This document shows, piece after piece, positions 1 through 64,000 of a DNA stretch of 64,000 bases. Below the pieces are notes generated by a model that ran no database searches, had not been told where the DNA came from, and saw nothing but the letters and a program-made list of their open reading frames with translations. Origin of the DNA: Pannonibacter carbonis (GTDB lineage Bacteria > Pseudomonadota > Alphaproteobacteria > Rhizobiales > Stappiaceae); NCBI RefSeq assembly GCF_003012935.1, contig NZ_PUDR01000002.1, forward strand, positions 186,001 through 250,000, in the 5' to 3' direction. A program made the position numbers and the translations under genes. Numbering within the stretch: the first letter of the stretch is position 1; each line of letters starts with the position of its first letter.

Positions 1-2
1 CG

Positions 3-845
3 GATGACTATGGGCTGACACCTGGCGTCAGCGCGGGGATCCGGCAACTCCTTTTGCAAAAGCGTCTGACGGCGACAGCGGCCATGACCATAAGCCCCTT
101 TTGGGCGGAAGAAGGGCGACGGCTGCTGGCCGACTGGGGCCGGGTTGATGCCGATGTCGGGCTGCATCTCACGCTCACCGATCATGTTCCCCTGACACGG
201 ATGCCGAGGCTAGCCAGGAGCGGGCGTCTGCCGGGCAACGGGCCGTTGATCCTGATGTCCCTGCGCGGGCAACTCAAGGACGATGCCATCCGGCGGGAGC
301 TTGCCGGGGAGATCGCTGCGCAGATTGATGCCTTTGAGGCTGTCATGGGGCGGGTGCCGGACTTTATGGACGGGCATCATCACTGTCACCAGCTGCCGGT
401 GATCCGCGATCTTGTGCTGGAGGCCTTCGGCAGCAGGATCGGGACTGAGGGCGGCTATCTGCGCCTGTGCCAGGAGCCGCTACCCGCCATCTTGCAGCGG
501 GGCAGGGCGGTGCTGCGGGCTGCCGTTATCAACGCGCTGGGTCAGGGTTTCGCTCGAAAGGTGCGGAAGGCCGGGCTGAAGGCCAATGACAGTTTTCGCG
601 GTGTGCGCGATTTCACGGCGCAGGAAGACACGGGCGATCTGTTTCGCCGGTTCTTCAAAGGGGCGGGAGACCGGCCGCTGGTCATGTGCCACCCGGGCTA
701 TGTCGATGACCATCTGATCGGGCTCGATCCGCTGACGGACCTGCGCGAGGTTGAACTTCAGTATCTCGCCAGCGACGCGTTTGCCATGTTGCTGGCGGAG
801 AACGATGTCGCCCTTGTCCGGTTCAAGGACCTGGCGGCAGCCTAG
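3..845 (+). CDS. ChbG/HpnK (YdjC-like) family deacetylase, 5'-truncated by the window edge
   Basis: The reading frame is open from base 3 and begins with DDYGLTPGVS, the metal-binding Asp motif found about ten residues into ChbG/HpnK carbohydrate or hopanoid-linked deacetylases. Only the first few residues are therefore missing, and the TTG at 54 is not the start. Other family landmarks visible are GLHLTLTDH, a His cluster MDGHHHCHQ and a late MCHPGYVDD. About 280 residues are present, near the full family length. Enzymes of this fold remove N-acetyl groups from chito-oligosaccharides (ChbG) or act in hopanoid side-chain synthesis (HpnK). The substrate here cannot be told without the upstream neighbours. 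The next gene is convergent. Confidence 0.85.
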   Translation, partial: DDYGLTPGVSAGIRQLLLQKRLTATAAMTISPFWAEEGRRLLADWGRVDADVGLHLTLTDHVPLTRMPRLARSGRLPGNGPLILMSLRGQLKDDAIRRELAGEIAAQIDAFEAVMGRVPDFMDGHHHCHQLPVIRDLVLEAFGSRIGTEGGYLRLCQEPLPAILQRGRAVLRAAVINALGQGFARKVRKAGLKANDSFRGVRDFTAQEDTGDLFRRFFKGAGDRPLVMCHPGYVDDHLIGLDPLTDLREVELQYLASDAFAMLLAENDVALVRFKDLAAA

Positions 846-880
846 CCGGGGTGCAGTGAGCCGGCTGCCGCCTTGCGATG

Positions 881-1570
881 TTACGCGGGGTAGATCCGCG
901 CGTACGCGGCGAGGATGAAGCGTTCGGCCTGATGCAGATAGTCCTCGAGCCTTGCGGCGGCCGCGGCTGCTTCGCCTTGTTCAAGCTGGGTCAGGATGGC
1001 GACGTTCTGCTCGATGTAGGGGCCATGCAGATATTCCGGATCGCGCAGCAGGCCGAAGACCAGGCGCAGTTCCAGCGAGATCTGGGCGTAGAAGGCGGAC
1101 AGGCGCGGGCTGTCGGCCAGCTCGACGATGGCAGCATGAAAGGCGATGTCGGCGCTGCCGACGCTGAGCCATTCGCCGGCCTCGCGATGACGAAGCGCGG
1201 CTTCCACGGCCGCACGCATGCGGGCGACGCTGGGATGCAGCGGATGGGCGCGGGCAAGCGCCGGGCATTCGATGTGGCGGCGGACGCGGTAGATATCGAT
1301 GATGGTCGACATGCTGGGCGTGATGACGAACACGCCCTTGTTCGCCTCATGCCGCAGGAGGCCTTCCTTGGTGAGCAGGCGAAACACTTCGCGCAATGTG
1401 TTTCGCGAGACCTGCAGGTCTTCGCTGAGCGTGACCTCGGAGAGGTGACTGCCGGGTGTCAGCTCACCGGAAATCACCCGGTTCCGGATCCGCATTGCAA
1501 TCATTTCGGCGAGCGTCTGACCAGCTTCTGACGCCGGCACCACGTTCGTCGCGGACCCAAGAACTTTCAA
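881..1570 (-). CDS. GntR family transcriptional regulator, FadR/FCD subfamily
   Basis: A 229-residue regulator. The N-terminal winged helix (about residues 15-80) includes IRNRVISGELTPGSHLSE and LQVSRNTLREVF. It is followed by an all-helical FCD effector domain with the spaced metal-ligand pattern (DIAFHAAIVELADS, then later His residues). The start taken is TTG at 1570, preceded by GGAG seven bases upstream. The gene diverges from the pxpA operon across a 370-bp gap, so it is most likely a local repressor responding to a carboxylate effector made or used by that operon. This regulatory link is inferred from position and from paired operator-like sites in the gap. Confidence 0.85.
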   Translation of the reverse strand: MKVLGSATNVVPASEAGQTLAEMIAMRIRNRVISGELTPGSHLSEVTLSEDLQVSRNTLREVFRLLTKEGLLRHEANKGVFVITPSMSTIIDIYRVRRHIECPALARAHPLHPSVARMRAAVEAALRHREAGEWLSVGSADIAFHAAIVELADSPRLSAFYAQISLELRLVFGLLRDPEYLHGPYIEQNVAILTQLEQGEAAAAAARLEDYLHQAERFILAAYARIYPA

Positions 1571-1775
1571 TCATCACTCCTCGACAAGAACGGCAGGCAT
1601 GACAGGGAGCAACCCGATTCCCGCCCGGCACAGTGCCGGAGACACTAGGGCGGAGGGCTGTCACCTTCAAGCACGGAGCTGCTGCGCCGCACGCCATGCC
1701 AACGTTGCATTGCACAATAAAGTTGCTCTTCCGCTGCTGCAAGAGACACTTAGTGCCATCGTTGTAGGTCAAGGC

Positions 1776-1809
1776 GACAAGATTGTTCAACAGTCTGGAC
1801 AGGATTGTC
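1776..1809. promoter_or_regulatory. Paired operator-like sites between the GntR regulator and pxpA
   Basis: Two near-identical imperfect palindromes, GACAAGATTGTT (1776-1787) and GACAGGATTGTC (1798-1809), lie 22 bp apart, about two helical turns, on the same face of the helix. The second has perfect GACA/TGTC arms. This is the arrangement expected for two dimers of a GntR/FCD repressor controlling divergent promoters. No clear -35/-10 pair could be assigned. The rest of the 1571-1940 gap shows nothing else recognisable. Confidence 0.45.
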
Positions 1810-1940
1810 TGTTTTTGATAGGCCTGTCCCCAATCAAGAGGGGTGGCACAAGCCATGAAGTCAGTTTGCCAGCGGGGCGGTGTTCGCCCTGACAGGAACG
1901 TCATGACCGGTCTGCCCGCGAACCCGTGGGACAGGGCCTG

Positions 1941-2723
1941 ATGCGGTCGATCGATCTCAACAGTGATCTTGGCGAGAGCTTCGGCGCCTGGGTGATGGGC
2001 GACGATGCCGCGATGCTGGACCTCGTCAGCAGCGCCAATGTCGCCTGCGGGTTCCACGCCGGCGATCCGGCCGGCATCCTGAAGACCTTGAAGGCGGCAC
2101 GCGTGCGCGGCGTCAGCGTTGGCGCGCACGTCGGCTACCGTGATCTCGCCGGCTTCGGTCGCCGGACGATGGATCCTTCCAGTGAAGAACTTTATGGCGA
2201 CGTGATCTACCAGATCGGCGCGCTGCAAGGGCTTGCAGCTGCGGCTGGCACCTGCGTGTCCTACGTCAAGCCGCATGGCGCGCTCTACAACACAATTGCC
2301 TTTGACGCCCGGCAGGCGGCAGACGTGATCGCTGCCATCCTGGCGGTCGACCCGCGATTGACCCTTGTGGCGCTGGCCGGCTCTCCGCTGGTTGCGCAGG
2401 CGCAGAAGGCCGGGTTGACGGTGATCGCCGAAGCGTTTGCGGACCGCGCCTATACCGCCGACGGACGCCTGGTGTCGCGGCGCGAGCCCGGCGCCGTGCT
2501 GCATGACCCGGCACGGGTTGCCGACCGCATGGTGCGCCTTGTGCGTGACGGGGTTGTCGAAGCGATCGACGGGCAGATGGCCCGGGTCGAGGCGCAATCC
2601 ATCTGCGTGCATGGCGACAGCCCGGATGCGGTGGCCATGGCGCGGCAGGTGCGACAGGCGCTGGAAGCAGATGGCATCGCCATCCGGCCTTTCGCCGGCC
2701 TGGAAAGCGCAGGGCAGGGCTGA
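1941..2723 (+). CDS. pxpA: 5-oxoprolinase subunit A (LamB/YcsF family)
   Basis: A 260-residue protein with the family opening [14 protein letters not shown], then [12 protein letters not shown] and [11 protein letters not shown], the conserved metal and substrate residues of PxpA. With PxpB and PxpC it opens the lactam ring of 5-oxoproline (pyroglutamate) to glutamate using ATP, in the cytoplasm. The ATG at 1941 is preferred over the in-frame GTG at 1926, because family members begin only a few residues before IDLN. It is the first gene of the operon, one base from the pxpBC start. Some YcsF relatives act on other lactams, so the substrate is likely but not proven to be 5-oxoproline. Confidence 0.9.
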
Positions 2724-2724
2724 G

Positions 2725-4374
2725 ATGTCGTTGCTGCCCGTCCTTCCCACCGAGCCTGCCTCGGCCAGCCTGCGTTTCCTGCCGATGCGGGACGGCGCGC
2801 TGATGATCGAGCTGGCGGATCTAGCCGAAACGCTGGCGCTGTTCGATGCGCTGCAGGCGGCAAACCTGCCGGGCATCATCGAGATCATCCCGGCCGCGCG
2901 GACCCTTCTGCTGCGCTTTGATCCCAGCATGCTGCGCACGTCCGACATCGAGCGCGAAGCCTGTGCCCGTGCCGGACAGGGACGGAAGAGCGAAGCCGGG
3001 GTGCTGGTCGAGGTCCCTGTCTTCTACGATGGCGAGGATCTCGCGGAGGTGGCCGATCTCGTCGGGATCAGCCCTGAGGAAGTGATCCAGCGCCACACGC
3101 AGGCTGAGTACACCGTTGCCTTCACCGGCTTTGCCCCCGGATTTGCCTATCTGAGCGCGGGCGATGCCGGGCTCACGGTGCCGCGCCGCACGTCGCCGCG
3201 CACGCTGGTTCCGGCCGGCGCTGTCGGGCTGGCCGGTGAGTTCAGCGGCATCTACCCCAAGGCCAGCCCTGGCGGCTGGCAGCTGATCGGGCGCACGCCG
3301 CTGGCGATGTTTGATCTGGCGCGGGAGCCGGCGGCACTGCTGACCCCCGGCGCGCGGGTCAGGTTCCGCGACATGGCCAAGGAGCCCGGCGCGTCAGTCG
3401 TCGTGCCGTTGGCAGCAAGCGAAATCACCAGCAGCGCGCAGGACCGGCGGCAGGCCGCACTCGAGGTGTTGTCCACCGGCCTGCCGGCTCTGGTGCAGGA
3501 TCTTGGCCGTCCGGGGCTCGCCGGGCAGGGCATCAGCCAGTCCGGGGCCGCGGACCGGGGTAGCCTGAAGGCTGCCAACCGGCTGGTCGGCAACCGGCCG
3601 GACGCACCCGCGCTGGAACTTGCGCCAACCGAATTCCGGTTCAAGGCCTTGGAGCGCGCTGTTATTGCGCTGACCGGCGCAGCCGAGCGGATCGAGATTG
3701 CGCCTAAGGCCGGCGCGAAACGGGTCTTTGCAGCGAACCGTCCCGTGGCGCTGGAGCGCGGCGATGTTGTGCGCGTTCCGGCACCTCAGCGCGGCATGCG
3801 CTCTTATCTTGCTCTGCGTGGCGGGCTCGACGTCCCTATAGTGCTGGGCAGCGCGGCGAGCGACACGCTGGCGCAGCTTGGGCCGGAGCCGGTCGTTGCC
3901 GGCGTCCGGCTTTGTGCCGGTCGCGAGCCCCGCGAGGCGGTGGCCGATGCAGCATATCTGCCAGCAACGATGTTGCCGGCGGCGGGCGAGGTCGTGGCGC
4001 TTGAGGTGGTTCTGGGGCCGCGCACGGACTGGTTCACCGACGCTGCACTGGCCGATTTTCTCGGGCAGGACTGGGAGGTCACCGCACTGGCGAGCCGCGT
4101 CGGACTGCGACTTGCCGGGCCGGACCTGACGCGCGCGATTGGCGGCGAGCTGCCGAGTGAAGGCACGTTGCGCGGAGCGATCCAGGTGCCGGCCAATGGT
4201 CAGCCGGTGCTGTTCCTGGCCGATCATCCGCTGACAGGCGGCTATCCGGTTATCGCCAATGTGGTGAGCCACCATCTCGACCTCGCCGGACAGATCCCGC
4301 CCGGCGCCCGGATCCGCTTCGTCGCGGCGCGGACTTTCAAAGACATCAAACCCTGTTCAGGTGCGCCCACATGA
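2725..4374 (+). CDS. pxpBC: Fused 5-oxoprolinase subunits B and C (PxpB-PxpC, KipI-KipA type)
   Basis: A single 549-residue chain joins two subunits that are separate in E. coli. The PxpB/KipI part is residues about 10-215, with the hallmark [11 protein letters not shown] and PRRTSPRT. The PxpC/KipA part runs from about 245 to 545, with [23 protein letters not shown] and [15 protein letters not shown]. Together these form the cyclophilin-like ATP-dependent lactam-handling unit, whose fold is related to the carboxyltransferase domain of urea carboxylase. The ATG at 2725 starts one base after the pxpA stop. The stop overlaps the next start as ATGA, implying translational coupling. The fused frame is uninterrupted through the linker (about 215-245). 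Confidence 0.9.
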
Positions 4375-6143
4375 AAAAGGTTCTGATCGCCAATCGCGGC
4401 GAGATCGCAGTCCGCGTGATCCGGGCTTGCCGGGACTATGGCCTGGCGTCCGTTGCCGTCTACGCCGATGCGGATGCCGGAGCGCTGTTCACCGGGCTGG
4501 CCGACGAGGCGCTGGCACTCAATGGGGCGAGCCCGAAGGAGAGCTATCTCGACATCGGCAAGCTGATCGAGGCGGCTCGCCGTTCGGGGGCTGATGCGGT
4601 GCATCCGGGCTATGGCTTCCTGTCGGAACGGGCGGAGTTTGCCCGCGCGGTGATCGACGCGGGGCTGACCTGGATCGGGCCGGACCCGGAGGTGATCGAG
4701 GCGCTGGGCGACAAGCTCGAAGCGCGGCGCATTGCCCGCAAGGTCGGCGCGCCGCTGGTCAAGGGCAGCGACGGACCGATTGGCTCGGCTGCCGAGGCGC
4801 TGGCCTTTGCACGGGAGTTCGGTCTGCCGATGGCTATCAAGGCCGCGCATGGCGGCGGCGGACGCGGCCTCAAGATTGCCCGCAGCCTGGACGAGGTGGA
4901 GGAGCTGTTCGACAGCGCCACCCGTGAGGCACTGGCCGCCTTTGGCCGGGGCGAATGCTATGTGGAACAGTTCCTTGACCGGCCGCGTCACATCGAGGCG
5001 CAGGTTCTGGCCGACCGGCACGGCAATGTGGTCGTGGTCGGTACGCGCGATTGCTCGCTGCAGCGGCGCAACCAGAAGCTCGTCGAGGAAGCTCCGGCCC
5101 CGTTCCTGAGCGATGCGCAGCGCGCGGCCATCCATGCCGCTGCGCGCGATATCTGCCGCGCGGCTGGCTACACCGGGGCGGGCACGGTGGAGTTCCTGCT
5201 CAGCGCCGATGGGCTGATCTCGTTTCTGGAGGTGAATACGCGCCTGCAGGTGGAGCATCCGGTGACGGAAGAGACCACAGGGATCGACCTGGTGGTGGAG
5301 CAATTCCGCATCGCCGAGGGCCTGCCGCTGGGCATCACGGAAACGCCGGAGCCGCGCGGTCACGCGATCGAGTTCCGCATCAACATGGAAGACCCGGGCC
5401 GGGGCTTCCTGCCGGCGTCGGGTGAAATCACGGCGATGACGGTGCCGGCCGGTCCGGGCATCCGCTTTGACAGCGGTGTGACGGCCGGCTCGGTGATCCC
5501 GCCGATGTTTGATTCCTTGAGTTCAAAACTCATCGTCTGGGGTGTGACGCGCGAGCAGGCAATTGCCCGTGCGCGCCGTGCGCTCAGTGAGTTCCGCATC
5601 GAGGGTGTTCCGAGCGTGCTGCCGTTCCACAGGGCGGTGCTGCAGGAGGCTGACTTCTGCGGTCCGTTCAGGGTGCATACGCGCTGGATCGAGACAGAGT
5701 TTGCCGGGACGCTGGACACTGCCCCGCGGCCCGAGGCGACCGGTGAGGCAAGCCTGTTGCGCGGCAAGATCGAGATCGGCGGGCAGCTTGTCGAGATCGG
5801 CATTCCGCAGAGCCTGTTGCGGCTGCTGGGGACCGGGACGGCTGTGCCGGTGATGGAGGATGCGACCCCAATTGATGCGGCTGTCGTGGCCGCGCCGTTG
5901 CCGGGAACTTTGGCGCACTGGGCAGTTGCCGACGGCGATCTCGTCCGTGCGGGCGATGTCATCGCGATGATGGATGCGATGAAGATGGAAACGGCCGTCA
6001 CGGCGCACCGCGATGGCGTGATCACCTGCCTGGCGCAGGCTGGATCAGCCCAGATCGCCGGGGCTGCATTGGCCCGGATTGAACCGGCGGGCGTGGCCCA
6101 GACAAACAACAACCGGCAGGAACCGGCGGAGACGCAGGCATGA
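4371..6143 (+). CDS. Biotin carboxylase fused to a C-terminal biotinyl (BCCP) domain
   Basis: A 590-residue protein. The biotin carboxylase domain covers residues 1 to about 450: it starts [17 protein letters not shown], then HPGYGFLSE, the glycine-rich ATP loop HGGGGRGLK, and [17 protein letters not shown] biotinyl domain follows with AMKMET, in which Lys538 is the expected biotinylation site. The family charges biotin with carboxylate from bicarbonate and ATP. Acyl-CoA carboxylases would need a separate carboxyltransferase, and none is encoded in the window. The gene is coupled by overlapping ATGA junctions to pxpBC before it and the ABC ATPase after it. The natural candidate acceptor module is therefore the KipI/KipA-type PxpBC protein. 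Confidence 0.9.
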
Positions 6144-7987
6144 GCACCATGACGCCCCCTGAGAAGACGCCCCCCCAGATGTCCAACCCGCTGCTCATCG
6201 TTGACGGGCTCAGCGTCAGCTTCGGCGGCAACCGGGTGATCGAGGATCTGTCCTTCTCCGTCCAGCCGGGCAAGACGCTGGCCATCGTGGGCGAGTCCGG
6301 GTCCGGCAAGTCGGTGACATCCCTGTCGATCATGCGGCTGGCCGACATGATGGGCGCGCGCTTTGACGCAGGCCGGATCCTGTTCGGCGCCCGCAACCTG
6401 CTCACCGAGACGCAGAAGGACATGCGCGCGATCCGTGGCAAGGACATTGCCATGATCTTTCAGGAGCCGATGACTTCGCTCAATCCGGTCTACACCATAG
6501 GCGACCAGATCTGCGAAACGCTGATGCTGCACGAAAAGATGAGCAAGGCGGCGGCGCTGGCGGAGGCCATCCGGCTGCTCGGCATGGTGCGCTTGCCGGA
6601 CGCGGCCGAACTGGTGAAGCGCTATCCGCACCAGCTTTCCGGCGGCATGCGCCAGCGGGTGATGATCGCCATGGCGCTGGCCTGCCGGCCCAAGGTTCTG
6701 ATCGCCGACGAGCCGACGACGGCGCTGGATGTGACCATCCAGGCCCAGATCCTCAACATCATGCGCGAGTTGCAGAAAGAACTCGGCATGGCGCTGATTT
6801 TCATCACCCATGACATGGGCGTGGTCGCCGAGATGGCGGACGACGTGGTGGTGATGTGGAAAGGCCGGAAGGTCGAGGAAGGCAAGGTCACCGACATTTT
6901 CGCAAGCCCGCAGCATCCCTACACCCGCGCCCTGCTGTCCGCCGTGCCGAAGCTGGGTTCAATGGCGGGCGAGGACTATCCCAAGCGCCTGCCGCTGACG
7001 GTGCTGGAAGATGGCGAGCCGAAGACCGTGGGCGTGGAGCGGGTGCAGAACACCGCCCGCACCGACGGAGGGCCGCTGTTGTCCGTGCGCGACCTGTTCG
7101 TGCGCTTTGACGTGCGCAAGACGATCCTTGGCAAGGTCACCCACCGCTGCAGCGCCGTGTCGAATGTATCCTTCGACATCTATCCGGGCGAGACGCTGGC
7201 GCTGGTTGGCGAATCCGGCTCGGGCAAGTCGACCATCGGCCGGGCGGTGCAGCAGCTGCAGGCCGCCCACTCCGGCGACATCAGCTTCAAGGGCAAGAGC
7301 CTTGCCGGCATGTCGGCGGCCGAGCGCTTCGCGTTGCGCCAGAAGGTGCAATACATCTTCCAGGACCCGTTCGCCTCGCTGGACCCGCGCAAGACCGTCG
7401 GGTTTTCGATTGCAGAACCGATCACGACGCACGGGCTGATCAGCGACCGCAAGGCGATCCAGCGGCGGGTGGATGAACTCCTCGAACGGGTCGGGCTCAC
7501 CTCGGCCCATGCCAGCCGCTATCCGCATGAGTTTTCCGGTGGCCAGCGCCAGCGCGTCTGCATTGCCCGGGCACTCGCGTCCGACCCGGAGCTGATCATC
7601 GCCGATGAGGCCCTGTCGGCGCTGGATGTGTCGATCCAGGCGCAGGTGATCAACCTGTTCATGGACCTGCAGGCCGAACGCGGGCTGGCCTATCTCTTCA
7701 TCAGCCATGACATGGCGGTGGTGGAGAAGATGAGCCACCGCGTCGCCGTGCTTTACCTCGGCCAGATCATGGAAATGGGCAGCCGCCGCCAGGTGTTCGA
7801 GACGCCGGCGCATGACTACACCCGCCGCCTCCTGTCCGCCGTGCCGGTTGCCGACCCGACCCGCGCCCGCACCTCCGCGATGCTGGAAGGCGAGATCCCC
7901 AGTTCAACCCGGCGCGTGGGAGACGAGCCGGCTCTCCTCGTTCGCGAGGAAATCCATCCAGGCCACCTTGTCGCCAAGAGCGCCTGA
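6140..7987 (+). CDS. Peptide-type ABC importer, double ATPase (DppD-DppF / GsiA-like fusion)
   Basis: A 615-residue protein with two full ABC ATPase modules in tandem. Module 1 has Walker A GESGSGKS at 51-58, the signature LSGGMRQR and Walker [13 protein letters not shown]. Module 2 has Walker A near 357-364, FSGGQRQR and a Walker B with DEA in place of the usual DEP. Each module is followed by the oligopeptide-family C-terminal extension, such as the region reading [12 protein letters not shown]. It energises import of peptides or similar substrates with the adjacent binding protein and two permeases. The start overlaps the previous stop (ATGA at 6140). Confidence 0.92.
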
Positions 7988-8027
7988 ACCCTGCGAAATC
8001 CGCAGTCATCAGCAGAGGAATGGGAAC

Positions 8028-9563
8028 ATGAAAACAAAGAAGTGGGGAATGAGCGCCGCCCTCGTAGCGCTTGCCATGTCCAGTGTCTCTTTTGTCGCCC
8101 AGCCGGCGCTTGCCGCCGGCAAGCTGACCGTTGCTTCGCCGCTCGATCCGGGCAGCTGGGATCCGATCGACACGTTCCTGGTGGCCTGGGCCGCCGTTTC
8201 GACCAACGTGTTTGAAGGCCTCACCTATCGCGGTCCGGACCTGAAGCTGGTGCCGGGCCTTGCCGAAAGCTGGGAAGAGCTGGACGAGGGCAAGCGCATC
8301 CGCTTCAAGCTGCGCCAGAACGTCAAGTTCCACAACGGCGAGCCGTTCAATGCCGAAGCCGTCAAGTTCACCTTCGACCGCCTGCTCGGCGAGCAGGGCG
8401 CCAAGGGGCCGCAGCGCTCGAACTACACCGTGATCGACAGCGTCGAGGTCATCGATGAGAACACCGTCGACCTGAAGCTGAAGAAGCCGGATCCGGTGCT
8501 GCTGACGAAGCTCGCCGGCTATGGCGCGATGATCGTTCCGCCGAAGTACATCGCGGAGAAGGGCGAGGACCACTTCAACGCCAACCCGGTCGGCACCGGC
8601 CCGTTCAAGGTCGTGTCCTACGCACCGAAGGTCGACGTCAAGCTGGCGGCAAACCCGGATTACTGGGGCGGTGCGCCGAAGCTGGACGAGGTGGACTTCC
8701 GCTTCATCTCCGAGCCGGCAACGGCTGTCGCCGAACTGCAGTTCGGCCGCGTCGATCTCGTCATCCCGCCGATCATTCCGATCGGCATGGTCGAGACGAT
8801 CAAGTCGGATGCGAACCTCGAGATCCTGAGCGTTCCTGGCCCGACCGTCGACGCGCTGCGCTTCAACACCCGCGACGGCATCACCGCCGATGCGCGCGTG
8901 CGCAAGGCGATCATCATGGCTGTCGACCGCGCGGCCATCGTGCAGTCGATCCTGGCAGGTCACGCTTCGGAAATCGCCACCTTCCAGAGCGCGCTGTCCT
9001 TTGGCCATGACGAGGCGCTGAAGCCGCTGCCGTTTGATCCGGCCGCTGCGAAGAAGCTGCTTGCCGAGGCTGGTGTGAAGCCGGGTGAGGCGCTGCAGAT
9101 CGACGTGCGTGGCAATGACGCGACCATGAACGAAGTGGCCCAGGCCATCTCCTTCTACCTGCAGGCTGTCGGGCTCAATGCCACCGTGAAGCCGTACGAG
9201 ACCAGCGTGCTGATCAACGACATCATCCCGCAGGGCAAGACCGGCGCCATGTTCCAGCAGAAGTGGGGTGGCTGGACCTTCGATTACGACAACACCGCCT
9301 ACGCCATGTATCACACCGGCGAAAAGTGGAACCCGTATGACAAGGACGAAACGCTCGACAAGCTGCTGGAATCCCAGCGTCCGATGACCGATCAGGCGGC
9401 CCGCGAGAAGGTGCTGCAGGAGATCGGTGCCTATGTCGCGGACAAGGCGCTCGAGCTGCCACTCTACAACACCAACGCCATCTACGGCATCAACAAGCGG
9501 GTGAAGGGCTTCGTTCCGGCGCCCGACACCCGCATCAAGCTGAATGAAGTCAGCGTCGACTGA
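8028..9563 (+). CDS. Peptide-type ABC transporter substrate-binding protein (family 5)
   Basis: A 511-residue secreted protein. A signal peptide (residues 1 to about 30, ending QPALAAGK) leads into the family 5 binding fold, with VFEGLTYRG, LVPGLAESWE, YTFDR-like segment VKFTFDRLLG and NPVGTGPFKV. These match dipeptide/oligopeptide/nickel-type binding proteins. It captures the substrate in the periplasm for the neighbouring ABC system. The start is ATG 8028 with GAGGAA upstream. The gene is 40 bp after the ATPase gene and is followed by a strong hairpin and a 500-bp repeat block before the permeases, which should leave the binding protein in excess. Confidence 0.9.
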   Translation: MKTKKWGMSAALVALAMSSVSFVAQPALAAGKLTVASPLDPGSWDPIDTFLVAWAAVSTNVFEGLTYRGPDLKLVPGLAESWEELDEGKRIRFKLRQNVKFHNGEPFNAEAVKFTFDRLLGEQGAKGPQRSNYTVIDSVEVIDENTVDLKLKKPDPVLLTKLAGYGAMIVPPKYIAEKGEDHFNANPVGTGPFKVVSYAPKVDVKLAANPDYWGGAPKLDEVDFRFISEPATAVAELQFGRVDLVIPPIIPIGMVETIKSDANLEILSVPGPTVDALRFNTRDGITADARVRKAIIMAVDRAAIVQSILAGHASEIATFQSALSFGHDEALKPLPFDPAAAKKLLAEAGVKPGEALQIDVRGNDATMNEVAQAISFYLQAVGLNATVKPYETSVLINDIIPQGKTGAMFQQKWGGWTFDYDNTAYAMYHTGEKWNPYDKDETLDKLLESQRPMTDQAAREKVLQEIGAYVADKALELPLYNTNAIYGINKRVKGFVPAPDTRIKLNEVSVD

Positions 9564-9573
9564 CACACACTGA

Positions 9574-10076
9574 GGTCCCGCCCGGCATGGCCGGGCGGGG
9601 TTGTGACTTGCTGACACGACCAGAAGGCTGCGTGACACGACGGACCATGCGTTTGCGCCTCTCCCCCCATGAGGGGCAGAGCTCTCGCAGATGTAGTCAG
9701 ACAGTTGTCGAGGCCTCGAAGCTCCCCTCCCCCCCGTGGGGAGGGGTGAGGGGTGGGGGGCACAGCGCCCGTTTGATCGCAAATTGCGTGAACCACGCGC
9801 AGTCAGGAACGCAGGTTACCTGGAATGAAGTCTGTTCCCCCCACCCCCAACCCCTCCCCACGAGGGGGAGGGGGGCGGAGAGGCTCCGACAAGGATCAAA
9901 ATTTCTGGGCACGGTCGTTCACATCGAACACGTGCCAGACTTCATATGCGAAAGCCTCGACCCTCAAGGGGGGAGAGGGCGCTGCGACTTAAGGCATCTG
10001 TCAGGGGCTAATCTCTGGTTGGTCTTGGTGTGTCAGCAGTTTCAGGTTCCGCCCGGCATGGCCGGGCGGGGCCAAT
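9574..10076. repeat. About 500-bp imperfect palindrome built from two inverted intergenic repeats
   Basis: The whole SBP-permease gap folds on itself. The outer arms are near-identical hairpins (10-bp C/G stems around ATG) at 9577-9599 and 10049-10069. Next inward are matching arms near 9606-9622 and 10019-10038. Then come C/G-tract arms around 9655-9692 and 9945-9990. The central pair is at 9722-9760 and 9835-9884, each containing a CCCCTCCCC/GGGGAGGGG-type hairpin. The centre (about 9715-9885) is the same composite element found near 38.2 and 41.9 kb. No coding potential is seen. Confidence 0.75.
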
Positions 10077-10097
10077 CCGCACCAGTAGGAGAAGAAC

Positions 10098-11021
10098 GTG
10101 GCCGGTTTCCTCATCAAACGCCTGCTTCAGGCCATCTTCGTGGTCATCGCCATCACGCTCATCGTCTCGTTCGCCATCCGCCTCACCGGTGATCCGGCGG
10201 TGATGATGTTCCAGGGCGGCGGCAGCATGACGGAAGAGGATCTGATGCGGATCCGTGCCGAGCTTGGCACGGACAAGCCCTTCCTGGTGCAGTATCTGAG
10301 CTTCATGCAAGGTCTGGTGACCTTCGACCTCGGCAAGAGCTTCGTTGGCGGAACGCCGGTCGCCCGGCTGATCGGCGACGCGCTGCCGGCGACCCTGATG
10401 CTGGCCTTCGTGTCGATGGCGGTTTCCATCGCCCTGTCGATCCCGCTCGGCATCAAGGCGGCCACTTCCCGCGGCAAGCTGGCGGATCAGGTGATCCGCG
10501 TGTTCTCGCTGGTTGGCCTGTCGTTTCCGAATTTCTGGCTCGCCACCATGCTGGTGCTGCTGTTTGCCATCACCTTCAACCTCTTGCCACCCAGCGGCAT
10601 GTCGGGACCGGAGAGCTTCATCATGCCCGCCGTGACCATGGGCGTGATCCTGACCGCGACCAATGTGCGCCTGGTGCGCACGGCGATGCTGGAAACGCTG
10701 CAGTCGCAATATGTCATGGTCGCCCGGGCCAAGGGGCTGAGCGAGAGCAAGGTTCTCTACAAGCACGCCCTGCGCAACTGTGCCATTCCGCTGATCACCT
10801 ATTTCGGCCTGCAGTTTGGCGGCCTGCTCGGCGGCATCGTCGTCATCGAGCGGGTGTTCAACTGGCCGGGCATGGGCACGCTCGCCTTCGAGGCGGTCGG
10901 TGCGCGCGACTATCCGGTGCTGCAGGCCGTGATCACCGTGCTGTCGCTGATGATCGTCGGCATCAACCTTCTCGTCGATATCGCCTATGGCCTTGTCGAC
11001 CCGCGCATCCGGACGGAGTGA
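10098..11021 (+). CDS. Peptide-type ABC transporter permease (DppB/GsiC-like)
   Basis: A 307-residue inner-membrane protein with six predicted membrane segments. The family opening is FLIKRLLQAIFVVIAIT, followed by the periplasmic loop after GDPAVMM and the EAA coupling loop near VMVARAKGLSESKVLYKHALRN. The end is GLVDPRIRTE, as in DppB/OppB permeases. It forms the channel with the next permease. The start is GTG 10098 with AGGAGAAG upstream. It lies downstream of the palindromic repeat, so it may be transcribed at lower level than the binding protein. Confidence 0.92.
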   Translation: MAGFLIKRLLQAIFVVIAITLIVSFAIRLTGDPAVMMFQGGGSMTEEDLMRIRAELGTDKPFLVQYLSFMQGLVTFDLGKSFVGGTPVARLIGDALPATLMLAFVSMAVSIALSIPLGIKAATSRGKLADQVIRVFSLVGLSFPNFWLATMLVLLFAITFNLLPPSGMSGPESFIMPAVTMGVILTATNVRLVRTAMLETLQSQYVMVARAKGLSESKVLYKHALRNCAIPLITYFGLQFGGLLGGIVVIERVFNWPGMGTLAFEAVGARDYPVLQAVITVLSLMIVGINLLVDIAYGLVDPRIRTE

Positions 11022-11026
11022 CGCTC

Positions 11027-11872
11027 ATGGCCGCAAAGACCTCTCGCCCCTCGCAGTTTGCCAGTCTCGAGTTCATCCTCGGCGCGTTTCTGACAACCGT
11101 GATCTGTTTCGCGGTTTTGTTCTCGGATGTGCTGTTTCCCGGCGCCGACAAGATCGACCTGATGGCCCGGCTGACCAAGCCCTTTGTCAGTGCAGCGCAT
11201 CCGCTCGGCACCGACCCGCTCGGCCGCGACGTGCTGGCCCGTGTGGTGGCCGGTGGCAAGATCTCGCTGCTGGTCGGCTTTACATCGGTGATCGGCGCGG
11301 TCGTCTTCGGCGTGCTGATGGGGCTGATCGCCGGCTATTACCGTGGCTTCTGGGACATGGTGGTGATGCGCTTTGCCGACCTGCAACTGGCCATGCCCTT
11401 CATCCTGCTCGCCATCACCTTCATTGCCATTGTCGGCGGCAGCCTGACCAACACGATCATCCTGCTGATCATCTCGCAGTGGGTGCAATATGCCCGTCTT
11501 GTGCGCGGCTCCGTGCTCACCCTGCGCGAGCGGGAGTTCATCCTCTCCGCCCGCGCCATTGGCGTGAAGGACTGGCGCATCATCCTGCAGCACCTGCTGC
11601 CGAACCTGATCGGCCCGGTGATCGTGCTCATGACGCTGAATGTTGCCAACAACATCCTGCTGGAAAGCAGCCTGACCTTCCTCGGCCTCGGCGTCGATCC
11701 GACGATCCCGAGCTGGGGCGGGATGCTGGCGGACGGGCGGACCTACCTGCAGACCGCGTGGTGGGTGAGCGTGTTCCCCGGTGTTGCCATCCTGCTGACC
11801 GTGCTGGGTCTCAATCTTCTCGGTGACTGGCTGCGCGACAGCCTCGACCCGACCGGACGAACCTCGAGGTAA
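11027..11872 (+). CDS. Peptide-type ABC transporter permease (DppC/GsiD-like)
   Basis: A 281-residue inner-membrane permease. It carries the DppC features HPLGTDPLGRDVLARVVAGG near the N-terminus, AGYYRGFWD, the EAA loop EFILSARAIGVKDWRIILQHLLPN, and the closing GDWLRDSLDP. It pairs with the preceding DppB-like subunit. ATG 11027 is chosen because GGAG (11014-11017) sits nine bases upstream. A GTG at 11018, overlapping the previous stop, is the alternative and would add three residues. Confidence 0.92.
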   Translation: MAAKTSRPSQFASLEFILGAFLTTVICFAVLFSDVLFPGADKIDLMARLTKPFVSAAHPLGTDPLGRDVLARVVAGGKISLLVGFTSVIGAVVFGVLMGLIAGYYRGFWDMVVMRFADLQLAMPFILLAITFIAIVGGSLTNTIILLIISQWVQYARLVRGSVLTLREREFILSARAIGVKDWRIILQHLLPNLIGPVIVLMTLNVANNILLESSLTFLGLGVDPTIPSWGGMLADGRTYLQTAWWVSVFPGVAILLTVLGLNLLGDWLRDSLDPTGRTSR

Positions 11873-11876
11873 TCCG

Positions 11877-13616
11877 ATGACCGTGCTTGTCGACCGCAGC
11901 TTTGCCCGCACGCTGGACCAGATTGCCGGTCTTGCCCGCCCTGGCGAGACGCTGGAGGTGTGGAGCTTCGATGACCGCCGCAGCCGCGAGGACTGCGAAG
12001 CGCTGCTGAAGCAGAAGGGCATCACGGCCCGCATCCGCAGCGCCTACAAGCCGCTGGTGCATGCCTTTCTGGAAGAAATCGATCTGGCCGGGGTGAATGC
12101 AATCGAGCTGCACTATCCGGTGCATCCGGCCGCGCCGGACAACCGGTTCCGCCTCGAGGCCTATCCGCTGGCCGCGATGACGGGCGACAGACCACTGCGC
12201 TTCGTGCCGAAAACCGGCGCGGTGCTGCAGTATGATGTCGTGCTGACCCGAGCGGACGGGAAACGTGAGACCATCGCCGTGCTTGCCCCGAACCGGCTGC
12301 ATGTGGACGCGGCCGGCGAGACGAGCCTGTCGCCGACCGGCTGGATCCGGCGATCCGGCGAGGAAGAGGGGGAGCGGATCGAGACGGACTTCGAGCAGCT
12401 GTTCGAGGCGGCCATCGCCACCGTGAAGTCCGCCCCCTGGGGCACGCAGGAGCCCTATTTCGAGGAACTGCATATAGCAGCTTCCATCCCGGCGAAAGAT
12501 GCGCCGATGTCAGTCGGCGACGAGGTGATCAGCCTCGCCGAGGCCCTGCATGAGGACCTGTATTTCTCGCTGCTGGAGGTGTTCCAGAAGCGCTCGGGGC
12601 GTCCGCTCGGCGACCGGGGGCTGAAGCCGGGGCAGATCGTTCCGGCTGTGACGGGCGGCGCGGCGCGGTCCTCCCTGCGGATCGAGCTCAAGGCCCTGTC
12701 GACCGGCCATATGGACGACCCACGACAGGATCTGGACCGGGCGGAGACGCCTCTGGCCGTTGCGCAGGTGACCGACGAACTGGCCGGCCATGGCGGTGTT
12801 GCGTTCGAGGCAAGCACCCGGTCGGGCCGGACGGTGCGCGCGACCTATGTTGCCGGGACGGCTGCACCGGTGATGATCAGCGCCGGGCAACATGCCAACG
12901 AGACGACTGGCGTCGTCGGTGCGCTTCGGGCCGCACGGCGTCTGGCCAGACGTGAAGGGGCGCATTTCAGCCTGTCGCCGCTGGAAAACCCGGATGGCTA
13001 TGCGCTGCACCAGCGGCTGCGCCTCGGCAATCCACGTCACATGCACCACGCCGCGCGCTACACGGCGCTGGGCGATGACCTTGAATACCGCACGCGCGAG
13101 AACTCGGGGGCGACCCTCTTTGAAAAGGAAATCCGCCTCAAGGCCGAAGCGCTGAGCGGAGCGGGGCTGCATGTAAACCTGCACGGCTATCCCGCGCACG
13201 AATGGACCCGTCCGCTGTCAGGCTATGTTCCGCGCAACTTCGCCATGTGGACCTTGCCGAAGGGCTTTTTCCTGATCTTGCGCCATCTGCCGGGCTGGGA
13301 AGCGGCGTCCGAAGCCTTGCTCGACAAGGTGACGCGCCATCTGGCGGCAATCCCGGGGCTCGTTGGCGAGAACAGCCGGCAGATTGCGCTGTACGAGGCC
13401 CATGCCGGGGAAACCGGCTTCCGCATGATCAATGGGTTCCCGTGCCTGTGCTCGCTGGATGACCGGCACACGGTGCCTGTGACCCTGATCACCGAGTACC
13501 CGGACGAGACCATCTACGGCCCGGCCTTCCGCACCGGCCACACGGCGCAGATGGAAACCGTGCTTGCCGCCTATGAGGCCTGGCAGGAGATCATGACCGG
13601 ACTTGGCATGGTGTGA
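11877..13616 (+). CDS. M14 family zinc carboxypeptidase-like protein
   Basis: A 579-residue cytoplasmic protein without a signal peptide. A long N-terminal region of unknown fold (1 to about 310) precedes an M14-type catalytic domain. The zinc ligands are readable as GQHANETTG (His339, Glu342) and VNLHGYPAHEW (His436). A Glu in TLITEYPDE (about 540) suits the catalytic base. PLENPDGYA is the usual M14 substrate-side motif. It is the last gene of the operon, four bases after the permease. Because it is intracellular and co-transcribed with a peptide importer and oxoprolinase genes, it probably trims the imported peptide or amide substrate. The exact bond cleaved is not known. Confidence 0.8.
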   Translation: MTVLVDRSFARTLDQIAGLARPGETLEVWSFDDRRSREDCEALLKQKGITARIRSAYKPLVHAFLEEIDLAGVNAIELHYPVHPAAPDNRFRLEAYPLAAMTGDRPLRFVPKTGAVLQYDVVLTRADGKRETIAVLAPNRLHVDAAGETSLSPTGWIRRSGEEEGERIETDFEQLFEAAIATVKSAPWGTQEPYFEELHIAASIPAKDAPMSVGDEVISLAEALHEDLYFSLLEVFQKRSGRPLGDRGLKPGQIVPAVTGGAARSSLRIELKALSTGHMDDPRQDLDRAETPLAVAQVTDELAGHGGVAFEASTRSGRTVRATYVAGTAAPVMISAGQHANETTGVVGALRAARRLARREGAHFSLSPLENPDGYALHQRLRLGNPRHMHHAARYTALGDDLEYRTRENSGATLFEKEIRLKAEALSGAGLHVNLHGYPAHEWTRPLSGYVPRNFAMWTLPKGFFLILRHLPGWEAASEALLDKVTRHLAAIPGLVGENSRQIALYEAHAGETGFRMINGFPCLCSLDDRHTVPVTLITEYPDETIYGPAFRTGHTAQMETVLAAYEAWQEIMTGLGMV

Positions 13617-13698
13617 GGCAGGGCTGCGGGACGGGAACCCGACATGTAGACAAGCATCAACAACGCGGCCCAGGGGATATTGTCCGGACCAGCGTTCA

Positions 13699-13788
13699 TT
13701 TCTTTCGTCATGGTCGGGCTAGTCCCAACCATCTGCAAGCCTTTGACGGTTTAGGTCCTCGGCACAAGGCCGAGGATGACGAAAGAGC
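13699..13788. repeat. Inverted pair of GTCAT-type palindromic repeats
   Basis: Two inverted arms, 13699-13735 and 13752-13788, share CTTTCGTCAT on the outside. Each contains its own small C/G hairpin (for example CCTCGG/CCGAGG in the right arm). The layout matches the loci at 20.65-20.83 kb and 38.4 kb. It sits between the end of the peptide operon and the end of the convergent sugar-transferase gene, where it may also act as a bidirectional transcription end. Bases 13617-13698 show nothing else. Confidence 0.55.
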
Positions 13789-13869
13789 AGTTGCGGTGCG
13801 GTGAGCAGTCTTGTCCCCGGACATGCAGCGGCGCAGTCACGTGTGAACGCATTGCTCGCCGGGCAGGCC

Positions 13870-14736
13870 TTAGTAGCCAGTGCCCTTGGTGAATTCCTTC
13901 CAGACGGTCTGGAACAGGATCTTCAGGTCGCCGCGCGTCGACTGGCTGCGGATGTACTCGAGATCGTAATGGACGCGCATGCGGGCATGGTATTCCTCGG
14001 TGGTTTCACCGCGGAAGCCGTTGACCTGCGCAAGGCCAGTAATGCCCGGACGGACCTGGTGACGATCCATGTAACGGGTGTCGAATTCCTCGTAAGGCAT
14101 ACCGGCGGCAAGCATCCCCGGAACATGCGGACGCGGGCCGACGAGAGACATGTCGCCCATCAGGACGTTCCACAGCTGCGGCAGCTCATCGAAGTTGGAC
14201 CGGCGCAGGAAGCGGCCGACCGGCGTGATGCGCGGGTCGTTCTTGCGCGTCTGCGCGACACCGGTTGTGTCCTGTTTGGCGACATACATCGACCGGAACT
14301 TCAGAGTGTAGAACAGCTCGCCATTCAAGCCATAACGCGCCTGGCGGAAGATCACCGGGCCGGCACTGTTCAACTTGATTGCGGCGGCAATCCCGATCAG
14401 CAGCGGGCTCAACAGAACCAGACCGGCAGCACTGCCAACCACATCCATGGTCCGCTTGAGTGGCGGGCGGGCGAAATTTCGCAGGCGCGCCCATCGACGC
14501 CCGTCATCGAACGCAGCTGCAGGCCCGGCGATGGCGGAGAAAGCTGCATTCGCACGTGACCCGACAAGCCGGACGTCCCCGAAAGTCCGACCCAGCCGGT
14601 CAGTCTTGTTGGGGCCAAAGCTGCCTCGATCAGCCCTGGAGCGATCGATCCGCGCCTTGGACAGGTAGACAATCCGTCCTGATTGCGGATGCCAGAACCC
14701 GAAGCCGTCAGGCTGGTCAAAACGATTATGCGCCAT
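13870..14736 (-). CDS. Bacterial sugar transferase (undecaprenyl-phosphate sugar phosphotransferase, ExoY/WcaJ C-terminal type)
   Basis: A 288-residue protein. A variable 90-residue N-terminus is followed by [20 protein letters not shown], the single membrane helix that opens this family. The catalytic region then shows [50 protein letters not shown] and [12 protein letters not shown]. It transfers a sugar-1-phosphate to undecaprenyl phosphate, the first step of exopolysaccharide or capsule repeat assembly at the inner membrane. ATG 14736 is preferred over a TTG at 14808, because GGGG lies about nine bases upstream and the extra residues match nothing. It diverges from the epimerase gene. Confidence 0.88.
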
Positions 14737-15099
14737 GGCATGCCCCGAAAACGCTAAACAATTTCCTGCACCCGCACCGTCGTTCTCGGCGATGGGAGCA
14801 GTGGCCAATGCCAGAAGCCTCCGTAAAAACTGAAGGCAGCAATTTTAATGGATTCTTAACATTGTCGGGACCCGACTGCAAATTACATCGGGCTTAATGT
14901 CATACCTGTCGCAGGCGATGCCAGGCTTTCGAAAGGCCGCTTTCCGGTGCTATCGGAAAAGCCCTGTCTGCCCGGCGGCGACACAGGCGAACCTGCCTGT
15001 CCCAGTGCCTGGCCGAATGGGGTTGGTCGCCCTGCGTCTCGATGCTAAGCACAGCGCGTGGGCCGCGCGGGCGGTCTGAACAGGCGAGAGAGGCTCCCC
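14737..15099. other. Divergent intergenic region between polysaccharide genes
   Basis: This 363-bp gap holds both promoters of the divergent sugar-transferase and epimerase genes. It is locally AT-rich around 14840-14865 and contains a perfect 6+1+6 palindrome, GTCGGGACCCGAC, at 14864-14876, which is a possible operator. No reliable -35/-10 pair or small gene was found. Confidence 0.4.
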
Positions 15100-16113
15100 T
15101 TGCGCAAGGCACTGGTTACCGGTTCGGCCGGCTTCATCGGCTATTATCTGTGCAAGCGGCTGATTGCGGACGGGTTCGAGGTGATCGGCCTTGATGCAAT
15201 GACCGATTACTATGATGTGCGCCTGAAGCAACGGCGGCACCAGATGCTGCTGCAGAGCCCGAACTTCCGTGCGCTCAACGAACGGGTCGAGACGCCGGGC
15301 TATCTGGTGGATCTCCTCGCCCGCGAAAAGCCGGATGTGGTCATCCACCTGGCGGCGCAGGCCGGCGTGCGCTATTCGATCGAGGCGCCGCGCTCCTATC
15401 TCGACAGCAACATTGCCGGTACGTTCGAGCTGCTGGAAGCGGCAAGGGCCACCCCGCCGCAGCACCTCTTGATCGCCTCGACCTCGTCGGCCTATGGCGC
15501 CAATACGACGATGCCCTATGTCGAGACGGCCAAGGCCGACCACCAGATGTCCTTCTACGCAGCGACGAAGAAGGCCTGCGAGGTGATGAGCCATTCCTAT
15601 GCCCATCTCTATGGCCTGCCGACGACGCTGTTCCGCTTCTTCACAGTCTATGGCCCCTGGGGCCGGCCGGACATGGCGCTGTTCAAGTTCACCAAGGCGA
15701 TCCTCGCCGGCGAGCCGATCGACGTCTACAATCACGGCGACATGCGCCGCGACTTCACCTATGTCGAGGATCTGGTCCTGGGCATCCGGCTCCTGATCGA
15801 CGCGGTGCCGCAGCGCCCCCTGGACGGGGAGGGCGTGCCGGAGGGCGACAGCCTGTCGCCGGTTGCGCCCTGGCGCATCGTCAACATCGGCAATTCGGCA
15901 CCGGTGCAGCTCACTGACTACATCGCCGCCATCGAGGCCGCCACGGGCCGCAAGGCGATCCGCAACCTGTTGCCGATGCAGCCGGGCGATGTTCCCGCCA
16001 CCTGGGCCGACACCAGCCTCCTCGAACACCTCACCGGCTTCCGCCCGGCGACGAGCGTGGAAGAGGGCGTGGCGCGGTTCGTGGACTGGTACCGGGGGTA
16101 TTATGGGGGGTGA
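15100..16113 (+). CDS. UDP-glucuronate 4-epimerase-like NAD-dependent epimerase
   Basis: A 337-residue short-chain epimerase. The NAD motif GSAGFIGYYL lies at the N-terminus, followed by GLDAMTDYYDVRLK, typical of UDP-glucuronate to UDP-galacturonate epimerases. HLAAQAGVRYS, STSSAYG and the catalytic YAATK (Tyr-x3-Lys) complete the signature. TVYGPWGRPDMALFKF is also diagnostic. It would supply UDP-galacturonic acid for the polysaccharide started by the divergent sugar transferase. The start is TTG 15100, supported by GAGAGAGG seven bases upstream and by the alignment of RKALVTGSAG with the family N-terminus. The GTG at 15058 would add an unmatched extension. Confidence 0.88.
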   Translation: MRKALVTGSAGFIGYYLCKRLIADGFEVIGLDAMTDYYDVRLKQRRHQMLLQSPNFRALNERVETPGYLVDLLAREKPDVVIHLAAQAGVRYSIEAPRSYLDSNIAGTFELLEAARATPPQHLLIASTSSAYGANTTMPYVETAKADHQMSFYAATKKACEVMSHSYAHLYGLPTTLFRFFTVYGPWGRPDMALFKFTKAILAGEPIDVYNHGDMRRDFTYVEDLVLGIRLLIDAVPQRPLDGEGVPEGDSLSPVAPWRIVNIGNSAPVQLTDYIAAIEAATGRKAIRNLLPMQPGDVPATWADTSLLEHLTGFRPATSVEEGVARFVDWYRGYYGG

Positions 16114-16360
16114 GTGAGGCGACAGCGCTGGTCCTGTGCCAATCTGTCGCTCGCTCGGGACGATGAATATCCGCTTTGCGGCAGCGTGCCAAAGACGACC
16201 GGAACAACAGAATGAATTGTGTGGATCCGATTTACAGAGTGGGAAATGGCATTGGGGCCGAACTCCTGATGCGGACTTTCGCCTAGGTCTGAAAATCTGA
16301 CCAAAGGGCTTCCAATGAGCTAATTTAAGAATGTTCCAAAAAGAGACGGCACCTTGAGGT
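16114..16360. other. Low-GC intergenic stretch at the left edge of the HipBA insert
   Basis: Base composition drops from the GC-rich epimerase into AT-rich DNA through this stretch. No gene, tRNA fragment or inverted terminal repeat was found. It probably marks the left border of a horizontally acquired segment that ends before tRNA-Thr at 18549. Confidence 0.35.
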
Positions 16361-16480
16361 AATATGTTTCAGCATATGAAGCGACAAACTTATATGCTGT
16401 AGCATGTCGAATTTCTCAGATTTGTTGACAGAAATATATCTTGGCATATAATTTAGGGCGATTATATGTGAGAATATATA
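16361..16480 (+). promoter_or_regulatory. Consensus promoter and operator-like palindromes of the hipB-hipA operon
   Basis: A perfect sigma-70 type promoter is visible: TTGACA at 16425-16430, a 16-bp spacer, and TATAAT at 16447-16452. Three related AT-rich palindromes surround it. One lies around 16361-16380 (ATATG...CATAT). ATGCTGTAGCAT is at 16394-16405. TATATGTGAGAATATATA, at 16463-16480, runs up to the start codon and covers the expected transcription start and ribosome site. This layout fits cooperative autorepression by the HipB-like protein, as known for hipBA. Confidence 0.7.
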
Positions 16481-17119
16481 ATGACTGAGAATTTGGAGAT
16501 CATAGAGGCAATCAAGAATGCCCGCAAAGCCAAGGGCCTAAGCCAAACCAGCTTCGGCGAGCTTGTTGGCGTGCCGCAAAGCCATATCTCTAAAATCGAA
16601 AAGGGCGGCGTAGATATCAAGCTCTCCAGCTTGATCCAGATTGCTCGCGCGCTTGACCTGGAAGTCAAGCTGGTACCCAAAAGGGCTCTTCCTGCCGTCG
16701 AGAGTATCGTCGCAGGGGTTTCGCGAGATCGTACCGCTCCCGCTTTGAGTAATATCCGCAATGCTCAAAAGGCTCTCGATCACCTGCGAAACATTGCTGG
16801 TGCGCCCGCCAATTACATTGAGGTGTTTGAGCAAATTGATCGCGCTCTGAAAGGGTTGCAAGCTCTCAACTACGACACGGACGCTTATGTTCGACTAGAG
16901 AAAGCTACATCTCCCATTTGGAAGATAACCTTTCCACCCAAGCAGTTCAGCCCTGCCGAAGGTCTCAAGGAGAATTCTTCCGAAGTCGGTAAAATCATCA
17001 AAATATTGGAGCGAGTTGGCAAAAGCTTGCGAGAACTCCGCAATAGTCTTGTTCATCGCCATGAAAAGGCTGACCTGCTAGAGCGTCCGGCCTATTTACT
17101 GGAGGATGACGTTGACTGA
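16481..17119 (+). CDS. HipB-like antitoxin with extended C-terminal domain (Xre/Cro HTH)
   Basis: A 212-residue protein. The N-terminal 75 residues are a helix-turn-helix of the Xre/HipB type, with IKNARKAKGLSQTSFGELVGVPQS followed by ISKIEKGG and LIQIARALDLEVKLVPK. Ordinary HipB is about 70-100 residues. Here a further 130-residue, largely helical segment follows, ending RELRNSLVHRHEKADLLE, with no recognised family. The short form antitoxin binds the operator and neutralises HipA. The extra domain may strengthen toxin binding or sense something else. The gene starts directly behind the operator, overlaps hipA by 14 bp, and is noticeably more AT-rich than its neighbours. Confidence 0.75.
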   Translation: MTENLEIIEAIKNARKAKGLSQTSFGELVGVPQSHISKIEKGGVDIKLSSLIQIARALDLEVKLVPKRALPAVESIVAGVSRDRTAPALSNIRNAQKALDHLRNIAGAPANYIEVFEQIDRALKGLQALNYDTDAYVRLEKATSPIWKITFPPKQFSPAEGLKENSSEVGKIIKILERVGKSLRELRNSLVHRHEKADLLERPAYLLEDDVD

Positions 17120-18347
17120 TATATCCTCACTCAACATCCTTCTTCACGGCAAAAAAGTCGGCACACTCAGCCTGCTGCCGGGAGACCGCTCGATCTTTTC
17201 ATTCGATGACGCCTATGTCGCCGACAAAAGCCGTGACACGCTGAGCTTGTCTTTCAAGAACCCCCTTGGCGAACTGCTGACGAGGTTTGACGCGACGGGG
17301 CCTAACCTGCTGCCGTTCTTTTCAAACCTATTACCGGAAGGCACTCTGCGGGATTATCTGGCACGGCAAGCCGGCGTAAAGCCTGTCAGAGAGCTATATC
17401 TCCTATGGGCGCTCGGCCAGGACTTGCCTGGTGCGGTCACCGTGTTGCCTGACGACGGGGAGGGGCTGCCAGATGATGACGACGAGACAACTGCCGAGGA
17501 AAAAGCAACGCGCAAAGAACAAGCTCTGCGCTTCTCTCTTGCGGGTGTTCAACTGAAGTTTTCTGCTTTGCGCAATGCAGGCAAGAACGGTGGCTTGACG
17601 ATACCCGCCAAAGGGATCGGCGGGGAGTGGATCGTAAAGCTTCCGGCAGACAGGTTTGAAGGCGTTCCCGAGAACGAATTTTCGTTCATGACCATCGCAA
17701 GGCAGATCGGGATTGATGTGCCTGAGATCGAGCTGATTGATCTCAAGAGCATTGACGGTCTTCCGGACGGGCTTGGAAGGTTACGGGGCGAGAAAGCCTT
17801 CGCTATCAAGCGCTTCGACCGAAGTGACGATGGCCCTGTGCATATTGAAGACTTTGCGCAGGTTTTCGGGCGCTACCCTTTTCAGAAATACGATCAAGCG
17901 AGCTACAGAAATATCGCAACGGTGTTGGGGATTGAAACCACTCAAGGCGATGTCGCGGAATACATCCGGCGTTTGGTGTATTCGACGCTCATTGGCAACG
18001 ACGATATGCACCTGAAAAACTGGTCGCTGATCTACTACGACCGAAAGACGCCGAGCGTCGCACCGGCCTATGATTTGCTTGCAACGATCCCATATCTGCC
18101 AAGCAAAACAGCGGCCATGAAATATGTCACCACAAACGTGATGGCGGAGCTCACGCTGAAAGAGCTTGCCGTACTGGCATCAAAGGCCAAGCTGCCAGAA
18201 AAGCTTGTCTTGGACACGGCCAAAGAAACGGTCGCTGCGTTTCAGGAGGTTTGGGCAAAGGAGAAAACGAACCTGGCCTTGAGCGAAGATGTGATCAAGG
18301 CTGTCGATGCCCATCTTGCGACGTTGATCCTGCCTTTGGAGTGCTGA
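17106..18347 (+). CDS. hipA: HipA-like serine/threonine kinase toxin
   Basis: A 413-residue kinase of the HipA fold. It has the N-terminal HipA-N1 region (LHGKKVGTLSL, FFSNLLPEG), the ATP-side loop SLAGVQLKFS, the substrate region GGEWIVKLPA, the catalytic IGNDDMHLKNWSL (Asp300 in the GNxDxHxKN motif) and the metal site APAYDLL. HipA toxins phosphorylate aminoacyl-tRNA synthetases and halt growth until neutralised by HipB. An acidic insert (DDDDETTAEE) near residue 120 is unusual. ATG 17106 directly abuts GGAGG, so the TTG at 17112, six bases further, may be the true start. Its target here is unknown. Confidence 0.85.
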   Translation: MTLTDISSLNILLHGKKVGTLSLLPGDRSIFSFDDAYVADKSRDTLSLSFKNPLGELLTRFDATGPNLLPFFSNLLPEGTLRDYLARQAGVKPVRELYLLWALGQDLPGAVTVLPDDGEGLPDDDDETTAEEKATRKEQALRFSLAGVQLKFSALRNAGKNGGLTIPAKGIGGEWIVKLPADRFEGVPENEFSFMTIARQIGIDVPEIELIDLKSIDGLPDGLGRLRGEKAFAIKRFDRSDDGPVHIEDFAQVFGRYPFQKYDQASYRNIATVLGIETTQGDVAEYIRRLVYSTLIGNDDMHLKNWSLIYYDRKTPSVAPAYDLLATIPYLPSKTAAMKYVTTNVMAELTLKELAVLASKAKLPEKLVLDTAKETVAAFQEVWAKEKTNLALSEDVIKAVDAHLATLILPLEC

Positions 18348-18548
18348 GTTGCCTGCTGGGGGGGGCAATTCCAGCCTCCCTATCTGCGGGCATCGCACCC
18401 TGAGCAAACAGTAAATGCCCCTGAACGATCCTTGTCCGGATGATGACGTTTGTTCGCGGCAATCAAAGACTGTGATGAGGCCCGACCCTGATCGCATCGC
18501 AACTAACGGAATTTTATTAGAGGTATCAATGTACTGAGAAGATTTTGA

Positions 18549-18623
<75 letters not shown>

Positions 18624-18841
18624 ATCTTCGGCGTGTTGACCGTTTGGTCCGCCAGGCGAGGGCAAAGGCTGCCGCTCGTGTCTGCAGCGGGTTATCGCTG
18701 CGAACGAGCGGGCTTGTGCCACAGTTGTTCGGGGATGGCAAGCGCCTGTTACAGGGAATTTGTAAGCCGCCTGTGGACAGGATGAGCCGGCGTGGCCGGT
18801 GGGCTTTGCGTGGGGGCCATGGCTGGGGTAGGTCTTGGGGC

Positions 18842-19081
18842 ATGGACGAGAACACGAAGCAGAGCGGAAATCAGGGCAGAAATGCTGGTGCAAACGGCGG
18901 CAATCCAAAGCTGTCGCTGAAGCCGGGCAGCCGGGAGGCGCGCCTTGCCGAGGCCCTGCGCCAGAACCTGAAGCGCCGCAAGGTTGCCGCGCGCCAGCGG
19001 GCGGATCGGGACGGGGATGACGCTGGGGATCCCGCCGTCGACGGGCTTTTGCCGGCCCCGGAGGGTGCTGATACGCCCTGA
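18842..19081 (+). CDS. Small conserved basic protein upstream of murA
   Basis: A 79-residue protein with a disordered polar N-terminus and a basic core REARLAEALRQNLKRRKVAARQR. A short protein with such a LAxALRxNLKRRK core is commonly found just before murA in Rhizobiales. No domain or catalytic motif is present, and the function is unknown. It begins at ATG 18842 and ends 213 bp before murA, in the same direction. Conservation of position rather than sequence detail is the main support. Confidence 0.55.
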   Translation: MDENTKQSGNQGRNAGANGGNPKLSLKPGSREARLAEALRQNLKRRKVAARQRADRDGDDAGDPAVDGLLPAPEGADTP

Positions 19082-19294
19082 TGGCCAGCAAGGCTGTGGA
19101 TAACGCGGCTGTGCGGCTTTTGAGGTGACGGACGCTGACGCTCCGACGTGCTGCAACGAATGCGGGGCGATACGCGGCAGCAGGGGCGATGCTGGCGGTC
19201 TGCCTTGCGCGCGCCAAACTCCGGGTGTAGACGCGGCTCGCGCAAGGGAACAAATCAATTTCAGGGCCGTTTGCGGCCGCAGCCAGGTGAATCC

Positions 19295-20584
19295 ATGGAC
19301 AGCATCAAGATCGTCGGCGGTTCTCAGTTGAACGGCGTCATTCCGATTTCCGGCGCCAAGAACGCCACCCTGCCGCTGATGATCGCCTCGCTGCTCAGCG
19401 ACGAGACCCTGACGCTCGGCAACGTGCCGCGCCTGCGCGATGTCGCCCAGCTGAACCACATCCTGTCGAACCACGGCGTTGACTATTCCGTCGACGGCAA
19501 GCGCGTCGGCCAGGATGACCTGAAGGGCCAGACGCTGCATCTGACCGCTCGCACCATCGTTGACACCACTGCGCCCTATGAACTCGTCTCGAAGATGCGG
19601 GCGAGCTTCTGGGTGATCGGCCCGCTGGTGGCGCGCGAACGCCGCGCCCGCGTGTCGCTGCCCGGCGGCTGCGCGATCGGCACGCGTCCGGTCGATTTCT
19701 TCATCGAAGGCCTGACCAAGCTCGGCGCGTCCATCGACATCGAGGCCGGTTACGTCGTCGTCAACGCGCCGAAGGGCCTCGTCGGCGCGCGCATCGAGTT
19801 CCCGAAGGTCTCGGTCGGCGCGACGCATACGCTGATGATGGCCGCGACGCTCGCCAAGGGCGAAACCGAACTCGTCAACGCGGCGCGCGAGCCGGAAGTG
19901 GTCGATCTTGCCAACTGCCTCATCGGCATGGGCGCGAAGATCGAGGGCGCGGGCACGTCGGTGATCCGCATCCAGGGCGTTGACCGCCTGCATGGCCATC
20001 GCCATGCGGTGATCCCGGACCGCATCGAGGCCGGCACCTATGCCATGGCCGTTGCCATGACCGGCGGCGACGTGGTGCTGGAAAACGCCCGCGCGGACCT
20101 GTTCGAGAGCGCCCTCGACGTGCTGCGTCAGACCGGCGCGGAGATCACCGAGGTCGACGGCGGCCTGCGCGTCTACCGCAATGGCAATGGCATTGCTCCG
20201 GTCGACATCACGACCGAGCCGTTCCCCGGCTTCCCGACCGACCTGCAGGCCCAGTTCATGGCGCTGATGACGCGTGCGGGCGGCCAGAGCCGCATCACCG
20301 AGACGATCTTCGAGAACCGTTTCATGCATGTGCAGGAACTGGCCCGCCTCGGTGCCCGCATCCGCATTGACGGGCACACCGCGATTGTCGACGGCGTCAG
20401 CACGCTGCGCGGCGCTCCGGTGATGGCGACGGACCTGCGCGCCTCGGTGTCTCTGGTGATCGCCGGCCTTGCTGCCGAAGGCGAGACGAACGTCAGTCGC
20501 GTCTATCACCTCGACCGTGGCTTCGAACGGCTGGAAGAAAAGCTCGGCCGCTGCGGCGCGGTGATCGAGCGCATCTCGCACTGA
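19295..20584 (+). CDS. murA: UDP-N-acetylglucosamine 1-carboxyvinyltransferase
   Basis: A 429-residue enzyme of full family length. It adds enolpyruvate from PEP to UDP-GlcNAc, the first committed step of peptidoglycan synthesis in the cytoplasm. Lys22 and Asn23 lie in SGAKNATLP, and the catalytic cysteine is Cys126 in [12 protein letters not shown], so the enzyme is of the fosfomycin-sensitive Cys type. The internal repeat architecture of the EPSP synthase fold is intact to the C-terminal [17 protein letters not shown] 19295 with AGGTGA ten bases upstream is the start, and the longer upstream frame is not needed. Confidence 0.97.
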
Positions 20585-20650
20585 CGCCCAAAACACCGGC
20601 TGTGCTGTCTTGGATTGAGGGTCCGGCGCGTTTTGCGCCGGTCTTGCTCC

Positions 20651-20833
20651 GTGTCACCCCGGCCAAGCGCAGCGCCGAGCCGGGGGCTACTCGCTGCCAG
20701 AGCCGTCGTGTGGGATTGCACTGTAATAGCTGAACTCTATCGTCATTCGGCCAATTGCAGTGCTGCGAAAACGCTTTCTGCTCTGCGAGCGAGTAGGCCC
20801 CGGGTCTGCGCTGCGCTGCGCCCGGGGTGACGC
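20651..20833. repeat. Inverted pair of C/G-rich GTCA-type palindromic repeats
   Basis: Two inverted arms of about 52 bp, 20651-20703 and 20779-20833, match closely: each carries GTCACCCCGG, a GCGCAGCGC core, CCGGGG and CTACTCGCT. Each arm is itself a hairpin. The unit resembles the single copy at 38384-38418 and, in layout, the pair at 13.7 kb. The full gap 20585-21024 between murA and the DUF2948 gene holds nothing else recognisable. Confidence 0.65.
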
Positions 20834-21024
20834 TGGCGGATTTGTCGCCAGATTGGGTTGGCTGTGCCGTCTGGCCAATTGTCAAATCGGGCAGGACCGG
20901 TTAGGCAATCGCGGGAACGGCGTGTTCTGCGGCGGGCGTGATCGCCAGCGGGTCAATACGCCCGGCAGGACAGGCAGCATGTGACAGGTCCGGGACCCGG
21001 GCCGCAGGGACCTTGCGACGACCG

Positions 21025-21465
21025 ATGGATCTCGTGAAACTCGCCGCTCTCGATCAGGACGACCTTGCCATCGTGTCCGCCCATGTGCAGGACGCGGTGC
21101 TGCTTGTCGGCGACATCCGCTTCCTGCCCCAGGAGGGCAAGGCGGTGTTCGTGATGAACCGTTTTGTCTGGGACAGACCGGTTGATCCGCGCAGCGGGGC
21201 GCATGAGCGCCGGCGCGCGGCCCTTGCCTTTTCCCGTGTCAGCGCCATGAAAGCGGCCGGGATCCGTCAGACGGTGAAGGATGCGGTGCTGTCCCTGCTG
21301 GCTGTGCAGTTCCATCAGGCCGGCGAGGGGCCGGAAGGCGAGGTCATGCTGTCGTTTTCCGGTGGCGGAACGATCGCGCTGACGGTGGAGTGCATCGAGG
21401 CACAGCTGACCGATCTCGGGCCCGCCTGGGGCACCGCGCATCGGCCGCAGCATCCGCTCGACTGA
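21025..21465 (+). CDS. DUF2948 family protein
   Basis: A 146-residue protein matching the alphaproteobacterial DUF2948 family, with MDLVKLAALDQDDLAIVSAH at the start, FLPQEGKAVFVMNRF, and a C-terminal LSFSGGGTIALTVECIEA. No catalytic motif is evident and the function is unknown. It nearly always sits directly upstream of hisD, as here (77 bp gap). ATG 21025 is chosen. A TTG at 21013 is possible. Confidence 0.85.
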   Translation: MDLVKLAALDQDDLAIVSAHVQDAVLLVGDIRFLPQEGKAVFVMNRFVWDRPVDPRSGAHERRRAALAFSRVSAMKAAGIRQTVKDAVLSLLAVQFHQAGEGPEGEVMLSFSGGGTIALTVECIEAQLTDLGPAWGTAHRPQHPLD

Positions 21466-21542
21466 TCCAGTTAGAAAACCGAATGGGCCCAAGGGGGCCG
21501 CTGGCGAGGCTGCGTGATCGCCGGCGACAAGGGAGATGACCT

Positions 21543-22841
21543 GTGCCGATCCGTCTTTCCATCGAGGCTGATGATTTCGAAACCCGCTTCCGCGCGCTGC
21601 TCGCCGGCAAGCGTGAAGTCTCCGAGGACGTCGACCAGATCGTGCGCGACATCATCGAGGATGTGCGCCAGCGCGGCGATGCCGCCGTGATCGACTACAC
21701 CAACCGCTTTGACCGTCTGCAGGCGGTCTCGATTGCGGAACTGACCGTCACAGAGGCCGAGATTGAGGCGGCGATCGCCTCTGTCGACAGCGCAACGCTG
21801 GATGCGCTGAAGCTGGCCCGCGACCGGATCCATTCGCACCACGCCCGCCAGATGCCGAAGGATGACCGCTACACGGACGCCATCGGTGTCGAGCTGGGGT
21901 CGATCTGGACGGCTGTCGAGGCGGTCGGCATCTACGTGCCGGGCGGTCTTGCGAGCTATCCCAGCTCGGTGCTGATGAATGCTGTTCCGGCGAAGGTGGC
22001 AGGCGTCGAGCGCATTGCCATGGTGGTGCCGAGCCCGGACGGGATCCTCAATCCGCTGGTGCTGGCCGCAGCCCGGGTCGCCGGTGTCACCGAGATCTAC
22101 CGCATCGGCGGCGCGCAGGCAGTGGCAGCGCTCGCCTATGGCACGGACAGTATCGCTCCGGTCGCCAAGATCGTCGGTCCGGGCAATGCCTTCGTGGCTG
22201 CAGCAAAGCGGCGTGTGTTCGGTACGGTCGGCATCGACATGATCGCCGGCCCGTCGGAAGTGCTGATCGTGGCTGACGGCGAGAACAATCCGGACTGGCT
22301 GGCAGCAGACCTGCTGGCCCAGGCCGAACATGATCCGGCCGCGCAGTCGATCCTCGTCACCACGGATGCAGCGCTCGCCGATGCGGTGGAAGCAGCCGTG
22401 GAGCGGCAGCTGCGCACCCTGCCGCGCGGCGACGTGGCAGGGGCAAGCTGGCGTGACTACGGCGCGGTGATCACGGTGCGCACGCTTGAGGAGGCACTGC
22501 CGCTGGTCAACCGCATCGCGCCGGAGCATCTGGAGCTGGCTGTGGCCGATCCGGAAGCGCTGCTGAAGGGCGTGCGCAACGCGGGTGCGATCTTCATGGG
22601 CCATCACACGCCGGAAGCCATCGGTGATTATGTTGGCGGTTCAAACCATGTGCTGCCCACGGCGCGCTCGGCGCGGTTCTCGTCGGGCCTGTCGGTGCTT
22701 GACTTTGTCAAGCGGACGTCGATCCTTAGGTGCAACGCGCAAAACCTGAAGGCGCTCGGGCCTGCGGCGATTGCACTCGGCGAGGCGGAAGGACTTGGCG
22801 CGCATGCGCGGTCCGTCTCGATCAGACTGAACCTCGGCTGA
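21543..22841 (+). CDS. hisD: Histidinol dehydrogenase
   Basis: A 432-residue enzyme that oxidises L-histidinol to L-histidine in two NAD-dependent steps. Family landmarks include [41 protein letters not shown], the zinc-site LLAQAEHDP, the catalytic APEHLEL and [15 protein letters not shown]. The start is GTG 21543, with GGGAGA upstream. It stands apart from other his genes, the normal arrangement in Rhizobiales, and is followed closely by the UPF0262 gene. Confidence 0.97.
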
Positions 22842-22902
22842 CCAAGGGCTCAGTCGACATAAGAAGCGAGCCGGGCGTATGGGGTCAGACGGAGAGGCAG
22901 TC

Positions 22903-23424
22903 ATGGGCGGCCACGACAATGCGGCCGCTTTGGCGGAACCGGGGGCAGACGAGGCGATCCGCAGCCGGCTGGTCGACGTGATCTTGGATGAAAGCTCCAT
23001 CTCCCGCTCAACGCCGGACATCGAGCATGACCGGGCAGTGGCGATCTACGATCTGATCGAGGAGAACACGTTCCATCCGGTCGGCCAGGCTCCGGGGCGC
23101 TACATCCTGCGTCTTTCGGTCATCGAGAAGAAGCTGGTGTTCGAGATCAGCTCTGAAGCGGGTCCTGCGGTGGCAACGCATGTGCTGTCGCTGACCCCTC
23201 TGCGCAAGATCGTGCGCGATTACGACATGATCTGCGAAAGCTACTATCAGGCGATCCGGCATGCGACGCCAAGCCAGATCGAGGCCATCGACATGGGGCG
23301 CCGCGGCGTGCACAACGAGGGGTCCCAGATATTGATGGAGCGGCTGGAGGGGAAGATCGAGCTGGACCTTTTGACCGCGCGCCGATTGTTCACGCTGGTC
23401 TACGCCCTGCACTGGAAGGGCTAA
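22903..23424 (+). CDS. UPF0262 family protein
   Basis: A 173-residue protein with the family core [22 protein letters not shown] (read as two blocks around ILDES), [17 protein letters not shown] and [16 protein letters not shown]. Its function is uncharacterised, and its distribution is largely alphaproteobacterial, between hisD and the phosphatase gene. ATG 22903 is preferred, because GGAGAGG (22891-22897) lies five bases upstream. An in-frame ATG at 22879 would add eight residues. It ends five bases before the phosphatase start, indicating one transcript. Confidence 0.88.
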
Positions 23425-23429
23425 GGGAC

Positions 23430-23882
23430 ATGACCGAGCCGGGCAAACGTCCGACTGCGGTCCTTTTCGCCTGCGGCATGAACGCGGTGCGCTCGCCCAT
23501 GGCCGCCGCGATTGCCAGCGCGCTCTTCCCGGGGCGGGTCTATATCAAGTCGGCCGGTGTGAAGCGCGGTGACCGCGATCCCTTTGTCGATCAGGTCATG
23601 GCCGAACTTGGCATGGACACCAGCAAGCATCAGCCGAAAACCTTCGAGGATCTCGACGAGTCCGGGTTTGACCTCGTCATCACGCTCGCCCCGGAAGCGC
23701 ATCACAAGGCGCTGGAACTGACCCGGACCGAAGCGGTCGACGTTGAATACTGGCCGACAATGGACCCGACACTGGCCACCGGCAGCCGCGAGCAGATCCT
23801 CAATTCCTATCGTTCGGTGCGTGATCAACTGCTGATGCGGATCAAGAAGCGGCTGGGCTGGACGCCGCCCCCCAGTGGGTGA
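23430..23882 (+). CDS. Low molecular weight phosphotyrosine phosphatase-like protein
   Basis: A 150-residue protein with a C(X)5R phosphate-binding loop near the N-terminus, CGMNAVRSPMA (Cys15 to Arg21), the hallmark of low-MW tyrosine phosphatases and ArsC-type arsenate reductases. The loop is Cys-Gly-Met-Asn rather than the canonical Cys-x-Gly-Asn, and the usual C-terminal Asp-Pro general acid appears as TMDPT. It belongs to the conserved hisD-infA cluster. Its physiological substrate is not known. Confidence 0.82.
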   Translation: MTEPGKRPTAVLFACGMNAVRSPMAAAIASALFPGRVYIKSAGVKRGDRDPFVDQVMAELGMDTSKHQPKTFEDLDESGFDLVITLAPEAHHKALELTRTEAVDVEYWPTMDPTLATGSREQILNSYRSVRDQLLMRIKKRLGWTPPPSG

Positions 23883-24095
23883 TATGTACCGCATCCTGTA
23901 AAGGTTCATGCTGCCGGCCTGTGATGGTCGGCTTTCGCGCGTTAGCCCTTGTGTGCTGCGGGCTTTTGCAAGCCGAACCTCTGTTTCCGCTTCGGGTGAG
24001 AAAAGCGCTCCTGCGCGGAAATTGCGTTGTTCACATTCGAGGCGCGATCCGTTAGGTTCCGCGCACTTTCAAGAACGGTTTGACCGGGATACCAT

Positions 24096-24314
24096 ATGGC
24101 CAAGGAAGAAATTCTGGAGTTTCCGGGCGTAGTCACAGAACTGCTGCCCAACGCGACCTTTCGCGTGAAACTCGAAAACGATCACGAGATCATTGCCCAC
24201 ACCGCGGGTCGCATGCGCAAGAACCGCATCCGCGTGCTTGCCGGTGACCGGGTTCTCGTCGAGATGACCCCGTACGACCTGACCAAGGGCCGCATTACCT
24301 ACCGCTTCAAGTAA
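24096..24314 (+). CDS. infA: Translation initiation factor IF-1
   Basis: A 72-residue single OB-fold protein. [36 protein letters not shown] and the terminal GRITYRFK are unmistakable IF-1. It binds the ribosomal A site during initiation. It is preceded by a 213-bp gap with no gene, likely containing its own promoter, and is followed by maf. Confidence 0.98.
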
Positions 24315-24349
24315 GCGGTATTCCGGCAGCGGGGACGATCAAGATCATC

Positions 24350-24991
24350 ATGAGCGATGCCGCACAAGTTCCGCTGATCCTGGCCTCTGCCTCGCCACGC
24401 CGCTTGGCGTTGCTGCAGCAGATCGGCATCGACCCGCGCCACCTGATCCCTGCCGATCTTGATGAAACGCCGCAGCGCGGTGAAACCCCGCGGGCTCTGG
24501 CCGTTCGACTTGCCCGCCTGAAGGCGAAAGCCGTTCGGGACCAGGCGGACGGGCAGGCCGAACTTGCACCCTGCGTCGTCCTGGCGGCTGACACAGTTGT
24601 GGCGGTCGGCCGCCGCATCCTGCCGAAGGCCGAGACCATCGACCAGGCGGAAGCTTGCCTCGGACTTCTGTCCGGGCGCGGCCATCGTGTTTATACCGGG
24701 CTGGCGGTTGCCTTGCCCGGAGGCGGGATCCGGCACAAGATCGTCGAGACCCGCGTGCGCTTCAAGAAACTCTCGCGCCAGGAAGGCGATGACTATCTGG
24801 CCTCCGGCGAGTGGCGGGGCAAGGCGGGCGGCTATGCCATCCAGGGACTGGCCGGAGCCTTTGTGGTGAAGCTGGTCGGGTCCTATCCAAACGTGGTCGG
24901 CCTGCCGCTCTACGAGACGATGAGCCTCCTCTCCTCGGCCGGAATTGATGTCCGGACGCTCTGGCGCGATCCTCTGCGCCTGCCTGCGTGA
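24350..24991 (+). CDS. maf: Maf-like nucleoside triphosphate pyrophosphatase
   Basis: A 213-residue protein with the Maf signature [33 protein letters not shown] and [11 protein letters not shown]. Members hydrolyse dTTP, UTP or modified nucleotides to monophosphates. It lies 35 bp after infA and 8 bp before yacG, the standard infA-maf-yacG order. Confidence 0.92.
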
Positions 24992-24999
24992 GGTGTTGC

Positions 25000-25221
25000 A
25001 TGAGCGACAGCAGCAATTCCGGCGGACAAGGCAAGGACGGTGAGGGGGAAGCGCGCAGGCTGCGACCGTGCCCGGTGTGCGCGAAAATGTCCACGCCTGC
25101 AGACCATCCCTTCTGCAGCGACCGCTGTGCCAAGGTGGACCTCAATCGCTGGCTCTCGGGGGGCTATGGCATTCCTGTCGTGGAATTCGATGATCTGTCG
25201 GAAGGCGACGACCAGAGTTGA
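25000..25221 (+). CDS. yacG: DNA gyrase inhibitor YacG (zinc ribbon)
   Basis: A 73-residue protein with the four-cysteine YacG zinc site, CPVCAKMS and HPFCSDRCAKVDLNRWL. The C-terminus reads GYGIPV with an acidic tail, typical of the family. YacG binds GyrB and inhibits gyrase in E. coli. ATG 25000 with GAGGTG upstream is taken as the start. Confidence 0.92.
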   Translation: MSDSSNSGGQGKDGEGEARRLRPCPVCAKMSTPADHPFCSDRCAKVDLNRWLSGGYGIPVVEFDDLSEGDDQS

Positions 25222-25432
25222 GGCCGGTGTCGCTGATGGGCCGGATTTATTAGCCGGCTTGCAAATTTCCACTTGTCCTGAAAATTTTTTCGCCCTTCAA
25301 TAGGAGTTACTGCAACTTGCCAAGGCTGGTTGGTGCGTGTGGCCACGATCTTGCACGCGCCTTGCGGGAAAATCCGAGACGACGCAGCAACAAAAGCGTC
25401 GCAGTGCTGTGCTACGCCCCATAATTGTAACA

Positions 25433-25455
25433 GGACCTTCAGGTCCGTGTTTTTT
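25433..25455 (+). terminator. Attenuator-like hairpin in the leader of the 5'-nucleotidase gene
   Basis: A perfect 6+2+6 hairpin, GGACCT-TC-AGGTCC at 25433-25446, is followed after three bases by a run of T (25450-25455). The start codon of the downstream gene is only 13 bp further on. A second stem (CGACGC/GCGTCG) lies about 40 bp upstream. A terminator this close to the coding start suggests conditional read-through. The remainder of 25222-25432 shows no gene. Confidence 0.5.
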
Positions 25456-25467
25456 GGCGAGGCGATC

Positions 25468-27081
25468 ATGAAGAACATGTTTCTCGGCGCCACTGCCCTT
25501 TTCGCCTCCCTGGCGATGGGCGGGGCTGCGCTGGCAGATTATTCCGTAACGATCCTGCATACGAACGACCTGCACAGCCGCATCGAACAGATCAACAAGT
25601 TCGATTCGGGCTGTAGTGCGGAAGAGGACCAGAAGGGCGAATGCTTTGGCGGCATCGCCCGCGTGAAGGCCAAGATCGACGAGCGCCGCAAGGCGCTGGC
25701 CGCCGAGGGCAAGAACGTGATCGTGCTGGACGCCGGCGACCAGTTCCAGGGCTCGCTGTTCTACACGACCTACAAGGGCAAGGATTCGGCCGAGTTCATG
25801 AACATGATCGGCTATGACGTCATGGCCGTCGGTAACCACGAGTTCGATGATGGTCCGAAGGGCCTTGCCGACTTCCTGGATCTTGTGAAGTTCCCGGTTA
25901 TCTCCGGCAACATCGATGTCGCTGGCGAGCCGCTGCTGAAGGGCCGTGTTCCCGGCGCCGTGGTGCTGGATATCGGTGGAGAGAAGCTGGCAATCGTCTC
26001 GACCCTGGCTGAAGATACAGTTGAGACTTCCTCGCCCGGCAAGGGCGTGCGCTTCATCAAGTCCGAGGACTATCTCAAGGGCGCCGTCGATGCCTTTGAG
26101 CTGGCCGGGATCAACAAGATTATCGCTCTGACCCACGTCGGCCTGCCGCGCGACAAGGAAATTGCGGCCAGTGTCACGGGCATCGACGCCATCGTCGGTG
26201 GCCACTCGCACACGCTGCTGTCGAACACGAATGACAAGGCCGCCGGACCCTATCCGACCCTCGTCTCAAATCCGGCCGGCAAGGACGTTCCGATCGTCCA
26301 GGCCTATGCCTACGGAAAGTATGTCGGCGAAGTCGAACTGACCTTTGACGACACTGGCAACCTGATCTCCGCGAAGGGCGAACCGATCCTTCTCGACAAC
26401 AGCGTCGAGCCGGATGCGGCCGTCGTGGCCCGCGTTGCTGAACTGGCCAAGCCGCTGGAAGAAGTCCGCGCCAAGGTCATCGGCTCTTCCGCTGCAGCCA
26501 TCGACGGCTCGCGTGACACCTGCCGGGCTGGCGAGTGCCAGATGGGCAACCTCGTCGCCGATGCCATGCTGGAGCGCGTAAAGGGCCAGGGCGTCCAGAT
26601 CGCGATCCAGAACGGTGGCGGCTTGCGCACATCGATTGACGCGGGCGAAGTCACCATGGGCGAAGTGCTGACGGTGCTGCCGTTCCAGAACAGCCTCGCG
26701 ACCTTCCAGCTCAAGGGCTCCGATGTGATCGCTGCCCTTGAGAATGGCGTATCTAAGGTCGAGGAAGGCGCTGGCCGCTTCCCGCAGGTCTCCGGCCTGC
26801 GCTACAAGTGGACCCGTGCAAAGCCGGCCGGCGAAGGCCGCATCATCACCGTCGAGGTGATGGAAGATGGCAACTGGAAGCCGCTGGACCCGGAAAAGGT
26901 CTATGGCGTTGCCACCAACAACTATATGCGCGGCGGCGGTGACGGCTATGGCGTTTTCGCCAAGGCCGGGATCAACGCCTATGACTACGGTCCGGGCCTT
27001 GAAGAGGTTGTGGCCGAATTCATCGCCACCGTGAAGGACTACACGCCCTACACCGACGGCCGCGTGACTGAGGTGCAGTGA
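25468..27081 (+). CDS. Secreted 5'-nucleotidase / UshA-like metallophosphoesterase
   Basis: A 537-residue periplasmic protein. The signal peptide ends near GGAALADYS. The calcineurin-like metal-binding motifs follow in order: ILHTNDLHSR, VLDAGDQFQGS, VGNHEFDDG and GGHSHTLL. The C-terminal 5'-nucleotidase domain then carries NLVADAML and QNGGGLRTSIDAGE. Such enzymes strip phosphate from nucleotides or UDP-sugars outside the cytoplasm so the nucleoside can be taken up. Two cysteine pairs suggest periplasmic disulfides. It stands alone, with an attenuator-like hairpin in front and a strong terminator behind. Confidence 0.93.
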   Translation: MKNMFLGATALFASLAMGGAALADYSVTILHTNDLHSRIEQINKFDSGCSAEEDQKGECFGGIARVKAKIDERRKALAAEGKNVIVLDAGDQFQGSLFYTTYKGKDSAEFMNMIGYDVMAVGNHEFDDGPKGLADFLDLVKFPVISGNIDVAGEPLLKGRVPGAVVLDIGGEKLAIVSTLAEDTVETSSPGKGVRFIKSEDYLKGAVDAFELAGINKIIALTHVGLPRDKEIAASVTGIDAIVGGHSHTLLSNTNDKAAGPYPTLVSNPAGKDVPIVQAYAYGKYVGEVELTFDDTGNLISAKGEPILLDNSVEPDAAVVARVAELAKPLEEVRAKVIGSSAAAIDGSRDTCRAGECQMGNLVADAMLERVKGQGVQIAIQNGGGLRTSIDAGEVTMGEVLTVLPFQNSLATFQLKGSDVIAALENGVSKVEEGAGRFPQVSGLRYKWTRAKPAGEGRIITVEVMEDGNWKPLDPEKVYGVATNNYMRGGGDGYGVFAKAGINAYDYGPGLEEVVAEFIATVKDYTPYTDGRVTEVQ

Positions 27082-27116
27082 GTGAAATAGACCCCGAAAG
27101 TTTCGGAAGGGTCTGG

Positions 27117-27150
27117 AATGGCGCGCTGGCTTGCTGGCGCGCCATTTTAT
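27117..27150 (+). terminator. Rho-independent terminator after the 5'-nucleotidase gene
   Basis: A perfect 10-bp stem AATGGCGCGC/GCGCGCCATT (27117-27126 and 27137-27146) is followed by TTAT and more T-rich sequence. A smaller hairpin with AGACCC/GGGTCT arms lies just upstream at 27088-27113. Confidence 0.85.
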
Positions 27151-27344
27151 CTTTCTATTCGAAGGGTTTGATACCTTCCGCCGTTGCGGTCTGACGAGCT
27201 TGCGACGGCGTGGTTCGCGTTGCACCGCACACGAGTCTTTGCCTCATGGAACGCGATCCTGTACTTCTGATATACAGGGCAAAATTAACGATCAATTAAG
27301 CTGTTTCCAGATGGTGGGGTTTGGCGTTGGCATTCGGTGAGGGC

Positions 27345-28739
27345 ATGGCAGGCAAGGCGCGCCGCAAGGGCCGGCGTGGCTGGAGCCGCAGCTTTTGGAT
27401 TGGACTTTGGTGTCTTGTCAGTTCTGCGGCTTTGTTCCTGCCGCAGGCTTCGCCTGCGTATGCGCAAGGAGCCGTCTTCGGCACGCCGGAATTGAAGGCA
27501 CGCCAGGCGGCACTGCTGAACGCCTCGCTCGCCGATCCCGCCAATCTTGATGCGGCATTTGAATACGCCATGGTCTCTGCTCGCATCGGTGACCATGAGG
27601 CGGCGATCAGCACGCTGGAGCGGATGCTGGTGTTCGCGCCGGGCCTGCCGCGGGTGCAACTGGAACTGGGTGTCCTCTATCTTCGCCTCGGTGCGGCGGA
27701 TGTGGCCGCGACCTATTTCGAGAGCGCCCTGTCCGCGCCCAACGTGCCGCCGCAGGTGGCTGAACGGGTCAACTTGTACCTTGCCGCCATCGCCAAGAAG
27801 GAAGCGCCAGCCAAGCTGAGCGGCATGCTGGCGACCGGCGTGCGCGTCCAGTCCAACGCCAATGCCTCGCCTGAAGGGCGGCGGATCCAGTTGAACGGCA
27901 GCACCTTCCTGCTGGACGACACGGCGACCGGGCGGTCGGACGTCAATGGCTTCGTCTCGGGAAATGTGCATTTTTCCTACGACCTGGGTCTGCAGGGCGA
28001 CACGCTGGAAGCGGACCTAGTGTTTTACGGGGCACGCTACGACAAGCTGGATCGGCTCAATACGGAAATGGCCGAGCTGACCTTTGGCCCGACGCTGAAC
28101 CTTGCCCGGATCGGCATCGATGATGCCCGGCTCGGGCTCTATGGCATCGCCAATGGCATCCGCCTCAACGGGGCGAATTACAGCGGTGCGGTTGGTGCTG
28201 GCGTCCGGTTTGGTATGCAGGTCTTGGGCAAGGATGAGATCAACACCCGAATTGAACTGCGCCGGCGCTGGTTCAATGACACGGTCCGCTATCCGACAGC
28301 TTCGGACAGGGCAGGCTATTCGCTGCGTGCGGTCTCGACCTACCATCACCGCTTCACCGCCGCTTTTACTGGCCGGCTGTCGCTGTTGCTCGACTACGAG
28401 GATGCCCGCGTTGCCTGGAAACGCAGCCTCGAGGGCGGTGTCTCCGCCGGCCTGACCTATCGTTTTGCCTCGCCATTTGGCGCGGAGGCCGGTCCCTGGT
28501 CGATTGATCTGGAAGCTGGCTATAGCCGCCGGGCCTTTTCCAAGCCTGACCCGCTGATCAACCGCAACCGCAGCCAGCGTGACAATGAGGCCTGGGCTCG
28601 CTCGGTGCTCACGGTGCCGGTCGGCACCAGCGGAACCGCCGTTGCCCTGACCGGCGAACTCCGCAGGCAGCAGTCAAACTATGATCTGAATGACTACACC
28701 AATGCCCTCGGCATGGTGACGCTGATGCAGCGGTTCTAG
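27345..28739 (+). CDS. TPR/outer-membrane beta-barrel protein, Slam-like (candidate type XI secretion translocator)
   Basis: About 464 residues. A signal peptide has a strongly basic n-region (KARRKGRRGW) and ends ASPAYAQ. TPR-like helices follow (about 30-160: AFEYAMVSARIGDHEAAIST and VQLELGVLYLRLGAADVAAT). The remaining 300 residues alternate as amphipathic strands ending in Phe (LMQRF), the outer-membrane barrel signature. TPR plus C-terminal barrel is the layout of Slam/DUF560 proteins. They carry cargo with TbpB-like barrels across the outer membrane. The FecR/TbpB-like gene begins 11 bp later. The start is uncertain: TTG codons at 27321 and 27327 are alternatives to ATG 27345. Confidence 0.68.
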   Translation: MAGKARRKGRRGWSRSFWIGLWCLVSSAALFLPQASPAYAQGAVFGTPELKARQAALLNASLADPANLDAAFEYAMVSARIGDHEAAISTLERMLVFAPGLPRVQLELGVLYLRLGAADVAATYFESALSAPNVPPQVAERVNLYLAAIAKKEAPAKLSGMLATGVRVQSNANASPEGRRIQLNGSTFLLDDTATGRSDVNGFVSGNVHFSYDLGLQGDTLEADLVFYGARYDKLDRLNTEMAELTFGPTLNLARIGIDDARLGLYGIANGIRLNGANYSGAVGAGVRFGMQVLGKDEINTRIELRRRWFNDTVRYPTASDRAGYSLRAVSTYHHRFTAAFTGRLSLLLDYEDARVAWKRSLEGGVSAGLTYRFASPFGAEAGPWSIDLEAGYSRRAFSKPDPLINRNRSQRDNEAWARSVLTVPVGTSGTAVALTGELRRQQSNYDLNDYTNALGMVTLMQRF

Positions 28740-28750
28740 GAGTGTCACCG

Positions 28751-31700
28751 ATGAACACGCGCCTTGTTGTTACTCTTCTTGCCGTCACATCGCTGGCAAG
28801 CACCGCGACCCCGGCACTTGCCGCTCAGGATGTCGGTGTGGCTGCGGCTGTCAACCGCGAGGCGCAGGGCACGCCGCCTGGCCGCCCGACGCGAACGATC
28901 ATCCTTGGCAACAACATCATCTTCAAGGAGCGCATCGAGACCGGCGGATCCGGCCTCGTTCAGGTGCTGCTGGTGGATGGTTCGACCTTTACCGTCGGGG
29001 CCAACTCCGATCTGGTCATCGATGAGTTCGTCTATGACCCGGCAGCAGGCACTGGGAAACTGGTAGCCTCTTTCGGCAAGGGCGTGGCGCGCTTTGTCGG
29101 CGGCAAGCTGTCCAAGGGCCCGGACGGGGTGAATGTCAGGACGCCCGTCGGCACCATCGGCATTCGCGGTGGCATCGCCAACATGGATGTGCGCGGCGAT
29201 GGAGCAACCTTCTCGCTGATCTACGGCAAGGAACTGACTTTTGTCGGCCGAAATGGCGGCCGCGAACGTGTCTATGAGGCCGGCTATACGATTGCGGTCG
29301 GGGACAACGGCCAGGGCAGCGCGGTGCGGCGCACCACCCGTGCCGACCTTGGTGGCATCCAGAATGCCCTGGGGGGGCGGTCCGGACAAAATGGCGGCAT
29401 CCCGAAACCGCCGACCGATACTCAGGTTGCCAATTCCGGCATCCAGGCGGTCAACTCCGGGCTGGGCGTGGTGCGGGCAGTGCCTGTGCCCAAGCCGCAG
29501 GTAGTGCGGGCGACTGAACTGGAACAGATCGAGCCTCGACTGGTCCAGGTGGCCCAACTTGATAAACTGCCGGATGGCAAGCCGGGTCCAGTGCCTACAC
29601 CGACGCCGGACCCGGGACCAAATCCGACGCCTGACCCGATCCCTACGCCGGATCCCACGCCGATTCCGGATCCGGTGCCGGATCCGAATGAGCCGATCAA
29701 GCCGGAGCCGACCCCGGATCCCACGCCAACACCGACGCCTACACCGACGCCGACGCCGAGCACGCAGGATGTGCAGGCACGGGCGTTGTTTGCCAGCCCT
29801 GGCTTCTATGAAGTGCCGGGCGGCTCGGTGATCGTCTCCAACCCGGGTGCACAAGGCATCATCGGCAACAATGGCTCGACAACGCAGGATGTAACGCTGA
29901 CCCTGCAGTCGAACGGCAATGCTGCGATGTCTGGCGGCGTCACGACCGATGGCGCGATCCTGCGCGGCACGGCCAATGGCGAGCAGATGTCCGTGCCGGT
30001 GCCCACGTCCAGTGGCATGCATTACTTCCTGTCGGCCATCACCAGCAGCGGCAAGCACTTCGGCGCCCTGTCGATCGACAGCGTCCCGGTCCTGCCGACG
30101 ATTGATGCATCGACACAGGGCACAATCACCCACATTGGACGGGGCGCCTATTACCGCGGGGCGCATAATTTCTTTGCGCTCGCCTATCAGTCGGCGGACA
30201 CGCCGGAAACCACGCCGACATTTGAAGGAGATCTGGGCGATATCCGCTTCCTGTTTGGCGGAACGCCGACGAGCTTTTCGTCAATGGTCGTGACAAGCAG
30301 CACGCCGAAGCTGCGGACATATACGCTGGAAGGCGACATGCAGCAGGCCATCCGCTTTGGTGAGGATGAGGGAGGCGGGGAGCTCCAGATTCGCGGTTCA
30401 GACGCCCTGTTCATGAACCCGGTTGCAACTGAAGCGCTCGGTCGCAATTTTATGTCCGCAGTCCGCAGCAGCGGACTGACCGTGCTCGATGGAACAGGGT
30501 CGTCTGCGACCACGCGGCCGCTGGGACTGGCGTCGTCCTTCCTGATCGACGGCCAGGGCAGTTCGCAGAAGTCCCTGGTCAGTTTGTTCGCGGGTGAGGT
30601 CTTCGACGATACGGTGTCGCTTAAGCTGCAGGGACAGCGGCGTGGCGGCTACCGGTCAGGCAGCGCCAACAGTTCAGCCAATTTCTCGGGCCGGATCAGG
30701 TCTGTGGCTGGCCCTGACGGGGCGCAAGCCTTTGGCAACAACGCGCAAAACTTTATCTTGAGCGCGGACCTGGGCAATGAACCCTATCATGACAGCTTTG
30801 CGGTGGTGCCCACGGGCATCACGCCGCCAAAGCAGGTTTCAAGCTCGATGCATATCGCCAACCTGCAATCGTCGGTGGACAGCACCGGCCTGACCCGTAC
30901 CAGTCGCGGCATCTCAGGATATGCTGCCGGCGTGCTGCAGCAGCCGAATGGCGTCGGCGGCCTGAAGACGACGGCGCTGGCCACGCGGCATCCGATGGAA
31001 ATGTCGGTCGAGTTTGACGCAGCCCGCAAATCGGTCAATGCCGAAATGCGGCTGACCGAGACCGGGTATCAGGATGATCCGGACAGCAGCACCGACCAGG
31101 CCATGTCCATGGACATCAGTTTCGGCGATGAATCTGCTGCCGTAGAAGATCCGCGCCGGTCGGTGTTCATCGACGATGACCGTTATGCGGCGCTTGAGAG
31201 CAACTCCAGCTACAGCACGCCCACAATCGAGGACAATGACGGCAACACCGCCTATGGGACAAAGGCAACCAGCTATTTCCTGCCCTCCACCATGGTGGCC
31301 AATGGCGATGCCGGCTTGTTTGCCGCCGGTCAAAAGTGCACCTGCGCTTTCCTCGAATGGGGCTATTGGGGCACAAGCGTCGCAACGCCAGGCGCCAGCG
31401 CCGGAGATCCGGATGTTCTGAACCAGGTGCATCTGGGAACCTGGGCAGCCGGGCGCATCCTCGGGCCAGGGGACATGCCGACAACCGGCACGGCCAGCTA
31501 TTCCGGCCATGCGGTCGGATCGGTGGTCAATGGCGGGGCGCAGTATCTGGCGGCAGGCGATTTCAGCATGTCGGTGGACTTTGCCGCACGCACGGGAAAT
31601 GCAGCAATCTCCAACTTTGACGGCCGCAATTTCTCCTCCGCCCTGACAGCCGGCAGCCTGTACGACGACAAGAACCGGATGACCGGTCTGATCACCGACG

Positions 31701-31837
31701 GTGCGACAATGACCGGCAGTTTTGGCGCGTCATTGGTCGAGGGGCCGAACAGCCCTGTAGAGGGCGTTGTCGGCGGCTTTTCGGCGTTTGATGGCGCCTG
31801 GAGCGCCACCGGCGTGGTTGTCGGCCAGCAGCCGTAA
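28751..31837 (+). CDS. FecR-domain protein with Pro-rich linker and TbpB-like C-terminal barrel (candidate secreted cargo)
   Basis: A 1028-residue exported protein; the signal peptide ends TPALAAQ. A FecR domain follows at about 50-170 (GSGLVQVLLVDGSTFTVG, VNVRTPVGTIGIRGG). A linker of Pro-Thr-Asp repeats runs from about 280 to 340. The long remainder is rich in Gly, Ser and Thr strands. The C-terminal 180 residues contain FLEWGYWG, TGTASYSGHAVGSV, ISNFDGRNF, MTGSFGASLVEG and VEGVVGGFSA, resembling the barrel that closes TbpB-like Slam cargo. No lipobox is present, so it would be released or held non-covalently. ATG 28751 has GGAG eight bases upstream. It is cotranscribed with the Slam-like gene. 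Confidence 0.7.
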   Translation: MNTRLVVTLLAVTSLASTATPALAAQDVGVAAAVNREAQGTPPGRPTRTIILGNNIIFKERIETGGSGLVQVLLVDGSTFTVGANSDLVIDEFVYDPAAGTGKLVASFGKGVARFVGGKLSKGPDGVNVRTPVGTIGIRGGIANMDVRGDGATFSLIYGKELTFVGRNGGRERVYEAGYTIAVGDNGQGSAVRRTTRADLGGIQNALGGRSGQNGGIPKPPTDTQVANSGIQAVNSGLGVVRAVPVPKPQVVRATELEQIEPRLVQVAQLDKLPDGKPGPVPTPTPDPGPNPTPDPIPTPDPTPIPDPVPDPNEPIKPEPTPDPTPTPTPTPTPTPSTQDVQARALFASPGFYEVPGGSVIVSNPGAQGIIGNNGSTTQDVTLTLQSNGNAAMSGGVTTDGAILRGTANGEQMSVPVPTSSGMHYFLSAITSSGKHFGALSIDSVPVLPTIDASTQGTITHIGRGAYYRGAHNFFALAYQSADTPETTPTFEGDLGDIRFLFGGTPTSFSSMVVTSSTPKLRTYTLEGDMQQAIRFGEDEGGGELQIRGSDALFMNPVATEALGRNFMSAVRSSGLTVLDGTGSSATTRPLGLASSFLIDGQGSSQKSLVSLFAGEVFDDTVSLKLQGQRRGGYRSGSANSSANFSGRIRSVAGPDGAQAFGNNAQNFILSADLGNEPYHDSFAVVPTGITPPKQVSSSMHIANLQSSVDSTGLTRTSRGISGYAAGVLQQPNGVGGLKTTALATRHPMEMSVEFDAARKSVNAEMRLTETGYQDDPDSSTDQAMSMDISFGDESAAVEDPRRSVFIDDDRYAALESNSSYSTPTIEDNDGNTAYGTKATSYFLPSTMVANGDAGLFAAGQKCTCAFLEWGYWGTSVATPGASAGDPDVLNQVHLGTWAAGRILGPGDMPTTGTASYSGHAVGSVVNGGAQYLAAGDFSMSVDFAARTGNAAISNFDGRNFSSALTAGSLYDDKNRMTGLITDGATMTGSFGASLVEGPNSPVEGVVGGFSAFDGAWSATGVVVGQQP
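29589..29760 (+). repeat. Tandem Pro-Thr-Asp coding repeat (linker)
   Basis: Degenerate repeats of CCGACGCCGGAYCC-type units encode PTPDP and PTPT runs in the FecR-domain protein. The region is a flexible spacer between the FecR domain and the barrel-like part, and a likely site of length variation by slippage. Confidence 0.8.
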
Positions 31838-31865
31838 AGGCAGCCGGCCAGGGGCAAAACCGGCT

Positions 31866-31896
31866 TGAGACAGGGCGTCGCGGCCTGTCTCAGCTT
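31866..31896 (+). terminator. Terminator-like hairpin after the FecR-domain gene
   Basis: A perfect 9-bp stem TGAGACAGG/CCTGTCTCA (31866-31874 and 31884-31892) is followed by GCTTT. The T-tract is short, so it may be a weak terminator. Between here and tRNA-Phe nothing else was recognised. Confidence 0.55.
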
Positions 31897-32065
31897 TGAC
31901 GCTAAGCTTTTGAGGACACGAACTAAACTGTCCCACGGGCAGGGTCTGAGAAAGAGTTTTCCCCAGGCTGAAAAGTTTTGCCGGGGTGCTGGACAAGGGG
32001 GATTTTGTCTCCTATAAGACGCGGGCTTCCGGCGGTTGCGGCCACGGACAGCGACTTGAAGAAGT

Positions 32066-32141
32066 GCCCAGATAGCTCAGTTGGTAGAGCAGCGGATTGA
32101 AAATCCGCGTGTCGCTGGTTCGATTCCGGCTCTGGGCACCA
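32066..32141 (+). tRNA. tRNA-Phe(GAA)
   Basis: A 76-nt cloverleaf with acceptor GCCCAGA/TCTGGGC, D arm GCTCAGTTGGTAGAGC, anticodon stem CGGAT/ATCCG with loop TGAAA (anticodon GAA), T arm GGTTCGATTCC and encoded CCA. It stands alone; 32142-32258 shows no gene. Confidence 0.96.
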
Positions 32142-32258
32142 TTTCCCTTTTCCCCACATATCCTCATCAGTCTGCATCAGTCCTCACGGGTCTTGTAACC
32201 CTATGGGGATATTGATGTTTTTGAAGCGGCCTGGCCTCCCGCCTGTCTTCGAGCTGCG

Positions 32259-32897
32259 TCAGGTTGAGTGCCGGACGCCCCTGCCCGTGGTCGCCTGATA
32301 GCGTCCCGGCCGGTGGTTGAAGGCGAGCACGAGATTGACGAGGATGCCGGTCAGGACGGACCAGGCGAGGTTCACCGGGGTCAGCACAAAGGCGGAGGCA
32401 AGAAGGACGCTGAGGTCCAGCGCCATCTGCACGTAGCCTGCGCGCAGGCCAAACCGGTTCTGCAGGAAAAGCACGAGGATGTTGAAGCCGCCGAGCGCCG
32501 TGCCATGGCGGAACAGCATCAGGAGCCCGGTGCCGGTGAGGCCGCCGCCCATGATGGCGGCAAACAGCGGGTGGATGTCGCTGATCACGATCCAGGACGA
32601 GATTGCCCGGGCCAGCAGGGACACCATGGCCACGGCCAGCAGGCTGCGCAGGGTGAAGGGCCAGCCAAGCACCTTCGGCGCGAAGATGAAGAAGGGCAGG
32701 TTGACGAGGGCAAAAAAGATCCAGAAGCCGGTGCCGGTCACATATTGCAGCAGCAAGGCAACGCCCGCGAGACCGCCGGTCAGCAGTTGGGCCTTCGCGC
32801 AGATCAGCATGCCGAAGGCAACGAACAGCGTGCCCATGACAAGAGCGAAGACATCTTCATGCGAGCCGTGGCGGGTGGTGTCGTTGGGTGTGCTCAT
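32259..32897 (-). CDS. YitT family membrane protein
   Basis: A 212-residue inner-membrane protein with about five or six hydrophobic helices. The family opening is ALVMGTLFVAFGMLICAKAQLLTGGLAGVALLLQY in outline (read as two blocks), then FFALVNLPFFIFA and a glycine-rich MGGGLTGTGLLMLFRHGTALGG. The C-terminal DUF2179 domain of the longer YitT proteins is absent. Function is unknown, with transport or efflux suggested for the family. ATG 32897 is used. The gene diverges from the P-type ATPase gene across 200 bp, suggesting possible co-regulation. Confidence 0.85.
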   Translation of the reverse strand: MSTPNDTTRHGSHEDVFALVMGTLFVAFGMLICAKAQLLTGGLAGVALLLQYVTGTGFWIFFALVNLPFFIFAPKVLGWPFTLRSLLAVAMVSLLARAISSWIVISDIHPLFAAIMGGGLTGTGLLMLFRHGTALGGFNILVLFLQNRFGLRAGYVQMALDLSVLLASAFVLTPVNLAWSVLTGILVNLVLAFNHRPGRYQATTGRGVRHST

Positions 32898-33097
32898 GCA
32901 ACTGCGATCCGGAACTGTGGAGACGTCAGAAAATCTGATGCCGCTTCTCCACTTCAATCGTGCCCGGGACCAAAAGAAAAGCGCCAAGGCGCCGCATACG
33001 TGTTTGTGCTGTGCGCTGCAACATTTGTCTGACACAGTCCGGCTGATAGGGTCAGCCGCGCCTTCAGTGCCCGGGCTGGAGCTGTTGCGGAGGCCAA

Positions 33098-35806
33098 ATG
33101 ACCCTTGCTGCCCATTCCAAAACTCCGATTGTCGTGCTGGAAAACCTCTCCTCTGGTGAGGCGGGCCTTCATGCAGCAGACGTTGACCGCCGGCTGGCAG
33201 AGCATGGGCCGAACCGCCTGCCACAGGCTCCCAAGCGCTCGGCGTTGCGGCGGTTTCTGGCCCAGTTCCACAATATCCTGATCTATGTCCTGCTCGCCTC
33301 CGCGGTGATTACGGCTGGGCTCGGGCATTTCATCGATTCTGCCGTGATCCTGGCGGTCGTCGTCGTCAACGCGGCCATCGGCTTCCTGCAGGAGGGCAAG
33401 GCCGAGCAGGCCATGGCGGCGATCCGTGACCTGCTGGCGCCCAAGGCATCCGTGATGCGTGACGGCATGCGCCAGACCATTGCCAGCGAAACCCTTGTGC
33501 CTGGCGACATCGTGCTGCTGGAAGCTGGCGACAAGGTGCCGGCGGATCTGCGGCTGTTATGGGCGGGGCGGCTGCAGATCGACGAGGCGCTGCTGACGGG
33601 CGAGTCGCTGCCCGTGGAAAAGGGCATTGCCCAGGTGGCGGCGGACGCCGCACTCGGCGATCGCAGTTGCATGGCCTACAGCGGCACGATGGTGACACAG
33701 GGCACGGCCGGCGGTGTGGTGGTGGCGACCGGCAAGCACTCCGAGATCGGCCGGATCAGCCGGATGCTGTCCTCGGTCGAAACGCTGACGACGCCCCTTG
33801 TTGTGCAGATGGACCTGTTCGCACGCTGGCTCACCTTTTTCATCCTGGCGGTGGCCGCGCTGATCCTGGGCTTTGGTTCGCTGGTCCTGAACTACGATTT
33901 CACTGAGCTGTTCATGGCTGTTGTCGGCCTGTCGGTTGCGGCGATCCCGGAAGGCTTGCCGGCCGTGCTGACGATCACGCTGGCGGTTGGCGTCAAGGCC
34001 ATGGCGCGGCGCAATGCCATCGTCCGCCGGTTGCCGGCGATCGAGACGCTAGGTGCCGTTTCGGTCATCTGTACGGACAAGACCGGCACACTGACGCGCA
34101 ACGAGATGATGGTGGCGAGTGTGGCCGTGGGCCGCGATGTGTTCAGTCTTGGCGGTGATGGCTACGCCCCGGATGGCGCGATCCATCTCGGCGACCAGAG
34201 CCAGGAGGCGCGCGATCACCGGCTGCTGCTGGATCTGGCCGAGGTGGCAGCGCTGTGCAATGACGCGGCGATCCGGCAGGTGAACGGAACCTGGCGCGTG
34301 GAAGGCGACCCGATGGAGGGGGCGCTGCTTGCCTTTGCCGGCAAGGCGGGGCTGGAACCACAGGCCAGTCAGCAAGGCTGGCAGCGGTTGCGCGTGGTGC
34401 CGTTCGACGCCCGGCATCGCTACATGGCGACGCTCGATCAGCCTCAGGCCAACCAGCCGGTGCTGCATCTGAAGGGCGCGCCCGAGGCCATTCTGGCGCT
34501 CTGCCGCCATGAACGGACTGCCGCTGGCGAAAACGTTCCACTGGAGGAAGCCTACTGGCATCAGGTGGCCAATCTGCTGGCCGCACGGGGTGAGCGCGTT
34601 CTGGCACTCGCCAGCCGGAGCGGGCTGACGGTGACTGCCGAGCTGGATCAGACGGATCTGCTGCAAGGGGCGGATCTGATCGGCCTTGTTGGCCTGATCG
34701 ATCCCCCGAGACCGGAGGCCGTGGCTGCCGTGGCCGAATGCCGGGCGGCGGGCATTTCGGTCAAGATGATCACCGGAGATCATGCCGTCACCGCGTCAGC
34801 CATCGGCCGCCAGGTCGGGTTGGGGCATCCGGACCGGGTGCTGACCGGGGCCGATCTGGACCGGATGAGCGAGCCGGAGATTGCCGCCGCCGTGCTGGAG
34901 ACGGATGTGTTTGCCCGCACGAGCCCGGGGCATAAGCTCGCGCTGGTAAAGGCGCTGCAGGCGCATGGATTGACCGTGGCCATGACCGGCGACGGCGTCA
35001 ATGACGCGCCGGCGCTGAAACGCGCCGATGCCGGGATCGCCATGGGGCAGAAGGGCAGCGAGGCGACGCGGGAGGCGGCAGAGCTGGTGCTCGCCGACGA
35101 CAACTTTGCGTCGATTGTCGTTGCGGTGCGCGAGGGGCGCACGGTCTATGACAACATCAAGAAGGTGATTGCCTGGAACCTGCCGACCAGCACGGGCGAA
35201 GCCCTGACCATCGTCGTTGCCCTGTTGGCTGGCCTGACCCTGCCGGTGACTGCCGTGCAGGTGCTCTGGGTCAATCTGATCACTGCCGTGACGCTGGGTC
35301 TGGCTCTGGCCTTCGAGCCGACCGAAACAGGCACGATGGCCCGGCCACCGCGACCGCGTCACGAGCCGATCATCAATGGCCGGCTGATCTGGCACATCCT
35401 GTTCGTGTCCGGCCTGATGCTGGCCGGTGTGTTCGGCATCTTCACCTATGCCATTCGGCAGGGCTACTCGATCGAGCTGGCCCGGACGCTCGCCGTCAAC
35501 ACGCTGGTCGCGATGGAAGTGTTCCACCTGTTCAACGTGCGCAACCTGCATGGCACCTCGCTCACCTGGACGGCGGTCCGGGGAATGCGGGTGATCTGGT
35601 GGACAATTGCGCTGGTCACGGTCGCCCAGTTCGCGATCACCTATCTGCCGCCGCTGCAGGCGGTGTTCGGCACCGCGCCGGTGCCGTTCCTTGATGGGGT
35701 TCTGGTGGTTGGTCTGGGCGTTGCCCTGTTCGTGCTGGTCGAGCTGGAAAAGCAGATCCGCTTTGCCTTGCGTCCTCTGGTTGGTGGGATGGTGCGCAAG
35801 GCGTGA
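33098..35806 (+). CDS. P-type (P2A-like) cation-transporting ATPase
   Basis: A 902-residue pump with a complete P-type layout: N-terminal cation ATPase domain (RRLAEHGPNRLPQ), actuator LLTGESLPVEK, M4 motif AAIPEGLPAVL, phosphorylation loop CTDKTGTLTRNEMM with Asp327, nucleotide-binding KGAPEAIL, and hinge MTGDGVNDAPALK. About ten membrane segments are visible. Overall it resembles bacterial Ca2+ or PMR1-like pumps. In M6, however, the usual NLxTDG is replaced by NLITAVTLG, removing the site-forming Asp, so Ca2+ specificity is doubtful. ATG 33098 has GCGGAGG upstream. The YitT gene is divergent. Confidence 0.9.
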   Translation: MTLAAHSKTPIVVLENLSSGEAGLHAADVDRRLAEHGPNRLPQAPKRSALRRFLAQFHNILIYVLLASAVITAGLGHFIDSAVILAVVVVNAAIGFLQEGKAEQAMAAIRDLLAPKASVMRDGMRQTIASETLVPGDIVLLEAGDKVPADLRLLWAGRLQIDEALLTGESLPVEKGIAQVAADAALGDRSCMAYSGTMVTQGTAGGVVVATGKHSEIGRISRMLSSVETLTTPLVVQMDLFARWLTFFILAVAALILGFGSLVLNYDFTELFMAVVGLSVAAIPEGLPAVLTITLAVGVKAMARRNAIVRRLPAIETLGAVSVICTDKTGTLTRNEMMVASVAVGRDVFSLGGDGYAPDGAIHLGDQSQEARDHRLLLDLAEVAALCNDAAIRQVNGTWRVEGDPMEGALLAFAGKAGLEPQASQQGWQRLRVVPFDARHRYMATLDQPQANQPVLHLKGAPEAILALCRHERTAAGENVPLEEAYWHQVANLLAARGERVLALASRSGLTVTAELDQTDLLQGADLIGLVGLIDPPRPEAVAAVAECRAAGISVKMITGDHAVTASAIGRQVGLGHPDRVLTGADLDRMSEPEIAAAVLETDVFARTSPGHKLALVKALQAHGLTVAMTGDGVNDAPALKRADAGIAMGQKGSEATREAAELVLADDNFASIVVAVREGRTVYDNIKKVIAWNLPTSTGEALTIVVALLAGLTLPVTAVQVLWVNLITAVTLGLALAFEPTETGTMARPPRPRHEPIINGRLIWHILFVSGLMLAGVFGIFTYAIRQGYSIELARTLAVNTLVAMEVFHLFNVRNLHGTSLTWTAVRGMRVIWWTIALVTVAQFAITYLPPLQAVFGTAPVPFLDGVLVVGLGVALFVLVELEKQIRFALRPLVGGMVRKA

Positions 35807-35997
35807 TCCCGGCTACGGATTGGCACCAGTCCATTGCAGCACTGGAATTGTCCGTCCGGTCGGTCTATGAATTTGTCCTGCAGTCTGGGTCGACGGCAGG
35901 TTGACAGGCCAACCGGCTCTCCCTAGCGTGCAGATAATATTTTAAACTTAAACCTTCTCTCGGAGAGCAGCAGGTTTATGGGGGAGTGAAGACGCCG

Positions 35998-38091
35998 ATG
36001 ACCGAGCCGCAAAGCGCCCACGCCGATGTCGTGACCCTGACACGGGAGGGTGATCTCGCCCTTGTGACGCTGAACAATCCACCCGTGAACGCGCTGAGCA
36101 CGGCGCTGCGGGCCGGCATTGTCGCAGCGCTCGCCGAGGCTGCTGCCGACCCGGCGGTCAAAGGCATCGTGATGACGGGGGCCGGACGCGGTTTCTGCGC
36201 CGGGGCCGACATCACCGAGTTCGGCAAGCCGCCGCGCGAGCCGTTCCTGCCCGATGTCATTGCCGCCATCGAGGCCTGCCCGAAGCCGGTCGTTGCCGCG
36301 ATCCACGGACCGGCGCTGGGCGGCGGGCTGGAAGTGGCGCTGGGCGCCCATGCCCGCGTCGCCGCGCCGTCCGCGAAGATGGGCCTGCCGGAGGTGAAGC
36401 TCGGCCTGATCCCCGGTGCCGGCGGCACCCAGCGCCTGCCGCGCCTGATCGGTCCGGCGGCAGCGGTGAAGCTCATTGTCTCGGGCGAGCCGGTGGGCGA
36501 CGCCGAGGCGCTGAAGCTCGGCATCGTCACCGAGGTAGCCGAGGATGTGGTGGCCGCCGCCTGCGCCCTGGCGCGGCAGATGATCGCCTCCGGCGTGGCG
36601 CCGGTGGGTCTCTCAAAGGACGAAGCACGGCTCGAGGCGGCGCGGGCCGGGCGCGATGCGTTCGAGGCAGCAGCAGCCGAGGTGCTGAAGGGCGCGCGCG
36701 GGGCGGAAGCCCCGGCGGCTTGCGTCGCGGCCGTGCGCAACAGTCTGGATCTCGACATCGAGGCGGGCATGAAGGCGGAGCGCGCCGCATTCCTGTCGCT
36801 GGTGGCCGGAGACCAGTCGAAGGCGCTGCGCCATGCCTTCTTCGCCGAAAAGGCGGCGGCCAAGATCGACGGCCTGCCGGCTGATGCGGTGGCCCGTCCG
36901 GTGCGTTCGGTTGCGGTGATCGGCGCGGGCACCATGGGCGGCGGCATTGCCATGGCCTTTGCCAATGCCGGCTATCCGGTGACCCTGATCGAGACCAGCG
37001 CCGAGGCGCTGGCGCGCGGACAGGGCAACATCGAAAAGAACTATGCCTCCACCGTCGCGCGCGGCCGGATGAGCGAGGCCGAGAAGGGCGAGCGGATCGC
37101 CCGCATCACCGGCTCGCTGGATCTGGCCTCCGTGGCAAATGTCGATCTCATCGTCGAGGCGGTGTTCGAGGACATGGGCGTGAAGAAGACGCTGATGGCC
37201 GATCTCGACCGGCTGGCCGGGCCGGACGCGATCCTGGCGACCAACACCTCCTATCTCGACGTGAACGAGATTGCCTCGGCTACCTCCCGTCCCGAGGCGG
37301 TGGTCGGCATGCACTTCTTCTCGCCGGCCAACATCATGAAGCTCTTGGAAGTGGTGCGGGCTGCGAAGACAGCGCCGGACGTGCTGCTGGCCGCCGTCGA
37401 GGTGGGCCGCAAGCTCGGCAAGATCCCGGTGGTGGTCGGTGTCTGCAACGGCTTCGTCGGCAACCGCATCCTCCGGGCGCAGCGCAACGATCTGGAGGCG
37501 CTGCTGGTCGAGGGCGCGAGCCCGGCCGAGGTGGACGCGGCCTGGAGCGGCTTCGGCTTCCCGATGGGCCCCTTTGCCATGCTGGATCTCGCCGGCCTCG
37601 ACATTTCCTGGCGCGCCCGCAAGGCGCTCGGCCAGACGGCAGAGATCGCCGATCACCTGTGCGAACAGGGCCGCTTCGGCCAGAAGACCGGGCGCGGCTT
37701 CTACCGCTACGAGCCGGGCGAGCGCAAGCCGCTGGCCGACAGCGAGGTCGAGGACCTGGCCAAGGCGATTGCCGCGCGCGAGGGCATCACCCGGCGCAGC
37801 ATCCCGGCTGCGGAGATCGTCGAGCGGCTGCTCTATCCGATGATCAACGAGGGCGCGCGCATCCTGGAAGAGGGCATCGCCCAGCGGCCCGGCGACATCG
37901 ACGTGATCTGGATCTTCGGCTACGGCTTTCCAGCCTGGCGCGGTGGCCCGATGCACGCGGCCGGCAGCATCGGCCTTGCCAAGATCCGCGACGGCCTGCA
38001 GGCCCGCTTCGAGCAGAGCGGCCGGGCGGAGTTCAAGCCGGCGGCGCTGCTGGAACGGCTGGCCGCAGAAGGGGGCAGCTTCGCGGGGTGA
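35998..38091 (+). CDS. Fused enoyl-CoA hydratase / 3-hydroxyacyl-CoA dehydrogenase (FadB/FadJ-like)
   Basis: A 697-residue multifunctional beta-oxidation enzyme. The N-terminal crotonase domain (1 to about 200) has the oxyanion-hole GAGRGFCAGADI and catalytic Glu regions ALGGGLEVALG and MGLPEVKLGLIPGAGG. The dehydrogenase domain (about 300-480) has the NAD motif IGAGTMGGGIAMAFA and the catalytic HFFSPANIMKLLEV, followed by two C-terminal helical domains (CNGFVGNRI, FGQKTGRGFY). It hydrates and oxidises acyl-CoA intermediates. No thiolase gene is adjacent. ATG 35998 is used, with GGGGGAG upstream; the GTG at 35986 overlaps that site. Confidence 0.93.
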   Translation: MTEPQSAHADVVTLTREGDLALVTLNNPPVNALSTALRAGIVAALAEAAADPAVKGIVMTGAGRGFCAGADITEFGKPPREPFLPDVIAAIEACPKPVVAAIHGPALGGGLEVALGAHARVAAPSAKMGLPEVKLGLIPGAGGTQRLPRLIGPAAAVKLIVSGEPVGDAEALKLGIVTEVAEDVVAAACALARQMIASGVAPVGLSKDEARLEAARAGRDAFEAAAAEVLKGARGAEAPAACVAAVRNSLDLDIEAGMKAERAAFLSLVAGDQSKALRHAFFAEKAAAKIDGLPADAVARPVRSVAVIGAGTMGGGIAMAFANAGYPVTLIETSAEALARGQGNIEKNYASTVARGRMSEAEKGERIARITGSLDLASVANVDLIVEAVFEDMGVKKTLMADLDRLAGPDAILATNTSYLDVNEIASATSRPEAVVGMHFFSPANIMKLLEVVRAAKTAPDVLLAAVEVGRKLGKIPVVVGVCNGFVGNRILRAQRNDLEALLVEGASPAEVDAAWSGFGFPMGPFAMLDLAGLDISWRARKALGQTAEIADHLCEQGRFGQKTGRGFYRYEPGERKPLADSEVEDLAKAIAAREGITRRSIPAAEIVERLLYPMINEGARILEEGIAQRPGDIDVIWIFGYGFPAWRGGPMHAAGSIGLAKIRDGLQARFEQSGRAEFKPAALLERLAAEGGSFAG

Positions 38092-38135
38092 CGTTGAGCC
38101 TGGGCAGTTCGCATATGTGGCCGGACGAAAACTGA

Positions 38136-38312
38136 GGGCTCTCCGCTCCCCTCCCCCTCGTGGGGAGGGGTTTGGGGGTGGGGGGCGGGACTTGAAACCA
38201 GGGTATTTGCTTTCCTGACTAGGCTTTCATCAGACCCCTACGACCTAACGGCCTCCCGAGCCCCCCACCCCTTACCCCTCCCCACGAGGGGGAGGGGAGC
38301 TGAGAGGCGGAG
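38136..38312. repeat. Composite C/G-tract intergenic repeat, copy B
   Basis: Two inverted hairpin units, about 38140-38186 and 38257-38310, each contain CCCCTCCCCCTCGTGGGGAGGGG (in opposite senses) and a G/C tract. They are joined by a spacer containing TTCCTGACT. The same two units and spacer motif occur at 9715-9885 (reverse orientation) and 41868-42050. Confidence 0.75.
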
Positions 38313-38383
38313 TGCGCCTTGTACTTTGCACTTTGCTCCTGTGATCCCTGATCAGCGCCGTACAGGGCGCAGTGGCTCTCCGG

Positions 38384-38418
38384 TCCCGGGTCTTCGCTGC
38401 GCTTCGCCCGGGATGACG
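38384..38418. repeat. Single GTCAT-type C/G palindrome
   Basis: TCCCGGGTC and GCCCGGGATGACG flank a TTCGCTGCGCTTC core, giving a strong hairpin. It is the single-unit form of the paired repeat at 20651-20833. The rest of the 38092-38552 gap outside this and the composite repeat shows nothing recognisable except the likely fabI promoter near its end. Confidence 0.6.
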
Positions 38419-38552
38419 CTGAATAGTTTAATGCTGCTCGCCGGCCCTCCGGTGAAATGCGCATAAGGGCAAATCGTCACAAACCGGTTGCTGCGGTGCA
38501 ATAAGCTCGTCTGTGTTCGGTTCGTCCGTTCCGACACAGGGGAGTGCCAGAG

Positions 38553-39317
38553 ATGTTTGATCTCACCGGTCAGAAAGCGCTGATTGTCGGCGTCGCCAAC
38601 GACCAGTCCATCGCCTACGGGATTGCCGCGGCGTTGCGCCGCCAGGGCGCGGACCTGGCCATTACCTATCTGAATGAAAAGGCCGAGCCGCATGTGCGGC
38701 CGCTGGCCGAAGCGCTGGGCGCCGAGATCATCGCGCCGCTGGACGTGCGCAACGGCGACGACACCGATGCGCTGTTTGCCGAAATCGCCAGCCGCTGGGG
38801 CCGTCTCGATACGCTGGTCCACTCCATCGCCTTCTGCCCCAAGGACGATCTGCATGGCCGGGTGATCGATTGCTCCGCCGAAGGCTTCGGCCTTGCCATG
38901 GACATTTCCGTGCATTCCTTCCTGCGCCTGATCCGCAAGTCAGAACCGCTGATGCAGGACGGGGGCACCTGTATGACCGTGTCCTTCTATGGCGCGGAAA
39001 AGGTGGTCGAGCACTACAACGTCATGGGCCCGGTGAAGGCCGCGCTGGAAGCGGTGACACGCTATGCGGCCGCAGAACTCGGCCCGAAGCGGATCTCGGT
39101 GCATGCGCTGTCGCCCGGACCGCTGAAGACCCGCGCAGCCTCCGGCATCGCCGAGTTTGACGATCTGCTCAACGCGGCGGCCGAGCGCGCGCCGACGCAT
39201 CTGCTGGCCACCATCGAGGACGTTGGCGCCTATGCCGCCTTCCTCGCCAGCCGTGAGGCCGCCAACGTTACGGGCGGCGTCCATGCCATCGACGGCGGTT
39301 ACAGCATCATCGGCTGA
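38553..39317 (+). CDS. fabI: Enoyl-ACP reductase (FabI-type SDR)
   Basis: A 254-residue divergent short-chain dehydrogenase. The start region KALIVGVANDQSIAYGIAAAL is the FabI NAD site, followed by LVHSIAFCPKDDLHG and the catalytic Tyr-x6-Lys in HYNVMGPVKAALE. The C-terminus has VTGGVHAIDGGYSIIG. It reduces the enoyl double bond in the last step of each fatty-acid elongation cycle. ATG 38553 has GGGGAG eight bases upstream; a GTG at 38544 overlaps that site. The gene is 11 bp from the DUF3141 gene, so it may be a second, pathway-specific FabI rather than the housekeeping copy. Confidence 0.85.
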   Translation: MFDLTGQKALIVGVANDQSIAYGIAAALRRQGADLAITYLNEKAEPHVRPLAEALGAEIIAPLDVRNGDDTDALFAEIASRWGRLDTLVHSIAFCPKDDLHGRVIDCSAEGFGLAMDISVHSFLRLIRKSEPLMQDGGTCMTVSFYGAEKVVEHYNVMGPVKAALEAVTRYAAAELGPKRISVHALSPGPLKTRAASGIAEFDDLLNAAAERAPTHLLATIEDVGAYAAFLASREAANVTGGVHAIDGGYSIIG

Positions 39318-39328
39318 AGGGAACTCCC

Positions 39329-41761
39329 ATGAGCAACATTTTCGATGCCCTGAACACGCCGAACGGCGATCTGCTGAAGTCCCTGCAGGACGCGACCGCC
39401 TGGTCGCCGAGCGAGCGGATGAAGGTGTTCACCGCCCAGTTTGCCGAATTCTCAGCGATGAGCGAGATGATGCTGCGCGGCACGTCGCGCCATCTCGACG
39501 CGATGGCGCGCACGCACAACGCCCGCACCCGCAAGAGCCTCGACAACCTCACCAAGCTGGCGACAGACCTCACTGCCCGGCAGGCCGAGGGCACACTGGC
39601 CGATGACGTGAAGGCCTATGTCACCGATGCCAGCCAGCGCATGGTGCTGATGCTCGACACGCTGCGCCAGCGCGGCGACATCTTCCTGAAGCATGAGGCC
39701 GAGGGCTGCCCTCCGGTGCTGATCTATGACCACGAGGTGGTTGTCGACGGCAAGGACCTGCCGCATCCCTGCAACTACATGCTGCTGCGCATCCTGCCGC
39801 CGGCTGGCGTGACCATCGATCCGGCCAAGCGGCCCTATATCATCATTGATCCGCGCGCCGGCCACGGTGCCGGCATCGGCGGGTTCAAGACCGACAGCCA
39901 GGTCGGTGTAGCGCTGAAGGAAGGCTATCCGGTCTATTTCGTCGCCTTCCGCCGCGCGCCAGAGAAAGGCCAGACGCTGGCCGACGTGACACGGGCCGAA
40001 GCGGAGTTCGTGCGCGAGGTGACGCGCCGCCACCCGGAGGCCCCGCGTCCGGTGGTGATTGGCAACTGTCAGGGCGGCTGGGCGACCCTGCTGCTGGCGG
40101 CGTCCAATCCGGACCTGACCGGCCCGATTGTGCTGAATGGCGCGCCGGTCGACACCTGGTCCGGTCTCGTCGGTGGCCATCCGATGCGCTACAACGCCGG
40201 CGTTCTGGGCGGCACGATGATGCCGATGATCCTGGCGGACATCGGACATGGCGTCTTCGACGGCGCGCATCTCGTCTCCAACTTCGAACTGCTCAACCCG
40301 GCCCGGACGTTGTTCCGCAAATACGTCGACCTTTACGCCCAGGTGGACACGGAAGCCCCGCGCTTCCTCGAGTTCGAGACCTGGTGGGGCGGCTATTTCC
40401 TGCTGAACGAGGCCGAGATCCGCTGGATCGTCGAACAGCTCTTCGTCGGCAACCGGCTGGCGCGCAACGAGGCGCGGATCGAGCCGGGCCGCAATGTGGA
40501 CCTGAAGGCAATCCGCGCGCCGATCATCGTGTTCGCCAGCCATGGCGACAACATCACCCCGCCGCAGCAGGCGCTGAACTGGATCATCGACACTTATTCC
40601 GATGTCAGCGAGATTCAGATCCGCGGCCAGCGCATCCTCTACATGGTGCATGACCAGGTCGGGCATCTCGGCATCTTCGTGTCTTCCTCTATTGCCAAGA
40701 AAGAGCACAGCGAGATGGCCTCGACGATGAAGACCATCGAGGCGCTGGCTCCCGGTCTCTACGAGATGAAGATCGACAATTATTCCGGCGAGGTGATGAA
40801 CCGCACCTTCACCGTCTCGTTCCACGAGCGGACGCTGGATGACATTCTGGCGCTGGATGATGGCCGTGATGACGAGACGCCCTTTGCGGCCGTCGCCCGC
40901 TGGTCGGAGCAGCAGGCCGAGGTCTATGACACGGCGATCCGTCCCTTTGTACAGGCCGGTGTGACAGAAGCCAGCGCGGAAGCCGGCCGGGTGCTGCATC
41001 CGCTGCGGCTGCAGCGCGCGGCCTTCTCCAGCCGCAATCCGCTGGTGCAGCCGCTGCAGCAGATGGCCGAGAAGGTAAAGGCGGAACGCGCGCCGGCACC
41101 GGCCAGCAATCCGCTGGTCGAGCTGGAGCGGCTGAGCGCCGACCTGATCGAGCAGTCCATCGACATGGTCCGCGACCTGCGCGACACCTGGTACGAGATG
41201 GCCTTCTTCGGCATCTGGGGCACCCCCTGGGCGCGCTGGTATGGCCGCGGCCACGTGCGTCCGCGCACGCTCAAGCGTACTGACGAACTCAGGGCCTTGC
41301 CGGTTGTGCAATCGGCCCTGCGCCGCGTGGAGGAAGGCGGCTTCGTCGAGGCGGTCATCCGCATGCTGGTGCTGCTGGCGGAATCGCGCGGCAATGTGCG
41401 CCGCGACCGTCTGGAACGCTCGGCCCATGTGCTGACCGAGGACGAGCCGTTCCGCTCGCTCAGCGCCGAGGAGCGCGCGATCATCATCCACGAACAGACG
41501 CTGATTGTGGAATTCGACCGCAACGGCGCTCTGGCAGCCTTGCCGAAGCTGCTGAAGACCCGCGAGGAGCGTGATCTTGCCGCCCGCGTGGTGCAGTATG
41601 TCCCTGGCGCCATTGACGAAATGGCCCCGCACACGCTGGACATGCTGCAAAAGTTTCACGACATCCTCGACCTGCCGCCAATTTCCGGCGACGTGACCGA
41701 GGATCCGCTGGACAGGAAGGCGCTGAGCGGCCCGGCCGAGGTGATGGTGGCGGCGAAGTAA
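39329..41761 (+). CDS. DUF3141 family PhaC-like alpha/beta hydrolase with TerB-like tail
   Basis: An 810-residue cytoplasmic protein. A helical N-terminus (1-110) precedes an alpha/beta-hydrolase domain whose nucleophile elbow is IGNCQGGWA, with Cys247 in place of Ser as in PHA synthases. The elbow is preceded by DPRAGHGAGIGG and followed by ASHGDNITPP and HDQVGHLG, the likely Asp and His of the triad. A C-terminal segment (about 650-770) with AVIRMLVLLAESRGNVRRDRLE looks TerB-like. The family is annotated DUF3141 and its reaction is unknown. Acyl transfer or polyester chemistry is plausible from Cys247. It is co-oriented with fabI, 11 bp apart, and follows the FadB-like gene. Confidence 0.8.
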   Translation: MSNIFDALNTPNGDLLKSLQDATAWSPSERMKVFTAQFAEFSAMSEMMLRGTSRHLDAMARTHNARTRKSLDNLTKLATDLTARQAEGTLADDVKAYVTDASQRMVLMLDTLRQRGDIFLKHEAEGCPPVLIYDHEVVVDGKDLPHPCNYMLLRILPPAGVTIDPAKRPYIIIDPRAGHGAGIGGFKTDSQVGVALKEGYPVYFVAFRRAPEKGQTLADVTRAEAEFVREVTRRHPEAPRPVVIGNCQGGWATLLLAASNPDLTGPIVLNGAPVDTWSGLVGGHPMRYNAGVLGGTMMPMILADIGHGVFDGAHLVSNFELLNPARTLFRKYVDLYAQVDTEAPRFLEFETWWGGYFLLNEAEIRWIVEQLFVGNRLARNEARIEPGRNVDLKAIRAPIIVFASHGDNITPPQQALNWIIDTYSDVSEIQIRGQRILYMVHDQVGHLGIFVSSSIAKKEHSEMASTMKTIEALAPGLYEMKIDNYSGEVMNRTFTVSFHERTLDDILALDDGRDDETPFAAVARWSEQQAEVYDTAIRPFVQAGVTEASAEAGRVLHPLRLQRAAFSSRNPLVQPLQQMAEKVKAERAPAPASNPLVELERLSADLIEQSIDMVRDLRDTWYEMAFFGIWGTPWARWYGRGHVRPRTLKRTDELRALPVVQSALRRVEEGGFVEAVIRMLVLLAESRGNVRRDRLERSAHVLTEDEPFRSLSAEERAIIIHEQTLIVEFDRNGALAALPKLLKTREERDLAARVVQYVPGAIDEMAPHTLDMLQKFHDILDLPPISGDVTEDPLDRKALSGPAEVMVAAK

Positions 41762-41807
41762 GGTCGCGCGGCGGGGCGGTGGGCCTTGGTTGGGCGGGGC
41801 TGTCGTC

Positions 41808-42058
41808 CCTGAAATCCGACATCCGTTCGATGTGAAGGACTGGGCTCAGACAGTTCAACCTTGTCGCTGCCTCTCCGCTCCCCTCCCCCTCGTGGGGAGG
41901 GGTTTGGGGGTGGGGGGAACCGACGTAAACCCAAGCTATAGACGTTCCTGACAAGGCGCAGTTCGGATGCCTTGTGATCTGACGACCTCCCGTGCCCCCC
42001 ACCCCTTACCCCTCCCCACGAGGGGGAGGGGGGCTGCGAGGCCTCGACACCGTCTGAC
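41808..42058. repeat. Composite C/G-tract intergenic repeat, copy C (extended)
   Basis: The core, 41868-42050, repeats the two-hairpin composite of 38.2 kb with the spacer motif TTCCTGAC. Its left flank (TTCGATGTGAA through CTTGTCG to GCCTCTCCGC) also matches, in reverse complement, the flank of the copy near 9.9 kb, so the mobile or duplicated unit is at least about 240 bp. It occupies the gap between the DUF3141 gene and the converging ABC permease gene; 42059-42123 holds nothing else. Confidence 0.72.
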
Positions 42059-42123
42059 CGCTCATGAGATTGCACGGCCGCAAGGGGGCAGGGGGCTTGC
42101 CTCAGTTCTGGACTGAGGCGGTC

Positions 42124-42891
42124 CTACGCCCGGTTCTGGCCCGAGCGGTGGGCCCAGCCGGTCATGCGCATTTCCAGGAGTGCCATCAGCGCATACATGA
42201 CGATGCCGAGGACCGCGAGTGCGACGAGGCCGGCCCAGACCAGCGGCACGTTGAACTGCGACTGCGCCGCCAGCATCATGTGACCGAGGCCGGAGTTGGC
42301 GGCGACGTTCTCCGAGATCACCGAGCCGACGAAGGCGAGCGTGATGGCGATCTTCAGCGAGCCGAAGAAATAGGGCATCGAGCGGGGAATGCCGACCTTG
42401 AGCATGATGTCGAGCTTCTTTGCCCCCAGTGCCCGCAGCACGTCCTCCATTTCCGGCTCGATGGTGGCAAGGCCGGTGGCCACATTCACCACGATCGGGA
42501 AGAAGGCGATCAGGAAAGCGGTAAGCACTGCGGGAATGGTGCCAATGCCGAACCAGATGACGAGGATCGGCACCACGGCCACCTTCGGGACCGAGTTGAA
42601 GCCGATCATCAACGGATAGAGCCCGGCGTAGATGGCACGGCTCCAGCCGACGGCCAGACCCAGCAGCAGGCCGCCGACGACCGCCATGGCAAAGCCGAGG
42701 ACGGTGGTGAACAGCGTCTGCAGCGCGTTCTTCCAGATCGCCGGCCAATATTGGTAGGTCGCAACAGCGATGTCGGACGGGGCCGGAAGAATGTAGACCG
42801 GCAGCTTGAGGGCGGCGACGGCCAGTTCCCAGACCGCGAAGAGGCCGAAGGTCCAGAGGAACGGGGCAGCCTTGATCCAGCGGTCACTCAT
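42124..42891 (-). CDS. ABC transporter permease (SsuC/TauC/ThiX-like)
   Basis: A 255-residue inner-membrane permease with six predicted helices. It has the nitrate/sulfonate/bicarbonate-family EAA region ALGAKKLDIMLKVGIPRSMPY, the opening ILPAPSDI and FNSVPKVAVVPILVIWFGIG. It is the third gene of a minus-strand transporter operon and its start overlaps the ATPase stop. Substrate class is organic sulfonate, pyrimidine-like or similar small molecules; the sequence does not decide which. Confidence 0.9.
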   Translation of the reverse strand: MSDRWIKAAPFLWTFGLFAVWELAVAALKLPVYILPAPSDIAVATYQYWPAIWKNALQTLFTTVLGFAMAVVGGLLLGLAVGWSRAIYAGLYPLMIGFNSVPKVAVVPILVIWFGIGTIPAVLTAFLIAFFPIVVNVATGLATIEPEMEDVLRALGAKKLDIMLKVGIPRSMPYFFGSLKIAITLAFVGSVISENVAANSGLGHMMLAAQSQFNVPLVWAGLVALAVLGIVMYALMALLEMRMTGWAHRSGQNRA

Positions 42892-43679
42892 GCGGCAGCC
42901 CTCGCTTCGGCAATGTAACCGCGCAGCTCGTGCACGATGTCGTTGAAGCCCGCTTCATAGGTCAGGTCGATCGGGCGCGGGCGGGGGAAGTCGATGTGCC
43001 GTTCCATGATCACCTTGCCGGGCCGGGCGCTCATGACGAAGATACGGTCGGCGAGATAGACGGCTTCGCGCAGGTCATGGGTGACGAGGATGGTGGTGAA
43101 GCCCTTTTCCGCATGCAGGTCACGCATGACTTGCCACAGTTCCTCGCGGGTGAAGGCATCGAGCGCGCCGAAGGGCTCGTCCAGCATCAGGAGGGCCGGG
43201 TCATGCACCAGGGCGCGGCAGAGGTTGGCGCGCTGCTGCATGCCGCCGGAGAGCTGCCAGGGGAACTTCTGGCCGAAGCCCTTGAGCCCGACCAGGGCGA
43301 GAAGATCTTCCGCCTTTTTCAGATAGGCCTCGCGCTCGCGCTTCAGGCGGCTGCGATGCGGCTGAACGATCTCAAGCGGCAGCATGACGTTGTCGAGCGT
43401 CGTGCGCCAGGGCAGCATGGAAGGGTTCTGGAACGCCATGCCGGCGATGGACACCGGGCCGGCCACTTCCTTGCCCGCCACCTCGACCGTGCCGGCCTGG
43501 GGGCGCATGAGCCCCGTCGCCAGCTTCATCAGGGTGGACTTGCCACAGCCGGACGGGCCGACCACGGCAGCAAATTCGCCCTTGTTGACGGCCATCGTCA
43601 GGCCATCGAGGGCGAGGGTACCGTCAGCCGTGCCGCCATAGGTGAGCCGCACGCCGCGCAAATCGACAAATCCGGTCAC
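42888..43679 (-). CDS. ABC transporter ATPase (SsuB/TauB-like)
   Basis: A 263-residue ATPase with Walker A GPSGCGKST near 41, Q-loop AFQNPSMLPWRTTLDNV, signature LSGGMQQR, Walker B LLMLDEPFGALD and switch His in VTHDLREAV. These match the nitrate/sulfonate family. The start is GTG 43679. It lies downstream of a hairpin separating it from the binding-protein gene, so its synthesis is probably lower than that of the binding protein. Confidence 0.92.
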   Translation of the reverse strand: MTGFVDLRGVRLTYGGTADGTLALDGLTMAVNKGEFAAVVGPSGCGKSTLMKLATGLMRPQAGTVEVAGKEVAGPVSIAGMAFQNPSMLPWRTTLDNVMLPLEIVQPHRSRLKREREAYLKKAEDLLALVGLKGFGQKFPWQLSGGMQQRANLCRALVHDPALLMLDEPFGALDAFTREELWQVMRDLHAEKGFTTILVTHDLREAVYLADRIFVMSARPGKVIMERHIDFPRPRPIDLTYEAGFNDIVHELRGYIAEARAAA

Positions 43680-43708
43680 TGCCCCTCCGGTCGGATCTTC
43701 TTGAACTC

Positions 43709-43747
43709 AAAAAGCCCCTCCCGGCGCCCTTAGGCACTCCGGGAGGG
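43709..43747 (-). terminator. Hairpin between binding-protein and ATPase genes (minus strand)
   Basis: Read on the minus strand, CCCTCCCGG (43747-43739) pairs with CCGGGAGGG (43724-43716) and is followed by TTTTT (43713-43709). It fits a partial terminator that leaves the solute-binding protein in excess over the rest of the transporter. Confidence 0.7.
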
Positions 43748-43765
43748 TAGGAAGTCATGAACCGG

Positions 43766-44776
43766 TTACTTGACGGCGCGCTCGGCGGCCGGCGGCAGAT
43801 AGGCCGGATCGAACACCTTCTCGGCGGCTGGCGGCGTGGCGCTGACACCCATCGAGGTCTGGAGGTATTCCATCGACTTGGTGAGTTTGGCCATGTCGAC
43901 GCCGCCGAAGCCGTTGGCTTTCACCGCCGGAGTGGCGATGGACTGGTCGACCGCCATCTTGAGGCGTTCGATCTCGACGGCCTCGTTCAGCACCTCGTTG
44001 CGCTTCATCACATGCGGGACGGCGGCTGCCGGATCGGCGATCGCGTCGAGATAGCCCTTGGTCAGCGCCTTGACGAAGCCCTTGACGGCCTCCGGGTTGG
44101 CGGCGGCGAAGTCGGTGTTGACCATGACGACGTTGCCGTAGAGGTCGAGACCCTTCTCGGCCATCATGATCAACGCGATGTCATCCTCCGGCACGCCCTG
44201 TGCCTTGAGGTTGATCACCGAGGAGAAGGAGAAGCCGAAGATCGCATCGACCTGGCCCTGGGCGAGCATCGGCTCGCGCACGGGGAAGCCGACGTTCTCG
44301 ATGGTGATCTTCGAGGTGTCGAGACCGGTGACCTTGGCAAAGGCCGGCCACTGGCCGAAGGCGGCATCCGGGGGAGGTGCACCAAGCTTCTTGCCTTCCA
44401 GCGACTTCGGATCGTCGGTGATGCCAAGGCTCTTGCGCCCGATGACGGCGATCGGCGGCCGCTCATAGGCCATCATCACCGCCTTGACCTTGAGGTCGGG
44501 CTGCTTGTCCATCAGCTGGATCAGCGAATTGATGTCGCCAAAGCCCATCTGGTAGGCGCCGGTCGCCACCCGCGGGATCGACTCGCGCGAGCCGGCGCCG
44601 GTGTCGATGGTCACCTCCAGCCCTTCGGCTGCGAAGTAGCCCTTGTCGAGCGCGATGAAGAACGGGGCAGCAGGGCCCTCGAACTTCCAGTCGAGTGTGA
44701 ACTTGATTTCAGTGGCAGCAAAGGCCGATGACGCCGAAAGCGCCAGGCCCATCGCCAGTCCAAAAAGACGCCGCAT
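43766..44776 (-). CDS. ABC transporter substrate-binding protein (NMT1/THI5/SsuA-like)
   Basis: A 336-residue periplasmic protein. The signal peptide ends SSAFAATE, then IKFTLDWKFEGPAAPFFIAL, the NMT1/THI5-like opening, GDINSLIQLM and GKKLGAPPPDA. The family binds sulfonates, pyrimidine precursors, riboflavin or aromatic acids. No thiamine riboswitch was seen upstream. ATG 44776 is preceded by GAGGGG. It heads a three-gene transporter operon transcribed in the same direction as the phosphonate enzymes, but separated from them by 255 bp with its own operator-like sites. Confidence 0.88.
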   Translation of the reverse strand: MRRLFGLAMGLALSASSAFAATEIKFTLDWKFEGPAAPFFIALDKGYFAAEGLEVTIDTGAGSRESIPRVATGAYQMGFGDINSLIQLMDKQPDLKVKAVMMAYERPPIAVIGRKSLGITDDPKSLEGKKLGAPPPDAAFGQWPAFAKVTGLDTSKITIENVGFPVREPMLAQGQVDAIFGFSFSSVINLKAQGVPEDDIALIMMAEKGLDLYGNVVMVNTDFAAANPEAVKGFVKALTKGYLDAIADPAAAVPHVMKRNEVLNEAVEIERLKMAVDQSIATPAVKANGFGGVDMAKLTKSMEYLQTSMGVSATPPAAEKVFDPAYLPPAAERAVK

Positions 44777-44848
44777 GCTGTTCCCCTCTGGTTTTTATGA
44801 GGTTTCACAGCAGAGTGACGCTGATCTGCACAACCGGCAAGCAGGAAA

Positions 44849-44892
44849 AATTGCTGCGCAATTATTGTGCAGTACACTGCATGCATTGCACA
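44849..44892. promoter_or_regulatory. Cluster of palindromes upstream of the NMT1-like transporter operon
   Basis: Three symmetric elements are packed together: AATTGC-TGC-GCAATT (44849-44863, perfect), TGCAGTACACTGCA (44868-44881) and TGTGCA...TGCACA (44866-44892). They lie 75-115 bp upstream of the binding-protein start and are likely operator sites. The regulator is not encoded next door. Confidence 0.5.
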
Positions 44893-45031
44893 CAGCGCAC
44901 CAAAAGATAAAAGAAACCAAGGCGTTGGAGGTGCGTCGCCAAGCAGTTCTGGCCGAAACGGGGTGGCTTGCCGACGATCGCGCCCCTGCGGAGCGCGAAA
45001 AATTCGTGCAGGGCAGGGGCTGGGAACCGGA

Positions 45032-46564
45032 TCAATCGTCGCTGAACGGCCGTGAGACAGGTCCCGATGCGGTCAGTTCGGTGTAGGCGAGCGTTTGGTC
45101 GAGGTGCTGCGTGCGCCAGTCCAGCAGGCGCTCGGCACAGGCCAGCCGCACGGCCTGCCAGGCAGGGTCGTCCGCCAGGTTCCTGAGTTCGCCCGGGTCA
45201 TTGACCATGTCGAACAGCAGAGGTGGCAGACCACCGGCGAAATGGACGTATTTGAACCGCTCATCGCGCAGGACAGCCAGCGACAGCGCACGCGACGGCA
45301 GGCCAAAATGGCTTTCCTGCCGGCCGGACTTGATGTCGCGGAAGTCGAACTCCCACACCACCGCGTCGCGCCAGCGTTCCGGCGCCCGGCCTTCAAGGAA
45401 GGGCCGCAGGGACTGGCCATCCGGCCCGGTCAGCGGCGTTACGCCCAGATAGTCGGCCAGCGTCGGGAAGATGTCGCAAGCGCTGGTAAAGGCGGTCACG
45501 GTCTCACCTCGTGCCCCGTCGGCATCGGGCAGCTTGACCACCAGTGGAATATGATAGCTCTGGTCGTAGAAGCCGCCCTTGCCGAAGCCCCAATGGTCGC
45601 CCATCAGCTCGGCATGGTCGGAGGTGAGGATGATCAGCGTGTTGTCGAAGCTGCCGGCAGCCTTCAGCCCGTCGAACAGACGGCCAAGCTGGGTATCCAC
45701 CTCGCTGATCATGCCGTGATAGATGGCACGGATAAGGCCGTGATCCTCTGCCGACCACTGCTCGGTGCCGCCGCTCGCGCCGGCGAGGAAATGCCCGGCC
45801 CCAACGCGGGCAAGTTCAGCGGCAACATAAGGATGGACATCTGCCTGTTCCGCACGGGTGCCAGGCCGCAGGAAGCCATCAGTGCGCGCCTCGTACATGG
45901 TGTTGTAGGGGGCGGGCACCACGAAGGGCGGGTGCGGGCGCAGAAACGAGATATGGGCAAACCACGGCCGCTCGCCCTCACGCTCCGACAGCCAGCGCAG
46001 GAATTCTCCCGTGAGGAAGGCGGTCTGGGTCTCGTCGGCGCTGTAGGCGGGGGCATCGCGGGTGACGGTGCCCGGCACATGGCCGACCGGAACATGGATC
46101 GTCGACGGATCGTCAATCCGGTGGCCGCGCTCGCGCAGCCAGGACAGCCAGGCCTTCTCATGCTCGGGCAGCAGCACACGGGTCGTGAAGCCCGGCAGCA
46201 CACCTTCATAGGTGGTCAGGTCGGGATCATGGCTGTCCCGGGTGCGGGGATCGGGCGAGACGTCGGTGTAGCCGAACAGGGTCGGATCATAGCCGGCACG
46301 GCGGGCGAGCCGGGCAATGTTGTCGAGCCGGTCGTCCATCGGGGTGCCATTGCGGGTCACCCGGTTGTTCATCTGGGCAAGGCCGGTGTAGAGGCACGCA
46401 CGCGCCGGAGAACAGGGAGCAGCGCCGGCGAAATGCTGGCGGAACAGCACGCCTTCGCGGGCAAGGGCATCCACATTCGGCGTCTTGACTTCACCGTGAC
46501 CGGCACAGCCAAGGGCCGCGCCGCGCCACTGGTCGGCGGTGATCAGGAGAACATTCGGCTTCAT
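45032..46564 (-). CDS. Sulfatase-superfamily hydrolase, phosphonate monoester hydrolase-like
   Basis: A 510-residue alkaline-phosphatase-fold enzyme. It opens PNVLLITADQWRG, with metal-binding Asp11. The formylglycine signature CSPARACLYTG follows, with Cys51 as the residue oxidised to formylglycine and Arg55 behind it. ISFLRPHPPFVVP and the second metal site TSDHAELMGDH are also present. Length and the YDPTLFGYTD / PDPRT region resemble rhizobial phosphonate monoester hydrolases more than classical arylsulfatases. No signal peptide is present, so it is cytoplasmic. It sits behind phnX on the same strand (97-bp gap), suggesting it frees a phosphonate from an ester. An arylsulfatase role remains possible. 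Confidence 0.8.
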   Translation of the reverse strand: MKPNVLLITADQWRGAALGCAGHGEVKTPNVDALAREGVLFRQHFAGAAPCSPARACLYTGLAQMNNRVTRNGTPMDDRLDNIARLARRAGYDPTLFGYTDVSPDPRTRDSHDPDLTTYEGVLPGFTTRVLLPEHEKAWLSWLRERGHRIDDPSTIHVPVGHVPGTVTRDAPAYSADETQTAFLTGEFLRWLSEREGERPWFAHISFLRPHPPFVVPAPYNTMYEARTDGFLRPGTRAEQADVHPYVAAELARVGAGHFLAGASGGTEQWSAEDHGLIRAIYHGMISEVDTQLGRLFDGLKAAGSFDNTLIILTSDHAELMGDHWGFGKGGFYDQSYHIPLVVKLPDADGARGETVTAFTSACDIFPTLADYLGVTPLTGPDGQSLRPFLEGRAPERWRDAVVWEFDFRDIKSGRQESHFGLPSRALSLAVLRDERFKYVHFAGGLPPLLFDMVNDPGELRNLADDPAWQAVRLACAERLLDWRTQHLDQTLAYTELTASGPVSRPFSDD

Positions 46565-46661
46565 TTCCGTCCCTTTGTGCCAGGGCGCGATGCGGCTGCA
46601 TCACGCCCTGAAGTTCCTCGAAGGGCCGGGCGTACCGGGTGGCCGTGACTGCGCCTAACGG

Positions 46662-47447
46662 TTAAATGCCGGCTTCGAGACGCTCGATCAAGGCCGGAAG
46701 ATCAGCCACCGTGTCAATGAGATAATCGGCGCCGGCGGCCTTGAGACGCGCCCCGGCCTCGGCCCGGATGGCATCGATCTCGGCCGGGGAGAGCGCCGCC
46801 AGTTCTTCCGGCGTGCGGCCGGCGATGTTGCCCGACAGGGTGACGCCGACGGTAAGGCAGCCCGCCGCAACGCCTTCGCCGATGCCCGGCTCGGTGTCGT
46901 CGACCTTGATCACGGCCGCGGCCGGATGCACGCCAAGATCAATGAAGCACTGGTACATGCCGAGCGGGCTCGGGCGGCCTTCCTTGACCTCGTCAGCGCA
47001 GATCAGATTGTCTGGCGCATAGCCCTGGGCGGCGGCAACCGGCAGCACCCGGTTCATGATCGAGCGGGTGTAGCCGGTGGTGGAGCCGATCTTCAGGCCG
47101 CGTGCGCGCAGGCTGTCGATGGCCTCCTTCGCGCCGGGGACCAGCGTGGCGAACTCGGCCACGACGTCCTCGTTCATCGGCACGAAGACCTCGTAGACCC
47201 GGTCGACGTCGGCGTCGGTCGGGTATGCCCCATGCGCGGCCTTCCAGCGCTCGGCAAGCGCGGGTGCCGTCATCATCGCCTTGATGTGATCCCACTTGGC
47301 CATGCCCATCGGCGCGCGGGCCTCGGCAATGGTCGCCTCGACGCCGAAGCGGGCGAAGGCTTTCACGAAAACGCCCATCGGGGCGAAGGAGCCGAAGTCG
47401 ATGACGGTGCCGGCCCAGTCGAACACGACTGCCTTGAACTTGCTCAT
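46662..47447 (-). CDS. phnX: Phosphonoacetaldehyde hydrolase (phosphonatase)
   Basis: A 261-residue HAD-family enzyme that cleaves the C-P bond of phosphonoacetaldehyde to acetaldehyde and phosphate. The nucleophile is Asp10 in AVVFDWAGTVIDFG. The Schiff-base lysine, diagnostic for PhnX among HAD enzymes, is Lys51 in PMGMAKWDHI. STTGYTRSIMN and VKVDDTEPGI-type sequence (VIKVDDTEPGIGEG) complete the family match. Its start overlaps the stop of the FAD oxidoreductase gene (ATGA), so the two are translationally coupled, consistent with consecutive steps. Confidence 0.95.
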   Translation of the reverse strand: MSKFKAVVFDWAGTVIDFGSFAPMGVFVKAFARFGVEATIAEARAPMGMAKWDHIKAMMTAPALAERWKAAHGAYPTDADVDRVYEVFVPMNEDVVAEFATLVPGAKEAIDSLRARGLKIGSTTGYTRSIMNRVLPVAAAQGYAPDNLICADEVKEGRPSPLGMYQCFIDLGVHPAAAVIKVDDTEPGIGEGVAAGCLTVGVTLSGNIAGRTPEELAALSPAEIDAIRAEAGARLKAAGADYLIDTVADLPALIERLEAGI

Positions 47448-48580
47448 GCGATGATTTCCTGTCCGAAAAGGGAAGCGATGGTTTCCTCGCCGATGGCGAA
47501 GGCTGTGGAGGCGCCGCAGCCGGCGGTGACGACGACGATGCGGGTGGCGTCATCCGGTGCGTCCGTAAAGCGCCAGCGGTCGTCGGCGCTCGCATAGGTG
47601 CCGATCCAGTGCTCCTGGATGGTGCGGCCGGGCAGATCCAGCACCTGGTCCATCTCGTCGAGGATCAGGTCGCGGACGTCGACGGGGGCGAAGGGATCGG
47701 GCGTCGGCGCGTAGTGGTGGCTGTCGCCGACCACAAGCGAGCCATCGGCGGACTGCACCACGATCAGATGCACGCCATGGGCGCGATGCGCTGATTGTTC
47801 AGCGTCGAGCCGCGCCTTGAGGGCGGCCGCCTCCGGCAGGTCGGCATAGCCCCTGTAGCGGGCAAGGCCGAGATCGGACATGACCGGGGTCTGGAGGGCG
47901 ACAGGCCGGGCCGGCGCGACGCGCAGCATCTGCAGCTTGCAGCGGAGCGGCTGATAGGCGGTGATCCGGTCCCGGAAGAGCGAGATGAAATCGTCGCCGG
48001 GACAGACGATGACCGTTTCGGCCATCACCTCGCCACGTGATGTCTCCAGCTTCGGGGCATTGATGCGGGTGACAGACGTTGACCAGTGAAACGTCACGCC
48101 ATGGACGTCCGAAAGCCAGGCCGCCAGGCGCGGCAGCGCCTCCCGGCTCTCGACCCTGAGTTCATGTGGCGAATAGAGGACGCCGGACAGGCGGTCCTGC
48201 CGCAGGGCCGGGACAAGGTCGGCTGCCTCCGCCAAGGTCAGGCGGCGGCACTGCGCGCCCATGTCGGTACTCAGGAACGCATCGATCACCGCCTCGGCTT
48301 CCGGGCGACGAGCCGTCATGACCATGCCGCGTTGCAGGACGGGGATGCCTGCCGCCTCCGTGACTTCCGACCAGACATCACGCGCGCGCCGCGCCATCTG
48401 CCAGCAGTCACCCGCTTCTTGGCCGGTCACGGTGACGAAGCCGAAGTTGCGGATCGATGCGCCATTGGCCTGCGCGTCACGATCGAGAACAATGACGGAC
48501 TTGCCGCGCCGTGCGGCTGCAAGAGCATGGGCAAGGCCGACGATACCGCCGCCCACGATCGCTACATCGAACTTGGTCAA
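47444..48580 (-). CDS. FAD-dependent oxidoreductase of the TIGR03364-like, phosphonate-associated DadA/GlpO fold
   Basis: A 378-residue flavoprotein. The FAD-binding glycine motif IVGGGIVGLAHALAAA lies at residues 8-20, followed by an Asp (VLDRD) and NFGFVTVTGQ, a feature of the TIGR03364 group found with phosphonate genes. The C-terminus has TAGCGASTAFAIGEE closing the FAD site. D-amino-acid oxidase-like relatives oxidise an amine to an aldehyde. Next to PhnX, the likely substrate is 2-aminoethylphosphonate or an N-alkyl derivative, giving phosphonoacetaldehyde. No PhnW transaminase is nearby. The start is TTG 48580 with AAGGA upstream. It heads the minus-strand operon. Confidence 0.82.
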   Translation of the reverse strand: MTKFDVAIVGGGIVGLAHALAAARRGKSVIVLDRDAQANGASIRNFGFVTVTGQEAGDCWQMARRARDVWSEVTEAAGIPVLQRGMVMTARRPEAEAVIDAFLSTDMGAQCRRLTLAEAADLVPALRQDRLSGVLYSPHELRVESREALPRLAAWLSDVHGVTFHWSTSVTRINAPKLETSRGEVMAETVIVCPGDDFISLFRDRITAYQPLRCKLQMLRVAPARPVALQTPVMSDLGLARYRGYADLPEAAALKARLDAEQSAHRAHGVHLIVVQSADGSLVVGDSHHYAPTPDPFAPVDVRDLILDEMDQVLDLPGRTIQEHWIGTYASADDRWRFTDAPDDATRIVVVTAGCGASTAFAIGEETIASLFGQEIIA

Positions 48581-48605
48581 AGGGTGTCCTTAGGGAAGGG
48601 GGAAA

Positions 48606-48746
48606 TGTCATATTCGGCTGTCATAATACCGAGCCATTCTGTCTATGCTTGACGCAGGATGACGCTATTATGACGTTTATGCGATGGAACTTTTAGGGAT
48701 AGCACCCCTTCATGAAACTGTCATAAAAAAGCAGTCGAAGTGTCAT
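48606..48746. promoter_or_regulatory. TGTCAT repeats and inverted repeat in the divergent phosphonate control region
   Basis: TGTCAT occurs at 48606-48611, 48619-48624, 48719-48724 and 48741-48746. GTCATAATA (48620-48628) and TATTATGAC (48666-48674) form a perfect 9-bp inverted repeat centred near 48647. The first two lie 26-45 bp upstream of the FAD oxidase start. The last two, 22 bp apart, recall half-sites of PHO boxes but lack the standard 11-bp spacing. The remaining part of 48581-49071 carries no gene. Confidence 0.5.
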
Positions 48747-49071
48747 CTGTATCGGATAATGGCGCAGGGCAGGGGCTGGGCAAGGACTTTGCATCGCGTA
48801 TCCTGCGTGGTGAGAGGTCGGGACCAGGCCGCCTGTTTTATCGAGGGCGATGAGGATCGCTTTCAAAGTTCGTCGTGATCGGGGTTCGGCAGCGGGCAGC
48901 ACAGCTATGCTCGAGAGGCCGAAGCCGACCTGCGGCCAGGGAACCGGTTCGCCCGGTCGACCACATGCGTCGGCCTAAATTCCGGGAGGCCGCATCACCT
49001 GTTGCGAGGGGGTGCGTGGGAATTTTTGCAAGGAACCGATTCACGCGTATCGGGTAACCCAGGAGAAGTGC

Positions 49072-50175
49072 ATGAACATCAAGACGATTTTGGCAGCGAC
49101 GACGAGCCTCGCTGTTCTGTTCAGCGCCACAGCCGCTTCTGCGCAGTCGATGGAAGAACTCATCGAAGGTGCCAAGAAGGAAGGCATGCTCACCACCATC
49201 GCCCTGCCGCATGACTGGTGCGGTTATGGCGGCATCATTGCTTCCTTCAAGGAAAAGTACCCGTTCCTGACCGTCAACGAACTGAATCCGGATGCCGGCT
49301 CTGCCGACGAACTGGAAGCAATTCGCGCCAACAAGGGCAACACCGGCCCGCAGGCTCCGGACGTCATCGACGTCGGTCTGGCTTTTGGCCCGCAGGCCAA
49401 GGGTGAAGGCTTGATCCAGCCTTACAAGGTCTCGGTGTGGGACGAAATCCCGGATGCGGTCAAGGATGCCGAGGGCCATTTCTACGGCGCCTACTACGGC
49501 GTGATGTCCTTTGTTTCCAACAAGGATCTCGTGCAGAACCCGCCGAAGGAGTGGGAAGACCTGCTGAAGCCGGAATACGCTGGCCAGGTCGCGCTCGCCG
49601 GTGACCCGCGCGCCTCGAACCAGGCCATCCTGGGTGTCCTGTCCGCCGGCATGGCTGCTGGCGCCAAGGCTGGCACCGAGTCCGGTGCTGCTGGCCTGCA
49701 GTTCTTCAAGGAACTGAACGAGAAGGGCAATTTCGTGCCCGTCATCGGCAAGGCTGGCACGCTCGCCCAGGGCACCACGCCGATCATGGTAATGTGGGAC
49801 TACAACGCCCTGTCCGCACGTGACAGCCTGAAGGGCAACCCGCCGGTGGAAGTGACCGTCCCGACCAAGGGCACCCTGGCTGGCGTCTACGTCCAGGCCA
49901 TCAGCGCCTATGCACCGCATCCGAATGCTGCCAAGCTCTGGATGGAGCACATCTTCTCCGACGAAGGCCAGAACGGTTACGTCAAGGGCTACTGCCACAC
50001 CGCGCGCTTCAACAAGATGGTCGCTGAAGGCAAGATCTCCGACGAACTGCTGAAGGCCCTTCCGCCGGCCGAGCCGTATGAGAAGGCCTACTTCCCGACC
50101 ATCGAAGAGCAGAATGCCAACAAGGAAGCTGTTGTTTCCGGTTGGGACAAGGTCGTCGGCGCCAACGTGCAGTAA
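49072..50175 (+). CDS. ABC transporter substrate-binding protein, PhnS-like (2-aminoethylphosphonate)
   Basis: A 367-residue periplasmic protein of the iron(III)/spermidine-type binding family. The signal peptide ends TAASAQS. MEELIEGAKKEG, the LPHDWCGYGGI segment, NELNPDAGSADELEAI and the late YCHTARFNKM resemble PhnS-like proteins. It likely captures 2-aminoethylphosphonate or a related phosphonate for the three transporter genes downstream. ATG 49072 follows AGGAGAAG. It diverges from the PhnX operon, which supports the phosphonate assignment. A strong hairpin follows its stop. Exact ligand is inferred from context. Confidence 0.8.
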   Translation: MNIKTILAATTSLAVLFSATAASAQSMEELIEGAKKEGMLTTIALPHDWCGYGGIIASFKEKYPFLTVNELNPDAGSADELEAIRANKGNTGPQAPDVIDVGLAFGPQAKGEGLIQPYKVSVWDEIPDAVKDAEGHFYGAYYGVMSFVSNKDLVQNPPKEWEDLLKPEYAGQVALAGDPRASNQAILGVLSAGMAAGAKAGTESGAAGLQFFKELNEKGNFVPVIGKAGTLAQGTTPIMVMWDYNALSARDSLKGNPPVEVTVPTKGTLAGVYVQAISAYAPHPNAAKLWMEHIFSDEGQNGYVKGYCHTARFNKMVAEGKISDELLKALPPAEPYEKAYFPTIEEQNANKEAVVSGWDKVVGANVQ

Positions 50176-50191
50176 GCACGCCTGATACTGC

Positions 50192-50218
50192 GAAGAGCCG
50201 GGGCCTCCCCGGCTCTTC
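50192..50218 (+). terminator. Strong hairpin after the PhnS-like binding-protein gene
   Basis: A perfect 12-bp stem (GAAGAGCCGGGG/CCCCGGCTCTTC, 50192-50203 and 50207-50218) closes a 3-nt loop, followed by only a weak T-rich stretch. Most likely it protects or partly terminates the upstream message while allowing some read-through to the permease genes. The rest of 50219-50380 has no gene. Confidence 0.65.
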
Positions 50219-50380
50219 CGTCTTGACCGCCTGCGATGGATAAGTGACCTCCAAGGTCCGTTTCGTCGCCCACTGCGGCACACCAGAAGCCGGCAAACGG
50301 CCAGACTGACCAAGACCGGGCGGGGCATCCAGGGGCGGATGCAACCGTGACCGGCCACCGGACGAGAGGGGCTTCGCCCG

Positions 50381-51253
50381 ATGCCAGAACCCAGACCGGG
50401 TCCACTCAGCCGTCTCAACCTCAACTGGTTGGGCCTGCTTCCCTTCGCGCTGTTCGCGCTGCTGTTCCTGATCCTGCCGACGATGAAGATCGTGGTCGGA
50501 GCATTCCAGACGCCGGACGGCAATTTCACCCTCGACAACATCTATGGCCTCAACACCGAGTCCATCGTCTCCTCCTACTGGGTCTCGATCCAGCTCAGCC
50601 TGATCACGGCCTTCCTGGGCTGCCTGATCGGCTTTGCGATGGCGGCGGCGGTGATCCTCGGCAAGTTGCCCGGCAAGGTGCGAAGCGGCCTGATGACCTT
50701 TTCCGGGGTCGCTTCAAATTTCGCCGGTGTTCCGCTGGCCTTTGCCTTCCTGGCAACGCTCGGGCCGGTTGGCCTCGTGACCATCTGGCTGCGCAACGAA
50801 TTCGGCATCAACCTGCGCGCCATGGGCTTCAACCTGTTGTCCTTCTGGGGGCTGGTCGTTGTCTATCTCTTCTTCCAGATCCCGCTGATGATCCTGATGA
50901 TCGCCCCCGCGCTCGATGGCCTGAAACGCGAGTGGCGGGAAGCTGCGGAAATTCTGGGGGCTTCGGCCTCGCAATACTGGCGCATGGTGGCCCTGCCGAT
51001 CCTGTTCCCGGCGCTGCTTGGCACCTTCGCGCTGCTGTTTGCCAATTCTTTCGGTGCCATTGCCACGGCCTTCGCCCTGACCGGACCGCAACTGAACATC
51101 GTTCCCATCAAGCTCTATGCGCAGATCCGTGGCGACGTGCTCGGCAATCCGCATCTCGGCTATGCGCTGGCCTTTGGCATGATCGTCATCACCGCCCTTG
51201 CCAACGGGCTCTACATCTGGCTGCGAGTGCGCAGTGAAAGGTGGCTGAAGTGA
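50381..51253 (+). CDS. ABC transporter permease, PhnU-like
   Basis: A 290-residue inner-membrane permease with six helices, beginning LGLLPFALFALLFLILPTMK. The EAA coupling region is REAAEILGASASQYWRMVALPILFP. It belongs to the spermidine/phosphonate permease type. With the next permease and the ATPase it forms the importer served by the PhnS-like protein. The stop overlaps the next gene. Confidence 0.88.
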   Translation: MPEPRPGPLSRLNLNWLGLLPFALFALLFLILPTMKIVVGAFQTPDGNFTLDNIYGLNTESIVSSYWVSIQLSLITAFLGCLIGFAMAAAVILGKLPGKVRSGLMTFSGVASNFAGVPLAFAFLATLGPVGLVTIWLRNEFGINLRAMGFNLLSFWGLVVVYLFFQIPLMILMIAPALDGLKREWREAAEILGASASQYWRMVALPILFPALLGTFALLFANSFGAIATAFALTGPQLNIVPIKLYAQIRGDVLGNPHLGYALAFGMIVITALANGLYIWLRVRSERWLK

Positions 51254-52032
51254 CCCGTCTTCTCGCCTGGAGCGCCCTGTTGCTGGGCTGCGTCTTCTTC
51301 GCGCTGCCGCTTGTCGGCATGACCGAGTTCTCGATGCGAATGCTGCGCGAGGGCTATTCCTTCGAGGCCTACCGCGTCGTGCTGGTGGATGAACGGTTCC
51401 AGCTGACCTTTTCGTATTCGGTGCTGATGGCGCTGGCGACGATTGTCGTCGGCATGGTCCTGGTGGTTCCGACGGCCTACTGGGTGCGGCTGCGCTTGCC
51501 TGCAGCAAGACCCTGGATCGAGTTCATCACGCTGCTGCCGCTGGTCATCCCTGCGATTGTCATCGTCTTCGGCTACATCCGCCTCTACAACACATCGTCC
51601 TGGCTGCCGCTGACCGGGTCGACGACCGGCACCAACATTCTCCTGATGTTCGGCTATGTCACCCTGTCGCTGCCGTATATGTACCGCGCCGTGGACACGG
51701 GGCTGCGGACCATTGACGTTGCGACACTCACAGAGGCAGCTCTGAGCCTTGGTGCGGGCTGGGTGACGATCCTGACCCGGGTGATCCTTCCCAACGTGCT
51801 TGTCGCGGTGCTTTCCGGCGCCTTCCTGACCTTCGCCATCGTCATCGGCGAGTTCACCATGGCGGCGCTGCTCGACCGGCCGGCCTTCGGACCCTTCATG
51901 CAATTGCTCGGCGCAAATCGCGCCTATGAACCGGCGGCGCTGGCCGTGATTGCCTTTGGTATCACCTGGGCCTGCATGGCCCTGATCCAGCTTGCGACCC
52001 GCTTCTCCAAACACATACAGGTGCAACGCTGA
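51250..52032 (+). CDS. ABC transporter permease, PhnV-like
   Basis: A 260-residue inner-membrane permease. Helices begin at LLAWSALLLGCVFFALPLVG. The EAA loop is LTEAALSLGAGWVTILTRVILPN, and FVIGEF-type sequence (IVIGEFTMAALL) follows. GTG 51250, overlapping the preceding TGA, is supported by AAGGTGG five bases upstream; GTG 51241 is an alternative. It ends in TGATG overlap with the ATPase start, so the three genes are translationally coupled. Confidence 0.88.
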   Translation: MTRLLAWSALLLGCVFFALPLVGMTEFSMRMLREGYSFEAYRVVLVDERFQLTFSYSVLMALATIVVGMVLVVPTAYWVRLRLPAARPWIEFITLLPLVIPAIVIVFGYIRLYNTSSWLPLTGSTTGTNILLMFGYVTLSLPYMYRAVDTGLRTIDVATLTEAALSLGAGWVTILTRVILPNVLVAVLSGAFLTFAIVIGEFTMAALLDRPAFGPFMQLLGANRAYEPAALAVIAFGITWACMALIQLATRFSKHIQVQR

Positions 52033-53093
52033 TGGCTTATCTGGAGCTGAAAAACCTCAAGAAGTCCTTTGGCCCGACCACTGTCGTGCAGGACTTCAAC
52101 CTTTCGGTTGGCCGCGGCGAGTTCATCTCGCTTCTGGGGCCATCCGGCTGCGGCAAGACCACCGTGCTGCGCATGGTCGCCGGCTTCGAAATACCGACGT
52201 CCGGGTCGATTGTCATCGACGGCCAGGATGTGACGCGGGTGAAGCCGAATGGACGCAACATCGGCATGGTGTTTCAGGCCTATGCGCTGTTCCCGAACAT
52301 GACCGTAGCGCAGAACGTCGCCTTTGGCCTCAAGATCAAGGGCATGGGTCGGGCCGACATCGATACGCGGGTGCGTGAGATGCTCAAGCTGATCGGTTTG
52401 CCGGAACTGGGAAATCGGTTCCCGTTCCAGCTCTCCGGCGGGCAGCAGCAGCGCGTCGCACTGGCCCGTGCCCTCGCTCCGAGCCCGCGCGTGCTGCTTC
52501 TCGATGAGCCTCTGTCGGCGCTCGACGCCAAGATCCGCGTCAGCCTGCGCACCGAGATCCGCGAAATCCAGCGCGAACTCGGCATCACGACCATCTTCGT
52601 GACGCATGACCAGGAAGAAGCGCTGTCCATGTCGGACCGTATCGTCGTCATGTATGGCGGCGTAGCCGAGCAGGTCGGCAATCCGCATGAGGTCTACAAC
52701 CGGCCGCGAACCCGCTTCGTCGCCAATTTTGTCGGAACGCTGAACACGCTGGATGCGACAGTGCGCGATGCCGACGCCGGCACCCTGACCATGGCCGGTG
52801 TCGACCTGACACTGCCGGAAGGCGGGTTGCAGGCCAAGTCCGGCGAACGGCTGACCGTCGCCTTGCGCCCGGAAGCGGTGCAGCTCGGACGCGGAGCCGA
52901 CAGCGACATCGTGCTGCCCGGCAGCATCGAGGATGTGCATTTCATGGGATCGGTCATTCGCCTCAAGGTGGCTGTTGCCGGTTCGTCCCTGTCGCTTGAT
53001 ACCTTCAACCGCTCCGACATGCCGCCGCCAGCCGTCGGCGCCGCCATCGAGGTGTCCCTGTCGCCGAAGGACCTCATCGTCCTGCAGGGGTGA
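52032..53093 (+). CDS. ABC transporter ATPase, PhnT/PotA-like with TOBE domain
   Basis: A 353-residue ATPase. Walker A GPSGCGKTT lies near 36, Q-loop MVFQAYALFPNMTVAQNV, signature LSGGQQQRVALARALA, Walker B LLLDEPLSALDA and VTHDQEEALSMSDR follow. Residues about 280-353 form a TOBE-type regulatory/interaction domain (ALRPEAVQL, VHFMGSVIRLKV). This is the energy subunit of the phosphonate-type importer. It ends the operon, before a hairpin terminator at 53120. Confidence 0.92.
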   Translation: MAYLELKNLKKSFGPTTVVQDFNLSVGRGEFISLLGPSGCGKTTVLRMVAGFEIPTSGSIVIDGQDVTRVKPNGRNIGMVFQAYALFPNMTVAQNVAFGLKIKGMGRADIDTRVREMLKLIGLPELGNRFPFQLSGGQQQRVALARALAPSPRVLLLDEPLSALDAKIRVSLRTEIREIQRELGITTIFVTHDQEEALSMSDRIVVMYGGVAEQVGNPHEVYNRPRTRFVANFVGTLNTLDATVRDADAGTLTMAGVDLTLPEGGLQAKSGERLTVALRPEAVQLGRGADSDIVLPGSIEDVHFMGSVIRLKVAVAGSSLSLDTFNRSDMPPPAVGAAIEVSLSPKDLIVLQG

Positions 53094-53119
53094 GTGCTTT
53101 CCCGCTTGCTTGAAAGACG

Positions 53120-53147
53120 ACGCCGGCCAGTTGGCCGGCGTTGTTCT
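53120..53147. terminator. Hairpin terminator between convergent genes
   Basis: ACGCCGGCC (53120-53128) pairs with GGCCGGCGT (53133-53141) around AGTT, followed by TGTTCT. It lies between the end of the ATPase gene and the end of the opposite-strand hydrolase gene and may serve both. Confidence 0.7.
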
Positions 53148-53164
53148 GACAAGGGGTGACGAAC

Positions 53165-54070
53165 TTAGCCCCGTGACAGCATCCAGTTGAGGATCAGGCG
53201 CCAGTCGGTCATGCGGATCGGGGTGCCGTGGGTGCCGGTGTCGAACAGGGTGAAGCGGACCGGGTAACCGGGGGCTGCCTTGCGGATCTGCTCGTAGAAG
53301 GCGACCTGCTTCTCCCAGTCATAGACATTGTCCCAGCTGCCGTGGCCCATGTAGAGGGGGACATTGTTCTCCGCCTTGCGCAAGGTGGCGGACTTCAGGA
53401 AGGCGTCGTCCTTCGAGGCGCCGAACAGCAGCACGCCGGACAGCTTGCGCGCCTGGACCGGATCCTTGAGGAGGTTCCAGCACAGGATGCTGCCCATGGA
53501 TCCGCAGGCCACAAACGTCCTGGCGCGGGGCGAACTGGCCCTGTAGGCGTCGATGATAGCTGCGACATCCTCAGTGCCCTTGGTCCCGAAGTCGGTAAAG
53601 CCGGCGGAGATGTACACGCCGCCATTGCGGGACATCAGGTTCTTGATGCGGTTGAAATTGCCGCCGAAGGTCAGGTCGTTCATGCCCTGGAAGCGGTTGC
53701 CGCCCTGGCCATGCACGTAGATGACGACGATCGAGGCGCCGCCCTCCGTCTTGCCGGTTGCCATGTATTTCACGGCACGGCCATTCGCCTTGAGTTCCAG
53801 GTCTGCCTGGCTGGATGTGGGGTGGAAGGAGACGTAGTTGCCCCATACCTCGCGCTCCGGCTCCTTGTCGCGCTCATGCAGATCGCGCGCCTTGATGTAC
53901 TCCACCACTTCGTAGGTGCCATCGTCGTTGCTGGATATCAGGCGTGGATAGGCAAAGAGACTGTCCTTGTAAGGCGGCAGGCTCTGGGCGCTGGCGAGCC
54001 CGCACAGGAGCGTGAAGCCGGTGAGGGCGGCTAGGCCGCCGCGCAAGCCGGCAGAGAGGAGAGCACGCAT
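53165..54070 (-). CDS. Secreted alpha/beta hydrolase-like protein
   Basis: A 301-residue exported protein. A signal peptide (GGLAALTGFTLLCGLASAQ) leads into a hydrolase core with the oxyanion region VIYVHGQGGNRFQG, the nucleophile elbow ACGSMGSIL (Ser), a YMGHGSWDNVYDWE segment likely holding the acid, and FDTGTHGTPIRMTDW holding the His. The substrate cannot be told. Esters are most likely. ATG 54070, with AAGGAA upstream, is chosen. Upstream methionine at 54172 would disrupt the signal peptide. Confidence 0.72.
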   Translation of the reverse strand: MRALLSAGLRGGLAALTGFTLLCGLASAQSLPPYKDSLFAYPRLISSNDDGTYEVVEYIKARDLHERDKEPEREVWGNYVSFHPTSSQADLELKANGRAVKYMATGKTEGGASIVVIYVHGQGGNRFQGMNDLTFGGNFNRIKNLMSRNGGVYISAGFTDFGTKGTEDVAAIIDAYRASSPRARTFVACGSMGSILCWNLLKDPVQARKLSGVLLFGASKDDAFLKSATLRKAENNVPLYMGHGSWDNVYDWEKQVAFYEQIRKAAPGYPVRFTLFDTGTHGTPIRMTDWRLILNWMLSRG

Positions 54071-54422
54071 GACAAGGTTCCTTGTGTGCCGGTTCGCGGC
54101 AGTTTCCCCAGACATACCCAAGCGCGGCAAGCCGTGCAAATGCTGAGAAACGCAATGCTGACGTTCAAGCATTTACCGGCCCGCGGAGACGCTGTTTACA
54201 CTCTGCCATGCGCCGGATTTGCCGCTTGTGGAAAACTTTGACTGGAACCTTGTCAGTTTTGCGGCTGAACGGCGCCAGAGCGTCTCCCGAAAGCTCGCAA
54301 ATTATTACAGGTAAATGCATTTTGAGACGAGTTATCGATTTGTTAACCATGAACTATTGAAACTCTGAAGACGAGAAGCCGCCAGCAGAAGGCCAACGGC
54401 TTCCGATCCAGGAGACCCACCG
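54071..54422. other. Intergenic region between hydrolase and ParA genes
   Basis: This 352-bp divergent gap becomes AT-rich toward 54290-54360, probably the promoter area of the ParA gene. No consensus promoter, palindrome or small gene could be assigned with confidence. Confidence 0.35.
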
Positions 54423-55127
54423 ATGCCCGTAATTTCCTTCGCAAACGCCAAAGGTGGTGCAGGCAAGACCACCGCGGCGCTGCTCCTGGCGACAGAAGTC
54501 GCCGAACGGGGGAAAACTGTCACCATTTTTGACGCCGATCCGCAGCGCTGGATTTCCAACTGGTCCGATCTGCCCGGTCGTCATCCCAACATTTCCGTCC
54601 AGAGCCAGTTGTCTCCTGCAACGATCACCGAGCAGGTGCTCGAGGCCACACAGACAAGCGACTATGTGATCGTGGATCTGGAGGGGACGGAGAACCTCAT
54701 GGTCGCGAATGCGATCTCCGTATCCGATCTTGTCGTCGTGCCGATCCAGGGCTCGTCGATGGACGCGCGGGGCGGGGCAAAGATCCTGCGTCTCATCAGC
54801 AAGCTTGAGCAGATCGTCCGGCACGATATTCGCCATTGTGTCGTGCTGACCCGGACCAATGCCGCAGTCACGACCCGGGCGCTGAAGGCCGTGCAGGATC
54901 ATCTGGCCGTCAGCGGCATCGATGTGATGATGACCCCGATCATCGAGCGCGCCGCCTATCGCGACATGTTCGAGTTCGGTGGCGGGCTGGCCAATCTCGA
55001 TCCGCGCACGGTGACCAACCTGGAAAAGGCGCGCGAGAACGCAGCCCTGTTCGCAGCTGAAGTGCTGGAGCGAGTGCAGGTGCGTCAGGCACGGCGGTGG
55101 TACGACTGGTTCAAGAAGGCTTCGTGA
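54423..55127 (+). CDS. Orphan ParA/VirC1-like ATPase
   Basis: A 234-residue deviant Walker ATPase. The motif NAKGGAGKTTAALLLA places the signature Lys10 and Lys15. Next come FDADPQRWISNW, Walker B-like YVIVDLEGTEN, and VVVPIQGSSMDARGGAKIL. The sequence resembles VirC1/ParA-family proteins that position DNA or other large cargo on membranes or nucleoid. No parB or parS-like site is adjacent, so it is not a standard chromosome or plasmid partition pair. It is monocistronic, with its own terminator at 55194. Confidence 0.85.
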   Translation: MPVISFANAKGGAGKTTAALLLATEVAERGKTVTIFDADPQRWISNWSDLPGRHPNISVQSQLSPATITEQVLEATQTSDYVIVDLEGTENLMVANAISVSDLVVVPIQGSSMDARGGAKILRLISKLEQIVRHDIRHCVVLTRTNAAVTTRALKAVQDHLAVSGIDVMMTPIIERAAYRDMFEFGGGLANLDPRTVTNLEKARENAALFAAEVLERVQVRQARRWYDWFKKAS

Positions 55128-55193
55128 GCAAAGGCCCGGGGGCGAGGCAATCTCGCCTCCAGTGCCAGTTCAAGGACCTGAGCTTATATAAAA

Positions 55194-55230
55194 CGAGGCC
55201 CGGCCGCGAACGACCGGGCCTCGCTGTCTT
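55194..55230 (+). terminator. Rho-independent terminator after the ParA-like gene
   Basis: A perfect 10-bp stem CGAGGCCCGG/CCGGGCCTCG (55194-55203 and 55214-55223) is followed by CTGTCTTT. It also lies at the end of the convergent methyltransferase gene. Confidence 0.75.
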
Positions 55231-55278
55231 TCGCAGCCGACCTACGGGGCGATCTCTCCTCGACTGAGGGTAGGGACA

Positions 55279-55944
55279 TCACTCGAGGAGACGGGCGGCG
55301 ACGAAATGCGATGGCGGCTTCCTGGGGAAGTTGCCGGTTTCGAGAATGCGGAAGCCATGCGCAGCAATCTGGCGGTCCAAGGCTTCCTGCCGGAACAAAC
55401 TGACGTGCGGCGCCTTGCCGAATAGCTTCATCACACCGATCAGCGGGCGAAAAATGAAGGAGGCATCGCCAAGGCAGACAGTCTTCGAAATGAACATGCC
55501 GCCAGGACGCAGCTTGCTGGCGACCTGTGCCAGCACTGCATCGATGTCATGGACGAGGTGCAGCATGTTGAAGGCCAGCACCGCATCAAAGCGGGCTGCC
55601 GGCAAATTCGCTCCGTCAGGGCCCGATGTCTGAAAGACCACGTTTTGCGGGGCATCTGGCTGCTTCAGCTTCTGGCGCGCGATGTCGATCATCGCCGGCG
55701 AGAAGTCCGTCGCCGTGATGTGGCCGACAGACGGCGCCAGCAACAGCGCCGTCGAGCCCGTGCCGCACCCCAGTTCCAGAACCCTGTCGCCGGGCAGCAG
55801 ATAGCTGCGGGTCCGGTCAAGCGTGTATTCGTAGGACGCCATGTCCTTGATCGGATCGCGGGCGTATTTCTCCGCAATCCGGTCCCAGAAGATCACGTCC
55901 GGGTTCGGCAGGGCACGGTTGAATTCAGAACTCATCTTGGTCAT
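55279..55944 (-). CDS. Class I SAM-dependent methyltransferase
   Basis: A 221-residue protein with SAM motif I VLELGCGTGSTALLLA at about 55-70, acidic loop TATDFSPAMIDIAR, FDAVLAFNMLHLV and motif RPGGMFISKTVCLG. The acceptor substrate is unknown; a small-molecule or lipid methyltransferase is likely. ATG 55944 has AAGGA upstream. It diverges from a LysR regulator with only about 70 bp between, suggesting LysR control. Confidence 0.85.
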   Translation of the reverse strand: MTKMSSEFNRALPNPDVIFWDRIAEKYARDPIKDMASYEYTLDRTRSYLLPGDRVLELGCGTGSTALLLAPSVGHITATDFSPAMIDIARQKLKQPDAPQNVVFQTSGPDGANLPAARFDAVLAFNMLHLVHDIDAVLAQVASKLRPGGMFISKTVCLGDASFIFRPLIGVMKLFGKAPHVSLFRQEALDRQIAAHGFRILETGNFPRKPPSHFVAARLLE

Positions 55945-56014
55945 GGGTCCTTTTTATCGGCATGCAAAAAAATATGAAATTGCGGTTTTTTGTACAATTG
56001 GTATGCGTAGTTGC
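55945..56014. promoter_or_regulatory. Short divergent control region with inverted A/T-tract repeat
   Basis: TGCAAAAAA (55963-55971) and TTTTTTGTA (55986-55994) form an 8-of-9 inverted repeat around ATATGAAATTGCGG. A symmetric site this size, in a 70-bp gap between a LysR gene and its divergent neighbour, is the usual place for a LysR-type operator. Confidence 0.5.
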
Positions 56015-56908
56015 ATGAATTGGACCAAGCTCACTTTCGACTGGAACCAGGCTCGTGCCCTCGTCGCGGTTGCCGATCTCGGCTCGCTCTCGGCGGCCGC
56101 GAAGGCGCTCGGCCTGACCCAGCCGACAATCGGGCGCCAGATCTCAGCGCTTGAGGCGGATCTGGGGGTGGTTCTGGTCGAGCGCAGCGGCCGTTCGTTG
56201 ACGCTGACGGTCTCGGGCCGTGAGGTTTTGGAAGCGGCAAGGGCGATGGCAGAGGCGGGCCTGCGCCTCAGCCTTGTTGCCTCAGGTCAGGCCCAGGCTC
56301 TGGCAGGGCCGGTCAGCATTTCGGCCAGCGACATGTTTGCCCATTACGCCTTGCCCCCGGTGCTGCGGCACCTGCAGGCCATCGCACCGGCGCTGGAAAT
56401 TGACGTGATTGCCTCGAATGAAATCAGTGACCTGAAACGGCGCGAGGCCGACATCGCGATCCGCCATGTCCGCCCCACGGGCAGTGAACTGTATGCACGG
56501 CTCTTGCGGGAGGCGACGGCGCATCTTTACGCCGCGCGGAGCTATCTCGACCAGATTGGCCGTCCGGGCTCGGTGGCGGAACTGACCGGGAAGAACTTTG
56601 TCGGCTTTGGCAAGCGGGCCGAGATGGTGCAATACTTGGAGATGTATGGCATCAGCACCACGGAGAGCGATATCCGGTTCAACTCCGCAAACGGCGCTGT
56701 TGCCTGGGAGGCGGTACGCAAGGGACTTGGCTTCGGCTTCATGGCGGTCGACTTCACGCGTGGTCTCACGGATGTGGAACCGGTGTTGCCAAACGAGATT
56801 TCCGTCAAGTTCCCGATCTGGCTCGTCACCCATCGGGAACTTCACACCAGCCCGCGCATCCGCCTCGTGTTCGACGTGCTGGCCAAGGCGCTTGAGGCGC
56901 AACCCTGA
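56015..56908 (+). CDS. LysR family transcriptional regulator
   Basis: A 297-residue regulator. The N-terminal HTH reads FDWNQARALVAVADLGSLSAAAKAL then LTQPTIGRQISALEADLGV, followed by a LysR substrate-binding domain (SISASDMFAHYALPPVLRHL, READIAIRHVRP). It probably regulates the divergent methyltransferase gene and itself. ATG 56015 (MNWTKLTFDW) is preferred; ATG 56003 would add four residues. Confidence 0.88.
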   Translation: MNWTKLTFDWNQARALVAVADLGSLSAAAKALGLTQPTIGRQISALEADLGVVLVERSGRSLTLTVSGREVLEAARAMAEAGLRLSLVASGQAQALAGPVSISASDMFAHYALPPVLRHLQAIAPALEIDVIASNEISDLKRREADIAIRHVRPTGSELYARLLREATAHLYAARSYLDQIGRPGSVAELTGKNFVGFGKRAEMVQYLEMYGISTTESDIRFNSANGAVAWEAVRKGLGFGFMAVDFTRGLTDVEPVLPNEISVKFPIWLVTHRELHTSPRIRLVFDVLAKALEAQP

Positions 56909-56916
56909 GGGCGGGA

Positions 56917-57474
56917 TCAGCCGCCGGCCTGCCAGACCTTGATCGCCTCGACCGGGCTGATCAGCATGATGACATTGAGGGTCAGGTTGTCGCGGATCAC
57001 CCACAGCGCCGCGAGCTCGAAGACAATTGCCAGCAGCACCGTCACCCACACGGGCATCCTTGCGGCAAAGGCGAAGCCTGCAAGCATCCAGATGATGTCG
57101 AATACCGAGTTCAGCACACTGTCGCCGGTATAACCAACGGCAATCGTGGCCTCGCGGTAGCGGTCGATGATCCAGGGGCTGTTTTCCGTGATCTCCCAGG
57201 TGGCCTCCAGGAGGATCGCGATCAGCGCGCGTTCCCCGACCGGGCGGGCACGCAGCACCAGCCACAGGACCCAGTAGAAGATCATGCCGTGGATGATATG
57301 CGAGGGCGTATACCAGTCGGCGATGTGCTGGGAACTGCCCGAGATATCTGACGCCGGGGTCCAGAGCTTGATCTCGCCACAGTCGCAGATCGGAATGCGG
57401 CCCATGGCGAGCAAGATGATGGCGGTGAGCGCGATCAGGCCAAGGCCGGTGAGCCAGATGAGACGTTGGGACAA
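56917..57474 (-). CDS. DUF2585 / UPF0314 family membrane protein
   Basis: A 185-residue inner-membrane protein with about five helices. Landmarks are [34 protein letters not shown] (seen as [20 protein letters not shown] and IHGMIFYW) and [17 protein letters not shown]. The family is uncharacterised and found mainly in Rhizobiales and Rhodobacterales. The start is TTG 57474, with no strong ribosome site. It converges on the LysR gene (8-bp gap) and diverges from prfC. Confidence 0.85.
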
Positions 57475-57715
57475 GGATCAAACCGATGCTGGAGACGACA
57501 CCACCCACGTGGCGCTGCGGGCTGGCTAAGGGACGGACGTGGCGAGGCTACCCGGCTATGCATCTCTAACGCGGCAAATCTGTGCTGGCAAATCCGCGCT
57601 TTCCTGACTATTTCCTTGGCACCAGACCCGAACCCGACGAAGCGGTCTCCGACATGGTTATCCATGGGCGGAAGAGGCCGCGCTTTTGGGCTTATCCGCC
57701 CCAAGGAGTTACCGC

Positions 57716-59314
57716 ATGACCACGGCCGCTGCGCCCTATCTCGCGCGCCGAACCTTTGCGATCATCTCGCATCCGGACGCCGGCAAGACGACGCTGACCG
57801 AAAAGCTGCTGCTGTCCGGCGGTGCCATTCGCGCCGCAGGTCAGGTGCGTGCGCGCGGCGAGCGCCGGCGGGCCCGCTCGGACTGGATGAAGATCGAACA
57901 GGAACGCGGGATCTCGGTCTCGTCCTCGGTGATGACTTTCGAGCGCCGTGGCATCATCTACAACCTGCTCGACACGCCGGGTCACGAGGACTTTTCCGAG
58001 GACACCTATCGCACGCTGACCGCCGTGGATGCTGCGATCATGGTCATTGATGCTGCGAAGGGCATCGAAACCCAGACGCGCAAACTGTTCGAAGTTTGCC
58101 GCCTGCGCGACATCCCGATCATTACTTTCGTCAACAAGATCGACCGGGAAGGACGGCACGCGCTGGAAATCCTCGACGAGATCCAGGAAGCGCTGGCGCT
58201 GGATGTGTCGCCGATGACCTGGCCGGTGGGCATGGGATCCGACTTCTTCGGCGTCTACGACGGCAAGAAGCACCTGTTCTGCACCTCCGATGGTGAACGC
58301 GGCGGCCCCTACACCCAGGCCAAGCCGGTGACCGGCATTGATGATCCGATTCTGGTCGACACGGTCTTTGACCGGGTGTTGGCCGAACTGTCCGAAAATG
58401 TTGAACTCGGCGAGGCCGGCTACGCGGCATTCGACCCCGAAAGCTTCCTGGAAGGGCATCTGACGCCGGTTTTCTTCGGTTCGGCCCTTCGCGACTATGG
58501 CGTCGAGGACCTGCTTGATTTCATCGCCGAACACGCGCCGGCCCCGCATTCGCAGCCGGCAACCGGAGGGCGTGTCATTGCCCCGGACGAGCCGGATGTG
58601 ACCGGGTTCGTGTTCAAGGTGCAGGCCAACATGGACCCCAAGCACCGCGACCGCATCGCCTTCGTCCGCCTGTGCTCGGGCACGTTCAAGCGCGGCATGC
58701 GGCTGAAGCATGTGCGCGCCGGCAAGTCCATCGCCGTGTCTGCGCCGATCTTCTTCTTTGCCGAGGAGCGCGAAATTGCCGAAGAGGCCTTCCCCGGCGA
58801 CGTGATCGGCGTGCCGAACCATGGCCAGTTGCGCGTGGGCGACACGTTGACCGAAGGCGAGGAAATTCACGTCACCGGCCTGCCGGCTTTTGCTCCGGAA
58901 GTGCTGCGCCGCGTCCGCCTGTCCGACACGATGCGGGTCAAGCAGATGCGTCAGGGCCTGCAGGACCTCGCCGAAGAGGGCCTGGTGCAGATCTTCAAGC
59001 CGGATCTTGGCTCGAACTGGATTGTCGGCGTCGTCGGCATGCTGCAGCTGGACGTGGTGATCGACCGGCTGAAGAACGAGTACACGACCGAAATCGGCTT
59101 CGAGACCGTGCCCTATACGACCGCGCGCTGGATCGAGTGCGCGGATCCGTTGAAGCTGCAGAAGTTCATCGAGGCCAACCGGATGAGCGTTGCCCTCGAC
59201 CGCGATGACAAGCCGGTGTTCCTGTTCAAGAGCAACTGGGAAGTGAACTATATCGGCGAGAAAAACCCGGACATCGGCTTCCGCGAGACGCGCGAGATCG
59301 TGCACACGCATTGA
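57716..59314 (+). CDS. prfC: Peptide chain release factor 3
   Basis: A 532-residue translational GTPase that recycles RF1/RF2 after termination. G1 is HPDAGKTT at 19-26, the switch region has SDWMKIEQERGIS, G3 is DTPGHEDF, and G4 FVNKIDRE. The C-terminal RF3 domains include FKVQANMDPKHRDR and VGMLQLDVV. ATG 57716 has AAGGAG upstream; the longer frame from 57686 is not needed. Confidence 0.96.
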   Translation: MTTAAAPYLARRTFAIISHPDAGKTTLTEKLLLSGGAIRAAGQVRARGERRRARSDWMKIEQERGISVSSSVMTFERRGIIYNLLDTPGHEDFSEDTYRTLTAVDAAIMVIDAAKGIETQTRKLFEVCRLRDIPIITFVNKIDREGRHALEILDEIQEALALDVSPMTWPVGMGSDFFGVYDGKKHLFCTSDGERGGPYTQAKPVTGIDDPILVDTVFDRVLAELSENVELGEAGYAAFDPESFLEGHLTPVFFGSALRDYGVEDLLDFIAEHAPAPHSQPATGGRVIAPDEPDVTGFVFKVQANMDPKHRDRIAFVRLCSGTFKRGMRLKHVRAGKSIAVSAPIFFFAEEREIAEEAFPGDVIGVPNHGQLRVGDTLTEGEEIHVTGLPAFAPEVLRRVRLSDTMRVKQMRQGLQDLAEEGLVQIFKPDLGSNWIVGVVGMLQLDVVIDRLKNEYTTEIGFETVPYTTARWIECADPLKLQKFIEANRMSVALDRDDKPVFLFKSNWEVNYIGEKNPDIGFRETREIVHTH

Positions 59315-59344
59315 TCCTGCCGGCAGTTGGGCCCAACAACGTGG

Positions 59345-59363
59345 CCGCAGTCGATGACTGCGG
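59345..59363 (+). terminator. Hairpin after prfC
   Basis: A perfect 8-bp stem CCGCAGTC/GACTGCGG with a 3-nt GAT loop lies 30 bp after the prfC stop, followed by TCATTCC rather than a clear T-run. The sequence from 59364 to 59540 is AT-rich and likely holds the chemoreceptor promoter. Confidence 0.5.
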
Positions 59364-59540
59364 TCATTCCTATAAATAAGCACTGTATTTTATGACTATA
59401 TTTGCGATTTTGTTTTCGGTTTTTACGGTGCGTCCGCAGAGGATTCCCGCAGAATAAATCTTTTGATAACCATGTTGTACAATCATTTACCCCGGGTTGC
59501 TCATCGCGCGAGATGACAGTGCATTGCCTCGGGGGATTTC

Positions 59541-61229
59541 ATGAATATGACAATTGGCCGGAAGCTGCTTGCAAGCTTTGCATTGATTGTCTGCGTCGTC
59601 CTCGGCGCGGGCGTGATCACCCACAACGCGGTCTCCGACCTCGGCGCGCGAGGGCTTGAACTGGGCGAACGCCTAGCTCCGCTTGGAGATGCCGCGATGG
59701 AGGTCAAGCTGACCGCCACCCATGCCCATCTCCTGTTCGAGGAGATCATGTCGGGCGACGAGGGCGAGGACATCAATGATGTGTGGAGCCTGATCGGTGA
59801 AAGCCGGTTCTACGCCAAAGCTATTCAGTCCGGTGGGGCAAGCAAAAAAGGGCTCATTCAGGCAACAGATTCTGAGCCGGTTCGCCAGTCGATGGCCAAG
59901 GTCCTGATCGGGCTCGATGAATTTGAACAAGTGGCACGGGACCGATACCGCAACATCGGCAAGGATGTCGCTGGAACTGATGCGGATGAGCGGTTTGACC
60001 AGGCGTTCGAAACCCTGCTCGCCGATGCGGACGTGGCTCAGGCGCTCATTCGTGGCGATATGGACGCCGCAAATGCGCATGTTCGTGAACTGACGGCTGA
60101 GGCCGGCATGCACCAGATGATCGCTGTCGGCGTCACCATGATTGTCGCGGTCTTCGCCTGGGTCTACCTCAATGGCCGGGTCGGTCTGCGCGCGGCAAGT
60201 CTGGCCCGGACAGCCGAAGCACTGGCTGCAGGCAACGTCAACACCCCGATCCCCTCCTGGACAAGCACGGATGAACTCGGGCAGTTGCGAAATGCCCTGA
60301 ATGGTTTCCGCGCAGCGCTGACCGAACAACACGCTCTTGCAGAGCAGATGCGGAACTCGGAGCAGGCCGCGCAGCAGGAAAAGAGCGCGATGATGCGCAA
60401 CCTCGCAGAACAGTTCCGGCAGAGCACCGAAAGCTATTTCACGTCTCTGGCGGATGCCTCGCGTCTTCTGGGGGAAGATGTCAGTGCCATGGATCACACG
60501 GCCCGGCGTAACACAGAGACGGTGACCCGGACGGCGGATGCTGCCGTCGAGGCCTCGGGCAACGTGGAGGCTGTTGCCGCTGCATCCGAGGAATTGTCGG
60601 CCTCGATTGCCGAGATCAGCCGGCAGGTGGCGACGACTGCGAAAGTCGTGGACACGGCGACGGTGCAGGCCGAGGCGACAAACTCGAAGATCGAGAGCCT
60701 TGCCGCAACAGCAGGGCGGATCGGCCAGGTGGTCACCTTGATCCAGGAGATCGCGGAGCAGACCAATCTCCTTGCCTTGAATGCGACGATCGAGGCCGCG
60801 CGTGCGGGCGAAATGGGCAAGGGTTTCGCGGTCGTTGCGTCCGAGGTCAAGCAACTGGCCAGCCAGACTGCAAAAGCCACGGACGAAATCGGCAAGCAGA
60901 TTTCGGCAATCCAGGCCTCCACCGGCGAAGCGGTCGGGGCCATCGAGGCGATCACCCGGACAATGCGGGAGATCGACCAACATACCGCTTCGATCATCCG
61001 TTCTGTCGAGCAACAGGGCGCAGCGACAGGGGAAATCGCCAGCAACGCGCAGGTCACGTCGAGCCGGACGGCACAGATGGCGCAGGACATGTCCGGCATG
61101 CGCAGCAGCACCGAAGACACCATGGCCACGACGGATCGACTGCGCTCTTCGTCCAGGGCCGTTGCCGACCAGAGCAAGGCATTGCGATCAGCTGTTGATG
61201 GGTTCCTGAAACAACTGGCCGTTGCCTGA
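59541..61229 (+). CDS. Methyl-accepting chemotaxis protein
   Basis: A 562-residue chemoreceptor. TM1 (about 10-30) is followed by a 160-residue periplasmic sensing region, predicted helical, then TM2 (about 193-212), a HAMP domain ([19 protein letters not shown]) and the cytoplasmic signalling domain with the hairpin tip [18 protein letters not shown] near 403. It clusters at the pole with CheA/CheW. The ligand is unknown. No CheR pentapeptide is visible at the C-terminus. No che genes are adjacent. Confidence 0.93.
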
Positions 61230-61300
61230 GGCCTGGGCTGCCGACACCTGACAAGCGCGACAAACCGTCTTATGGTCGGGCGCGAGACGGGGAGGCGCTC

Positions 61301-62644
61301 ATGTTCGACCAGATCTACCAGCGCCGGCTGAAGGCTGACATCGAGACCTGGATCGCGCGCGGCTGGGTCAGCCCGGATGCGGCCGGTCACATCCTCGCCG
61401 AGGCCGGAAAGAGCGATGGCCGCAGCCGGTTGCCGATGGCGCTGGCAGCCGTCGGTGTCATCTGCGTTGCCCTCGCAATCACTGCCTTCATTGCTGCGAA
61501 CTGGGATGGTATCCCCCGGGCTGTCCGGCTGCTCGGCATTGCCGCGTTGGTGATCGGGGCCAATCTTGCCGCCGCCCGCGCCGCCGCCCTCGGCCGCCAC
61601 GGGATCGCAGATCTGGCCACGGCCTTCGCGGCGCTTGTCTTCACCGGGGGCCTGTCGTTGGTGGGGCAGATCTATCACCTGCCGCAGGACTGGGCCGGCG
61701 GCGCCCTGCTGATCACCCTTGGCAGTCTTGCTGCTGCCTGGCTCGGACAGTCACGTCTTACGCTGGCTTTCGCTGCCCTTGCAGCAATTGCGTGGCAGTG
61801 CTTGGCGGCTGAGGCGCATCCGGCGCTCCGGCTCGCAGAGGGAATGCTGAGCCTCGTCCTGGTCCTGGCCCTAGGGGCACATGCCGTCCGCTATCCAGCG
61901 CGCATGTCCCGCTGGGGCGTGATCCTGTTCGCCTATGTTGTCTACGGTCGCTGGCTTCTCATGGCGGCAGAGCAGGGCGCACGCGAGGAGGGTGTCCTCT
62001 CGATCGGTCTTTCCGCCTTGCCGGCTGCGATTATCCTGCTGGCTGTGGCGCTCGAACGTCGCGGCGGTTCGGGTGCCCATCTGGCCCGTATGGGTGGCGG
62101 ATTGCGTCTGCTCGCCCGTTCGGCGAGCGAGGCCTCGCTCTTGGTCCTTCTGGCGCTTCTAATCATTACGCTTGTTGTGGCACTGGATGGCGCGAACCCG
62201 TTGCCGGCGTCGGTCTATCTTGCCGTGCCGGTTGGTCTGGCGCTGGCATTGATGCTGGTCGGGATCGGGCTGCTCATTCCCGTGGCCCGGCAGGACCTGA
62301 CGGCGCTTCTGGTGCTTCTGGCGGTGCCTGGTGCTGTCGTCTGCGTGCTGATGGTGGTCTCTGTCCCGCACCAGGTTGTCCTGATTGCAGCGCTAGGGCT
62401 CGCAGTTTCCGTTGGTATTGCCATGGCCGGCGTCGTGTCGCATCAGTCGTTCTGGACGCTGGCCGGCCACGGCGCCTTTACGGTGCTGGCGCTGTGGCTG
62501 CTGTCTGAAACGGTTGGCAGCCTGCTCGGACAGGCCGTCTTCTTCCTCGTGGCCGGTCTGGTGCTGATCGGCATGGCACTGGTCACCGCCCGCAGCCTGA
62601 AGGCCGCCGCGCGCCGGGACGCAGTGAAGGCAGGTGCAGCATGA
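61301..62644 (+). CDS. DUF2157 domain membrane protein
   Basis: A 447-residue integral membrane protein. A short cytoplasmic N-terminus (WIARGWVSPDAAGHIL) carries the DUF2157 helices, followed by about twelve hydrophobic segments. FIAANWDGIPR is the family motif after the first helix. Function unknown. The stop overlaps the GDYXXLXY gene by ATGA, and these two families are regularly paired, suggesting one membrane complex. Confidence 0.85.
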   Translation: MFDQIYQRRLKADIETWIARGWVSPDAAGHILAEAGKSDGRSRLPMALAAVGVICVALAITAFIAANWDGIPRAVRLLGIAALVIGANLAAARAAALGRHGIADLATAFAALVFTGGLSLVGQIYHLPQDWAGGALLITLGSLAAAWLGQSRLTLAFAALAAIAWQCLAAEAHPALRLAEGMLSLVLVLALGAHAVRYPARMSRWGVILFAYVVYGRWLLMAAEQGAREEGVLSIGLSALPAAIILLAVALERRGGSGAHLARMGGGLRLLARSASEASLLVLLALLIITLVVALDGANPLPASVYLAVPVGLALALMLVGIGLLIPVARQDLTALLVLLAVPGAVVCVLMVVSVPHQVVLIAALGLAVSVGIAMAGVVSHQSFWTLAGHGAFTVLALWLLSETVGSLLGQAVFFLVAGLVLIGMALVTARSLKAAARRDAVKAGAA

Positions 62645-63240
62645 CGATGCCATCTCAGTCCGGAACGGCCGAACCGGTTGGCGCAATCCGGCCGCTGCTG
62701 GCCGCGCCTTACCTGCGCTGGGGCCTGATCATCCTGCTGCAGCTTCTGCTCATCGGCCTGCCCCTGGCCGAGCGGGCAAGCGTGCATCTTCTCGGGCAAG
62801 AGGTGCGGCTGGAAGTGCGTCCCGTCGATCCGCGTGACCTGCTGCGGGGCGACTATGTGATCATCAACCTCGCGATCACGCAGCTGGATCCAGCCCTGCC
62901 GGGCCTCGAGCGGGAGATCCGGACCGGCGAGACGGTCTATGTTGAACTGGCAGCAGATGAAGGAGGCCTGTTCCAGCCTGTGGCGGTTCATCGCGATGCC
63001 GGCATGGCCAAGGGACCAGTGATCGCCGGAACCGCCGAGTATACCCGCCGGCCCGGCACCGCGCTCAACCTCGACTATGGCATCGATGCATTCTTCGTTC
63101 CCGAGGGGGAAGGGCTCGCCATCGAGAACACCGCGCCGGAGCGTATCAGCCTTGTGGTTTCGCTCGACAGGGCCGGACGTTCGGCTCCCCTGCGGCTGCT
63201 CGTCGATGGCCGGGAGATCCTGAACGACGCCGGCTTTTGA
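62641..63240 (+). CDS. GDYXXLXY domain protein
   Basis: A 199-residue membrane-anchored protein. One N-terminal helix (WGLIILLQLLLIGLPLA) is followed by a periplasmic domain with the name-giving motif LLRGDYVIINLAI. Uncharacterised. It is translationally coupled to the DUF2157 gene. The motif here is GDYVIINLA, which fits the GDYxxLxY consensus only loosely after GDY. Confidence 0.82.
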   Translation: MTMPSQSGTAEPVGAIRPLLAAPYLRWGLIILLQLLLIGLPLAERASVHLLGQEVRLEVRPVDPRDLLRGDYVIINLAITQLDPALPGLEREIRTGETVYVELAADEGGLFQPVAVHRDAGMAKGPVIAGTAEYTRRPGTALNLDYGIDAFFVPEGEGLAIENTAPERISLVVSLDRAGRSAPLRLLVDGREILNDAGF

Positions 63241-63301
63241 CCCGGACCGCCGACACCTGTATGAGGGGCGCCCGAACCTCCAATCCAAGAGACCTGCCGC
63301 A

Positions 63302-64000
63302 ATGACCGATCCGGTGCTTGAGACCCTGCTGCTGCCGCTGGAAAATGGCACCTTCGACCTGCCGGACGCGCCGCAGCGCGTTCTGTTCCTGCGTGCCCGC
63401 ATGGGCAAGGATCTGGGATTGCTCGACAAGTCCCGCCTCGATCTGGTGCAGAGTTTCGCCCCTGACCGCGAGGCGCTGGCCGCTGGCGGCTATGAAGCGC
63501 AGCCCGACATTCGCGGCGAGACCTATGGCCTGGTGCTGCTGCTGCCGCCGCGCCAGAAGCAGGAAGCCCGTGCCCTGATCGCCGAGGCCTTCCGCCGGGT
63601 GGCGCCTGGGGGGCGCGTTGTCCTGTGTGCCGCCAACACCGAAGGCGCCAAGGCGTTCGAAAGTGATGTCGAGGCGCTGGCCGGAGAGTTGGAAGGCAAG
63701 CAGTCCAAGGCCAAGTGCCGCGTGGTCTGGGCGATCCGCGATGATGCGCGGCTGAATGCCTCGCTGCAGGCAGAGTGGGCCGAGGGCGATGCGCCGCGTC
63801 CGATCCTGGATGGCCGCTTTGTCAGCCGCCCGGGCCTGTTTGCCTGGGACCATGTCGATGCGGCGACGGACCTCCTCGTGCGCACGCTGCCCGTTGGCCT
63901 GTCCGGCATCGGGGCGGATCTGGGGGCGGGCTTCGGCGTCCTGACGGCCGGGGTGCTGGCCCGGTGCCCGAAGGTGGCAGCGCTGGACCTCTATGAGGCG
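63302..64000 (+). CDS. RsmC-like class I methyltransferase, 3'-truncated by the window edge
   Basis: The frame opens at ATG 63302 (MTDPVLETLLLPLENG) and stays open for 233 codons to the end of the window. The first 180 residues are an inactive methyltransferase-like domain (YGLVLLLPPRQKQEARALI). It is followed by GRFVSRPGLFAWDHVDAATDLLV and the SAM motif GADLGAGFGVL. This two-domain layout matches RsmC, which methylates 16S rRNA G1207. At least the C-terminal 100 residues lie outside the window. Confidence 0.82.
   Translation, partial: MTDPVLETLLLPLENGTFDLPDAPQRVLFLRARMGKDLGLLDKSRLDLVQSFAPDREALAAGGYEAQPDIRGETYGLVLLLPPRQKQEARALIAEAFRRVAPGGRVVLCAANTEGAKAFESDVEALAGELEGKQSKAKCRVVWAIRDDARLNASLQAEWAEGDAPRPILDGRFVSRPGLFAWDHVDAATDLLVRTLPVGLSGIGADLGAGFGVLTAGVLARCPKVAALDLYEA

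Follow-up and report, generated by a model that had tools for sequence, protein, structure and literature searches.

A putative split biotin-dependent 5-oxoprolinase in Pannonibacter carbonis, with a PxpB-PxpC fusion as the likely partner of an AccA3-type biotin protein

The stretch of DNA analysed here, called the window, comprises 64,000 nucleotides of the Pannonibacter carbonis genome (assembly GCF_003012935.1, contig NZ_PUDR01000002.1, positions 186,001 to 250,000 of the forward strand). Close to its start, a tight row of three plus-strand genes encodes homologues of the 5-oxoprolinase proteins PxpA, PxpB and PxpC together with a biotin carboxylase (BC) that carries its own biotinyl carrier domain (BCCP), and genes of a peptide-type importer follow. 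The features, numbered from the first letter of the window, are these:

881-1570, minus strand: divergent GntR/FCD-type regulator, with a homologue in 13 of the 17 loci of the clade (window included)
1941-2723, plus strand: pxpA, LamB/YcsF family, predicted ring-opening hydrolase (LamB_YcsF, 338 bits)
2725-4374, plus strand: pxpBC, PxpB (KipI, CT_C_D) fused to PxpC (KipA, CT_A_B), predicted carboxyltransferase
4371-6143, plus strand: AccA3-type biotin carboxylase ending in a biotinyl carrier domain, 590 residues, from domain and AccA3 matches
5982-5984, plus strand: codon for Lys538, the predicted biotinylation site (motif MMDAMKMET)
6140-7987, plus strand: fused ATPases of a GsiA-like ABC transporter (glutathione/dipeptide kind), with an ATGA overlap with the biotin gene
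8028-9563, plus strand: family-5 extracellular solute-binding protein (start codon set by eye within the open reading frame; scans took 8031)
10098-11021, plus strand: peptide/nickel-type ABC permease
11018-11872, plus strand: peptide/nickel-type ABC permease
11877-13616, plus strand: possible M14-like zinc carboxypeptidase (18.3 bits, below the Pfam cut-off of 21.6), with no PDB relative found by sequence

The tight coupling of the three genes claimed in a sequence-only reading of this DNA is borne out by a gap of 1 base between pxpA and pxpBC, followed by a 4-base (ATGA) overlap of pxpBC with the biotin gene, and domain matches confirm the LamB/YcsF protein, the KipI-KipA fusion and the biotin carboxylase with biotinyl domain that it had named. 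A second 4-base overlap, between the biotin gene and the ABC-transporter gene that follows it, had been missed. All three Pxp families pass their profile cut-offs (PxpA, NF003814, 379.7 bits against 226; PxpB, TIGR00370, 154 against 145.55; PxpC, TIGR00724, 233.4 against 230.2); the PxpC equivalog NF045499 is not reached (176.6 bits against 500), and the PxpC of the window's clade stands separate from canonical PxpC with 99% SH-aLRT support. PxpA keeps the near-invariant residues of the LamB/YcsF family. In the pxpBC product, CT_C_D (residues 17-206) precedes CT_A_B (269-533), which is the KipI-KipA order, and these two domains represent the carboxyltransferase fold of urea carboxylase. The AlphaFold model of the fusion (mean pLDDT 61.8) served only for listing PDB titles. 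The biotin protein combines biotin carboxylase domains with a biotinyl domain at 506-569, whose AMKM motif is kept in 17 of 17 clade rows, as are 11 of 11 residues of what we take to be the active-site list of E. coli AccC; its carboxylase thus looks intact as judged from sequence. It matches AccA3 at 708 bits over residues 2-570, the next distinct kind scoring 476, and on this comparison it is a member of the AccA3 lineage.

Which carboxyltransferase such a protein would serve was addressed by accounting for the whole genome, which is listed as 100% complete. The search returned five BC proteins, one PxpC, one PxpA and four acyl-CoA carboxyltransferase (PF01039) matches, all of the latter on contigs other than that of the window (C14, C3, C4 and C32 as against C12) and fitting PCC, MCC and ACC only. 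The absence of an acyl-CoA carboxyltransferase from the window, as initially claimed, therefore holds, and the unpartnered one elsewhere in the genome that had been named as the refuting case was searched for and not found; no PF01039 protein is left over as an AccD-type partner. Acyl-CoA carboxyltransferases are excluded as partners by these whole-genome searches, and so is the pyruvate type in this genome, its sole PYC_OADA domain lying inside a 1158-residue PYC frame. Since each of the other BCs can be given a carboxyltransferase, the biotin protein is left with PxpBC only. A count of surplus BCs in seven other genomes with a BC-linked operon was dropped for five of them, because one of their two AccC-type BCs adjoins a PYC_OADA gene and ACC is then without another BC; the pxp-linked AccB/AccC may serve ACC there. 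The surplus stands for one genome (G055), and another (G074) has one AccC-type gene of its two in excess.

Genomic distribution points the same way. Among 299 genomes of the phylum, AccA3-type BC-BCCP proteins (called at E<=1e-150) occur in 13, as 14 genes, and the window's type of PxpBC occurs in exactly those 13 genomes, fused in 12 and split in one. The BC gene adjoins PxpBC in 14 of 14 loci (13 loci and the window), and nowhere in the sample was it seen other than next to this PxpBC type. Within the clade, BC distances track the PxpA, PxpB and PxpC distances (r 0.74-0.78, 16 rows), as is expected of genes inherited together. Alpha-, beta- and gammaproteobacteria all have members of this clade with its own biotin carboxylase, as do plasmids. 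Beyond it, three actinobacterial relatives have the same gene set without an adjacent BC; an AccA3-type protein is encoded elsewhere in two of them and was not found in the third, a draft genome of Nocardiopsis halotolerans.

A structural precedent is provided by PDB entry 9YX5, entitled 'Structure of the long chain acyl-CoA carboxylase complex from Mycobacterium smegmatis with MSMEG_0435-MSMEG_0436 bound', which contains AccA3 and the KipA/KipI homologues MSMEG_0435-0436, their binding being taken from the entry title. MSMEG_0435 sits among actinobacterial sequences, within a group of 100% support that also takes in the window's clade; no PxpA was found in the stretch examined around its four nearest rows. 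The likeness lies in an AccA3-type BC-BCCP found together with KipI/KipA homologues. In M. smegmatis, however, AccA3 serves as alpha subunit of an acyl-CoA carboxylase and the Kip proteins are two chains, whereas the window has the biotin gene in the operon and PxpB fused to PxpC. No publication on 9YX5 was among the matches listed from the open-licence PMC literature. The original pairing of the biotin protein with PxpBC as its carboxyltransferase-like partner is thus supported by the genome accounting, the match in 13 of 13 genomes, the conserved adjacency and, by its title, the solved complex of homologues, and we consider the pairing likely.

Comparison with urea and guanidine carboxylases defines how far the analogy extends. 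Shared are BC, BCCP and the CT_A_B and CT_C_D domains; the chemistry proposed here would also be alike, with carboxylation of N-C=O (or, in those enzymes, N-C=N) preceding hydrolysis. Unlike the window, those enzymes are one polypeptide with other hydrolase partners. The single-chain layout of urea carboxylase (BC, CT_A_B then CT_C_D, BCCP) is not found here, where two chains have C_D before A_B, and its NCBIfam profile TIGR02712 is reached by neither protein (PxpBC 160.6 and BC 492.2 bits against 1303.85). The lysine proposed as general base of urea carboxylase, given as KlUA K1605 in a passage of PMC5770610, is not present in PxpB: it maps to R154 in the window, and arginine occupies the position in 17 of 17 clade rows as well as in canonical PxpB. 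A urea-carboxylase-like active-site signature was tried as proof of biotin use and given up, the 8 PxpC columns seen at first having become, with more rows, 15 columns that differ between clade and canonical proteins, of which urea carboxylase sides with the clade in 5, with the canonical proteins in 3 and with neither in 7. In the sole differing PxpB column its residue matches neither. Urea-carboxylase-like residues do not appear convincingly enriched in PxpC or PxpB of the clade.

5-Oxoproline, a common damage product, arises spontaneously from glutamine and glutamate. Canonical PxpABC opens it with ATP and is not known to need more than its three proteins, which speaks against a required biotin protein. 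Neighbours at 8 of the 17 clade loci, and at 7 of the 9 named plasmid loci, include pyroglutamyl peptidase, DUF969/979, D-glutamate cyclase and/or an NRAMP-type carrier. Present in about half of the relatives, these neighbours point to 5-oxoproline as substrate; none occurs in the other 9 clade loci, the window's own included, and they also flank canonical loci without BC. Taken together, the operon probably specifies a 5-oxoprolinase that is biotin-dependent and split between proteins. In this scheme BC-BCCP would load its own biotin with a carboxyl group at the cost of ATP and bicarbonate; the PxpB-PxpC fusion, as carboxyltransferase, would pass that group on to the 5-oxoproline lactam, with the ring nitrogen as the most likely acceptor. 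N-carboxylation would render the ring carbonyl imide-like and open to attack; PxpA would hydrolyse the ring, and the resulting carbamate would shed CO2 to give glutamate, so that bicarbonate use would be catalytic. Lactam carboxylation, its site, the carbamate step and the substrate in P. carbonis itself are all inferred.

The alternative that retains the canonical phosphorylating 5-oxoprolinase, in which PxpBC uses ATP itself, PxpA opens the ring and the biotin protein serves another carboxylation or only regulates, we judge unlikely. Passages of the literature assume that canonical PxpBC phosphorylates 5-oxoproline (PMC13274462) and report ATP hydrolysis by co-purified PxpB-PxpC (PMC8453981), and 49 canonical-side PxpC rows are without BC in the stretch examined; set against this are the restriction of AccA3-type BC to the neighbourhood of the window's PxpBC type in the 299 genomes, the lack of any other carboxyltransferase left in the genome and the solved complex shared by homologues according to the title of 9YX5. 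Quite improbable to us is a split biotin-dependent carboxylase of a different substrate (another lactam, a cyclic urea or an N-blocked peptide from the adjoining peptide-type importer), the product of which PxpA would hydrolyse. The GsiA/Nik/Opp-like importer and possible M14 peptidase of the window, its lack of the relatives' 5-oxoproline-linked neighbours and the action of guanidine and urea carboxylases, with the same CT fold, on other N-substrates speak for it; pyroglutamyl peptidase or D-glutamate cyclase adjoining the same genes in relatives and the conservation of PxpA residues common to the groups speak against. That the biotin protein serves acyl-CoA carboxylases in general as their alpha subunit, like actinobacterial AccA3, and lies beside pxp incidentally would accord with its lineage and with two actinobacterial plasmid loci (Streptomyces, Tsukamurella) that have such genes and no pxp gene annotated nearby, but is very hard to reconcile with the fit of the genome's four PF01039 proteins to other BCs and with adjacency to PxpBC in every one of the 14 phylum cases.

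Relative to PxpABC as known from E. coli (YbgJKL) and B. subtilis (YcsF-KipI-KipA), the split biotin-dependent system proposed here would retain all three families and, in relatives, the pyroglutamyl peptidase, YcsI-like and NRAMP-type neighbours; it differs in the PxpB-PxpC fusion, the dedicated biotin carboxylase-carrier gene and the separate PxpC clade. Like kinds of gene, likened to the window by description, are in print for SAR11/HIMB59 clusters, where 'biotin-dependent carboxyltransferases and carboxylases' with a PxpA-like subunit are, in the passage concerned, suggested for urea degradation instead (PMC10308929). The two-component 5-oxoprolinase of Pseudomonas putida from the Meister laboratory, as a passage of PMC8453981 describes it, has a component A of 64 and 51 kDa, a hexamer of dimers with 5-oxoproline-dependent ATPase, and a component B of 82 kDa; against component A, the window's proteins are of 62.4 and 57.3 kDa (PxpA, 27.0 kDa), and the 51 kDa figure fits poorly. 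Among the matches listed from the open-licence PMC literature, none named a biotin-dependent 5-oxoprolinase. As a tentative generalization, in which we place low confidence, the KipI-KipA fold could represent a third type of biotin carboxyltransferase, and a widespread one. A whole lineage of bacterial 5-oxoprolinases, made up of the window's clade, which has a biotin protein of its own, and an actinobacterial lineage on shared AccA3, could be biotin enzymes, the classical P. putida enzyme perhaps among them; the phosphorylated-lactam mechanism would then fail for that lineage.

Lastly, the finding has importance for 5-oxoproline metabolism, where the mechanism of the common bacterial disposal enzyme is assumed and not proven. 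The clade with its own biotin carboxylase offers a simple test, using biotin, bicarbonate and avidin, of lactam activation by carboxylation on PxpBC, and the proposed reaction would explain what the proteins now labelled 'urea amidolyase family' do beside a 'biotin carboxylase N-terminal domain-containing protein'.

Domain profiles and gene spacing confirm the three tightly coupled genes (LamB/YcsF, KipI-KipA fusion, biotin carboxylase) described in the sequence-only reading, with pxpA and pxpBC one base apart and pxpBC overlapping the biotin gene by 4 bases. The features, in window positions, are:

881-1570, GntR/FCD regulator, divergent from the operon
1941-2723, pxpA, LamB_YcsF match by domain profiles
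2725-4374, pxpBC, KipI-KipA fusion, CT_C_D then CT_A_B (PxpB-PxpC)
4371-6143, biotin gene, 590-residue biotin carboxylase with C-terminal biotinyl domain
6140-11872, GsiA/Opp-like importer
11877-13616, M14-like peptidase candidate, below the Pfam cut-off

The transferase domains of urea carboxylase stand in the reverse order. Because the biotin gene overlaps the downstream ABC-transporter gene, again by 4 bases, a single transcription unit probably extends past it through the importer and the candidate M14-like peptidase. Inside the transporter operon, the solute-binding protein gene is preceded by a gap of 40-43 bases, depending on the start codon chosen (40 for the preferred start), and followed by a repeat-rich gap of 534 bases; the repeats at 9573-10073 comprise long inverted repeats with arms of 61 bases (84%) and a direct repeat of 28 bases, and look like intergenic repeat elements. 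The last operon product, of 579 residues, has no Pfam match above cut-off and weak M14 and AstE_AspA matches at residues 329-399; it may process an imported peptide. It is 95% identical, over the portion compared, to its counterpart in Pannonibacter sp. SL95, the nearest relative among the named loci, where PxpBC is 97% identical and the gene order the same. Upstream of the regulator lies a YdjC-family gene (54-845); YdjC and LamB/YcsF belong to one fold superfamily.

The carboxylases of the window's own genome (4.78 Mb, 33 contigs, listed completeness 100%) were matched to transferases. By profile PF02786, five carboxylase genes encode biotin carboxylase (BC) domains; they lie on contigs C14, C30, C12 (the window), C3 and C32 (a 1158-residue frame) and are named by position, length and BC tree. 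Three further matches fall on stretches of a single 1141-residue frame on C7, and a weak one lies on C9; these are taken to be carbamoyl-phosphate synthase and a different ATP-grasp protein. The PF01039 matches number four: about 5 kb separate one of them from the BC on C14, a second adjoins the BC on C3, and the remaining two, on C4 and C32, are read as the halves of an ACC pair partnering the C30 BC. PYC_OADA occurs once, within the 1158-residue frame. Since PF01039 or PYC_OADA partners can be assigned to every other BC, that of the window alone is left without a classical carboxyltransferase; a dedicated acyl-CoA carboxyltransferase was sought elsewhere in the genome and none was left over, all four PF01039 proteins being assignable. 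The window holds the genome's single match to PF02626 and its single match to PF03746.

Co-occurrence was surveyed across 299 genomes of the phylum, queried with PxpBC and with the biotin protein, no more than four first-look candidates being scored per genome. PxpBC matched in 135. Twelve genomes, that of the window among them, hold matches over both domains at E≤1.1e-153, at 13 places in all and with 49-57% identity apart from the window itself; one genome (G046) has a split PxpB/PxpC pair at 1e-82 and 1e-67, another (G074) two adjacent genes at one place at 4e-74, and all remaining matches are 1e-49 or weaker, a sharp break. Sixty loci were fetched from the top of the PxpBC match list. In the close clade (L045-L057, 13 loci), the PxpBC lineage with its own adjacent AccA3-type protein of BC and biotinyl carrier domain (BC-BCCP), a BC of 69-76% identity lies directly 3' of PxpC every time; among the 47 others, 3 (L058, L060, L100) had a BC within the fetched stretches of up to 19.5 kb. 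With the same limit on candidates, the biotin protein matched at E≤1e-150 in 13 genomes (14 genes), and these genomes and places are exactly those of the close PxpBC clade.

Plasmids often carry the clade: 744 plasmid records match PxpBC of any type and 215 the biotin protein at 1e-150. In nine hand-picked proteobacterial plasmid loci a tblastn check placed the BC gene 3' of the PxpBC gene throughout, in 6/6 chosen among the PxpBC matches (Sinorhizobium meliloti Rm41, Shinella sp. HZN7, Gemmobacter fulvus, Haematobacter massiliensis, Comamonadaceae OTU4NAUVB1, Paracoccus aestuarii) and 3/3 chosen among the biotin-protein matches (two Klebsiella pneumoniae, Paracoccus marcusii). The AccA3-type biotin gene has no annotated pxp gene in its vicinity at two actinobacterial plasmid loci (Streptomyces, Tsukamurella), as expected if it is a general alpha subunit in actinobacteria. 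Klebsiella accounts for 95 of the 215 plasmid records; the operon is present on Klebsiella plasmids at L195 and L196 (NZ_CP009865.1, K. pneumoniae plasmid pKPN-80a), and one copy lies near a copper-resistance gene and IS elements.

A structural precedent comes from the PDB. Sequence search with PxpBC matches chains V and W of 9yx5 ('Allophanate hydrolase subunit 2/1'), and the biotin protein matches AccA3 best over its full length (708 bits, against 476 for the next distinct kind), 9yx5 being among the AccA3 entries. According to its title in the Foldseek listing, 9YX5 (released 2025-11-26) is a long chain acyl-CoA carboxylase complex of Mycobacterium smegmatis with MSMEG_0435-MSMEG_0436 bound; the binding is known from this title, no paper on the entry having been found in the open literature searched. 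An earlier survey of biotin carboxylases mentions, in the text available, adjacent bacterial genes matching both urea carboxylase transferase halves, without functional data (PMC3199775). The proposal that PxpBC is the partner of the biotin protein is thus well supported by accounting, co-occurrence in 13 genomes, adjacency and 9YX5, and we consider it likely that the two pair.

In a quick, midpoint-rooted IQ-TREE of 113 PxpC rows, the 17 rows linked to a BC-BCCP group together (SH-aLRT 99) and share one side of a 99% branch with 25 of 26 actinobacterial rows, a set assembled as having no adjacent BC; MSMEG_0435 joins these, within a 100% group that includes the clade. The opposite side holds canonical E. 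coli PxpC, urea carboxylases and two more BC-linked locus sets, and a BC beside pxp genes occurs in at least three lineages. The BC tree (59 rows, duplicate L137 left out) separates the clade's 17 BCs from the PCC, MCC, AccC and PYC of the own genome and places them in one group (100) with the AccA3-like proteins from Nocardiopsis alborubida and Glycomyces fuscus. These two species have pxp loci with the same gene set, no BC there, and an AccA3-type BC-BCCP elsewhere, 58% identical to that of the window; in N. halotolerans, with the same pxp gene set, a search for such a protein saw none. L142, alone among the BC-linked clade rows in coming from the actinobacterial phylum, is separated from the other 16 BCs inside that BC group. 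Our reading is that the lineage used a shared AccA3 in actinobacteria and carried its own copy into proteobacteria.

The 11 E. coli AccC positions that we take to form the active site, and the AMKM motif, are kept in 17/17 clade rows, and clade PxpA keeps the residues near-invariant in all groups. PxpA position 64 is V in 16/17 clade and 20/22 actinobacterial rows and P in 42/43 canonical ones, and PxpA therefore diverged together with its partners. Urea carboxylase K1605 aligns with R154 of the window's PxpB, an Arg also in clade and canonical PxpB that, as a guess, could hold the 5-oxoproline carboxylate; the count of urea carboxylase-like columns in PxpB/PxpC does not decide for or against such likeness. 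Lys occurs here only in two alignable urea carboxylases and in nine loci (L100, L172-L174, L176-L180), where a BC was seen at 8/9 (L180 is incomplete). These nine are divergent KipI/KipA pairs that the PxpC tree places closest to urea carboxylases, and most have pxpA and an AccC-like BC close by; a biotinyl motif of the searched form was not found near them, bar one unlikely match in L100. Another architecture is seen in the actinobacterial phylum (five loci: L144, L164, L168, L169, L171) and comprises in order canonical-type PxpB/PxpC, an AccB-like gene (EAMKM) separate from AccC, AccC, D-glutamate cyclase and PxpA; its AccC may serve PxpBC or ACC.

Clade neighbours are those of 5-oxoproline metabolism: a D-glutamate cyclase family gene (PF07286) between PxpA and PxpBC, NRAMP-family carriers, and pyroglutamyl peptidase with DUF969/DUF979. 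At least one occurs at 8 of the 17 clade loci (window, L045-L057, L105, L106, L142; several on short contigs) and 7 of the nine plasmid loci; at L142 the cyclase lies about 2.5 kb past the regulator. The YcsG-like NRAMP-family carrier PxpT is described as required for 5-oxoproline use by C. glutamicum in the available text of PMC13274462. The same genes flank canonical pxp loci without BC, and both types therefore seem to handle 5-oxoproline. None of these neighbours lies in the 64 kb window, which has just the peptide-type importer, and this makes 5-oxoproline a less certain substrate here than in the clade at large. At the loci nearest MSMEG_0435 (L147, L149, L153, L155), PxpA was not found in the roughly 17 kb fetched, so the substrate there may not be 5-oxoproline. 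Under nitrogen limitation of M. smegmatis, MSMEG_0435 and MSMEG_0436 rise 2.4-fold and 2.2-fold (PMC4617892, in part).

Chemically, the proposed lactam carboxylation comes closest to urea and guanidine carboxylases and to ATP-dependent caprolactamase; for the latter, the available text of PMC8453981 discusses three mechanisms, one of them by way of a carboxy-ester of the lactim. In the same text, component A of P. putida 5-oxoprolinase is a hexamer built from dimers of 64 + 51 kDa, and component B has a mass of 82 kDa. Clade proteins from three loci (61-62 and 57 kDa, PxpA 27 kDa) come nearer to these sizes than do E. coli PxpB (23.9) and PxpC (34.4). The genome of clade locus L053 has an AccC nearest to PDB 2c00/2vqd, presumably of P. 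aeruginosa. Trapping work on the P. putida enzyme reportedly favoured a phosphorylated lactam, which would count against a link with the clade.

We hold with moderate confidence that the operon encodes a split biotin-dependent 5-oxoprolinase, a confidence slightly lowered because the window itself has no 5-oxoproline neighbours. Carboxylation of the lactam before ring opening is plausible: the BC domain would form carboxybiotin from ATP, HCO3- and biotin, PxpBC would transfer the carboxyl to the lactam, and PxpA, a predicted metal hydrolase, would open the activated ring, with the energy source shifted from PxpBC to the BC domain.
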